Shown in pieces: positions 1 to 40,676 of a stretch of DNA of 40,676 nt. This stretch comes from Thiotrichaceae bacterium (GTDB taxonomy: Bacteria; Pseudomonadota; Gammaproteobacteria; Thiotrichales; Thiotrichaceae): NCBI GenBank assembly GCA_026988095.1, contig JALSLX010000121.1:1-40676 (forward strand). Reading direction: 5' to 3'. The notes below the pieces were generated by a model. That model had not been told where the DNA came from. It saw only the letters and a program-made list of their open reading frames with translations, and did not search any database. Position 1 is the first letter of the stretch. Each line of letters opens with the position of its first letter. The position numbers and the translations under genes are program-made.

Positions 1-477
1 CTGTAATTTTTTGAATGCGAAACAACGGTCGTAATATCCACCTCCCATTCCTAAGCGGTTTCCTTTGTTGTCAAAGCCGAGCAGTGGCATGATAACTAAA
101 TCAAGATCTTCGGTATTTATTAGTTTGCTATTTTTTACGATTGGCTCTGGAATTGAAAAACTATTGTGCTTGTATTCGGTGCTTTCATTAATAGGAGCAA
201 AAACTAAATTATTTTCTTTATTTAAAGAAATAACGGGTAGGTAAAATTGTTTGTTTAAATTCGTAAAATTTGATGACACAAGCCCTGATGGATCGGCCTC
301 ACCACGTACTGCGTGATAAAGAGCAATATTTTTAGCCTGTATGAACTCACTTGATTGTTTGATATTTTTAACTATGAGCTCAGACTTTTGTTGCTGCTCT
401 TGTGTAGTTAGTCGGCTACGTTTGTGCGATAGTATTTGTCTGATTTTATCTTTGTTGTTTATGTTTAGCTTGGGCAT
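1..477 (-). CDS. fau: 5-formyltetrahydrofolate cyclo-ligase, partial
   Basis: Converts 5-formyl-THF to 5,10-methenyl-THF using ATP, recycling a folate storage form in the cytoplasm. The frame starts at the ATG complementary to 475-477 (MPKLNINNKDKIRQ) and stays open for 159 codons to the left edge, so the 3' end lies outside the window. The visible end carries the family signature PLLGFDNKGNRLGMGGGYYD, whose glycine-rich loop binds the nucleotide. The N-terminal helix rich in K, R and Q and the segment ALYHAVRGEADPSGL are also typical. It lies downstream of mltD on the same strand but behind a terminator. In many gammaproteobacteria this gene follows the 6S RNA gene; the 63-bp gap here leaves no room for one. 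Identification is firm; the last 30-40 residues are unseen. Confidence 0.9.
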   Translation of the reverse strand, partial: MPKLNINNKDKIRQILSHKRSRLTTQEQQQKSELIVKNIKQSSEFIQAKNIALYHAVRGEADPSGLVSSNFTNLNKQFYLPVISLNKENNLVFAPINESTEYKHNSFSIPEPIVKNSKLINTEDLDLVIMPLLGFDNKGNRLGMGGGYYDRCFAFKKLQ

Positions 478-494
478 GAATAAAATTATGGCAT

Positions 495-523
495 AAAAAA
501 ACCACCGATAGTGGTGGTTTTTT
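495..523 (-). terminator. Rho-independent terminator of mltD
   Basis: A CCACC/GGTGG stem (502-506 with 513-517) with a six-base loop is flanked by A6 on the left and T6 on the right. The A and T tracts make it symmetrical, so it could work in both directions. It sits 18 bp beyond the mltD stop and separates mltD from fau. Confidence 0.85.
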
Positions 524-540
524 GTTAGAACATTGAAGAA

Positions 541-1938
541 TTAGGAGAACCTTTTTTTGGAGCGTGACCTAGAGGCGATCTTGAGGCGTTTCCCTGGTTT
601 TATTTTATTGTTTCGTAAATTATTTAATCGTTTGATCTTTTTAACTGATGTGCCAAATCTTTTGGCAATACGATATAAGTTATCACCACGTCTAACCTTA
701 TGATAAACATAACGTCCACCACGAATACGCCTCTTCTTGTAGTGCTTTCTTGCTGATTTATTATGTACGTCAGCTGCAGGTGGAAGTCTTTGGATGACTT
801 GATTTAAACGTCCTGCATACTGTCTAGGTAAGATAATACGATTGGAGTGACGAGGGGTTGTAATGCCGTGTAAAAATCCAGAATTTAATGATGATAATGT
901 GTCAGCAGGTAGTCCGGCCACAAGTGCTGCTTTTTTTAGGTCTACAGGCTTGTTTACTTGAATTTCTGTTAGTGCATAGGTATTTGGAATGCCTCTTAGT
1001 TGAACTCGATAGTGTCTTGGATTGCGAAAAATCTCTTTAAACGCTAACAGGCGTGGCACATACTGTTTAGTTTCTCTAGGTAGGTCTAAGCTCCAGTAAT
1101 CGGTTCGTTTACCACGGGATCTATTTTTAGCTATCTCTTTATGTACTCTATATTCACCTGCATTATATGCTGCTAATGAGAGTAACCAATCGCCTCTAAA
1201 CTGACGATTGAGTTTCTGTAAATAATCGAATGCAGCCTTTGTTGATTTATAAGGATCAAGACGTGCATCGTAGCTACGAGTTTGTTGTAAGCCGAATCGT
1301 CTTCCAGTAGCAGGGATAAATTGCCACATGCCTGCAGCCCCTGCATGTGAATAAGCTTTATTGCGATATGCGCTTTCTACAAAAGGTAATAAAGCTAACT
1401 CGGTTGGCATTCTGCGGCGGTTAAGTTCGTTGACGACCATGTAGAGATATTGAGATGAGCGATCAGCAAGGCGTTGTATTCTGCGTGGGTCTCTTGAGAA
1501 TTGTGTGGTGAATTTTCTTACTAAAGGTTGGTTGTTGTAGTCACGAATTTGAAAACCTTGGTATAGCCGATTCCAAACATTGCCATAGCTGTTTTGTTTT
1601 TGTTGTCTCTGTTTGTGGGCTCTTTGGTACTTTGTGCGTTGTAGTTGGGCTATTCTTGCTTGGTAGGCTTTCTTTCTTGCTAAATTCTGTAGGTGGATTT
1701 GTCTTCTTTTAGCTGCATAAGGGTCTTGTTTAACTGGTTGCTGTTGAGCATGTTTTTGTGGAGTTTTCTGTGTTAGCTTATTAGGTGGTTCAACGTAACG
1801 TAACACCCCTAATTCTTTTGCAATATTTTGCAGTTGCGTATCATTTGAATTAGCTAGCGCAGGTGTGCTAAAACTAGCCCATAAAAATAAAGGAGCAAGT
1901 AGCGATGCTGTTGCAGTAAGTTGTTTTTTAATAGTCAT
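541..1938 (-). CDS. mltD: Membrane-bound lytic murein transglycosylase D-like
   Basis: Periplasmic lytic transglycosylase that cleaves MurNAc-GlcNAc bonds, forming 1,6-anhydroMurNAc ends. The ATG at 1938 is chosen because a GGGG stretch lies just upstream; the frame could be extended three codons to a TTG at 1947. The 465-aa protein has an N-terminal signal peptide ending near PALAN, a basic Q/K/R-rich stretch (about residues 50-120), and an SLT domain with ALLPFVESAY (catalytic Glu about residue 188) followed by AGAAGMWQFIPATG. One LysM domain lies at the C-terminus (about 410-454, YHKVRRGDNLYRIAKRFGTS). Unlike E. coli MltD there is no lipobox cysteine and only one obvious LysM. It is divergent from the methyltransferase-rnhA-dnaQ block, as in enterobacteria, but the usual intervening gloB is absent. 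Confidence 0.92.
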   Translation of the reverse strand: MTIKKQLTATASLLAPLFLWASFSTPALANSNDTQLQNIAKELGVLRYVEPPNKLTQKTPQKHAQQQPVKQDPYAAKRRQIHLQNLARKKAYQARIAQLQRTKYQRAHKQRQQKQNSYGNVWNRLYQGFQIRDYNNQPLVRKFTTQFSRDPRRIQRLADRSSQYLYMVVNELNRRRMPTELALLPFVESAYRNKAYSHAGAAGMWQFIPATGRRFGLQQTRSYDARLDPYKSTKAAFDYLQKLNRQFRGDWLLSLAAYNAGEYRVHKEIAKNRSRGKRTDYWSLDLPRETKQYVPRLLAFKEIFRNPRHYRVQLRGIPNTYALTEIQVNKPVDLKKAALVAGLPADTLSSLNSGFLHGITTPRHSNRIILPRQYAGRLNQVIQRLPPAADVHNKSARKHYKKRRIRGGRYVYHKVRRGDNLYRIAKRFGTSVKKIKRLNNLRNNKIKPGKRLKIASRSRSKKRFS

Positions 1939-2140
1939 GAACCCCAAAACCCTGTGTTTTTAAGTTATACAAAATTTAGAAGCACTAAACGTATAACTGA
2001 TTGTCTGATTTTTTAGTATAAGTGCTAATTAATTTATGATATTAGTGTGCGATATATTACGTACCGTATCTGAAAATATAGTACGATTAAGCTTATGCGA
2101 GAAACCTTATCATATTATGAGTAATAATTCAGTAGAGTAT

Positions 2141-2935
2141 ATGGAAAGCATTGTTAATAGCCAATCAAATTGGTATGAATCATTATCAGGTAAATCGAGC
2201 CTTGAGGAGCTAGATTGTTTGTGTGCGGAAACATTATCTGAAATATTTGGGTACTACGCTATTGAAATGGGTGTGTTAAGTGGAAAGCATGACTTGTTAA
2301 AACACTCTCGTATTACAGCAGGTTTTACCCTACTTGATAATACAAGTGTCAAAATAAAAAAATCATCATTTGAACAAGATAGTAATCCATCATCAGTTAT
2401 TTCTACGACAGAACAATTACCTATAGCAACTGATAATATAGATTTGGTGATTGCTAGTCATACCTTAGAATCCTCAAAAGATCCTCATCAAGTACTACGT
2501 GAAATAGATCGTGTGCTTGTGCCAGAAGGTCATTGTATTTTGATAGGTTTTAACCCTAACCCTGTTTCACGAATTGGACAATTTTTAAAGTCACGTTTTA
2601 AAAAGGATGAAAGCCTTTATAAGACACGAAGCGTTGCACACGTTAAAGATTGGTTTTCATTGCTAGGTTTTGAAGTGGTTGATGTTAACTATATGGGAAT
2701 GCGTCCAGCAGTTAAAAACAAAAGAATATTTGATGCTTTGGGTTGGCTGGATCGTTTTGGAGAGTTTGCAGGGTCTTTTCTGGGTAACATGTATGTGATT
2801 CATGCGAAAAAGCAAATGGTAGCGATGCGCCCAGATAAAAAAGTATGGCTTGCACCAGCAGTTTTAAGTGGTGGTAAAGTGGTTTTAAATAACACTGCTC
2901 AAAAAATTCGTCGTCAAAACTATTCTAATTTATAA
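2141..2935 (+). CDS. SAM-dependent methyltransferase (YafS-like)
   Basis: Predicted class I methyltransferase of unknown substrate, related to the gene found between gloB and rnhA in E. coli. The frame is open from 2036, but family length suggests a start near NWYESLSG. The ATG at 2141 (MESIVNSQSN, with AGAG just upstream) fits best; the ATG at 2117 is the alternative. Visible features are the motif after strand 4 (IDLVIASHTLESSKDPHQVL), followed by EIDRVLVPEGHCILIGFNP, typical of the Methyltransf_11 group, and a C-terminal WFSLLGFEVVDVNYMGMRPA. The usual N-terminal GxGxG loop is not obvious, as is common in this subfamily. It ends 17 bp before rnhA and is probably cotranscribed with rnhA-dnaQ. 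Fold assignment is confident; function is unknown. Confidence 0.8.
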   Translation: MESIVNSQSNWYESLSGKSSLEELDCLCAETLSEIFGYYAIEMGVLSGKHDLLKHSRITAGFTLLDNTSVKIKKSSFEQDSNPSSVISTTEQLPIATDNIDLVIASHTLESSKDPHQVLREIDRVLVPEGHCILIGFNPNPVSRIGQFLKSRFKKDESLYKTRSVAHVKDWFSLLGFEVVDVNYMGMRPAVKNKRIFDALGWLDRFGEFAGSFLGNMYVIHAKKQMVAMRPDKKVWLAPAVLSGGKVVLNNTAQKIRRQNYSNL

Positions 2936-2952
2936 TTTTTTGAAGTTATCCT

Positions 2953-3402
2953 ATGAGTTCTGATCAAGTAATAGTCTTCACTGATGGTGGTTGTCGAGGT
3001 AACCCTGGTCCTGGTGGGTGGGGGGCTTTAATTCGTTTTGAGGGGCATGAAAAAGAAATATACGGTTATGAAGAAGAGACTACTAATAACCGAATGGAGC
3101 TTATGGCTGCTATTCGTGCTCTAGAGATATTGAACCGTGAATGCTCGGTAGTGCTCACTACAGATTCGCAATATGTACGCCAAGGCATTACCGAGTGGAT
3201 GGATGGTTGGAAAAAACGTGGCTGGAAAACAGCGGCAAAGAAGCCTGTAAAGAATAAGGATCTGTGGAAACGTCTTGATAAAGCCGTTAAACAACATGAT
3301 GTGGATTGGCAATGGGTCAAGGGCCATAGTGGTCACGAAGGTAACGAACGTGCTGACGATTTGGCAAATCGTGCCATGGATGAAAAGAAGGGCAATATAT
3401 AA
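2953..3402 (+). CDS. rnhA: Ribonuclease HI
   Basis: Degrades the RNA strand of RNA-DNA hybrids, removing R-loops and primers. The 149-aa protein has normal family length. The metal-binding acidic residues are present: D11 in [17 protein letters not shown]49 in [11 protein letters not shown]71 in LTTDSQYV and D135 in NERADDLAN, with the mobile H125 in [11 protein letters not shown] basic handle region ([20 protein letters not shown]) is also present. Its stop overlaps the dnaQ start by one base (TAATG), so translation is probably coupled. In E. coli rnhA and dnaQ are adjacent but divergent, whereas here they are tandem. Confidence 0.98.
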
Positions 3403-4115
3403 TGTTGAGACAAATTTTTCTCGATACTGAAACCACAGGTTTAGAAATTCGTGACGGTAACCGTATCATTGAAATCGGTTGTGTTGAAATGATTGACCGA
3501 AAACTCACGGGTAATAACTATCACCAATATATTAATGCCGGTCGCGAGAGTGAAGAGGGAGCCTTGAATGTTCACGGTATTACGACAGAGTTTTTGGCAG
3601 ATAAACCTAAATTTGATGAGATAACAACCGCCTTCTTGGATTATATAAAAGGGGCAGAATTGATTATTCATAATGCTCCGTTTGACCTTGGCTTTTTAAA
3701 TCATGAGTTGTCGTTGCTAGGCGGCGCTAAAAGAACCATCGAAGATTTTTGTGAAATCAACGATAGCCTCGTGATGGCACGCCAGATGCACCCAGGGCAA
3801 CGTAATTCATTGGATGCCTTGTGTAAGCGCTATGATATTAATAATGAGCATCGAGAGCTCCACGGAGCGCTACTAGATTCCGAGATCCTTGCTGACGTTT
3901 ATCTTGCAATGACAGGAGGGCAAACCGCATTATTGTTAGGAGAGACTAATAATGATGGCAGCGATACAAATACTAACTCAGGGTTTGCATTTAATAGGCT
4001 TTCTGCGAATCATAAGGTTTTGCCTGTTATAAAGGCGAATGAAAGTGAACTAGAGTCGCATCAAAATTATTTAAAAGAGATTGCAGAAGCTTCTGGAAAG
4101 AATCTTTGGCATTAA
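3402..4115 (+). CDS. dnaQ: DNA polymerase III epsilon subunit
   Basis: 3'-5' proofreading exonuclease of the replicative polymerase. All DEDDh motifs are visible: ExoI FLDTETTGLE (D8, E10), ExoII HNAPFDLGFLNHEL (D95) and ExoIII HGALLDSEILAD (H154, D159). QTALLL (174-179) directly after the exonuclease domain corresponds to the sliding-clamp-binding motif of E. coli epsilon. The C-terminal tail (to residue 237) is less conserved and would carry the alpha-subunit contact. It starts inside the rnhA stop codon and is followed by repeat copy A at the convergent junction with smpB. Confidence 0.98.
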   Translation: MLRQIFLDTETTGLEIRDGNRIIEIGCVEMIDRKLTGNNYHQYINAGRESEEGALNVHGITTEFLADKPKFDEITTAFLDYIKGAELIIHNAPFDLGFLNHELSLLGGAKRTIEDFCEINDSLVMARQMHPGQRNSLDALCKRYDINNEHRELHGALLDSEILADVYLAMTGGQTALLLGETNNDGSDTNTNSGFAFNRLSANHKVLPVIKANESELESHQNYLKEIAEASGKNLWH

Positions 4116-4154
4116 ATATAGGTTAAAATGATAAATTAATGTTTTTTTATCAAC

Positions 4155-4244
4155 CCACCCCCCTTGTTTTTCGATGTTTTGTGTAAGTTTTTAGAGTGTA
4201 AAAGGCCAGAAAGTCACACAAAACGTCGAAAAAGAGGGGGGTGG
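4155..4244. repeat. Dispersed paired inverted repeat, copy A
   Basis: Two arms of about 30 bp (4155-4184 and 4217-4244) are near-perfect reverse complements separated by a 32-bp loop. Read on the plus strand, the right arm is ACACAAAACGTCGAAAAA followed by GAGGGGGGTGG. The C-rich end lies outside and the ACAAA end inside. It fills the gap between the convergent genes dnaQ and smpB. No U-tract follows the stem, so a simple intrinsic terminator is not a full explanation. The same half-unit recurs at five other places in the window. Confidence 0.85.
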
Positions 4245-4258
4245 CTTGTATTAAAACC

Positions 4259-4741
4259 CTATCTGCCTTTCAAAATCCGCTGTTTGTCACGGTTCCAATC
4301 TTTTTCTTTAGCTGATGCGCGTTTGTCATGTGCCTGTTTGCCTTTGCCAACACCAATCTCAAGTTTTACTTTGTTGCCCTTCCAATATAGTGCTAAAGGC
4401 ATGATCGTATAGCCTTTTCGTTCAACAGCAGCGCGTAGTTTCACAATTTCATAATCGTGTAGTAATAATTTCCGGATGCGAGTAGCGATAGGGTTTACAT
4501 GGGTAGATGCAGATAATAAAGGGGTAAATTGAGCACCCGACATCCATACTTCACCATTCTTTACAAAGACATAAGCTTCTTTTAATTGGGCGCGACCATC
4601 ACGTAGGCTTTTGACTTCCCAGCCTTCTAGTACTAATCCAGCTTCATAGGTGTCTTCAATAAAATAATCGTGACGCGCGATTTTATTGCGGGCAATGGTT
4701 AGCCCACCGTGTCCTTTCTTTTTTTTGTTTTTCTTTGCCAT
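4259..4741 (-). CDS. smpB: SsrA-binding protein SmpB
   Basis: Binds tmRNA and brings it to stalled ribosomes for trans-translation. At 160 aa it has normal length. The N-terminal core is present ([20 protein letters not shown], then [20 protein letters not shown]), as are [10 protein letters not shown] and a basic C-terminal tail ([19 protein letters not shown]) that enters the mRNA channel. The [13 protein letters not shown] start is typical. The tmRNA gene itself is not in the 143-bp downstream gap, which is occupied by repeat copy A. It is divergent from ratA. Confidence 0.98.
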
Positions 4742-4782
4742 AGTTTATTTGATTCTTGAAACTGTCTTTGTATAAAAGGTGG

Positions 4783-4820
4783 ATTATAACCTGACAGCAA
4801 TAAATAATCGCTGTTAGAAT
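4783..4820. promoter_or_regulatory. Divergent smpB / ratA promoter region
   Basis: Reading right, CTGACA (4791-4796) and TAGAAT (4815-4820) are 18 bp apart and about 36 bp before the ratA start, a reasonable sigma-70 promoter. Reading left, the complement of 4783-4788 is a perfect TATAAT -10 box about 40 bp before smpB, without a clear -35. The two promoters would overlap. This is inferred from motif match only. Confidence 0.45.
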
Positions 4821-4855
4821 AGGGAAGTTGAATAATTTAATTTTCTCATTTGCCC

Positions 4856-5287
4856 ATGCCCCATGTTAATAAAAGTGCTTTAGTTCCTTTTAGTGCGTCA
4901 CAAATGTATGATCTCGTAGCTGATATTGACGCCTATCAAGATTTTTTACCTTGGTGTGGACGCTCGGAAGTTTTGTCGCGTGAAAATAATGTAGTTGTAG
5001 GTACGGTAACAATTGCAAAAGGTGCCGTGAATAAGTCATTCACGACAGAAAACCATCAGCAGAAAAACAAGCAGATTGAAGTAAAGCTGGTTGATGGGCC
5101 TTTTAAAAAATTAGAAGGTTTTTGGCACTTTGACCCTCTAAAGGAAGATGCTTGTAAAGTATCGTTAGAATTAGAATATGAATTTTCAAGTAAGTTGCTA
5201 GGTATGGTTGTTGGTCCTGTATTTAATCAAGTCGCTAATACCATGGTTGATTCGTTTGTGAGGCAGGCAAAGGTAGTCTATGACTGA
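4856..5287 (+). CDS. ratA: RatA-family SRPBCC (START-like) protein
   Basis: Small lipid/ubiquinone-binding-type START-fold protein. E. coli RatA was reported to bind 50S subunits and block 70S assembly, while its relatives (Coq10 family) act in quinone function. The ATG at 4856 (MPHVNKSALVPFSASQMYDL) matches the family start better than an in-frame TTG at 4850, giving 143 aa. Conserved segments are DIDAYQDFLPWCGRSEVL, LVDGPFKKLEGFWHFDPL and GPVFNQVANTMVDSFVRQA. Its end overlaps ratB by 8 bp, the standard ratA-ratB arrangement beside smpB and bamE. Confidence 0.93.
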   Translation: MPHVNKSALVPFSASQMYDLVADIDAYQDFLPWCGRSEVLSRENNVVVGTVTIAKGAVNKSFTTENHQQKNKQIEVKLVDGPFKKLEGFWHFDPLKEDACKVSLELEYEFSSKLLGMVVGPVFNQVANTMVDSFVRQAKVVYD

Positions 5288-5630
5288 TACGCAATCTAAT
5301 AAAATTAAAGTCGAAGTTGTTTATGGGTTGGCTGATGAGCAAGCATTACTGGCAGTCGATGTAGTTGATGGTACGGTGGTTAAAGATGCGATTATTACGT
5401 CAAAAATTATTGAACAGTTTCCTGATATAGATCTTGAGAAAGTTAAGGTTGGGTTATTTGGTAAGTTGACGAAAATGGATCAAATAGTGCGAGAGCATGA
5501 CCGTATTGAAATTTATCGACCGTTAATTGCTGATCCTAAAGAGGTGCGTAAACGTCGTGCCGCAGAAGGTAAAAAATTGAAAAAAGGAGGTGCTGATACA
5601 GACTCAGTGCCTTCTACGGGTGATAAATAG
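5280..5630 (+). CDS. ratB: RnfH/RatB family ubiquitin-like protein
   Basis: Beta-grasp (ubiquitin/ThiS-like) protein of the RnfH/UPF0125 family whose biochemical role is not established. The 116-aa protein shows the family core: KVEVVYGLADEQALLAVDV, DIDLEKVKVGLFGKLTKMDQ and HDRIEIYRPLIADPKEVRKR. The tail is lysine-rich and ends in a short polar stretch. It starts within the 3' end of ratA, so translational coupling is likely, and its stop lies immediately before the next small gene. Confidence 0.93.
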   Translation: MTDTQSNKIKVEVVYGLADEQALLAVDVVDGTVVKDAIITSKIIEQFPDIDLEKVKVGLFGKLTKMDQIVREHDRIEIYRPLIADPKEVRKRRAAEGKKLKKGGADTDSVPSTGDK

Positions 5631-5631
5631 A

Positions 5632-5871
5632 ATGCGTGGGATGGTGCCGCTAGACCCGCACACTCAGGTTTCCAAACCGGAGTTTGCGGTAGTTTATGTA
5701 CCTAAGAGAAGCCGAAAACGATTTGCTGCAAATTGCGTAAACATAAAAAAGTCTAAAGAAGATGCGCTAAAAAGTGCAAATAATGAGGATAAAAAATACG
5801 CTGCAATTGTTATCGGGCCTTCTAAGTCATCAGAAGGGCAATATATTTATTATCTAGGTGAATGGTTATAG
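5632..5871 (+). CDS. Small unknown protein (79 aa)
   Basis: I do not recognise this family. The ATG at 5632 lies two bases after the ratB stop; a GGAGG-like sequence at 5586-5590 is rather far upstream, so coupling to ratB translation is more likely than independent initiation. The frame is also open a further 14 codons into ratB. The product is basic in its first half (KRSRKRFAANCVNIKKSKEDA) and ends KYAAIVIGPSKSSEGQYIYYLGEWL, a beta-strand-rich pattern. No signal peptide or membrane segment is seen. The codon use and regular amino-acid composition make it look coding. It converges on bamE with only 17 bp between them. Confidence 0.6.
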   Translation: MRGMVPLDPHTQVSKPEFAVVYVPKRSRKRFAANCVNIKKSKEDALKSANNEDKKYAAIVIGPSKSSEGQYIYYLGEWL

Positions 5872-5888
5872 GTGAGTTGCTATAGAAG

Positions 5889-6182
5889 CTACTGGCTAAC
5901 CTGGGTTAACTGTTCATTTGAAAAAATCAAAGTAAGGTTTTGTTGTTTTGATGACTTTCTACCTTTGCCAGCGTAGTAAATATAATCCCAGCGATTACTT
6001 CTAAAATTATCTTGTAACAATGGATTGCCAAGTAATGAAGCAACTTCTGATTTACTCATCCCCTTTCTAAGCTGGCTTACGGTCTCATTAGAGATTGAAT
6101 TACCTTGTTGAACATCCATTTTATACACAGCACAGCCTGTTGTAAGTAGCGTAAAGGCAATAATAGTGAATAGTTTAATCAT
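5889..6182 (-). CDS. bamE: Outer membrane assembly lipoprotein BamE
   Basis: Lipoprotein subunit of the BAM complex, anchored in the inner leaflet of the outer membrane. The 97-aa precursor has a short hydrophobic signal ending in a lipobox, LTTGC (lipidated Cys17). It then shows the SmpA/OmlA fold: VQQGNSISNETVSQLRKGMS, EVASLLGNPLLQDNFRSNRW and DYIYYAGKG. The YKMDVQQGN segment corresponds to the phosphatidylglycerol- and BamD-contact region of the family. Its neighbourhood with ratA-ratB and smpB matches E. coli. Confidence 0.95.
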   Translation of the reverse strand: MIKLFTIIAFTLLTTGCAVYKMDVQQGNSISNETVSQLRKGMSKSEVASLLGNPLLQDNFRSNRWDYIYYAGKGRKSSKQQNLTLIFSNEQLTQVSQ

Positions 6183-6456
6183 GATGTTTTGATGTTTCTG
6201 TTTAGTTGGTTAATTATTCTACAACATCACGGGGGTACTATTAAGGTTTTTTAGTACGAATGGGAGATTAAGCAGATTAGTTGGCTATTTGAGTACAGTT
6301 TGAGAAATAAATATAAAAATAGTGATATTTTAGCTTTTCCTTTTTGTGAATAGAAGAGTATAGTACGTCGTTCAATTTTTCATTCGTGTTGTTGAGTTTA
6401 AGTGGTCGCAACGAAATGATTTTTTTTGTTTTTGTTAAAAGTAGAGCAATAAAAGT

Positions 6457-6672
6457 ATGCCAAGTGTAAAGTTAAGAGATAACGAGCCTTTTGAAATCGC
6501 ATTACGTCGTTTTAAACGTACCTGTGAGAAAGCAGGAGTAGTTGCTGAAGTTCGCGCTCGTGAATACTACGAAAAGCCAACATCTGTTCGTAAGAGAGAG
6601 AAAGCTGCAGCTGTTAAGCGCAACATCAAGAATTTGAAGCGTGAGATTAATCGTCGCGTTCGCATGTACTAA
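6457..6672 (+). CDS. rpsU: 30S ribosomal protein S21
   Basis: Small basic protein of the 30S platform near the anti-Shine-Dalgarno end of 16S rRNA. The 71-aa sequence is canonical: [40 protein letters not shown] and a basic C-terminus ending RRVRMY. A TAGAG ribosome-binding sequence lies upstream. The leader (6183-6456, 274 bp) is AT-rich and contains TATAGT at 6359-6364 as a -10 candidate without a convincing -35. The E. coli neighbours dnaG and rpoD do not follow within this window. Confidence 0.98.
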
Positions 6673-6711
6673 TTAGCATTAATCTATTGTATTTAAAGTA
6701 ATAGGTCTAAA

Positions 6712-7158
6712 ATGTCTGAATTAAAAGAACGCCTTGTCGAAGATATGAAGTCGGCAATGCGCGCGAAAGAAAAAGATAAATTAATGACTATTCGCACCAT
6801 TCTGGCGGCGATTAAATTACAAGAAGTTAATACCAGAGAAGACGTTGATGAAGCTGGGGTACTAGCAATACTCGATAAACAGAGTAAACAACGTCGTGAA
6901 TCTATTACTCAATTTTCAAAAGCAGGTCGTGATGACTTGGTTGCGCAAGAAGAATTAGAGTTAGGTTTTATTAAAGAGTATTTGCCCGAGCCTTTAAGTG
7001 ACGATGATGTTCAATCATTAATTAAAGAAGCAATTGATGCAACGGGTGCTGATAGCATGAAAGATATGGGCAAAGTAATGGCTCATCTAAAACCCAAAGC
7101 TCAAGGTCGAGCAGATATGGGTAAAATCAGTGGTTTAATTAAAGCAGCTTTAAACTAA
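6712..7158 (+). CDS. GatB/YqeY domain protein
   Basis: YqeY-family protein, homologous to the C-terminal tRNA-binding helical domain of amidotransferase subunit GatB. Its independent function is unclear. The 148-aa protein shows the family pattern: LKERLVEDMKSAMRAKEKDK, TIRTILAAIKLQEVNTRED, VLAILDKQSKQRRESITQF and IKEYLPEPLSDDDV, ending in GKVMAHLKPKAQGRADMGKI. It lies 39 bp after rpsU with its own AGG upstream of the ATG. The rpsU-yqeY pairing is common, usually continuing to dnaG-rpoD, but here hemE follows. Confidence 0.93.
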   Translation: MSELKERLVEDMKSAMRAKEKDKLMTIRTILAAIKLQEVNTREDVDEAGVLAILDKQSKQRRESITQFSKAGRDDLVAQEELELGFIKEYLPEPLSDDDVQSLIKEAIDATGADSMKDMGKVMAHLKPKAQGRADMGKISGLIKAALN

Positions 7159-7227
7159 GCCCTATCCTAAAAGCTTTTCCACCTTTCTGATTCTCCCTCC
7201 TGCTCCCCTTCAACAGGAAGTTAAAAA

Positions 7228-8304
7228 ATGTCAGAGAAAAAACCATCTAGTTCAGAGTTAAAAAACGATCGTTTTTTAAGAGCCTTACTCAAACAGCCTG
7301 TTGATACCACACCTGTATGGATTATGCGCCAAGCAGGGCGCTACCTCCCGGAATACAAAGCTACCCGTGCCGAAGCAGGTAGTTTTATGGATTTGTGTGA
7401 AAATGCAGATTTAGCGTGTGAAGTGACGCTTCAGCCTTTAAGACGCTATGATCTTGATGCCGCAATTCTTTTTTCAGATATTCTAACCATTCCTGATGCA
7501 ATGGGTTTGGGATTGTACTTCTCTGAGGGAGAAGGTCCAAAGTTTAAAAATCCAATTAAGAATACATCTGATGTAAAGAACTTACCTATTCCTGACCCAG
7601 AAGAAGAACTGCGCTATGTTATGAACGCAGTGCGTACAATCCGTCGTGAGTTAAATGGCAGCGTACCGTTGATTGGTTTTTCTGGTAGTCCGTGGACATT
7701 AGCTACATACATGGTTGAAGGTGGTACAACCAAAGATTTTGGTAAAGTGAAAGGTATGATGTTTGATGCGCCAGAAACAATGCATCTTCTGTTAGATAAA
7801 ATTGCTCAAAGTGTCGTAGGTTATTTAAATGCTCAAATTGCAGCGGGTGCGCAAGCAGTAATGATCTTTGATACATGGGGTGGAGTTCTGTCTCCTGAAA
7901 TGTATAGAGCATTCTCCTTAGATTATATGCAAAAAATAGTTGCAGGCCTTACGCGTGAAGCTGATGGTAGGCAAGTGCCTGTCACCTTATTCACAAAAGG
8001 TGGCGGACAGTGGTTAGAAATCATGGCAGAAACAGGTTGTGATGCATTAGGTTTAGACTGGACTCAAGATATAAGTGATGCACGTGCACGAGTTGGTGAA
8101 AAAGTTGCCTTACAAGGTAATATGGATCCTAGTACTTTATATGCTTCACCTGAGGTTATCAGAAAAGAAGTGAAAAAGGTTATAGATGGTTTTGGAGATG
8201 GCGTAGGTCATGTGTTTAACCTCGGTCATGGTATTCACCAGCATATCGACCCTCAAAATGTAACTGTTTTGGTTGATGCAGTACATGAATTTGGAGCTAA
8301 ATAG
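7228..8304 (+). CDS. hemE: Uroporphyrinogen decarboxylase
   Basis: Decarboxylates the four acetate side chains of uroporphyrinogen III to give coproporphyrinogen III in heme synthesis. At 358 aa it has usual length. Conserved active-site segments are [15 protein letters not shown] near the N-terminus (the arginine-rich substrate loop), [17 protein letters not shown] (catalytic Asp), [28 protein letters not shown], and the end [25 protein letters not shown] lies eight bases before the ATG. The 69-bp leader is unusually pyrimidine-rich (see findings). It converges on mrcA with repeat copy B between. Confidence 0.98.
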
Positions 8305-8319
8305 CTTATTTTTTGTAGA

Positions 8320-8388
8320 CCACCACCTCCTTTTTTCGCTGTTTTGTATGTTGATAACAATGTATAGAATTGCGAAAGAGAAGAAAGG
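8320..8388. repeat. Dispersed inverted repeat, copy B (decayed)
   Basis: The left arm, CCACCACCTCC TTTTTTCGCTGTTTTGT (8320-8347), matches the half-unit with a few changes. The right arm (about 8364-8388, GAATTGCGAAAGAGAAGAAAGG) keeps only part of the complementarity. It lies between the convergent genes hemE and mrcA, and looks like an older copy of the family. Confidence 0.6.
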
Positions 8389-8425
8389 TACATATTTTCG
8401 GTATATGCTTTAGTATGAGGGTTAG

Positions 8426-11077
8426 CTAAAAAAGCTGTTCCGGTATCTCAACTCTCTCTTGTTTGATTACTCTGATAACCTTTGTTACAGGTTGTTGCGT
8501 TGTCGGGGTCTTATTGCTAGTTGGTGGGGTGGTTCTAGCGGGTATAAGTGTTGGCATCGGGAGTAGGGGTAGCCCTAGGCTGCGTCGTCTGTCATTTTCT
8601 CTTTGCGTTGCAAATACGCGCCTTCTGTGGTTTTCATCACGCTGTGCTTGTTCTCGCCGAAACTTTTCTTCATAACGTCTTTGTGTTTCTGGATCGGCAT
8701 TATTAAGAATGATACCTTGCTGTCTTTCTAAAAAATCTTCTTGATGCGCAAGCATATATTCTTGGATTTCTTGCTCTGTTGGTATTTGTGCGGGGGTTAA
8801 TGCTTCTGTCACTGTTTCAATAGTGTATTCATCTGGAGGCATGCCAGTTTCAGCATCGAGAGTAACGTTTATTAAACCTTTAGGTGCTTTCCAGCGCTCT
8901 TGTTTTGTTCCTTTTAGCGCTACTTTCATAAAGTCTATCCAGATGGGGAGGGCAGCACCTGCGGCGGTTTCTTTTTTTCCTAAAGGGTTAATTTTGTCGA
9001 ACCCTACCCAAACGGTTGTGACTTTACTTGGAGTGAAACCACAAAACCATGCATCCTTTTGATCATCTGTGGTGCCTGTTTTTCCTGCTAGATCTTTTCT
9101 GCCTAAATGGTTAGATCTTGAACCTGTGCCTGTCTGAGCAACACTTTGTAGCATGCTCGTAATCTGATAATGAACATAGGGTTTCATAATACGTTTTGCA
9201 GGATGATTTATTGAAATCTTTAATTCCCCCCCTATTTCTGGGGCGGTGATAGGGTCTGCCTTGAAAATTACACTACCATTCTTATCAATAATTTTTCGAA
9301 TAAAGTGGCTTTCTATTTTGTACCCACCATTAGCGAAGCTTGAATAAGCAGTTGCCATTTCTACAGGAGTGGCAGAACCTGTGCCTAATGAAAGTGTTAA
9401 GTCCGCAGGAAGTGTTCTCTTTTTGAAGCCAAAACGCTTTGCATATTCTAAAGCATAGCCAAGTCCAATCTCCTGAAGTAAGCGAATAGAAACTAGGTTC
9501 TTTGATTTTGCTAAGGCTTTTCGTAAACGTGTTGGTCCTCCAAAGTTATGATCATAATTTTTAGGCTCCCAGCTACTATTTATTAAATCGATTGGCTTAT
9601 CATCAACAGTAGTTGCTGGTGAGTAGCCTTTGGCTAAAGCTGCTGCATATATAAAAGGCTTAAAGCTTGAACCTGGTTGACGCTTTGCTTGTAATGCACG
9701 GTTGAATTTACTATAGGTGAAGTCAAAGCCTCCTGCAATAGCCTCAATTGCTCCATTTTGAGGGTTCATGGAAACTAACGCGCCTGTGACTTTTGGGAGT
9801 TGAACTAACTTCCAATTACCTTTATCGTCTTTTTGTACGCGGATAATATCTCCTGCTTTAATTACGTCATCAACACGCTTAGGTTTTTTTCCGCGGCGAT
9901 TTTCATTGATGTAAGTTCGTGCCCATTTCATTTCTTTAAGTGTTAACGTAATAGGTTTTTCTTGTTTATATACCAATATTATTGCTTTCTTTTCTCCTGA
10001 TAGTTTTACTAATGCAGGGTAGAGTCCAGCATAAATATTATAAGTTTTTAGTTTTTTTTGTTGTTCTTCAGAGGACTTAAATTTATTTAGTAAAATTTGG
10101 TCTTCTGCTCCACGATAGCCATGACGTAGTGTATATTTTATAAGGTGGTTCCTTAATGTAGTTATCGCATTATCTTGAGCTTTACTATCGAGAGTTGTAT
10201 AAATATTTAAGCCTAGCTTGTAAATATTTTCTTCGCCAAATCGTTTTATAGCATCTGCTCGAGCCATTTCTGCCATATAAGGTGCATATGTTTGGTTTGC
10301 AACGGTATGTATTTTTGCTGAGAGTTTTTCGTTTACGGACTCTTGGTATTCTTCTGGAGAAATATACGATAAGACCGACATTCTTTTTAAAATATAGTCT
10401 CTGCGTATTTTCGCGCGTTTAGGATTAATAACGGGGTTGTAACGTGAAGGAGCTTTAGGTAAGCCAGCAATCATCGCGCTTTGAGCTAATGTTAGCTCTT
10501 CAACTTTTTTACCATAATATATTTCAGCAGCAGAGCCTATGCCGTAAGCACGTTTACCTAAAAATATTTTATTTAAATAAAGTTCAAGAATTTCTTCTTT
10601 ATTTAACTCATTTTCAATTCTAAGAGCAAGAAAAGCTTCGCGTAGCTTTCTATCTAATGTTCTTTCATTTGTGAAATAAAAGTTTCGAGCAACTTGCATA
10701 GTGATAGTGCTTGCGCCTTGCTTTACTCTGCCACTTTTAAGAGCATTGACAACTGCTCGTGTTATGCCGCGAAAATCTACCCCTTTATGTTGGTAAAAGC
10801 GCGAGTCTTCAATGGCAATGAAGGCATTGCGTAAATTTTGTGGTGTTTGTGCATAGGTAACGGGGCGGCGACGAAATTGGCCAAACTCGGCAATGAGCTT
10901 ATCTTCTTGACTATAAACTCGTAATGGAAGCTGTAACTGTGCATTTTTAAGCTCGGCAACAGATGGAAGTTTGGGCTGGTAGTAGAAGTATGTTGTCGTG
11001 ATAATGCTAATACCAATTAACCCAATAGGGATGAGTGGCGCAATGATATATCGAACAAATTTAGTGAGAATGGACAT
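8426..11077 (-). CDS. mrcA: Penicillin-binding protein 1A
   Basis: Bifunctional class A PBP that polymerises glycan strands and cross-links peptides at the inner membrane. The 883-aa protein has one N-terminal membrane anchor (about residues 9-32). The GT51 transglycosylase domain carries EDSRFYQHKGVDFRG (catalytic E90) and QGASTITMQVARNFY. An OB-like insert lies around 320-430. The transpeptidase has SSFK (S470, K473), SKN (525-527) and KTG (666-668). The C-terminus after about 745 is low-complexity, charged and proline-rich (RRRSLGLPLLPMPTLIPART). It is divergent from pilM, a conserved gammaproteobacterial arrangement, and its partner activator LpoA is also encoded in this window. Confidence 0.98.
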   Translation of the reverse strand: MSILTKFVRYIIAPLIPIGLIGISIITTTYFYYQPKLPSVAELKNAQLQLPLRVYSQEDKLIAEFGQFRRRPVTYAQTPQNLRNAFIAIEDSRFYQHKGVDFRGITRAVVNALKSGRVKQGASTITMQVARNFYFTNERTLDRKLREAFLALRIENELNKEEILELYLNKIFLGKRAYGIGSAAEIYYGKKVEELTLAQSAMIAGLPKAPSRYNPVINPKRAKIRRDYILKRMSVLSYISPEEYQESVNEKLSAKIHTVANQTYAPYMAEMARADAIKRFGEENIYKLGLNIYTTLDSKAQDNAITTLRNHLIKYTLRHGYRGAEDQILLNKFKSSEEQQKKLKTYNIYAGLYPALVKLSGEKKAIILVYKQEKPITLTLKEMKWARTYINENRRGKKPKRVDDVIKAGDIIRVQKDDKGNWKLVQLPKVTGALVSMNPQNGAIEAIAGGFDFTYSKFNRALQAKRQPGSSFKPFIYAAALAKGYSPATTVDDKPIDLINSSWEPKNYDHNFGGPTRLRKALAKSKNLVSIRLLQEIGLGYALEYAKRFGFKKRTLPADLTLSLGTGSATPVEMATAYSSFANGGYKIESHFIRKIIDKNGSVIFKADPITAPEIGGELKISINHPAKRIMKPYVHYQITSMLQSVAQTGTGSRSNHLGRKDLAGKTGTTDDQKDAWFCGFTPSKVTTVWVGFDKINPLGKKETAAGAALPIWIDFMKVALKGTKQERWKAPKGLINVTLDAETGMPPDEYTIETVTEALTPAQIPTEQEIQEYMLAHQEDFLERQQGIILNNADPETQRRYEEKFRREQAQRDENHRRRVFATQRENDRRRSLGLPLLPMPTLIPARTTPPTSNKTPTTQQPVTKVIRVIKQERVEIPEQLF

Positions 11078-11307
11078 AGTGGGGATTGTACTTAATTTTA
11101 CAGATAATATTAGGTTCTTTATTAATTATTTATCAGTAGCTAATTATAAAATGAGTGTTTTTTGTAGGGTATTAGAGAAATAAATACCGTCTGTCCTATG
11201 GATGATGACTAATATCGGTAAGGGCGTTATTATTACTCACAGAACTTAAAAGAGGTTCGAGGTTTTGGAGCTCTTCTAATAATAACAACAATAAATAGGA
11301 CTAATCT

Positions 11308-12360
11308 GTGTTTTCCTTATCAAAGAAAAAAGGCGATCTACTTGGCATTGACATCAGCTCATCTGCCGTAAAATTGATAGAACTCTCTCGTAAAGGTAAT
11401 GATTATCGAGTCGATAGTTATGCAGTGGCATCTTTACCAGAAGGTGTTACTAGTGAACGAGATATCAATGAAGCAGAGAAAGTAGGAGAAGCCATAAAGC
11501 AAGTTGTTAGAAATAGTCGAACAAAGAGTCGGCGTTGTGCGCTAGGCATTCCTTCTTCAATGGCTATTAATAAAATTATAACAATTCCTGCATCGATACC
11601 AGCAACAGAACTTGAGGCTCAAATTTCACTTGAAGCTGAGCAGTATATTCCTTATCCGATGGATGAGGTGAACTTTGATTTTGAAGTTTTAGGCCCCTCA
11701 GAAACCTCATCAGAAATGGTTGATGTGTTAATTGCGGGAACACGTACTGAAAATGTTGAAGTTAGATTGGCTGCTGCAGAAATGGCTGGTCTTGATGTTG
11801 AAATTGTAGATTTGGAATCGCACGCTGTTGAGTTACTGTTTAGAACAATGATCGATGATATGGAAAAACACGATGTTTTGGCTGCAGTAGATTTCGGTGC
11901 ATCGATGACGGGTATAAATGTTTTTGAAAATGGGAAAGTAGTATTTTCAAGGGAACAGGTCTTTGGTGGTAAGCAATTAACACAGGAAATATCACAGCGC
12001 TACGGTCTATCGTACCCAGAAGCTGGGCTAGCGAAGAAAAATGGGAATCTTCCAGAAGGCTATGTGCCAGAAGTTCTAGATCCCTTTAGAGATAATATGG
12101 TTAGGCAAGTTCAACGTTTTTTACAGTTTTACTATGCATCAACACAAAAAGATAAAGTAGATAAGGTTTTATTGTCTGGAGGTTGCGCCAGCATTCCAGG
12201 TATTGATGAACAAATCCAAGAGGTTATTGGGATTCCTACTGCCTTGGCTAATCCATTTGCAAATGTTGTTTTACATTCAAGAGTTAATCCGGCTCGATTC
12301 ACAAGCGATATACCTGCAATGTTAGTACCTGCGGGTTTAGCGTTAAGAGGGTTTTCATAA
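11308..12360 (+). CDS. pilM: Type IV pilus inner-membrane platform protein PilM
   Basis: Actin-like cytoplasmic ATPase-fold protein that binds the N-terminal tail of PilN and links the pilus motor platform to the alignment complex. A GTG start at 11308 is preceded by AGGA at good spacing. The 350-aa sequence shows the phosphate loops LLGIDISSSAVKLIEL and DVLAAVDFGASMTGINVF, and the LLSGGCASIPGID segment near the C-terminus. Its stop overlaps the pilN ATG (TAATG). The 230-bp gap to mrcA is AT-rich and should hold divergent promoters, but none is clear enough to call. Confidence 0.96.
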   Translation: MFSLSKKKGDLLGIDISSSAVKLIELSRKGNDYRVDSYAVASLPEGVTSERDINEAEKVGEAIKQVVRNSRTKSRRCALGIPSSMAINKIITIPASIPATELEAQISLEAEQYIPYPMDEVNFDFEVLGPSETSSEMVDVLIAGTRTENVEVRLAAAEMAGLDVEIVDLESHAVELLFRTMIDDMEKHDVLAAVDFGASMTGINVFENGKVVFSREQVFGGKQLTQEISQRYGLSYPEAGLAKKNGNLPEGYVPEVLDPFRDNMVRQVQRFLQFYYASTQKDKVDKVLLSGGCASIPGIDEQIQEVIGIPTALANPFANVVLHSRVNPARFTSDIPAMLVPAGLALRGFS

Positions 12361-12929
12361 TGTCAGGAATAAATCTATTACCATGGCGCGAAGCAGCACG
12401 TAAACAGAGTCAACAAAACTTTGTTATGTCAATTGTAGGTGCTATTACTGTTGGAGCATTAGTTGTTGGAGCGGGTTACACCTATATGGACGGGCGTATA
12501 TCCTATCAAGAATCAAGAAATGCTTATATCCAAGCTGAAATAAAAGATTTAGATAAAGCTCTTGTTGAAATTAAAACGCTCGATGCGAATAGAAAAGCAT
12601 TGCTTGATCGAATTGGCGTAATCGAAAGATTGCAGTCAACAAGACCGGGAATTGTACATTTATTTGATGAAATGGTGAATGCTTTACCAAAAGGCCTATA
12701 CCTTACTAAGTTAGAACAAGAAGAGAATAAAATTAAGCTTGAAGGAAAGGCCGAGTCTAGTGCCCGCGTTTCAAGTTATATGAATCGTTTAAATGGATCA
12801 CCATGGTTGAAATCATCAGATTTAAATACTATCGAGATTGATTCAGACAAAGGTGAAAATAATTTGCGTTATTTTAGTCTTAATGTGACACAGTTATTAA
12901 AATCTGGTGCTGAAGAGGAGGATAGATAA
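12360..12929 (+). CDS. pilN: Type IV pilus assembly protein PilN
   Basis: Inner-membrane protein whose short cytoplasmic tail docks into PilM and whose periplasmic part pairs with PilO. The tail motif INLLPWREAARKQ is intact at residues 4-16. One transmembrane helix (about 21-43) follows, then a charged helical/coiled-coil stretch (50-90) and a small alpha/beta domain (LFDEMVNALPKGLYLTKLEQ). It is 189 aa, normal for the family. It begins in the pilM stop and ends one base before the pilO ATG. Confidence 0.95.
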   Translation: MSGINLLPWREAARKQSQQNFVMSIVGAITVGALVVGAGYTYMDGRISYQESRNAYIQAEIKDLDKALVEIKTLDANRKALLDRIGVIERLQSTRPGIVHLFDEMVNALPKGLYLTKLEQEENKIKLEGKAESSARVSSYMNRLNGSPWLKSSDLNTIEIDSDKGENNLRYFSLNVTQLLKSGAEEEDR

Positions 12930-12930
12930 A

Positions 12931-13581
12931 ATGGCTATTGATATTAATGAAATAAATCAGCTATTAAATGATCCTGCAAATGTTTCATTGCCTATAAAAA
13001 TTGGTGCGGTTGTTGTTGTATTTGGTCTAACGTTGGTGGCAGGCTATAAGTTAGTGATTGTTGACCAGTTAGCAACACAAAAATCAGTTCAAGCAGTTGA
13101 GTTTGATAAGCGTAAAATATACGAAGTCAAGCAGGCACGTGCAAATCAGCTACCGGCTTACAAAACACAATTAGCAGAAATGCAAGCTTCGTTCGGTGCA
13201 TTAAAGGATCAACTACCTAGTGATACTGAGATACCAGGGTTGATTTTAGATATCTCAGAAAAAGGCTTAACTAACGGCTTGGAAATAGAGTTATTTAAAC
13301 CCAAGCCAGAGATTCATAAAGAGTTTTTTGCTGAAAAGCCTATTGAGTTAAAAGCGAAAGGTACTTACAAGCAACTTGCTGGTTTTGTCAGTGACCTTTC
13401 AGCGTTGCCACGAATTGTAACAATAAATAATATACACCTTGAGCCTGAAAAGAAAAAACTAACCGATACTGACGGTAAGGCGAAGAAATCAACTATTGCA
13501 CGATTATCGCTTAAGGCAACGATTAAGACTTTTAGGTATTTAAATGAAGAAGAAGCTAGTGATGAAGCGGGAGGGAATTAA
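12931..13581 (+). CDS. pilO: Type IV pilus assembly protein PilO
   Basis: Inner-membrane partner of PilN in the alignment subcomplex. The ATG at 12931 (MAIDINEINQLLNDPANVSL) is chosen because GAGGAGG stands seven to ten bases upstream; a GTG at 12907 would extend the frame by eight codons. The 216-aa product has a transmembrane helix at about 21-43, a coiled coil (50-95) and a ferredoxin-like periplasmic domain containing LPSDTEIPGLILDISEKGLT, FKPKPEIHKEFFAEKPIEL and YKQLAGFVSDLSALPRIVTI. These are typical PilO segments. Confidence 0.95.
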   Translation: MAIDINEINQLLNDPANVSLPIKIGAVVVVFGLTLVAGYKLVIVDQLATQKSVQAVEFDKRKIYEVKQARANQLPAYKTQLAEMQASFGALKDQLPSDTEIPGLILDISEKGLTNGLEIELFKPKPEIHKEFFAEKPIELKAKGTYKQLAGFVSDLSALPRIVTINNIHLEPEKKKLTDTDGKAKKSTIARLSLKATIKTFRYLNEEEASDEAGGN

Positions 13582-13583
13582 GA

Positions 13584-14129
13584 ATGAATACTAAAAACAA
13601 ACTTTCTTCCAAAGGCATTTATGCCTGTTTATTTGGAAGCTTTCTGATGCTGACAGGTTGCAATACAAGCATAGCTGATTTAGATGAGTACTTTATATCT
13701 AAAAGAGAAAAAGCACCGACACCGATCAAGCCTATTCCGGAGGTAACGCCTTACTTACGTTTTGACTATCCAGATCATGAAAAAGATCCATTTGACGCAG
13801 CAATGTTAGCTCCTAACAACGGGCCTAAACAAGTTATTGACCCTGATGGTATTGTGCTAGACACAACAAGAGTACCAGAGTTTTTAGAGGGTTTTCCTTT
13901 AGATAGTTTGAAAATGGTAGGAACAGTAGATAAAGATAAAACATTATGGGCCTTGATCAAAGTTCCAGATGGGGCTATTCAAAGTGTAAAGGCTGGAAAC
14001 TATATGGGGCAGAACTATGGAAAAATTGTTTCTATTGGTGAGAATAAGTTGGAAATGAAAGAAACAGTCTCTAATGGTTTTGGTGGTTATAAAGAAAGAG
14101 ATACATCCATAGTGTTGGATCAACTATAA
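13584..14129 (+). CDS. pilP: Type IV pilus lipoprotein PilP
   Basis: Lipoprotein that connects PilN/PilO to the periplasmic domains of secretin PilQ. The signal peptide ends in the lipobox LTGC (Cys26). A disordered proline-rich segment (EKAPTPIKPIPEVTPYLRFD) precedes the beta-sandwich domain, recognisable by DPFDAAML, LEGFPLDSLKMVGTVDKDKT, LWALIKVPDGAIQSVKAGNY and MGQNYGKIVSI. It is 181 aa, normal for the family. GGGAGGGAA at the end of pilO provides the ribosome-binding site. Confidence 0.95.
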   Translation: MNTKNKLSSKGIYACLFGSFLMLTGCNTSIADLDEYFISKREKAPTPIKPIPEVTPYLRFDYPDHEKDPFDAAMLAPNNGPKQVIDPDGIVLDTTRVPEFLEGFPLDSLKMVGTVDKDKTLWALIKVPDGAIQSVKAGNYMGQNYGKIVSIGENKLEMKETVSNGFGGYKERDTSIVLDQL

Positions 14130-14197
14130 AATAATAATAGTTATTAGTCACAATTAACAAAAATAAAAATAGAAATTAAAAATAGTGGGTTATTAAA

Positions 14198-16513
14198 ATG
14201 AAAATCATCACACGCACATTGCTAGGCTTAAGCCTACCAGCACTTTTACTAGCAACAGGCAGTAGTTATGCAACGGCACGCTTGCAAACAGTTGATACTG
14301 CAATGCAAGCATCAGGAAAGTCTATATTACGGTTACGTTTTGATAGTAAAGTGAGTATGCCCAAGTCTTTCACAATGAAGCAACCTGCAAATATCGTATT
14401 GGATTTCCCTGATACGATTAGCGGAATGAAGGTACGAACTAAGAAATTTAATGCTAGATCAGTAAAAAGCGTTAGATTGGCAGGAGCATCTAAAAAACTA
14501 CGTGTAATGATTACTTTAAATAAGCTGACTAAGTATACAACCAGTATTCAGGGTAATGATGTTGTATTGACCTTTGAAGATAAGCAAGCGGTTGCACAAA
14601 AGCCTATTGTAAATAAAGCAGCTCAAGCAAGACAGCAAGCAATTATGCACCGTCAAAAAGCAAAAGCACAACAAGAAGCTAAAGTACGTAAAATAATGCG
14701 TGATCGTCAAATTGCTAATAAGAAACGTATGGCACAAGTACCAGAATTAAGAGATCAAAACCTTGCTCCAGGGCCTGTTATAAAGCAAACAAGTATCAAG
14801 CATCAAGCTGTTGCTAGTAATTATGTGGCTCGCCCGGCTAAAAAAGCACCTTATAAAGCCACGCAACAACGTATGGCATATAAGCCTAAAAATATGATGG
14901 GTGCTGTTGATTTTCACCGTACAGAAAAAGGAGGTGGGCGTGCAATCATTAAGTTGCCGAATTCTTCAACGGCGGTTGAAACACGTAAAGTAGGCAATGT
15001 AGTTGTTTTAACGTTAAAAAATGTTAAAACGCCTCAGCCAAGAAAGCGTATTGATGTATTAGATTTTGCTACACCTGCATCTTATTTAGATATCTCTAAA
15101 AGCGGTTCAGATGTACAGATTAGAATTCTTACAAATTCAGCATTTGTGTTTAATACGTCACGTAAGGGTAGTGACTTCATTATTAATATCAATAAGAAAG
15201 AACGTAAGATAATTAAGAATCCTTTAACATCAAAAAAGAAGGTATATAAAGGTAAAAAATTATCATTAAACTTCCAAGATATCGAAGTTAGATCCGTATT
15301 GCAATTACTAGCAGATTTTACTGATAAAAATATAGTAGTCAGTGATAGTGTAAAAGGTAATATCACTTTACGATTAAAAGATGTGCCTTGGGATCAAGCG
15401 CTAGATATTGTTTTAGAGTCTAAAGGTCTAGCAATGCGCAATAATGGTAATGTGATTTGGGTAGCTCCAGCAGTTGAATTAGATGCAAAAGAGCAGCGAG
15501 AGTTACAAGCCTTTAAACGCAAACAAGCTTTAGAGCCTTTGATAACTGAATATATTTCGGTTAACTACGCAAAAGCTATTGACATGCAAAAACTTGTTAA
15601 ATCAGCAGGCGGAAAAGAGGCTGGGTCTCTATTGTCAAAGCGCGGATCTGTTTCTGTTGATGAGCGTACAAATACACTATTAGTGCAAGACACAGCATCT
15701 CGTGTTAGTGAAATCCGCAACATGGTTAGAAACTTAGATGTTACCGTGAGGCAGGTTTCAATTGAGACTCGTATTGTTTTTGCTACAGATGAGTTTAGTA
15801 AAGATTTAGGAGCGCGTTTTGGTGTAACTCAATTCGGTAGTAAGTATGCAACGTCGGGGGGAATCACTGGAACTGACTCAATGGTAAATGATTTAGTAGG
15901 TGGTTCTGGTTCGGTAGGTATTCCGTCGCTAGCTGATCGCTTAAATGTTAATCTGCCAGCAGCAGGTGCAGCAGGTAAATTAGCATTATCACTTCTTAGT
16001 AAAGATTTCTTACTTGACCTTGAATTGTCAGCACTTCAAGCTGAAAACAAAGGTGAGGTAATTTCTACGCCACGAGTGGTGACAGTAGATAAGAAGAAAG
16101 CAAGTATTGAAAAAGGTGTAGATCTTCCATATCTAACGGAAAGTGCGAGTGGTGGAACTACAGTTGCCTTTAAAAAAGCACTTTTAAAGCTTGAGGTTAC
16201 ACCTCAAATTACTCCTGATGAGCATGTCATTATGGACTTGGATGTAAGGCAAGATGAAAGAGAAAAGGACTTTATCTCTGCATCTGGGCCATTGCCCGTA
16301 ATAGGTACTCGTCATATTAATACACAAGTATTGGTTGATAATGGCCAAACAGTAGTCTTAGGTGGGATTCACGAAGAAACGAATGTTAATGGCGTGACTA
16401 AAGTTCCAGTCCTAGGTGATATTCCAATTATTGGAAACTTCTTCAAAGCAAAAAGTCAAAGGAAAAACCAACGAGAGTTGTTAATATTTGTAACACCAAA
16501 AATATTGAAATAA
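14198..16513 (+). CDS. pilQ: Type IV pilus secretin PilQ
   Basis: Outer-membrane secretin through which the pilus passes. The 771-aa precursor has a signal peptide (about 1-26), a first AMIN peptidoglycan-binding domain (about 30-125), a long K/Q/A-rich linker (about 130-235), a second AMIN domain (about 235-335), an STN/N0 domain (LNFQDIEVRSVLQLLADFTD), an N1 domain (ITEYISVNYAKAIDMQKLVK to RTNTLLVQDTASRVSEI) and the secretin channel (from about 530). The channel carries STPRVVTVDKKKA and the C-terminal VPVLGDIPIIGNFFK. It is the last gene of pilMNOPQ and is followed by a strong terminator. Confidence 0.97.
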   Translation: MKIITRTLLGLSLPALLLATGSSYATARLQTVDTAMQASGKSILRLRFDSKVSMPKSFTMKQPANIVLDFPDTISGMKVRTKKFNARSVKSVRLAGASKKLRVMITLNKLTKYTTSIQGNDVVLTFEDKQAVAQKPIVNKAAQARQQAIMHRQKAKAQQEAKVRKIMRDRQIANKKRMAQVPELRDQNLAPGPVIKQTSIKHQAVASNYVARPAKKAPYKATQQRMAYKPKNMMGAVDFHRTEKGGGRAIIKLPNSSTAVETRKVGNVVVLTLKNVKTPQPRKRIDVLDFATPASYLDISKSGSDVQIRILTNSAFVFNTSRKGSDFIININKKERKIIKNPLTSKKKVYKGKKLSLNFQDIEVRSVLQLLADFTDKNIVVSDSVKGNITLRLKDVPWDQALDIVLESKGLAMRNNGNVIWVAPAVELDAKEQRELQAFKRKQALEPLITEYISVNYAKAIDMQKLVKSAGGKEAGSLLSKRGSVSVDERTNTLLVQDTASRVSEIRNMVRNLDVTVRQVSIETRIVFATDEFSKDLGARFGVTQFGSKYATSGGITGTDSMVNDLVGGSGSVGIPSLADRLNVNLPAAGAAGKLALSLLSKDFLLDLELSALQAENKGEVISTPRVVTVDKKKASIEKGVDLPYLTESASGGTTVAFKKALLKLEVTPQITPDEHVIMDLDVRQDEREKDFISASGPLPVIGTRHINTQVLVDNGQTVVLGGIHEETNVNGVTKVPVLGDIPIIGNFFKAKSQRKNQRELLIFVTPKILK

Positions 16514-16523
16514 TTCACCGTAT

Positions 16524-16564
16524 GACACAAAAAAGGCTGGTAATTAACCAGCCTTTTTTGTGTC
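16524..16564 (+). terminator. Terminator after pilQ
   Basis: A perfect 18-bp stem (16524-16541 with 16547-16564) with a five-base loop. The core is GGCTGGT/ACCAGCC, flanked by A6 and T6 and closed at the base by GACAC/GTGTC. It separates pilMNOPQ from aroK and could function in both directions. Confidence 0.9.
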
Positions 16565-16614
16565 TGGAAAAGTAAGTTCTTGATTAGTTAGGGTGCAACT
16601 GGCATAAACCCATC

Positions 16615-17136
16615 ATGAAAAAAAATATTATTTTGGTTGGTTTAATGGGTGCAGGGAAGTCAACTATCGGAAAAAATTTGGCACGAAGTTTGAGTAAAGA
16701 ATTCTATGACTCAGACCGTGTGATAGAAGAGCGTACCGGTGTAGATATTGCTACTATTTTTGAAATAGAAGGCGAGCAAGGGTTTCGTGATAGAGAAGAA
16801 CAAGTTATTGCCGAGCTTTGTGAGCAAGATGATATTGTACTTGCAACAGGTGGTGGTAGTGTTTTACGAGAAGCGAATCGAAGAAATATGTGTAAGCGGG
16901 GTCACGTAGTGTATCTTCGTACATCTGCAGAGTTACTTTACTCGCGTATTCGACATGATAAGAAACGCCCTTTGATGCAAACTAATAATCCTTTGGATAC
17001 GCTTAAAAAACTATTGGATGATCGTGAGCCTTATTATTTGGAGGTTTCCGATACAGTAGTAATGACAGGCAAACAAAAAGTAACAACATTAGTAAGACGA
17101 GTGGAAGAAGCACTCAAACAGGAAGCACCTAAATGA
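16615..17136 (+). CDS. aroK: Shikimate kinase
   Basis: Phosphorylates shikimate at the 3-hydroxyl in chorismate synthesis. The 173-aa protein has the P-loop GLMGAGKSTIGKNLA (residues 9-23), the substrate-binding DSDRVIEERTG, FRDREEQVIAEL, the GGGSVLRE loop and the lid arginines near KRPLMQTNNPL. No good Shine-Dalgarno sequence is visible before the ATG. It overlaps aroB by four bases (ATGA). The linkage pilQ-aroK-aroB is widespread in gammaproteobacteria. Confidence 0.97.
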   Translation: MKKNIILVGLMGAGKSTIGKNLARSLSKEFYDSDRVIEERTGVDIATIFEIEGEQGFRDREEQVIAELCEQDDIVLATGGGSVLREANRRNMCKRGHVVYLRTSAELLYSRIRHDKKRPLMQTNNPLDTLKKLLDDREPYYLEVSDTVVMTGKQKVTTLVRRVEEALKQEAPK

Positions 17137-18221
17137 AAACTGTAATGAAAACACTTCATGTGGATTTAGGAACTAGAAGCTATCCGATCTACATAGGTAG
17201 AGGGCTTTTAAATGACCCTGAATTAATAGACCCTTTTATTAAAGGAAAAACCGCAGTAACAGTTACAAATACAACAGTTGCTCCTTTATATCTTGATAAA
17301 GTACACCAGTTAATTCCAGAAATAACTAACACCGACATACTCTTGCCTGATGGCGAAAAGTACAAAACATTTGAAACATTAGGGCAGATTTATACAGAAA
17401 TGCTCGAAGCTCGTTGTGATAGAAAAACCACCTTGCTAGCATTGGGTGGAGGTGTTGTCGGTGATGTTGCAGGCTATGCTGCTGCAAGTTATCAACGTGG
17501 TATCAACTTTATTCAAATTCCCACTACTTTGTTATCAATGGTTGATTCCTCTGTTGGCGGTAAAACAGGAGTGAACCACCCATTGGGTAAAAACATGGTT
17601 GGGGCATTTCATCAGCCACAGTGTGTGATCATTGATACAGAAACACTCAATACTTTGGATGACCGGCAGCTGAGTGCAGGTATTGCAGAGATTATAAAAT
17701 ATGGCTACATCAATGACCTCGATTTTATAGATTGGCTTGATGAAAACATGGATAAGCTATTAAAACGCGATCCAGAAGCACTTGCCTACGCGATTCACCG
17801 TTCTTGTCAGCATAAAGCAGACATTGTTGCCGCAGATGAAAAAGAAACAGGGCAACGGGCATTACTAAACCTCGGTCATACTTTTGGTCATGCGATAGAA
17901 ACAGGCATGGGTTACGGTGTTTGGTTGCATGGTGAAGCTATTTCAGCAGGCATGGTGATGGCAGCAGAGCTTTCAAAAGAGCATGGTTGGATTGATGAAG
18001 CTGATGTGAATAGTATTCGTGAATTATTAAAAAAAGCCAATTTGCCCATCGAACCTCCCAAAGAGATATTAGCAGAACAATTTAATGACTTAATGTCGAT
18101 AGATAAAAAAGTGCAAGATGGTGTTCTACATTTGGTGTTAATGAACTCCTTAGGTGAAAGTATTATCAGTAATGATTTTGACCCTGATCTGCTTCAAAAA
18201 GTATTGAGTAGAGCAGTTTAA
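17133..18221 (+). CDS. aroB: 3-dehydroquinate synthase
   Basis: Converts DAHP to 3-dehydroquinate with bound NAD and a divalent metal, the second step of the shikimate pathway. The 362-aa protein shows the NAD loop LALGGGVVGDVAGYAAASYQ (about 103-120), PTTLLSMVDSSVGGKTGVNH and the metal ligands in AGIAEIIKYG, NLGHTFGHAIE and WLHGEAISAGM. The ATG overlaps the aroK stop; a second in-frame Met four codons later is an alternative start. Coupling to aroK is likely. Confidence 0.97.
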   Translation: MKTVMKTLHVDLGTRSYPIYIGRGLLNDPELIDPFIKGKTAVTVTNTTVAPLYLDKVHQLIPEITNTDILLPDGEKYKTFETLGQIYTEMLEARCDRKTTLLALGGGVVGDVAGYAAASYQRGINFIQIPTTLLSMVDSSVGGKTGVNHPLGKNMVGAFHQPQCVIIDTETLNTLDDRQLSAGIAEIIKYGYINDLDFIDWLDENMDKLLKRDPEALAYAIHRSCQHKADIVAADEKETGQRALLNLGHTFGHAIETGMGYGVWLHGEAISAGMVMAAELSKEHGWIDEADVNSIRELLKKANLPIEPPKEILAEQFNDLMSIDKKVQDGVLHLVLMNSLGESIISNDFDPDLLQKVLSRAV

Positions 18222-18222
18222 G

Positions 18223-19395
18223 ATGAGCGCAAATGCACAACCTTTACCTAAAGAAAAATACGCTGCAAATCCAGAAGATAGTATTGGGCGAAGCTTCCCT
18301 GAAGCCTCCCCTACCTATCGTTCAGAATTTCAACGCGATAGAGATCGAATTATTCACTCAACGGGTTTCCGTCGCCTAGAGTATAAAACTCAGGTTTTCG
18401 TAAATCACGAAGGTGATTTATATCGTACTCGTCTCACACATTCCTTAGAGGTTGCCCAAATAGCGCGCGCAATCTCCAGAACATTAAGACTTGATGAGGA
18501 CTTAACAGAAGCTATAGCACTAGCACATGATATTGGTCACACGCCTTTTGGGCACGCAGGGCAAGATGCCCTCAATGCCTGTATGAAAGACTACGGTGGT
18601 TTTGAGCATAATTTACAGTCATTGCGTATCGTCGATAAACTTGAAAAAAATTATGCAGAATTTGATGGACTAAATCTTAGTTTTGAAACTCGCGAAGGTA
18701 TCCTCAAGCATTGTTCTTTAAAAAATGCAAAAGACTTAGGCGATGTGGGTGAACGTTTTCTTAATAAAACACAGGCTTCATTAGAAGCACAACTTACTAA
18801 TATTGCAGATCAAGTAGCATACAATAATCATGATATTGATGATGGTTTACGTTCTGGTTTAATCACTATTGAGCAAATGAGAAAGGTTGATTTATTCAGC
18901 GAACAATACGACAAAGTAATGTGGAAGTATCCTGAGCTAATAGGTAATCGCTGTGTGCATGAAACGATAAGACGGATGATTGGTGAACAAGTCGTTGACC
19001 TTGTAGAAACTAGCAAAACCAATCTGCAAGAATCAAACCCACAAAGTATTTCTGATGTAAGGAATCATGAAAAACAGTTGATAAGCTTTAGCTCGGAAAT
19101 GATCGGACGTAGCCAAGAACTGAAAAAATTCCTACGTGAAAATTTATATTTTCACCATAAAGTTTACCGAATGACACGTAAAGCTCATCAAGTTATAGAA
19201 GCTTTGTTTAATGCCTTTATGGAAGATATTCGACTACTACCACCTGAGCATCTGCAACTTGCAAGAGATGCCTTATTAGATGGTGGAGAGTCAGGGAAGG
19301 CGCGGATTATCGCAGATTATGTGGCAGGAATGACTGATAGATACGCAACTAAGGAATATGCGCGTTTGTTTGATGTAAAAGGAAGTGTTTTTTAA
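18223..19395 (+). CDS. dGTP triphosphohydrolase-like HD protein
   Basis: HD-domain dNTP triphosphohydrolase of the Dgt-like group, which releases triphosphate from (d)NTPs. The 390-aa protein carries the metal-binding residues H73 (RTRLTHSLEVAQIAR) and H102-D103 (AHDIGHTPFGHAG), and the downstream acidic motif VAYNNHDIDDGLRSG. The N-terminal TYRSEFQRDRDRIIHSTGFR and RRLEYKTQVF are family hallmarks. Its size is below that of E. coli Dgt (about 505 aa) and fits the widespread shorter type. It starts one base after the aroB stop, the position often held by damX in relatives. Substrate preference cannot be read from the sequence. Confidence 0.93.
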   Translation: MSANAQPLPKEKYAANPEDSIGRSFPEASPTYRSEFQRDRDRIIHSTGFRRLEYKTQVFVNHEGDLYRTRLTHSLEVAQIARAISRTLRLDEDLTEAIALAHDIGHTPFGHAGQDALNACMKDYGGFEHNLQSLRIVDKLEKNYAEFDGLNLSFETREGILKHCSLKNAKDLGDVGERFLNKTQASLEAQLTNIADQVAYNNHDIDDGLRSGLITIEQMRKVDLFSEQYDKVMWKYPELIGNRCVHETIRRMIGEQVVDLVETSKTNLQESNPQSISDVRNHEKQLISFSSEMIGRSQELKKFLRENLYFHHKVYRMTRKAHQVIEALFNAFMEDIRLLPPEHLQLARDALLDGGESGKARIIADYVAGMTDRYATKEYARLFDVKGSVF

Positions 19396-19437
19396 GGTTT
19401 ACAGCTTATACTTACCTTAAAACCGTATTTTAGCTTA

Positions 19438-19505
19438 CCCACCCCCCCTCTTTTTCGATGATTTGTATGAGAAAAGATTAAAATAAACGTAAAAAGGTGA
19501 AGGTT
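19438..19505. repeat. Dispersed inverted repeat, copy C (one arm decayed)
   Basis: The left arm (19438-19466), a C-run with CCCACC then TCTTTTTCGATGATTTGT, is a near-perfect half-unit. The right arm (about 19482-19505, AATAAACGTAAAAAGGTGAAGG) is degenerate. The polarity is C-rich end outside. It lies between the convergent genes dgt-like and the phosphatase-like gene. Confidence 0.7.
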
Positions 19506-19579
19506 AACGTTAAATTAAAGTTTTAACTCTCTTGAAGTTGCTCTAAAGGGTAGGTGTTTTATCTAAATGTTAAAATTTA

Positions 19580-20020
19580 TTATTTTGTGATACTTAAATC
19601 TAGAAAATCCTGCCATACCTCATCAGGTTGCCAACTTTCAAGCATTGGTACTCTTTCAGCTTCAGGTAGCTTTAATATCCCTCGTTGATAATGACGCATG
19701 AATGCAGAAACCCGCCAGTTTAAAGCGCAGTGAATCCAGATTTTGTCCTTTTCTAAGGCTTTCATTATTTTTAAAAATAAATTTAAATGGGCGTGTGTAG
19801 GAGTGTCAAAGGGGACAGGAATATGAAAATAATTCATCCTTGCCTCGCTGACAAAACCACCTTCATCAGGTAGTGCATTGGTTGAATCTGGCATAGCTAG
19901 ATTGATTACACTGGTAAACCCTGCTTTGGCTATTTCTTCAAATTGGCTTGGAGAAGGCTGCCCAGATGTGGAAATTCTTTCATTTATAACGATAGTGTTG
20001 AGAATGCTGTTTAGGCTCAT
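19580..20020 (-). CDS. Protein tyrosine phosphatase-like (DSP/DUF442-type)
   Basis: Small 146-aa protein of the dual-specificity-phosphatase-like fold. It is recognised by the N-terminal ERISTSGQPSPSQFEEIAKA and GFTSVINLAMPD, the FHIPVPFDTPT segment that could supply the general-acid Asp, and the loop IWIHCALNWRVSAFM. The catalytic loop has Cys-X4-Arg spacing, one residue shorter than the classical HCX5R, so activity is uncertain. The C-terminal helix (AERVPMLESWQPDEVWQDFL) is conserved in similar proteobacterial proteins as I recall. It is the last gene of the lpoA-yraN-argA run, 10 bp after argA. No function is inferred. Confidence 0.75.
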   Translation of the reverse strand: MSLNSILNTIVINERISTSGQPSPSQFEEIAKAGFTSVINLAMPDSTNALPDEGGFVSEARMNYFHIPVPFDTPTHAHLNLFLKIMKALEKDKIWIHCALNWRVSAFMRHYQRGILKLPEAERVPMLESWQPDEVWQDFLDLSITK

Positions 20021-20030
20021 ATTATTGGAC

Positions 20031-21314
20031 TCATGCGAGCAGAATATTTTTTAATAGAATTTTAGAGTTGCGTTGAAAATTATAAAGTGCCTTTTTTTTA
20101 TCTGGTAAATCACTTAAATCACCCAATGTAAAACCTCTTTCTTTAAACCAATCAACAGATTGTGTTGTGAGAACCAGCAGTTGGTTAAGACGCTTGTCTG
20201 TTGCAATGTTGCTTATCCGCTTTAATAGAGCATCACCACGCCCGCCACCCGTGTATTCGGGGTGAATAGCAAGGCTGGCAAGCTCTCCAGTGTTATTATC
20301 AACAGGGTAAAGTGCGGCACAACCAATAATTTTCCCATCACGCTCAATGACGCTAAATTGGTCAATTTCAAGCTCTAGCTGTTCGCGAGAACGCTTAATT
20401 AAAACCCCTTTTTCTTCAAGAGGAATAATGAGATCAATAATGCCGCTTACATCAGCAACCTTGGCTTGGCGAGTTTCTTCATACAAGCTGGCATTAAACA
20501 TCGTGCCAATTCCATCACGGGTGTATAACTCTAGAAATAGCGCATCAGCCGTTTTTGTGCTGAGTAAATGTACACGTTGAACACCGTTTAATAAGCTTGT
20601 TTTAATATGGTTTAATAAACGTTTTTGAGATGGGTGGTTGTGAATAAATTCATTAAGTTCTCTAAGCTCAATATCGGTAGTGGGTGTGGCATTATCATTA
20701 TGAATAAAAATGAGTTTATCGGCTTGAAGTGCTTTTGCAGTTGCGCTGGCAACATCTTCATAACGTAAATTGAAAGCCTCACCAGAGGGTGAAAACCCTA
20801 ATGACGAGAGTAATACAATACTGCCCGCATCTATTAATTGCTTAATTAGTTTGGCGTTAATTTTTCTTACCGTACCAGTATGTTGGTAGTCAGTTCCATT
20901 ATGCACGCCTAAAGGTTTTGCAGTAATAAAGTTACCAGAGAGAACGCCTAGGCTTTCATTAATGATAGGGGGAGTGCTTAGCGCGTGAGTGAGCTGATTT
21001 TCAATCTCTACTCTCAACGCGCCAATGGTTTCTTTGGCGACTTGCAGTGTTATATCATCAGTCACTCTTAAATCATCAACAACTTGGATATTGTGTTTTA
21101 AAGCTTCAAGGTGTTTATCAACTTGTGAGCGTGCACCGTGCACTAATACAATACGTGCGCCCAATGCTGATAAAATCGCAATATCATGTATCAGTTGAGA
21201 AAACTCTTTGCTCTCAATAACCTCACCCTCAAAGGCGATAACAAATGTTTTTCCACGGTGAAGGTGGATGTAAGGAGCGGCTTCTCTAAAGAAGTCTATG
21301 CGATTATTATTCAT
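20031..21314 (-). CDS. argA: N-acetylglutamate synthase
   Basis: Acetyl-CoA:L-glutamate N-acetyltransferase, the first step of arginine synthesis. The 427-aa protein has the two-domain architecture of classical gammaproteobacterial ArgA. The N-terminal amino-acid-kinase-like domain (about 1-285) contains FFREAAPYIHLHRGKTFVIA and LGARIVLVHGARSQVDKHLE and is the usual site of arginine feedback binding. The C-terminal GNAT domain (about 290-427) contains SLAIHPEYTGGGRGDALLKR for acetyl-CoA binding and VDWFKERGFTLGDL. It sits 21 bp after yraN. Confidence 0.96.
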   Translation of the reverse strand: MNNNRIDFFREAAPYIHLHRGKTFVIAFEGEVIESKEFSQLIHDIAILSALGARIVLVHGARSQVDKHLEALKHNIQVVDDLRVTDDITLQVAKETIGALRVEIENQLTHALSTPPIINESLGVLSGNFITAKPLGVHNGTDYQHTGTVRKINAKLIKQLIDAGSIVLLSSLGFSPSGEAFNLRYEDVASATAKALQADKLIFIHNDNATPTTDIELRELNEFIHNHPSQKRLLNHIKTSLLNGVQRVHLLSTKTADALFLELYTRDGIGTMFNASLYEETRQAKVADVSGIIDLIIPLEEKGVLIKRSREQLELEIDQFSVIERDGKIIGCAALYPVDNNTGELASLAIHPEYTGGGRGDALLKRISNIATDKRLNQLLVLTTQSVDWFKERGFTLGDLSDLPDKKKALYNFQRNSKILLKNILLA

Positions 21315-21335
21315 AATATTCGTTATATGTTTTAC

Positions 21336-21758
21336 CTAAAACCCACTAAAGGCATTTTGTATCCAGTTTAATTCTCTATTATCGCCTTCTATGGCTACCA
21401 CGTCAAAACGCATAGACGACTGGGGCGCGTATTTTTGCTGGTAGGCCAGAGCTGCTTTGATGATACGTTGTTGTTTTTTAGGGGTGACGCTGGCGGCAGC
21501 ACCGCCAAAATCTGCATTTTTACGATAACGAACTTCAACAAAAACTAGCGTTTCATCATTGTGTTTATCGTCGCGCATAATCAAATCAACTTCTCCTGCT
21601 TTTGTCGAAAAATTCTTTTCTAAGAGCACTAAGTCGTTTGATTGTAGGTACGTACAAGCTTGATGCTCAGCATCATTACCGCTCTTTTTTTTGTTAGTAA
21701 TTTTTTTGGATAGGCTTTTAGACAGACTCGAAAACAAACCAAGTTGCTTCTCAGTCAT
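21336..21758 (-). CDS. yraN: UPF0102 family protein YraN
   Basis: Conserved protein with a predicted restriction-endonuclease-like (Holliday junction resolvase-type) fold and no settled function. The 140-aa sequence carries the nuclease-like core: AEHQACTYLQSNDLVLLEKN, KAGEVDLIMRD (Glu/Asp pair) and TLVFVEVRYRKNADFGGA (E-x-K-like position reads EVR), then SVTPKKQQRIIKAALAY. The N-terminal 25 residues are serine/lysine-rich and not part of the domain. Its ATG overlaps the lpoA stop by four bases, and lpoA-yraN adjacency matches E. coli. Confidence 0.93.
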   Translation of the reverse strand: MTEKQLGLFSSLSKSLSKKITNKKKSGNDAEHQACTYLQSNDLVLLEKNFSTKAGEVDLIMRDDKHNDETLVFVEVRYRKNADFGGAAASVTPKKQQRIIKAALAYQQKYAPQSSMRFDVVAIEGDNRELNWIQNAFSGF

Positions 21759-23602
21759 CGTATGGCAACAGGTATGCCATTTCTAAACTGTGCCCAGCGT
21801 AAAGTGCGATGCAACGTTCCATCTTTGCTTAAGCGGATTCGTCCAGATTTTCCATTTAATGAGCTACCAAAGTTTTGTAGATTCTTTAAGCCCGAAGCAA
21901 TCATAAAAGCATCCATTCCCATAGCATATAAGCGTGGGAAATTGGTTGTTGGTGCAATTTTATTTTTCACGGTTTCTAAAATCCACGGTGTTTCTGTGAA
22001 TATCAATCCATCAAGCTTGCTGTCATCACTAGGATTGGCCGTACCATTAAAAACGTGAGAGGTCGCGTATATAGGTAGATTTTTTATTTCTTGTCGTAAA
22101 CTTGGATATAAAACTCGTGCTTGACTTGGGGCTGCTGCCATTAAGATCGCATCTAGCTCATCACTACGAAATGCTAAGTTTTGAGCATCTGCAAAATAAT
22201 TTAGAGCACTATTGAGATAACTTTTTGTGATTACCACTTTGCCACCGCGTTCTATAATGGCTCTTCGCATTGCATCGCGCAGGCGATTTCCCCATGCAGA
22301 ATTTGGTGTGAGTATTGCAACACGCTTCTTGCCTTGATTTATTGCAAACTGCGCCATTTGCACTGCTTCGTCTTCAGGTAGTAAGCCAAACTGTTTAAGC
22401 TTGTTATTGGTTCTGTTGTTTTCATTTAAAATATAGTTAAGTCCAAGTACTGTTTTGTGTAATTGGAGTTGGGATAGGCTGGTAATCTTGTTTTTATCAA
22501 AGGGGCCAATCACAAAATCAGCGCCACGGCTTATAGCTGTTTCATATAGGCCTTCAATTGAGCTATTGGCAGAGTTATATACTTTTAGTTCGGTTCCGTT
22601 GCCTGATTGTTTGTGTGCTTCTTGAATGCCTTGTAATAACGTATTTCCTAATTCTGCTCGGCTTCCCGTGAGTGGCAAGATCACAGCAAACTGCTTTTTA
22701 GAGGGCTTAACAGGACTTTTTTCTGGTGCGGATTTGTTTGAGCTAACTCCGCCTAAATAGGGTGTAACCGTTGCGGCAGGGGCAGACTTCAAGATATCTG
22801 CAATTTTATCATTACCAGGGTGAGCTTGATTACGTTGTTGCCATGATTTTAAGTTAGCACTGGTTATTGAGCTGATCTCGCCCGCATCTTTTGCTGAGCG
22901 CGCAATATAGCCTAGATCTAGCCAGCTTTTTAAAACGGTGTGATTGATTCTCTTTCTATTTGCATTTAATGATTGTTTAGGGATTTGTTGGATATGATTC
23001 CAAATGCGGTCATGGTTTAGTTTTACTTCATAATCATTCTTGAGTGTTGATTCCTGTAAAACTAATTCTTGAACTAGTGAGATTCTATCCCTACTAGATT
23101 GTGCCGCTCGCATTCGAGCATTGAGAATTTTTTTTGCAAGACCGTCGGGTAAACCAGCTGTACGTTGAGGAAGAATTCGCAAAGCCTCGCGATAGTTTCT
23201 ATCATTTAATGCTAACAGCGCCTGTGTGAAACGAAAACGTGCCTGATTTTCTACGTTTAATGTAGGGTAGCGAAGTGGGGATAAATAGCGTTGCGTGAGG
23301 TTGCTATCTTTCATGATTGCGGCGAGCTCTGCCGCTTGTAAAATTAAGCGCTCACGTTCTGGTGAACGATAGTTTTGTGATGCTTCAAAGTATGCACTAG
23401 CTGCATCGCGTTGTTTACCTGCTGCAAGTAACGCGTTGGCTAGTTCAATATCTTTTCCTGCAGGTAAAGCATTTCGATCTAAAGTTGGTAATGCAATGGG
23501 AGGGAGAGGTACAATGTCTGAAATTGTAGAACACGCACTGAGCGATATTAAAAGCATTAGTATTAGCGAAGAGCGTATCATTCTTTTTTTCACACCAAAC
23601 AT
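21755..23602 (-). CDS. lpoA: Penicillin-binding protein activator LpoA
   Basis: Outer-membrane lipoprotein that spans the periplasm and stimulates PBP1A. The 615-aa precursor has a signal peptide with lipobox LSAC (Cys24 counted from the first Met). A TPR-like helical N-terminal domain (about 40-280) is followed by a LppC domain with periplasmic-binding-protein fold (about 300-615), which contains KQFAVILPLTGSRAELGNTL, ISRGADFVIGPFDKNKI, VAILTPNSAWGNRLRDAM and LYAMGMDAFMIASGL. Start: the first ATG (23602) has AAGG directly abutting it; the Met eight codons on (MIRSSLIL) is a plausible alternative. It is divergent from rsmI with only 38 bp between, as in E. coli. Confidence 0.95.
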   Translation of the reverse strand: MFGVKKRMIRSSLILMLLISLSACSTISDIVPLPPIALPTLDRNALPAGKDIELANALLAAGKQRDAASAYFEASQNYRSPERERLILQAAELAAIMKDSNLTQRYLSPLRYPTLNVENQARFRFTQALLALNDRNYREALRILPQRTAGLPDGLAKKILNARMRAAQSSRDRISLVQELVLQESTLKNDYEVKLNHDRIWNHIQQIPKQSLNANRKRINHTVLKSWLDLGYIARSAKDAGEISSITSANLKSWQQRNQAHPGNDKIADILKSAPAATVTPYLGGVSSNKSAPEKSPVKPSKKQFAVILPLTGSRAELGNTLLQGIQEAHKQSGNGTELKVYNSANSSIEGLYETAISRGADFVIGPFDKNKITSLSQLQLHKTVLGLNYILNENNRTNNKLKQFGLLPEDEAVQMAQFAINQGKKRVAILTPNSAWGNRLRDAMRRAIIERGGKVVITKSYLNSALNYFADAQNLAFRSDELDAILMAAAPSQARVLYPSLRQEIKNLPIYATSHVFNGTANPSDDSKLDGLIFTETPWILETVKNKIAPTTNFPRLYAMGMDAFMIASGLKNLQNFGSSLNGKSGRIRLSKDGTLHRTLRWAQFRNGIPVAIR

Positions 23603-23640
23603 CCTTGTTTAATTTTTAATCAGCCTGAAATATACCACTA

Positions 23641-24564
23641 ATGTCATACGAAAACACAGAGTCAAATTCAGATAGTAGTTTAGATAAAAACCCAGATGAA
23701 AGTATCAGTAAAAGTACTCATGAAAAACAAGGAGTACTTTACATCGTCGCAACACCTATCGGTAATCTTGGTGATATAACGCAACGGGCATTAGAAACGC
23801 TAAAAATGGCAGATCGCATCTGTGCAGAAGATACGAGAAATACTCGGAAGCTACTCACCCATTTTGGTATTCAGGGGGATTTACAGGCGCTACATGACCA
23901 TAATGAGCGTTTTAAAGTAGAAGCTGTAAAAAACTGGTTGGATGCAGGTGAGAAAATAGCATTAGTGAGCGATGCGGGTACTCCCTTAATTAGCGACCCC
24001 GGTTATCATCTTGTGAGTGAGCTAGGCGAACTTGGTTATAATATTGAGCCAATTCCGGGGGCGAGCGCCATTATCACGGCGCTATCAATTGCAGGTTTGC
24101 CAACAGATCGTTTTACCTTTGAAGGTTTCTTGCCAGCTAAAAATGTAGGACGTAATAAAGCCTTACTAGCTAATTTAAAAGAGCCGCGTACACAAGTTTA
24201 TTATGAATCTAGTCATAGAATTGCGGTAACAATTGATGCATTTTTTGAAATATACGGAGCTACGCGAAAAGTCGTTTTAGCGCGTGAATTGACTAAAATG
24301 TATGAGCAAGTTTATCGTGGTAATGTTGCTGGTTTGCAGCAATGGATTAGTGAGAGTCCGATGCATCAAAAGGGTGAATTTGTACTGATGGTTGCAGGGC
24401 ATATTGAAGAAACAGAGAGTGATGAGATTAATAGCTCGATAGAGGAGCTATTGAAGATTCTTGTGGATGAGTTGCCTGTAAAACAAGCCGCTAGTTTAGC
24501 AGCGAAGATCACAGGGCGAAAAAAGAATGAATTATACAAACAGGCAATGGACTTGAGGGACTAA
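23641..24564 (+). CDS. rsmI: 16S rRNA (cytidine-1402-2'-O)-methyltransferase
   Basis: SAM-dependent methyltransferase that modifies the ribose of C1402 in the ribosomal P site. The 307-aa sequence contains LYIVATPIGNLGDITQRALE, ICAEDTRNTRKLLTHFGI, LVSDAGTPLISDPGYHLV and PIPGASAIITALSIAGL, all hallmarks of the tetrapyrrole-methylase-like fold. A serine/acidic leader of about 30 residues (SYENTESNSDSSLDKNPDES) precedes the domain and is longer than usual; no later start codon is available to remove it. The Shine-Dalgarno sequence is poor. It is divergent from lpoA. Confidence 0.96.
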   Translation: MSYENTESNSDSSLDKNPDESISKSTHEKQGVLYIVATPIGNLGDITQRALETLKMADRICAEDTRNTRKLLTHFGIQGDLQALHDHNERFKVEAVKNWLDAGEKIALVSDAGTPLISDPGYHLVSELGELGYNIEPIPGASAIITALSIAGLPTDRFTFEGFLPAKNVGRNKALLANLKEPRTQVYYESSHRIAVTIDAFFEIYGATRKVVLARELTKMYEQVYRGNVAGLQQWISESPMHQKGEFVLMVAGHIEETESDEINSSIEELLKILVDELPVKQAASLAAKITGRKKNELYKQAMDLRD

Positions 24565-24571
24565 GAGAAAT

Positions 24572-24651
24572 ACAAATCATCGAAAAAAGGGGGGGTGGGC
24601 TTAAAAATAGCTTGTTTTGATACCCGCCTCCCCCTTTTTTCGATGATTTGT
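24572..24651. repeat. Dispersed inverted repeat, copy D (opposite arm polarity)
   Basis: The left arm is ACAAATCATCGAAAAA plus a G7 run and TGGG (24572-24599). The right arm (24623-24651) is its near-perfect reverse complement, and the spacer is 23 bp. Here the ACAAA end is outside and the G/C-rich end inside, the reverse of copies A, C and E. It begins seven bases after the rsmI stop, at the convergent junction with fadE. Confidence 0.85.
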
Positions 24652-24687
24652 AGGTTTTAGGGGGCGTGAATCGAATATATGGAATAT

Positions 24688-24732
24688 AAAAAAGGGTGAT
24701 AAGACCAAAGGAGAAAACTGCCTTACCACCCT
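24688..24732 (-). terminator. Terminator of fadE
   Basis: Read leftwards from fadE, AGGGTGGTAAG (complement of 24722-24732) pairs with CTTATCACCCT (complement of 24693-24703). The 11-bp stem has one mismatch and an 18-base loop, and is followed by six T residues. It lies 39 bp after the fadE stop and is separate from repeat copy D. Confidence 0.75.
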
Positions 24733-24770
24733 GTATAAACTTTATGAGGTAGCGTGTTTATTATTGAAAT

Positions 24771-27236
24771 CTAACTAGCCTTGCGCAACTTAGTTCTCGT
24801 TTTTTTATATTTAGTTCTCACCAATTCAGATTCATCAAAGTCATCAACATGAATAATACCCATCAGGCGTTTATCAAATTCCGTCAAAGCAGTCGCTTCT
24901 TCCTTACTGATCACTTTTGCTTTTAAGCCAGCTTTTATCAACGCTTCACCGCCCACCTTTGGTAAAGTGCCGTCTTTAATCGCTACGCGTAAAGTCTGTT
25001 GCAGTGGTTGTAGCTCAAGGCTATCTAAAAAGACTTGGTTTACTTCTGCTAATGGGTTGTTCTCCCCAGCTGTCATATAAGGCCCGCTGGTTAGGCGTTG
25101 CCTTGCGCCACTGTCTTGACTGATGATTGCTACGACTTCTTTTTCTAACGAATCAAGCGGTGCTTTAAAACGTTTGCCAATAGGGAAGGCGGCAGTTTTA
25201 AGTACACCAGCAATAGCCCGGCTGGGGAAGTTCAGCATTAACTCATCAAAAGCAATTTGGAATTCATGGAAAAGATGATCCAGCGACCACTGAACAATCG
25301 GCCATTCATCTCTGGCGTAGTTATTGTCCTTATGATTTTTTAATACCATGCTGGCTAAAAATAGGTTGCTTAGTAAATCGCCTAAACGTGCTGATAAGTT
25401 CTCTTTAAATTTAAGTTTTGCGCCTAAGGTCAACATCGACACATCAGCGGTTAATGCAAACACGCTGCTCAAACGATTAATGTGTCGATAGTATGGATTG
25501 CAATGACTACTTTCAGCTGGTGAATCACCCACTGGCAAGCCTAAGCCTAGTACGAATGAGCGTGCAAAGTTGCTTACGCCAAAACCTAAATGCCCTGTTA
25601 GTGTTGCATCAAAAGCTTCTAAAGTTTCAGCGTTATCTTCGGTTGCCGCCAATTCCATTTCTTTAAGTACAAAGGGATGAGAACGAATTGCGCCTTGCCC
25701 AAATATCATCAAATTACGCGTAAGAATATTGGCACCTTCAACCGTAATCGCCACTGGGATGGATTCGTAAGTTGCAGAAACATAGTTCTTAGGGCCTTTC
25801 ATAACGCCTTTGCCACCATGAATATCCATCGAATCAGTCAAACATTGTCGTGCCATTTCAGTACAGTGATATTTTAAAATGGCGGAAGCCACGCTGGGTT
25901 TTTCACCATCAACAATAGATTGCGTGGTTTGAATGCGGGCAGAATCAATAATGTAAGATAAACCTGCAATGCGCGCTAATGGCTTTTCTACACCTTCAAA
26001 TTTGCTAAGCGTTACGCCAAATTGTTTGCGTAAGTTTGCATAGGCGCTAGCGCCAATCACGGATCTTTTTGATGCCGCTACAGCCGTTGTCGGTAGTGTA
26101 ATTGCGCGACCAACAGATAGGCAATTCACCAGCATCATCCAACCTTTGCCGGCCATGCTTTGTCCGCCAATAATAGTATCTAGTGGTACAAAAAGATCTT
26201 TGCCGTTAATAGGGCCATTTAAAAACGCATCACCAACGGGTAAATGACGACGACCAATTTCTAGGTTTGGCGTTGTACGTGGAATGAGCGCACAAGTGAT
26301 GCCGTAATCTTTCTCATCACCAATCAATCCGTCAGGGTCTTGCAGGTTAAAAGCCAAGCCAATCAAAGAAGCAATCGGCGCAAGCGTAATGTAGCGTTTT
26401 GAGAAATTAAGCTTGATACCCAAAACTTTCTCGCCTTCCCATTCGCCCATGCAAACCACGCCTGTATCAGGGATTGAAGTTGCATCTGATCCTGCTGTTG
26501 GCCCAGTTAATGCAAAGCACGGAATCTCTTTGCCTTTAGCAAGGCGTGGCAAGTAATAATCTTTTTGCTCTTCGGTGCCGTACTTTATTAATAATTCACC
26601 AGGGCCAAGCGAATTAGGTACACCAACTAAATAAGTGATGCCTCCACCCGTGTTAGTTAATCGAAGTAATACTTGAGATTGTGCAACGGCAGAGAATTCA
26701 AGCCCGCCGTATTTCTTATCAATAATCATTCCTAAGAAGCCATTATCACAAACAAACTTAATGATGTGATCAGGGATAATATTCCAATTATGGTTGATGC
26801 TCCATGCATCTGCCATTTGGCAAAGTTCTTCCACAGGGCCGTCTAAAAATGCCTGCTCTTCTTTTGTAAGCGTTGGCACAGGAGCCGATAAAAGCTTGTT
26901 CCAGTTTGGCTTGCCACTAAAAATTTCGCCATCCCACCAAACCGTTCCAGCATCAATTGCAACTTGCTCTGTTTCTGAAATAGGGGGAAGGATTTTACGG
27001 ATGACTTTGAGCGCAGGCGCAGATACAAACTTCATACGCACTTCAGGAATGGCAAAAACCAAAGTTGCCAATGTAGTGACAATCAATAGTAAGCTTAAAA
27101 GCCAATGAGCAGAGAAGATGAATGAGATTAATGTCATTCCCGCTAAGAATATACTCGCCATTTTTATTGGGCTACCGCGAAAAGCGAGCGTCATAGCGCC
27201 AACTAGCGTGAGTAAGAATAGTGTTAATGTGGTCAT
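24771..27236 (-). CDS. fadE: Acyl-CoA dehydrogenase FadE
   Basis: FAD-dependent first step of fatty-acid beta-oxidation. At 821 aa it is the long membrane-associated FadE type (E. coli about 815 aa). The N-terminus has two to three hydrophobic segments (about 1-70), followed by the dehydrogenase N domain with DNGFLGMIIDKKYGGLEFSA, the FAD-loop region CFALTGPTAGSDATSIPDTG, the central GRRHLPVGDAFLNGPING and GKGWMMLVNCLSVGRAITLP, and the C-terminal helical domain with DSMDIHGGKGVMKGPKNYV. A C-terminal extension (from about 560) is typical of this subfamily. It is divergent from a TetR-type regulator, with an operator-like palindrome over its promoter. Confidence 0.96.
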   Translation of the reverse strand: MTTLTLFLLTLVGAMTLAFRGSPIKMASIFLAGMTLISFIFSAHWLLSLLLIVTTLATLVFAIPEVRMKFVSAPALKVIRKILPPISETEQVAIDAGTVWWDGEIFSGKPNWNKLLSAPVPTLTKEEQAFLDGPVEELCQMADAWSINHNWNIIPDHIIKFVCDNGFLGMIIDKKYGGLEFSAVAQSQVLLRLTNTGGGITYLVGVPNSLGPGELLIKYGTEEQKDYYLPRLAKGKEIPCFALTGPTAGSDATSIPDTGVVCMGEWEGEKVLGIKLNFSKRYITLAPIASLIGLAFNLQDPDGLIGDEKDYGITCALIPRTTPNLEIGRRHLPVGDAFLNGPINGKDLFVPLDTIIGGQSMAGKGWMMLVNCLSVGRAITLPTTAVAASKRSVIGASAYANLRKQFGVTLSKFEGVEKPLARIAGLSYIIDSARIQTTQSIVDGEKPSVASAILKYHCTEMARQCLTDSMDIHGGKGVMKGPKNYVSATYESIPVAITVEGANILTRNLMIFGQGAIRSHPFVLKEMELAATEDNAETLEAFDATLTGHLGFGVSNFARSFVLGLGLPVGDSPAESSHCNPYYRHINRLSSVFALTADVSMLTLGAKLKFKENLSARLGDLLSNLFLASMVLKNHKDNNYARDEWPIVQWSLDHLFHEFQIAFDELMLNFPSRAIAGVLKTAAFPIGKRFKAPLDSLEKEVVAIISQDSGARQRLTSGPYMTAGENNPLAEVNQVFLDSLELQPLQQTLRVAIKDGTLPKVGGEALIKAGLKAKVISKEEATALTEFDKRLMGIIHVDDFDESELVRTKYKKTRTKLRKAS

Positions 27237-27273
27237 TGGTTCGTACCTATTTTGTTCTGAAGTGTTGTAATGA

Positions 27274-27307
27274 TTAAAAATAGAGCGAGCGTTCGCTTTT
27301 ATTTTAA
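27274..27307. promoter_or_regulatory. Palindromic operator candidate between fadE and tetR
   Basis: The 14-bp core AGCGAGCGTTCGCT (27284-27297) is an inverted repeat with one asymmetric pair per half. A/T-rich flanks extend it to 34 bp with 13 of 17 positions paired. It overlaps the -10 box of the fadE promoter and its start region. The site is typical in size and placement for a TetR-family dimer, and the divergent regulator is the natural candidate ligand-responsive repressor. Binding is inferred. Confidence 0.6.
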
Positions 27308-27329
27308 GTCAGGTGTAGAATAGAATCAA
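27301..27329 (-). promoter_or_regulatory. fadE promoter
   Basis: On the minus strand, TTGATT (complement of 27324-27329) and TAAAAT (complement of 27301-27306) are exactly 17 bp apart. Transcription would start near 27294, about 58 bp before the fadE ATG and inside the operator palindrome. A weaker opposing promoter for the regulator could be TTCGCT (27293-27298) with TAGAAT (27316-27321), also 17 bp apart and also overlapping the palindrome. Confidence 0.55.
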
Positions 27330-27355
27330 GGGAATATTTAAATGAGGTCTTATTA

Positions 27356-28117
27356 GTGTCCGTTACTGCTCGACAACACCTTCAACCAAGCAATGCGTTA
27401 TATGTTGATTTTTATAATGATTTTACCTATCAAGGCGATGCGCTTTACGGGTTAATATTTGAAAGAAATAAAGACAAGATAAAGGTAAGCAAAGAAAAGT
27501 TTGCGATTAAAAATCTAAAAAAGATATTTGATGCAACCTTTCAGCTAAGTACTCAGCTGGGTTTTCAAGCAATGTCATTGCGTGATCTTTCAAAAGCAAC
27601 AGGCTTGAGCATGGGAGGGCTGTATTCCAGTATCTCTAATAAAGAAGCGATTGCCGTTATCGTTAAAGATGTTGTGTCGGTAGTTTGCGCCGAAATAGTA
27701 GAAGAATCTCGCGAACAGCAAGACCCCAAATTAGCATTGCAAACGTTAGTTCGCGGATATTTATACGCATCAACCATACTGCAACCGTGGTTTTACTTTT
27801 TATTCTTCGAAACCAAAAGCCTGCCATCAGCAGATCAAGAAGGCTCCTTAAAAATAGAGCTCATCCAAGTAAAAGAGCTAGAAGCACTCATCGGGCAATT
27901 AACGCCAGGCTCCGATTCATGCCACAAAGCAGAATTTGTCGCAACTATGGCACTATCCCTAATCCAAGAACGCTACCTAAAGCATTGGAAATATAAAAAC
28001 CCATCAGAAAGCGTGGATAAATACGCCGATAAATGCCTACAACTGATCTACCGCGCCATTTGTTTGGATGAAGTGCAGCCTTGCACTCAGATTTATGCTT
28101 CTGATGGTGAAAACTAG
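27356..28117 (+). CDS. TetR/AcrR-family transcriptional regulator
   Basis: Predicted DNA-binding repressor, divergent from fadE. A GTG start at 27356 is chosen because GAGG stands eight bases upstream. The helix-turn-helix domain is at about residues 52-98: KKIFDATFQLSTQLGFQAMS, LRDLSKATGLSMGGLYSSIS and NKEAIAVIV. About 50 residues precede it, longer than usual. The C-terminal ligand domain (about 100-253) is all-helical and not assignable to a named subfamily. The genomic context suggests control of fadE in response to acyl-CoA, in the manner of PsrA- or FadR-type TetR regulators, but the sequence does not prove this. Confidence 0.88.
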   Translation: MSVTARQHLQPSNALYVDFYNDFTYQGDALYGLIFERNKDKIKVSKEKFAIKNLKKIFDATFQLSTQLGFQAMSLRDLSKATGLSMGGLYSSISNKEAIAVIVKDVVSVVCAEIVEESREQQDPKLALQTLVRGYLYASTILQPWFYFLFFETKSLPSADQEGSLKIELIQVKELEALIGQLTPGSDSCHKAEFVATMALSLIQERYLKHWKYKNPSESVDKYADKCLQLIYRAICLDEVQPCTQIYASDGEN

Positions 28118-28130
28118 CTAAATTATTATG

Positions 28131-28201
28131 CCATCCCCCTCTTTTTTCGATGTTTTGTACGTTATTTTTTAATACAAATCGTCGAAAATCAGGGGGGGTG
28201 G
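28131..28201. repeat. Dispersed inverted repeat, copy E
   Basis: The left arm (28131-28159, CCATCCCCCTC then TTTTTTCGATGTTTTGTA) and the right arm (28173-28201, TACAAATCGTCGAAAATC then a G7 run and TGG) are near-complementary with a 13-bp loop. The polarity is as in copy A, with the C/G-rich end outside. It lies 14 bp after the tetR stop and about 100 bp before rnpB, so it is not at a convergent junction. Confidence 0.85.
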
Positions 28202-28259
28202 ATATGATTAAAATAGTTTTTATTCTCTATTTTTATGTTTTGTTGTTAGGAAATCTTAT

Positions 28260-28300
28260 TTGTCGTTAAGTTTATTAGACCTTGTGCTAAACTCGCGCCC
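28260..28300 (+). promoter_or_regulatory. Probable rnpB promoter
   Basis: Immediately upstream of the RNA, TGTGCTAAAC (28283-28292) resembles an extended -10, followed by a GC-rich discriminator (TCGCGCCC) typical of stable-RNA promoters. TTGTCG (28260-28265) is a possible but badly spaced -35. The start would be at about 28299-28301. Confidence 0.4.
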
Positions 28301-28660
<360 letters not shown>

Positions 28661-28670
28661 CTCATTACTT

Positions 28671-28717
28671 AATCCATTGCTTCTGTTGAATCTGACATGA
28701 TTTAAAAATGGATTTTT
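28671..28717 (+). terminator. Possible terminator after rnpB
   Basis: AATCCATT (28671-28678) and AATGGATT (28707-28714) can pair, with T residues following to 28717. The loop is long (28 nt) and the stem AT-rich, so this is a weak candidate, but it is the only one found close to the end of rnpB. Confidence 0.35.
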
Positions 28718-28982
28718 GATGTAATTATGATCTGTGAAATATCAAAATTACTATTCTCGATAATTATCACGCAAAAAGTTATTCAAATTACTTTTATTAG
28801 TCTTATTGATTTACCTATAAAAGAAACAAAAACAATACATATCTAATGTTAATTGTGAAGTCTGTATTCTATCCGTTTAATTAAAAAAACGAACTACCGT
28901 TTGTCCATGCCTATTTTTCTTATGAGGCGCTAACTGCTTGTCTTTTAAAAGAGTTTCTCCCTATTTTTACCTAAAACATTCC

Positions 28983-29010
28983 TTGTCTTGTGGGTTATTA
29001 GTGTTAGTAT
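28983..29010 (+). promoter_or_regulatory. Candidate mra (dcw) promoter
   Basis: TTGTCT (28983-28988) and TAGTAT (29005-29010) are 16 bp apart, and the start would fall near 29017, about 75 bp before mraZ. This is inferred from motif match and position only. Confidence 0.4.
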
Positions 29011-29028
29011 GAGAGAATGTAGTAAAAA

Positions 29029-29046
29029 GTGGTGAAATGTGGTTTT
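29029..29046 (+). promoter_or_regulatory. Candidate MraZ-binding repeats
   Basis: GTGG at 29029-29032 and 29039-29042 are spaced exactly 10 bp apart (GTGGTGAAATGTGGTT), and a further GTGGG lies at 28990-28994. MraZ proteins bind direct GTGG/TGGG-type repeats with 10-bp spacing upstream of their own gene, so this is a plausible autoregulatory operator just downstream of the promoter candidate. Confidence 0.5.
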
Positions 29047-29091
29047 TTAATCTTTTTGCTAATTTTAAAAAACTAACTTGGCATATATTAA

Positions 29092-29547
29092 ATGTTCTTG
29101 GGTTCTTCATATTTAAATCTAGATGCTAAAGGTCGGGTAGCAATCCCGACTAAGTATCGTGATGCGATTAAGGGGGATAATGAGGGTGAGTTGGTTTTAA
29201 CGGCTGATCATGGTGGTGAATGTTTGGTGTTGTATCCTTTAAGTAAATGGATGGAAACGCAAGCGTCTATCAGAAAGCTGCCCAATATGAATAAGGGTGT
29301 AAAAAACCTGATGCGTACCGTTTTCGGTTATGCAACAGAAGTGAAGATGGATGGTCAGGGTCGTATTATGGTGTCTGAGCCATTAAGAGATTTTGGTAGG
29401 TTTGATAAGAGGGTTGTGCTGGTGGGTCAAGTCGATAAGTTTGAGCTGTGGAGTGAAGATGCTTGGCTTGGAGGTTCTGGAGATAGGGTGAGTATCGCTG
29501 AAGATAGTATTCAGAATGATGATTTACTGAAGAATTTTTCAATTTAG
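29092..29547 (+). CDS. mraZ: Transcriptional regulator MraZ
   Basis: Ring-forming DNA-binding protein that regulates the division and cell wall cluster, mostly as a repressor of it. The 151-aa protein has the two AbrB-like half-domains with the DxxxR motifs DAKGRVAIP (about 11-19) and DGQGRIMVS (about 83-91), and the canonical start MFLGSSYLNLDAKGRVAIPT. The Shine-Dalgarno sequence is poor. It is the first gene of the dcw cluster, 16 bp before rsmH. Confidence 0.97.
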   Translation: MFLGSSYLNLDAKGRVAIPTKYRDAIKGDNEGELVLTADHGGECLVLYPLSKWMETQASIRKLPNMNKGVKNLMRTVFGYATEVKMDGQGRIMVSEPLRDFGRFDKRVVLVGQVDKFELWSEDAWLGGSGDRVSIAEDSIQNDDLLKNFSI

Positions 29548-29563
29548 TGCGGGTTTATAAGTT

Positions 29564-30532
29564 ATGTCTGATAAATCCAAGCATGAGACTTTTAATCATG
29601 AGACGGTCTTGTTACACGAGGCAGTTGATGCGTTAAGTATAAAAAAAGACGGTGTCTATATAGATGCCACATTTGGTCGAGGTGGGCATTCGGCTGAAAT
29701 AATAAAGCAACTGGGTTCGAAAGGGCGATTGTTGTTAATAGATAAAGACCCGCTTGCCATCGCTTTTGCGAAGGAAAAGTATAAGGAAGATGGGCGGGTT
29801 TTTGTTTGGCAAGGATCTTTTAAGGGTTTCCCGAGTGCGTTGAAGGATGCAGGATTGGAGAAAGCTGATGGATTGTTGCTGGATTTAGGTGTGTCGTCAC
29901 CTCAGCTAGATGATGCCTCGCGGGGCTTTAGTTTTATGCGTGATGGCGATCTTGATATGCGCATGAATCCCGATGCGGACGAAAGCGCAGCACAGTGGCT
30001 TGCTAGGGCTGTTGAAGAAGATATCGCCAATGTTATTTATCAGTATGGTGATGAGCGATTCTCGCGCAGAATCGCAAAAACGATAGTGGAGAAGAGAGCA
30101 GAGTCCCCAATCAGTACAACGCTTCAGTTGGCTGAGATAATAGCCTCTTGTATCCCTATGCGAATTCAAAGAAAAGAGCAGGGGAAACACCCAGCAACTC
30201 GTAGCTTTCAAGCCATTCGAATCTTTATTAATCGTGAGCTTGATGATTTACACGAATGTTTGGATAACACAAAAGAGTATCTGGCAACCAAAGGACGGTT
30301 AGTTGTGATTAGTTTTCATTCTTTAGAGGATCGTATTGTGAAGCGCTTTCTAAAAGCAGCTTCAAGTGCACCTAAGATTCCTCGCGGATTGCCAATCATG
30401 GATGATGATCTTTTTGTGCCAATTTATAAAGTAATTAGTAAGCCTGTTAAGCCTTCTAGAAATGAAGTGGAAGTGAATGTGCGTTCACGCAGTGCAATTA
30501 TGCGAATTGGGGAGATTAATGATGTCAGATAA
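29564..30532 (+). CDS. rsmH: 16S rRNA (cytosine-1402-N4)-methyltransferase
   Basis: Methylates N4 of C1402 in 16S rRNA. It is the partner of RsmI, also in this window, which modifies the ribose of the same nucleotide. The 322-aa sequence has HETVLLHEAVDALSIKKDGV, the SAM loop YIDATFGRGGHSAEIIK, GLLLDLGVSSPQLDDASRGF, SFMRDGDLDMRMN, ATRSFQAIRIFINRELDDL and VVISFHSLEDRIVKRF. It overlaps ftsL by 11 bp. Confidence 0.98.
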   Translation: MSDKSKHETFNHETVLLHEAVDALSIKKDGVYIDATFGRGGHSAEIIKQLGSKGRLLLIDKDPLAIAFAKEKYKEDGRVFVWQGSFKGFPSALKDAGLEKADGLLLDLGVSSPQLDDASRGFSFMRDGDLDMRMNPDADESAAQWLARAVEEDIANVIYQYGDERFSRRIAKTIVEKRAESPISTTLQLAEIIASCIPMRIQRKEQGKHPATRSFQAIRIFINRELDDLHECLDNTKEYLATKGRLVVISFHSLEDRIVKRFLKAASSAPKIPRGLPIMDDDLFVPIYKVISKPVKPSRNEVEVNVRSRSAIMRIGEINDVR

Positions 30533-30938
30533 TGGTGCTCAAGAGGTTCAAGCAATTCCAGTGGTGAGAAAACTAACAACGGTTGACTCTGTCGTGAGTT
30601 GGCAGTTGCCATTATTGGTGGTTTTGTTTGTAGCAGTGATATTTGTTGCTATTAAAACGGTGGTGCATCGACATGAGTCAAGAAGCTTATTTATGCAATT
30701 GCAGGTCTTGGAAAAAGAGCGAGATAAATTATCAGCCCAGTGGAGTCGGTTAAAGTTGGAGCAGGGTACGATGCTTAATCAGGTGCGTGTTGAGCAAAAT
30801 GCCCGTTGGGATCTGGGTATGAGAATGCCAAAAACATCTGACGTGAGAATGATTAGAGAGCCAGCTAAAAGATCTTTCTTGGTTGTTGATCAGTTGGGTG
30901 TGGCGTCAGGTGTATCAAAAGTGGCTTTGGGTAAATAA
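30522..30938 (+). CDS. ftsL: Cell division protein FtsL
   Basis: Bitopic membrane protein of the FtsQLB complex that activates septal synthesis. The ATG at 30522 is preferred, with GGGGAG seven bases upstream; the adjacent ATG at 30519 is the alternative, and a longer frame starting inside rsmH is unlikely. The 138-aa product has a short cytoplasmic tail, a transmembrane helix at about 26-48 and a periplasmic coiled coil (LFMQLQVLEKERDKLSAQWS), then EQNARWDLGMRMPKTSD, typical of proteobacterial FtsL. Confidence 0.93.
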   Translation: MSDNGAQEVQAIPVVRKLTTVDSVVSWQLPLLVVLFVAVIFVAIKTVVHRHESRSLFMQLQVLEKERDKLSAQWSRLKLEQGTMLNQVRVEQNARWDLGMRMPKTSDVRMIREPAKRSFLVVDQLGVASGVSKVALGK

Positions 30939-30946
30939 AACGGAAT

Positions 30947-32797
30947 ATGAAGCGTAAAAATAATCATCATCGGTCAAAAAACAAAATGCCTCCTGTGTAC
31001 AGGGGAAGGCGTCTTGCGTTGATGTTGGTATTGCTGGCAGGTATTGCTGTACTCCTTGGTCGGGCTGCATATATTGACATCTTTCAGCAGTCATGGTTAA
31101 AGGAGCAGGCTGGAAAGCGACAGTTGCGGACTGTGACGGTTCCTCCGTATAGAGGAATGATTGTTGATAGGAATGGGGAGTCGTTGGCGATTAGTTCTCC
31201 AGTTGCTTCTGTTTCGGTTGATCCGCGTAAGTTGTTAGATGCTCAGCATTTGTTGCGAAAAGCGAGTTTAGATAAAGATGAAAACAAGGCTAGGTTAGCA
31301 AAGCTGGATCAAGAAGAGTTAACTCAGAAGATAAGGGAATTAGAAGAATTGGTGGGTTTATCACAAGGCGCATTCCAAGAAATAATTAAGGGGATGCCAA
31401 CGAAACGTTTTTATTATCTTGCGCGCCAGCTAGAGCCGGAGAAAGCGCAAAGAATTGCAGAATTGAATATACCCGCTGTTAATACAAAGCGTGAGTACAA
31501 ACGTTTTTACCCCATGGCGGAAACTACGTCTCACGTGGTGGGATTTACTAATATTGATGATGAGGGTATTGAAGGTGTTGAGCGTTCAATGAATGATCGT
31601 CTTGCGGGTCATTCGGGACGTAACCGAGTGATTCGTGATGGCCGTGGTCGATTGGTTGAAAATATTGAAGAAATTGAAATTATGGTTCCAGGCGAGACGG
31701 TGCAATTAAGTCTTGATCATCGTATTCAGTATTCTGCTTATAAGCTTTTAAAAGGAGAGGTGTTTAAATTAAAGGCAAAGTCGGGCTCGGTAGTTGTGCT
31801 AGATACAAAAACGGGTGAAGTGTTAGCAATGGCGAATATGCCAGGTTTTAATCCAAATGATCGCGCTTCACTAAAAGCTTATAACTATCGTAATAGAGCA
31901 GTAGTGGATGTTTTTGAGCCAGGTTCAACGTTAAAGCCATTAACTATTGCTGCGGCATTGGAGGCGAGAGTAATTAATTCTGATGTGTCTATAGAAACAT
32001 CAGGGAAGCTGAAGGTTGGTAGCGTTACGATTAAAGATCACAAAAACTACGGAGCCTTAACGTTATCTCGTTTATTGGCAAAGTCCAGCAATGTGGGTGC
32101 AAGTAAAGTTGCCTTATTAATGGATGCTAGTGATCATTGGAAATTTTTGAATCGAGTGGGTTTTGGTCGAAAGCCTGACGCGGGCTTCTTTAGTGAGGCT
32201 GAGGGTGAATTGGCGTATTACGACAAGTGGGGTAAGGTTGATCGTGCTTCACGTGGTTATGGCTACGGTGTGTCTGTAAGCTTGTTGCAGCTTGCTCATG
32301 CTTATACGGTATTTGCTAATAGTGGTCTTTTGTTGCCCGTGAGTATTTATAAGCAAGAAAGAAAGCCATTAGGGCAGCGAGTAATGTCGCAAGTTAATGC
32401 TGACGCAGTTCTAAAAATGATGCAGGCAGTAGTTCAGGCTGATGCAACAGGAGAGAATGCGGCTGTTGATGGTTATCATGTAGCAGGTAAAACGGGCACA
32501 GCAAACAAACTAATCAAGCGTCGCTATAGTAAGAATCATTTGGTAGTAAGTTTTATAGGAATGGCGCCTGCTACAAATCCTCGTTTGGTGGTTGCAGTGA
32601 TGATTGATGATCCTAAAGTTAAGAAAGCAAGCGGGGGTCGTTTGGCAGCGCCATTATTTTCTAAAATAATGGCGAATGCACTACGAGTAATGGATATTGC
32701 GCCTGATAATCTTCCAGAGTTAGAGCTTCAGATAAAGGAAGCAATAAAGCCGGCTATGGCATCGCGTTTGGCAGTGGTTAGTGAGGGTGTTGAGTGA
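30947..32797 (+). CDS. ftsI: Septal transpeptidase FtsI (PBP3)
   Basis: Class B PBP that cross-links septal peptidoglycan with FtsW. The 616-aa protein has a transmembrane anchor at about 22-42 and the dimerisation/pedestal domain with RGMIVDRNGESLAISSPVAS. The transpeptidase has GSTLK (S327, K330), SSN (380-382) and KTG (515-517). It is slightly longer than E. coli FtsI (588 aa), with a charged helical stretch at about 103-137 (KDENKARLAKLDQEELTQKI). It ends overlapping the murE ATG by one base (TGATG). Confidence 0.98.
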   Translation: MKRKNNHHRSKNKMPPVYRGRRLALMLVLLAGIAVLLGRAAYIDIFQQSWLKEQAGKRQLRTVTVPPYRGMIVDRNGESLAISSPVASVSVDPRKLLDAQHLLRKASLDKDENKARLAKLDQEELTQKIRELEELVGLSQGAFQEIIKGMPTKRFYYLARQLEPEKAQRIAELNIPAVNTKREYKRFYPMAETTSHVVGFTNIDDEGIEGVERSMNDRLAGHSGRNRVIRDGRGRLVENIEEIEIMVPGETVQLSLDHRIQYSAYKLLKGEVFKLKAKSGSVVVLDTKTGEVLAMANMPGFNPNDRASLKAYNYRNRAVVDVFEPGSTLKPLTIAAALEARVINSDVSIETSGKLKVGSVTIKDHKNYGALTLSRLLAKSSNVGASKVALLMDASDHWKFLNRVGFGRKPDAGFFSEAEGELAYYDKWGKVDRASRGYGYGVSVSLLQLAHAYTVFANSGLLLPVSIYKQERKPLGQRVMSQVNADAVLKMMQAVVQADATGENAAVDGYHVAGKTGTANKLIKRRYSKNHLVVSFIGMAPATNPRLVVAVMIDDPKVKKASGGRLAAPLFSKIMANALRVMDIAPDNLPELELQIKEAIKPAMASRLAVVSEGVE

Positions 32798-34284
32798 TGC
32801 TTCATCCTACTCTATCTCAATTGCTGGATAATATTGTTGATGTTCCAGTATCGTTAGATATTCATATTTCTTCAATAACTCAAGATAGTCGTGAAGTAAA
32901 AGACGGTTGTTTGTTCGTTGCTTTAAAAGGAACGCAACAACATGGTATGGCTTACGCAAGAACAGCTGAAACCCAGGGTGCAGTAGCTATTATTTATGAA
33001 TCTGATGATAATCAAGTAAGAGTCAAAACAAAAATCCCTCAGTTTGAAATTAGAAATCTACGTGACTCATTAGGCATAATTGCAGATCGTTTTTATGGCT
33101 CACCTAGCCAAGTATTAAAGATGGTTGGTATTACAGGTACAGATGGTAAAACTAGCGTGAGCCACTTTATGGCGCAAGCAATTAATGATTGTGCTGTGAT
33201 AGGTACGATAGGGCTTGGTTTGTTAGATAATTTGAAAAAAGCCACGCACACCACACCTGATGTAATCAAAGTGCATGAAAATTTACAGCTAATAAAACAG
33301 CAAGGAATTAATACGGTGGCGATGGAGGTATCGTCTCATGCTTTAGATCAAGGTCGTGTTTTAGGTGTTAACTTTAATGTTGCAGTGCTCACTAATTTGA
33401 GTCGTGATCACTTGGATTATCACAAGACTCTTGAGGCTTACGCTGATGCTAAGGAAAAATTATTTCACTGGGCTGGTCTAAATGCGGTTGTACTAAATTT
33501 AGATGATAAATTTGGATGTAAGCTTGCTGCCAAAATTAACGAGAAACATGTAGTAGTTGGCTACGGCATTGGTGATATAGAAGATTATCCTGCTGGATCA
33601 TTAATAGCGGTAAATACAAAATTTACAGTAAACGGAATTTGTGCGGTTATTCAATATGGCTCAGAAAAAGGGCAGTTAGTGGTCTCAGTTCTTGGGCGTT
33701 TTAATCTAAGTAATTTGCTAGCTGCCTTGGGCGCAATGCTGAGTTTAGGTATTAGCTTTAACGATGCGATTATGCAGTTAAATAAAGTACAAACTGTAAC
33801 AGGTCGAATGGAAAAAATAGGTGAAAATACAGTTCTTGCAGTGGTGGATTATGCTCACACACCTAATGCGCTGAAGAGTGTTTTGAAGGCCTTACGTGAG
33901 CATGTTGATGATGATGCAAATCTACTGTGTGTTTTTGGATGTGGCGGAAATCGAGATGCAGGTAAGCGTCCACTCATGGCGAAAGTAGCCGAAAAATATG
34001 CTGATGTAGTAATCGTGACGGATGATAATCCACGCACGGAAAGCCCAGAAGCGATTATGAAAGATATCGTAGCAGGCTTTGAAAGCACCAAAGCGATTAC
34101 TATTGAGCATGATAGAAGTACCGCCATCTATAAAGTACTTAAACAAGCTAAAAGTGGTGATGCTGTTCTGATAGCGGGTAAAGGTCACGAGAATGGGCAA
34201 ATTCTTGCGGATAAAATAATTCCATTTAATGATAGGGAGCAAGTTGAGCAGGCACTGCAAAGTTTGCAGGGAGCCGCTGCATGA
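32797..34284 (+). CDS. murE: UDP-MurNAc-tripeptide synthetase (meso-DAP adding)
   Basis: Adds the third residue to UDP-MurNAc-L-Ala-D-Glu in the cytoplasm. The ATG at 32797 is preferred over the GTG one codon earlier. The 495-aa protein has an N-terminal domain (SSITQDSREVKDGCLFVALK), the P-loop GITGTDGKTSVSHFM, AMEVSSHALDQGRV with the ATPase Glu/His, and LTNLSRDHLDYHKTLEAYA. DNPRTESPEAI near residue 410 is the recognition motif for meso-diaminopimelate, so the organism makes Gram-negative A1-gamma peptidoglycan. The start and stop overlap ftsI and murF. Confidence 0.97.
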   Translation: MLHPTLSQLLDNIVDVPVSLDIHISSITQDSREVKDGCLFVALKGTQQHGMAYARTAETQGAVAIIYESDDNQVRVKTKIPQFEIRNLRDSLGIIADRFYGSPSQVLKMVGITGTDGKTSVSHFMAQAINDCAVIGTIGLGLLDNLKKATHTTPDVIKVHENLQLIKQQGINTVAMEVSSHALDQGRVLGVNFNVAVLTNLSRDHLDYHKTLEAYADAKEKLFHWAGLNAVVLNLDDKFGCKLAAKINEKHVVVGYGIGDIEDYPAGSLIAVNTKFTVNGICAVIQYGSEKGQLVVSVLGRFNLSNLLAALGAMLSLGISFNDAIMQLNKVQTVTGRMEKIGENTVLAVVDYAHTPNALKSVLKALREHVDDDANLLCVFGCGGNRDAGKRPLMAKVAEKYADVVIVTDDNPRTESPEAIMKDIVAGFESTKAITIEHDRSTAIYKVLKQAKSGDAVLIAGKGHENGQILADKIIPFNDREQVEQALQSLQGAAA

Positions 34285-35615
34285 GTTGGCTTAATCTACA
34301 AGAAATTGCAGAAATGACCGCAGGCGAGCTACATGGTGAAAATATACAGGTTGACTCTGTAGCAACGGACTCGCGCTTAGTTAAATCAGATCAGTTATTT
34401 ATCGCTATAAAAGGCGAGCGTTTTGATGCGCATGACTTTGTAGCTGATCTTACTGGTATAGCAGGTGCAGCATTAGTGAACAAAAAAATTGACTGCGATC
34501 TTCCTCAAGTCGTTGTGAAGGATACCTTGCAAGCACTAGCCGATTTAGCATTGGCATGGCGTAAAAAATTCAAAAATCCTGTGATTGGATTAACAGGCAG
34601 TAATGGAAAAACCACGCTTAAAGAAATGATAGCGGCAATCTTGTCTGTTGATGGAAATGTGTTGGCAACATACGGAAACTTAAATAACAACATTGGTATG
34701 CCGTTGACATTATTGCGTATACGAGATGAGCATGATTTTGCAGTCATTGAAATGGGTGCGAATCATTTTGGTGAAATAGATTTTTTAACAAAAATAGCGC
34801 TGCCTGATGTGGCGGTAATTAATAACGCAGGTGCGGCTCATCTAGAAGGCTTTGGCAGTTTAGAAGGTGTGGCACAAGCAAAAGGAGAGATATTTATTGG
34901 GTTGGGGACTCACGGAATCGCTGTAATCAATGCAGATGATAATTTTGCAGATTACTGGAACGATTCCAACAAAGGCCGCGAGGTCTTCACGTTTGGCATT
35001 AATAATGAATCAAAAATAAGCGGTCGTTTATTATCGGATGGGGGTCTGATGATAAAAGCAGGTGGTAATGAGGTTAGGGCTAACCTCAAACTGCTAGGTC
35101 GTCATAATGCAATGAACGCACTCGCGGCAACGGCGGTTTCGACCGCACTTGGGATCAAACTGGACACTATCATCGAAGGTTTAGAATCTCTACAGCCAGT
35201 GAAGGGGCGATTAGCTCCCGTATCTGGCATTAATAACTCGCAGGTTTTGGATGACACGTATAACGCCAATCCAGACTCTGCTGTGGCGGCACTTGAAGTG
35301 CTTGCGCAACGTAAAAACACCGTCTTTGTATTGGGCGATATGGGCGAGCTGGGTGAGAATGCGATAAAAATGCACGAAAACATCGGCGAAAAAGCACGTG
35401 TGGTTGGTATAAACCGTATGTACTGCTTAGGTGACTACAGTGCAAAGGCTTGCCAAAAATTTGGTGAGAACGGTAAAAGTTTTAGTGAGATGGATACGTT
35501 GTTAAAAAGTTTAAAAGAAGACATGACGGACAATATGACGATACTCGTAAAGGGTTCTCGTACCATGAAAATGGAGCGTGCAGTCGAAGCGCTAAGCCAA
35601 GAGGATGCCGCATAA
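34281..35615 (+). CDS. murF: UDP-MurNAc-tripeptide:D-Ala-D-Ala ligase
   Basis: Completes the UDP-MurNAc-pentapeptide. The 444-aa protein has a Mur N-terminal domain ([20 protein letters not shown]), the ATP loop [51 protein letters not shown], the Asn/His-rich [20 protein letters not shown], and the C-terminal [15 protein letters not shown]. All are canonical. It overlaps murE by four bases and mraY by one. Confidence 0.97.
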
Positions 35616-36697
35616 TGCTAGTTTCTCTCTTTGATTGGTTGTCGCAATATTATTCGGGTTTCAATGTTTTTCAGTATTTAACATTGCGCGCGATTATGGC
35701 GGTGCTCACTGCGCTAGGTATTGCATTGATATTAGGTCCTAAAATGATTAGGGCATTAACTAATCTAAAAATGGGGCAACCAATACGTGATGATGGACCA
35801 CAGAGTCATTTAGTAAAAGCGGGTACGCCAACCATGGGTGGTGTACTCATTTTATTGGGGATTACTGTGGGTACATTGTTATGGAGCGATCTAAGTAATC
35901 ATTATGTTTGGGTCGTTTTATTTGTGACATTAGGTTCTGGCTTAATTGGTGGTTACGACGATCTCCTTAAACTGAGAGAGAAGAGCAGCAAGGGTTTGTC
36001 ATCAAAGTTGAAATATTTAGGTTTGTCTTTAGTTGGTTTTGGTGCGGTGACTTATTTATACGTGGTGGCAAAAACACCTGTTGAGACGACGCTTTATTTT
36101 CCCGTAGTTAAAGAATGGTTCTGGGATATGGGGTGGATGTTTATCCCTTGGAGTTATTTAGTCATTGTTGGTACAAGCAATGCAGTAAATCTCACTGATG
36201 GTTTGGATGGTTTAGCAATAATGCCGACAATATTGGTGGCGGCAGCATTGGGAGTCTTTGTGTATGTAGGCGGAAATATAAAGATCTCAGAATATTTGGA
36301 TATTCCTTATGTCGAAGGTGCCGGTGAGTTAGTAATTTTCTGTGGTGCAATATTTGGTGCTGGTTTAGGTTTCTTGTGGTTTAACACATACCCTGCTCAA
36401 GTTTTTATGGGTGATATAGGTGCTTTATCATTGGGTGCGGCGTTAGGAATCATTGCAGTCATTGTTCGACAAGAGTTAGTGCTACTCATCATGGGTGGTG
36501 TGTTTGTTATGGAGGCAGTCTCGGTGATTTTGCAGGTTGGTTCTTATAAATTGAGGGGTAAACGTATCTTCCGTATGGCGCCAATACACCATCACTTTGA
36601 ATTAAAGGGATGGGCAGAGCCGAAAGTGATAGTTCGCTTTTGGATAATTACCATTATTTTAGTTTTAATCGGTTTAGCGACCTTAAAGGTTCGTTAA
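35615..36697 (+). CDS. mraY: Phospho-MurNAc-pentapeptide transferase
   Basis: Integral membrane enzyme that transfers phospho-MurNAc-pentapeptide to undecaprenyl phosphate, making lipid I. The 360-aa protein has about ten hydrophobic helices. Signature motifs are [34 protein letters not shown] (the Asp pair), [13 protein letters not shown] (catalytic Asp), [15 protein letters not shown] and [14 protein letters not shown]. It starts in the murF stop. Unlike the preceding genes it is followed by a 155-bp gap that contains half of the dispersed repeat. Confidence 0.98.
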
Positions 36698-36714
36698 GAA
36701 AACAGTTTATACGT

Positions 36715-36742
36715 ACAAATCATCGAAAAAGAGGGGGGGTGG
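36715..36742. repeat. Dispersed repeat, solitary half-unit (copy F)
   Basis: One arm only: ACAAATCATCGAAAAA, then GA, a G7 run and TGG, 17 bp after the mraY stop. No complementary arm is found in the rest of the mraY-murD gap. The remainder (36743-36852) is T-rich and could hold a weak internal promoter (TTGGGA 36803-36808, TATATT 36824-36829, 15-bp spacing), which is not convincing. Confidence 0.8.
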
Positions 36743-36852
36743 CTTAATAAAAAGGCATCAAAACCATTTTTTTTAGTATGTTTGGGGCTTTTGTAGGCTT
36801 AGTTGGGACTTTTTAAGTTTTATTATATTTTATTTAAGGTTTTATTTTTAAA

Positions 36853-38238
36853 ATGAACGCACAGCATTCAATAAATTCGGTAATCGTCGGTCTTGGTAAG
36901 ACTGGGTTATCGGTTGTGCGTTATTTGGCTAGCCAGAATAAGAGTTTTGCCGTTGTAGATAGCCGTCAAACCCCACCGAATGCTGAAGATCTCAAAAGAG
37001 ATTATGAGGAGGTACCTTTTCACTTTGGCGATTTTAATTCTTCATGGTTTGCATCGGCAGATCAGTTAGTGGTGAACCCTGGTATTGCGGTTGCAACACC
37101 AGAAATTCAGCAGGCTAAACAATCTGGTGCTGAAATTATCGGTGATATTGAATTATTTTCACGTGAAATTGGGCAAACAAAACCGATTATTGCAATCACT
37201 GGTTCAAATGGAAAAACTACGGTTACATTGCTTTTAGATTTAATGGCGAAAAAATCAGGTGTAACAGTAGCTACAGGCGGTAATGTTGGAACGCCAGCCT
37301 TGGACTTATTACTTGAAAGTGACACGGAATTATTTATTTTAGAGTTGTCGAGTTATCAACTAGAAACATCTCCATCGCTTAAAACATTATCTGCAGTTGT
37401 GCTTAATGTATCAGAGGATCATCTTGATCGCTACGATAATGATATTGAAAAGTATGCTCAGTCTAAAGCGGCTATTTACAAAAACTGTAAAACGGTCATT
37501 GCTAATCGTGATGATGCATATTCTATGCGTTTTGCAAATGAAGCAAAAGGCTATAACACAATAGTCAGCTTTGGTTTAGATAAACCAGACGCTGGGCAAT
37601 ATGGGCTAATTACAGTATCAGGTAAAGAGTGGTTGGCAAAAGGCAGTAAAGCTTTATTGGCAGCTGATGAAATAAAATTACCTGGTCGTCACAATATATC
37701 GAATGCACTTGCGGTATTAGCGTTAGGCGAAGTTGCAGGTTTTAAAATGCCTGCAATGTTAGAGGTTTTAAAAGAATTTTCAGGCACAGAGCATCGTACG
37801 CAATGGCTTGCAAATATTAAAGATGTAAATTGGTACAACGATTCAAAAGGAACAAACGTAGGGGCTACGCTTGCCGCGCTCTCTGGTCTACCTGGTAAAA
37901 CTGTTTTGATTGCCGGCGGACAAGGTAAGGGCGCGGATTTTTTGCCTCTTCAGCAAGCTATCAAAGAGAAGGCGTTAGCGGTTGTTCTAATGGGTGAAGA
38001 CGCGAAAATAATCGCAAAAATCATTACTGATGCTGTTCCCGTAGTATTTGTGGATAGCATGAGCGAAGCTGTAAAAGTAGCTTATGAGTTATCTGAAGGA
38101 TCAGATGAGTCTGGGCAAATAAATGTGTTGCTGTCACCAGCCTGTGCAAGTTTCGATATGTTTGATAATTATATGGTACGTGGCGAAGTCTTTATGAATG
38201 CCGTTTCAAGTTTGGAAAAGGAGGTCGCTAGTGATTAA
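36853..38238 (+). CDS. murD: UDP-MurNAc-L-alanine:D-glutamate ligase
   Basis: Adds D-glutamate to UDP-MurNAc-L-Ala. The 461-aa protein shows the N-terminal Rossmann segment SVIVGLGKTGLSVVRYLA, the P-loop [74 protein letters not shown] and NDSKGTNVGATLAAL. The nearest AAGG is about 13 bases before the ATG, so initiation may be weak or rely on local structure. The end overlaps ftsW by 8 bp. Confidence 0.97.
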   Translation: MNAQHSINSVIVGLGKTGLSVVRYLASQNKSFAVVDSRQTPPNAEDLKRDYEEVPFHFGDFNSSWFASADQLVVNPGIAVATPEIQQAKQSGAEIIGDIELFSREIGQTKPIIAITGSNGKTTVTLLLDLMAKKSGVTVATGGNVGTPALDLLLESDTELFILELSSYQLETSPSLKTLSAVVLNVSEDHLDRYDNDIEKYAQSKAAIYKNCKTVIANRDDAYSMRFANEAKGYNTIVSFGLDKPDAGQYGLITVSGKEWLAKGSKALLAADEIKLPGRHNISNALAVLALGEVAGFKMPAMLEVLKEFSGTEHRTQWLANIKDVNWYNDSKGTNVGATLAALSGLPGKTVLIAGGQGKGADFLPLQQAIKEKALAVVLMGEDAKIIAKIITDAVPVVFVDSMSEAVKVAYELSEGSDESGQINVLLSPACASFDMFDNYMVRGEVFMNAVSSLEKEVASD

Positions 38239-39463
38239 AAAAATATGTGAAGACTTCAATCCATCTTGGCAGCTTTATGTTGATAGAGGTTTATTGGTTA
38301 GCGTGGTTATGTTACTGGGTTTAGGCTTGGTGATTATGATGTCGGCCTCAATTGCAGTGGCTGAAAGAACCTATGGAAATATTTATCACTTCTTTAATCG
38401 TCAATTGTTTTTCTTGGTATTGGGTTTAGTCGCTGGTTATTTAACTTATAAGATTAAAACCTCTTTTTGGCAGAATTTTGGTGCAAAACTATTGCCAGTA
38501 GTCTTGTTATTGCTTGTGGTTGTACTGTTGCCAGTAATTGGTAAAGAGGTAAATGGCAGTCATCGTTGGATTAATCTTGGTCCAGTTTCATTGCAGGTTT
38601 CTGAGCTGGCAAAACTAATAATGATCATGTACCTATCAGGTTATATGGTTCGTCATGGTAAAGGTTTATCACAATCTCCGTCATATAAGCCACTGCTTGT
38701 GCCTTTAGTTGTTTTGGGTGTAACGGATGGTTTGCTTATGTTAGAACCAGACTTTGGCTCTGTTGTTGTTATCACAGCAACAGGTATCGCCTTGCTGTTT
38801 TTAGGTGGGGTTAAATTTTCTCGTTTGATTTTCCTATTTTTAGGCGCTGTCTCAATAATGATTCCATTGGTGATGATGGGTTATCGTGGTCAACGCGTAA
38901 TGGCATTTCTTGACCCTTGGGCCTATGCATCAGGTAAGGCGTATCAAACCGTTCATGCATTAATGGCTGTGGGTGACGGGGGTTGGTTTGGTGCAGGTTT
39001 GGGTGCAAGTATTCAAAAACTTTTTTATCTACCAGAAGCGCATAACGACTTTATTTTTGCGGTATTGGCAGAAGAATTTGGTTTTGTCGGTATCGTATTT
39101 ACTCTATTTTTATATGCTTGGTTAGTACAACGAGCATTTATCATAGGCTTTAGAGCGGATAAAGCAAAGTTGCATTATGCCGCGTACTTAGCGTATGGCA
39201 TTGGCTTTTGGATTGGCTTTCAAGTGTTATTTCACATCGGCGTAAACTTAGCAATACTGCCACCTAAAGGTTTGACCTTGCCTCTAATTAGCTACGGTGG
39301 CAGTAGTTTATTGATTACTTTGATAGCTGTTGCCCTGCTCATGAGAGTACACCGAGATACGCAAATATCACGATTTGGTGTAAGTGAAAAAGAAGCGAAT
39401 AAACAAAAACAGAAAATGGCAAGAAAGACACGTAATGCAAGGGGAGCAAGCTATGCAAGATAA
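38231..39463 (+). CDS. ftsW: Septal peptidoglycan glycosyltransferase FtsW
   Basis: SEDS-family membrane polymerase that works with FtsI at the septum. The GTG at 38231 is chosen because AAGGAGG lies seven bases upstream inside murD; the frame could be extended 11 codons to 38198. The 410-aa product has about ten membrane helices. Motifs are GLGLVIMMSAS, GSHRWINLGPVSLQVSELAK, the long loop with DPWAYASGKAYQTVHALMAV, YLPEAHNDFIFAVLAEEFGF, and LPLISYGGSSLLITLIAVAL. It ends with a basic cytoplasmic tail overlapping the murG start by 11 bp. Confidence 0.97.
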   Translation: MIKKICEDFNPSWQLYVDRGLLVSVVMLLGLGLVIMMSASIAVAERTYGNIYHFFNRQLFFLVLGLVAGYLTYKIKTSFWQNFGAKLLPVVLLLLVVVLLPVIGKEVNGSHRWINLGPVSLQVSELAKLIMIMYLSGYMVRHGKGLSQSPSYKPLLVPLVVLGVTDGLLMLEPDFGSVVVITATGIALLFLGGVKFSRLIFLFLGAVSIMIPLVMMGYRGQRVMAFLDPWAYASGKAYQTVHALMAVGDGGWFGAGLGASIQKLFYLPEAHNDFIFAVLAEEFGFVGIVFTLFLYAWLVQRAFIIGFRADKAKLHYAAYLAYGIGFWIGFQVLFHIGVNLAILPPKGLTLPLISYGGSSLLITLIAVALLMRVHRDTQISRFGVSEKEANKQKQKMARKTRNARGASYAR

Positions 39464-40667
39464 TGTTGTAAACCATCAGCAAAAAGCACTTGGTCCTATT
39501 TTGATAACAGCTGGCGGAACAGGTGGACACGTTTACCCTGGCTTAGCGGTAGCAAGAGCTTTACAAGAGCAGGGTATTCCTGTGATTTGGATGGGAACCC
39601 CCAATGGTTTAGAGGCTCGAGTAATTCCTGAAGCAGATATTGATATGGTTTACCTATCGGTGAGTGGTCTACGCGGAAAAGGTTTATTAAAGTTATTAGC
39701 GGCACCTGTGCAATTAGTTAAAGCACTGTTTCAGTCACTTATGATCATGCGAAAAGTTCGTCCATCTGCCGTTTTGGGAATGGGTGGTTTCGTCGCAGGT
39801 CCAGGTGGATTAGTGGCATCATTAACGGGCACACCTGTAGTAATTCATGAGCAAAATGCTATCCCAGGTTTAACAAATAAGTTACTCAGTGGCTTTAGCA
39901 AAAAAATCTTAGAAGGATTTCCAGGAACATTTGAAGACCGTAAAAATACGATAGGTATTGGCAACCCTGTGCGCAAAGATATTGCAAGTATGCAAAACCC
40001 CCGTCAGCGTTTAGGTGATCGTTGGGGGCACGTACATGTATTAATTTTTGGCGGAAGTTTAGGCGCACAAGCATTGAATGAAGTTGTGCCAATGGCATTA
40101 GGTGAACTTGCTTTGGATAAGCGTCCTCTTGTTCGTCATCAGGCGGGTAAAAATAAAGATGAAGCAACCACACGCATCTACGAAAAAATGGGTGTTGAAG
40201 CAGAAATCACGCCATTTATAGAAGACATGGCAGAAGCTTATGAATGGGCGGACTTAGTGATTTGTCGTTCTGGCGCTCTGACAATTGCGGAGCTATCGGC
40301 GGCTGGTTTAGCGTCTGTTTTAGTACCTTATCCATGGGCAGTAGATGATCATCAAACAGCAAACGCAAAGTATTTAAGTGAACAAGGTGCAGCAATTTTA
40401 GCGCCACAAAGCGAGCTAACCAAAGAGTCACTTTCTGAGTTATTGAGTGAGCTTTGCGGCAACCGTGATAAATTAATTGAAATGAGTATTAGGGCGAGAG
40501 AATTGGCAAAACCACAAGCAACAGATGAAGTTGCCGCGATTTGTGCGGAACTTGCAGGCTACGATTTTAACAAAGATGACTATAGTGGACAGGACAGTAA
40601 TGAAAAACACACCAGCATCAAGTTTGTTACCACAATAGATCAAGGGGCGAATTATGAAGCAGCCTAA
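39453..40667 (+). CDS. murG: UDP-GlcNAc:lipid I N-acetylglucosaminyltransferase
   Basis: Peripheral inner-membrane enzyme that converts lipid I to lipid II. The ATG at 39453 has GGGGAG seven bases upstream; ATGs at 39384 and 39435 in the same frame lie deep in ftsW. The 404-aa product has PILITAGGTGGHVYPGLAVA, MGGFVAGPGGLVASL, VIHEQNAIPGLTNKLL, FGGSLGAQALNEVVP, and the UDP-GlcNAc site ICRSGALTIAELSAAGLASV with VPYPWAVDDHQTANAKYL. About 40 residues follow the usual end near EVAAICAEL (YDFNKDDYSGQDSNEKHTSI and on) and run into the probable murC start. Confidence 0.97.
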   Translation: MQDNVVNHQQKALGPILITAGGTGGHVYPGLAVARALQEQGIPVIWMGTPNGLEARVIPEADIDMVYLSVSGLRGKGLLKLLAAPVQLVKALFQSLMIMRKVRPSAVLGMGGFVAGPGGLVASLTGTPVVIHEQNAIPGLTNKLLSGFSKKILEGFPGTFEDRKNTIGIGNPVRKDIASMQNPRQRLGDRWGHVHVLIFGGSLGAQALNEVVPMALGELALDKRPLVRHQAGKNKDEATTRIYEKMGVEAEITPFIEDMAEAYEWADLVICRSGALTIAELSAAGLASVLVPYPWAVDDHQTANAKYLSEQGAAILAPQSELTKESLSELLSELCGNRDKLIEMSIRARELAKPQATDEVAAICAELAGYDFNKDDYSGQDSNEKHTSIKFVTTIDQGANYEAA

Positions 40668-40676
40668 TGATCTAGC
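40654..40676 (+). CDS. murC: Probable start of murC (partial)
   Basis: An ATG at 40654 opens MKQPNDL and runs off the right edge in a frame different from murG. AAGGGGCG (40642-40649) is a good ribosome-binding site. murC follows murG in the standard dcw order, and the overlap style matches the neighbours. Only seven codons are visible, so the identification rests on position. Confidence 0.55.

Follow-up and report, generated by a model that had tools for sequence, protein, structure and literature searches.

Known regulators of fatty acid degradation

The beta-oxidation pathway of Escherichia coli is controlled by FadR, a regulator of the GntR family. The regulator described here belongs to a different protein family. 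It is a TetR-type protein encoded in the 2.26-Mb assembly (167 contigs) of a Thiotrichaceae bacterium, a genome that is 92.5% complete and in which the gamma-type FadR (TIGR02812, fadR_gamma) was not found. Its gene is divergent from fadE within the 40,676-nucleotide stretch of DNA that was analysed, hereafter the window. In this arrangement it is reminiscent of TfmR (XAC3052) of Xanthomonas citri, a TetR regulator that is encoded divergently from a fadE operon in a genome without FadR, binds and represses the promoter of that operon, and is released by long-chain fatty acids (PMC6637906). The TfmR target operon is mhpC-fadE and, in the available part of that account, fadB and fadA are unaffected (PMC6637906). 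At the present locus, by contrast, fadE directly borders the gap with no mhpC in between, and in some species fadB is predicted to be a target.

A second point of reference is PsrA of Pseudomonas, a TetR protein that represses its own gene as well as those of beta-oxidation, uses a palindromic operator, C/GAAAC-N2-4-GTTTG/C, and has a fatty-acid ligand (PMC13104628, PMC10304680). The logic proposed here is the same, i.e. control of beta-oxidation and self-repression from a palindrome, but the operator differs. The PsrA box in its N4 form, GAAACN4GTTTC, has no match at up to two mismatches between the fadE and tetR starts (27237-27355), which bears out the unlikeness to the PsrA site asserted in an earlier, sequence-only reading of this DNA. 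FadP is a TetR regulator that replaces FadR and PsrA at the fad genes of one lineage and is described, in the available text, as unique to Betaproteobacteria (PMC5343134); lineage-specific TetR control of fad genes is what the two systems would have in common. The motifs of PA3973 of P. aeruginosa (SAAGRNMTGAACG; PMC9736018) and of BkaR (core GTTA(N)T(N4)A(N)TAAC; PMC3920632), as given in the accessible parts of the respective reports, differ from the operator here and both candidates were set aside.

The best Foldseek match of the regulator is PfmR (TTHB023) of Thermus thermophilus, at 22% identity. PfmR has fatty-acid genes among its targets, and its site TACCGACCGNTNGGTN, as reported in the available text (PMC7022988), shares CGAnCGnT with the operator here. 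The two proteins are distant in sequence (phmmer E 4.4e-6 over residues 56-167), and the aligned part of the regulator starts at residue 50, past a conserved extension. Judged by analogy, the regulator would work like TfmR and PsrA, but it is not PsrA. We put a probability of about 85% on the reading, drawn from sequence comparison, that the palindrome between the two genes is the operator of a ligand-released, autoregulated, divergently encoded TetR repressor of beta-oxidation, with operator copies at other fad genes.

A palindrome over the fadE promoter

The fadE and tetR starts are separated by 119 bp, and the features of the region are collected in Table 1. The palindrome in this gap, TTAAAAATAGAGCGAGCGTTCGCTTTTATTTTAA, pairs at six of the seven positions of its core. 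When the gap was shuffled with its dinucleotides preserved, at least 13 pairs were obtained in 7 of 5000 shuffles, confirming the 34-bp imperfect palindrome that the sequence-only reading had singled out; the whole window holds three centres with 13 or more pairs. The core pattern AGCGAnCGnTCGCT at up to one mismatch occurs once in the window, where 0.07 occurrences are expected, and 6 of 100 shuffles have one.

Table 1. Features of the fadE-tetR region and copies of the repeat element, in window coordinates
Feature	Position	Strand	Basis
fadE, acyl-CoA dehydrogenase, 821 aa	24771..27236	-	PRK09463 1038.5 bits (cut-off 600); PF09317 305.1 bits
TetR-family regulator, 253 aa, GTG start, TetR_N at residues 57-99	27356..28117	+	
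Regulator codons 16-45, conserved, partly helical extension preceding the DNA-binding domain	27401..27490	+	8 orthologues and model
Imperfect palindrome, 34 bp, proposed operator with A/T-rich arms	27274..27307	.	13/17 pairs
Operator core AGCGAGCGTTCGCT, 14-bp register	27284..27297	.	10/12 or better in 16/16 orthologous gaps
Compact register GAGCGAGCGTTC, fits GAGCGnnCGCTC at 9/10, centre 2 bp from core register	27283..27294	.	
fadE promoter -35, TTGATT	27324..27329	-	promoter scan; TTGACA here in 12/17 gaps
fadE promoter -10, TAAAAT, within palindrome arm	27301..27306	-	promoter scan and gap comparison
Possible tetR -10, TAGAAT; its -35 position on operator core	27316..27321	+	gap comparison, absent from consensus scan
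Palindromic repeat	4156-4244, 8321-8341, 19440-19460, 24578-24645, 28132-28200, 36721-36741		

A consensus scan places a fadE promoter, TTGATT-17-TAAAAT, on the minus strand and confirms the overlap claimed earlier, as its -10 lies inside a palindrome arm. Promoter-like sites of this kind occur 1.9 times on average in shuffles of the scanned region, so the window promoter proves nothing alone and the weight comes from the conserved -35 of the relatives. Across 17 gaps, the window included, the fadE -35 is TTGACA in 12 and the -10 ends 4-9 bp from the core, compared with TTGATT and a -10 ending 3 bp from the core in the window. With the -10 in this position the fadE start, some seven bases further on, would fall in the core. 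The weaker opposing promoter that had been proposed for tetR fared less well: the consensus scan did not detect it, and what stands is a visible TAGAAT -10 with a poor -35 over the operator. Seven loci of Ca. Thiodiazotropha and Ctena symbionts carry an extended -10, TGCTACAAT or TGCTAGAAT, at the tetR -10 place.

The window also contains copies of a REP- or MITE-like element, a palindromic repeat whose arms read CRTCGAAAAnnAGGGGGGGTG and which has nine matches here at up to three mismatches (0.06 expected) and 127 + 149 matches genome-wide at up to two mismatches (none for the reversed control). One copy follows tetR and another precedes the fadB operator (L002:1315-1408).

Conservation of the proposed operator

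When named genomes were scanned for the regulator, 19 loci were obtained, from Cocleimonas (C. flava DSM 24830 and uncultured Cocleimonas), Thiotrichaceae MAGs, Ca. Thiodiazotropha, Ctena orbiculata symbionts, other Gammaproteobacteria and two Deltaproteobacteria MAGs. The tetR-fadE gap lies on the contig in 16 of them. In each of these fadE is divergent and a site matches AGCGAnCGnTCGCT at 10/12 or better (four at 12/12, ten at 11/12 and two at 10/12), with regulators that are 74% to 46% identical. The core motif of the window is thus conserved in every orthologous gap available. One locus (L023) was left out of this count because its contig ends before the gap, and another (L034), on a contig that begins just before tetR, has no site (best match 9/12). 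In a more distant Deltaproteobacteria MAG (L033, regulator 35% identity) tetR belongs to an operon that comprises genes for a histidine phosphatase, an acyl-CoA dehydrogenase, the regulator and an APH-type phosphotransferase. This operon diverges from an ETF gene, and the divergent promoter between the two carries an 11/12 site.

In a class-wide draw of 369 genomes, 12 encode a homologue of the regulator at E 1e-30 or better, comprising the own genome, two repeats of known loci (G383 = L027, G101 = L032) and nine new loci. Six of these nine (L128-L132, L134) have a site of at least 10/12 just upstream. The remaining three (L133, L135, L136) have no upstream site within 1.5 kb, the 10/12 match of L136 sitting inside the tetR frame. 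The L129, L130 and L131 homologues (39-40% identity) have an 11/12 site just before tetR and an acyl-CoA dehydrogenase gene downstream on the same strand, Pfam-named for L129 only, and they diverge from an unrelated-looking membrane protein gene.

Putative operator copies at other fad genes

In the 2.26-Mb genome itself, AGCGAnCGnTCGCT at up to one mismatch is found in two places, compared with three for a reversed-pattern control, so that the number of matches is not above chance and the evidence lies in position: the sole match besides the operator begins 84 bp ahead of the ATG of fadB. The 17 tetR-fadE operators, and no other sites, were used to train a sequence-only profile, which was run on 57 relatives under stricter filters, with 126 candidates scored per genome. 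This set overlaps with the loci above and is not independent of them (L016-L020, L023 and L024 are G007, G008, G003, G004, G011, G020 and G031). Five of these seven are members of the same genus as the window, which places the window in the genus of C. flava. At E <=0.01 the profile finds 12 distinct places outside the training gaps, nine of them at fatty-acid genes, counting G009, whose contig ends before the gene, and three elsewhere. Profile sites precede fadB in G000, G004, G011 and G009 (gene past the contig end), and they precede an operon for a DUF4442 thioesterase, a nitronate monooxygenase and an AMP-binding acyl-CoA synthetase in G003, G004, G007, G008, G009 and G011. Others stand before a second fadE in G011 (start 66% identical to the G005 paralogue), the fadE of G020 and an acyl-CoA dehydrogenase gene of G004. 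Gene names are from Pfam. The distance to these other fad genes is 50-160 bp. The search for the palindrome upstream of further fad genes, which the sequence-only reading had put forward as a check, therefore succeeded for fadB in the own genome and for several fad genes in relatives. A search of the own genome did not find the thioesterase operon, which makes it a predicted target in relatives only.

Thirty of the profile's places were inspected, 13 at fatty-acid genes and 17 not. Ten of the latter look by eye like T-run terminator hairpins, five are inside an open frame, and two stand before a carbon-nitrogen hydrolase gene (L078) and a weakly porin-like gene (L093). Motif scans can be misled by six loci (L074, L080, L082, L084, L087, L091): here a terminator-like hairpin next to a response-regulator gene (of the LuxR type in L084) is similar to the operator (AGCGAGC...GCTCGCTTTTTT) and obtains a weak profile score.

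The regulon seems to vary in extent. In C. flava DSM 24830 the set of predicted targets consists of fadE, tetR and the thioesterase operon and does not include fadB. Among 17 further genomes searched at E <=0.05, the tetR-fadE place is the sole match in the seven of Ca. Thiodiazotropha and Ctena symbionts. In G409 a thiolase gene is preceded, at a distance of 143 bp, by a second site that is perfect. The second match of G290 looks like a terminator; G391 and G177 have no profile match at this threshold, though an 11/12 site precedes their tetR. The description of the switch as a local one thus fits the seven symbiont genomes but not the Cocleimonas genus, where the motif also stands before fadB and the fatty-acid activation operon.

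The regulator and its candidate ligand

Membership of the TetR family is indicated by PF00440 (E 3.3e-5, 24 bits at a cut-off of 24) and by the structural match to PfmR. The structural model (mean pLDDT 86.6) has helices at residues 16-22 and 27-37 of the N-terminal extension, and F23, Y25, L30, Y31, F35 and R37 are invariant in eight orthologues. The best Foldseek matches include, besides PfmR, BkaR, the FadR of T. thermophilus with lauroyl-CoA, AibR with isovaleryl-CoA and the FadR of B. subtilis with stearoyl-CoA. VIA-align of the model gave PfmR a Z of 18.1 (188 residues, rmsd 3.2), tied with 3him at 18.8, and the top PDB match by sequence is Mce3R (E 1.2e-8). This structural neighbourhood of the model suggests an acyl-CoA ligand.

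The same neighbours, AibR, BkaR and KstR2 among them, would be compatible with a regulator whose signal is not a straight-chain acyl-CoA but, e.g., a branched or short one, with control of fatty acid degradation as a secondary effect or even with activation of its targets. Homologues elsewhere sit with acyl-CoA dehydrogenases and APH-type phosphotransferases, which lends this idea some substance. We nevertheless consider it unlikely, since a site over the fadE -10 and start is in the position of a repressor, and since fadE, fadB and an AMP-binding, acyl-CoA-synthetase-like gene as targets point to fatty acids at large.

Co-occurrence of the proposed operator and the regulator

The reading of the palindrome as the operator of its neighbour can be compared with one in which it belongs to a TetR protein encoded elsewhere, akin to PsrA, FadP or FabR, and tetR is merely adjacent. 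CGnnCG-like cores are read by many TetR regulators and, according to the accessible part of the T. thermophilus study, TTHB023 and TTHA0167 can share one place (PMC7022988). The distribution of sites makes such an arrangement improbable to a high degree. The motif tracks this tetR across lineages and is also found beside the distant homologues of L033 and L129-L131, the PsrA box in its N4 form is absent from the gap, and none of nine genomes with fadB but without this tetR has the motif. Upstream of fadB an 11/12 site is present in three of five genomes with the regulator and in none of these nine (best 8/12), a difference with a one-sided Fisher value of 0.027 when relatedness is ignored and with 14 of 18 matches examined; G003 and G008, both with the regulator, have no site before fadB. 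Upstream of the thioesterase gene, a site of at least 10/12 is present in four of six genomes with the regulator and in none of eight without (best 9/12; one-sided Fisher 0.015, relatedness again ignored, 15 of 21 matches examined, with G009 at 9/12 counted apart). The two genomes with the regulator that fall below the threshold are G011 (9/12) and G031 (8/12). Of the 49 genomes that lack a close tetR, G009 alone (80% complete, FadE also not found) reaches E 0.01 with the profile; the best value in the remaining 48 is 0.028.

The FadE encoded next to tetR forms a clade of its own, with at least 62% identity in exactly the eight genomes of the 57 that have the regulator; FadE in the others is at 50% or less, or has no match. 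Five genomes (G003, G004, G007, G008, G011) encode a second FadE of about 45% identity besides the tetR-linked one, and several relatives carry only this second kind. G001 and G005 have a fadB that is 87-88% identical to that of the own genome, and they are without a close tetR, a tetR-linked FadE or a fadB operator.

A bidirectional intrinsic terminator, or a palindrome that arose by chance, can be dismissed as an explanation of the hairpin. A terminator scan does report it in both orientations (2 found, 0.6 expected), and the profile gives weak scores to real terminators of relatives. However, the hairpin is placed between two genes that start divergently, a place at which no transcript ends; its bases and not pairing alone are conserved in fadE gaps with regulators down to 46% identity, and it recurs before other fad genes.

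Two registers in the proposed operator

The site contains two overlapping palindromes with centres 2 bp apart. Over 37 collected sites, of which those gathered via the profile are biased towards it, the register AGCGAnCGnTCGCT and the compact register GAGCGnnCGCTC are about equal in symmetrised information (15.65 versus 15.54 bits). All ten sites collected from G004, G009 and G011 pair best at the compact centre, compared with three of 14 other sites, of which seven favour the 14-bp register and four tie. The recognition helix, SMGGLYSSI, is identical in G004, G011 and the window. The two registers may reflect either two binding modes or drift. A tentative and rather doubtful extension of this picture is that an undescribed clade of regulators with a conserved helical N-terminal extension reads a composite operator of both patterns flanked by A/T tracts, and that in one subgroup of Cocleimonas (G004, G009, G011) the operators of a whole regulon have shifted jointly to the compact register. 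If true, these genomes would document how operator geometry changed in nature while the recognition helix stayed nearly the same.

A proposed switch for beta-oxidation

The overall reading of the locus as a repressor that controls fadE and itself is supported by the conservation of the site and by the recurrence of the motif at other fad genes. From the sequence comparisons we infer binding, repression, autoregulation and a ligand, as follows. In the absence of ligand, a dimer of the regulator would sit on the operator and cover the fadE -10 and start as well as the -35 position of tetR, so that beta-oxidation and the regulator's own gene would both be repressed. The same regulator would occupy the operator copies before fadB, the operon for the DUF4442 thioesterase, nitronate monooxygenase and acyl-CoA synthetase, and further acyl-CoA dehydrogenase genes, with a predicted target set that differs between species. 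Release would probably be brought about by an acyl-CoA or a long-chain fatty acid.

A literature search, with most subscription journals outside its coverage, found no description of this regulator or operator, a weak negative. The switch is of an ordinary kind and convincingly real, has its own operator and a species-dependent regulon, and is apparently undescribed. For the genus Cocleimonas and for clam symbionts (Ca. Thiodiazotropha) it provides a regulator, an operator and a list of predicted targets in fatty acid degradation, and it would represent one more lineage-specific substitute for FadR and PsrA whose regulon varies among relatives.
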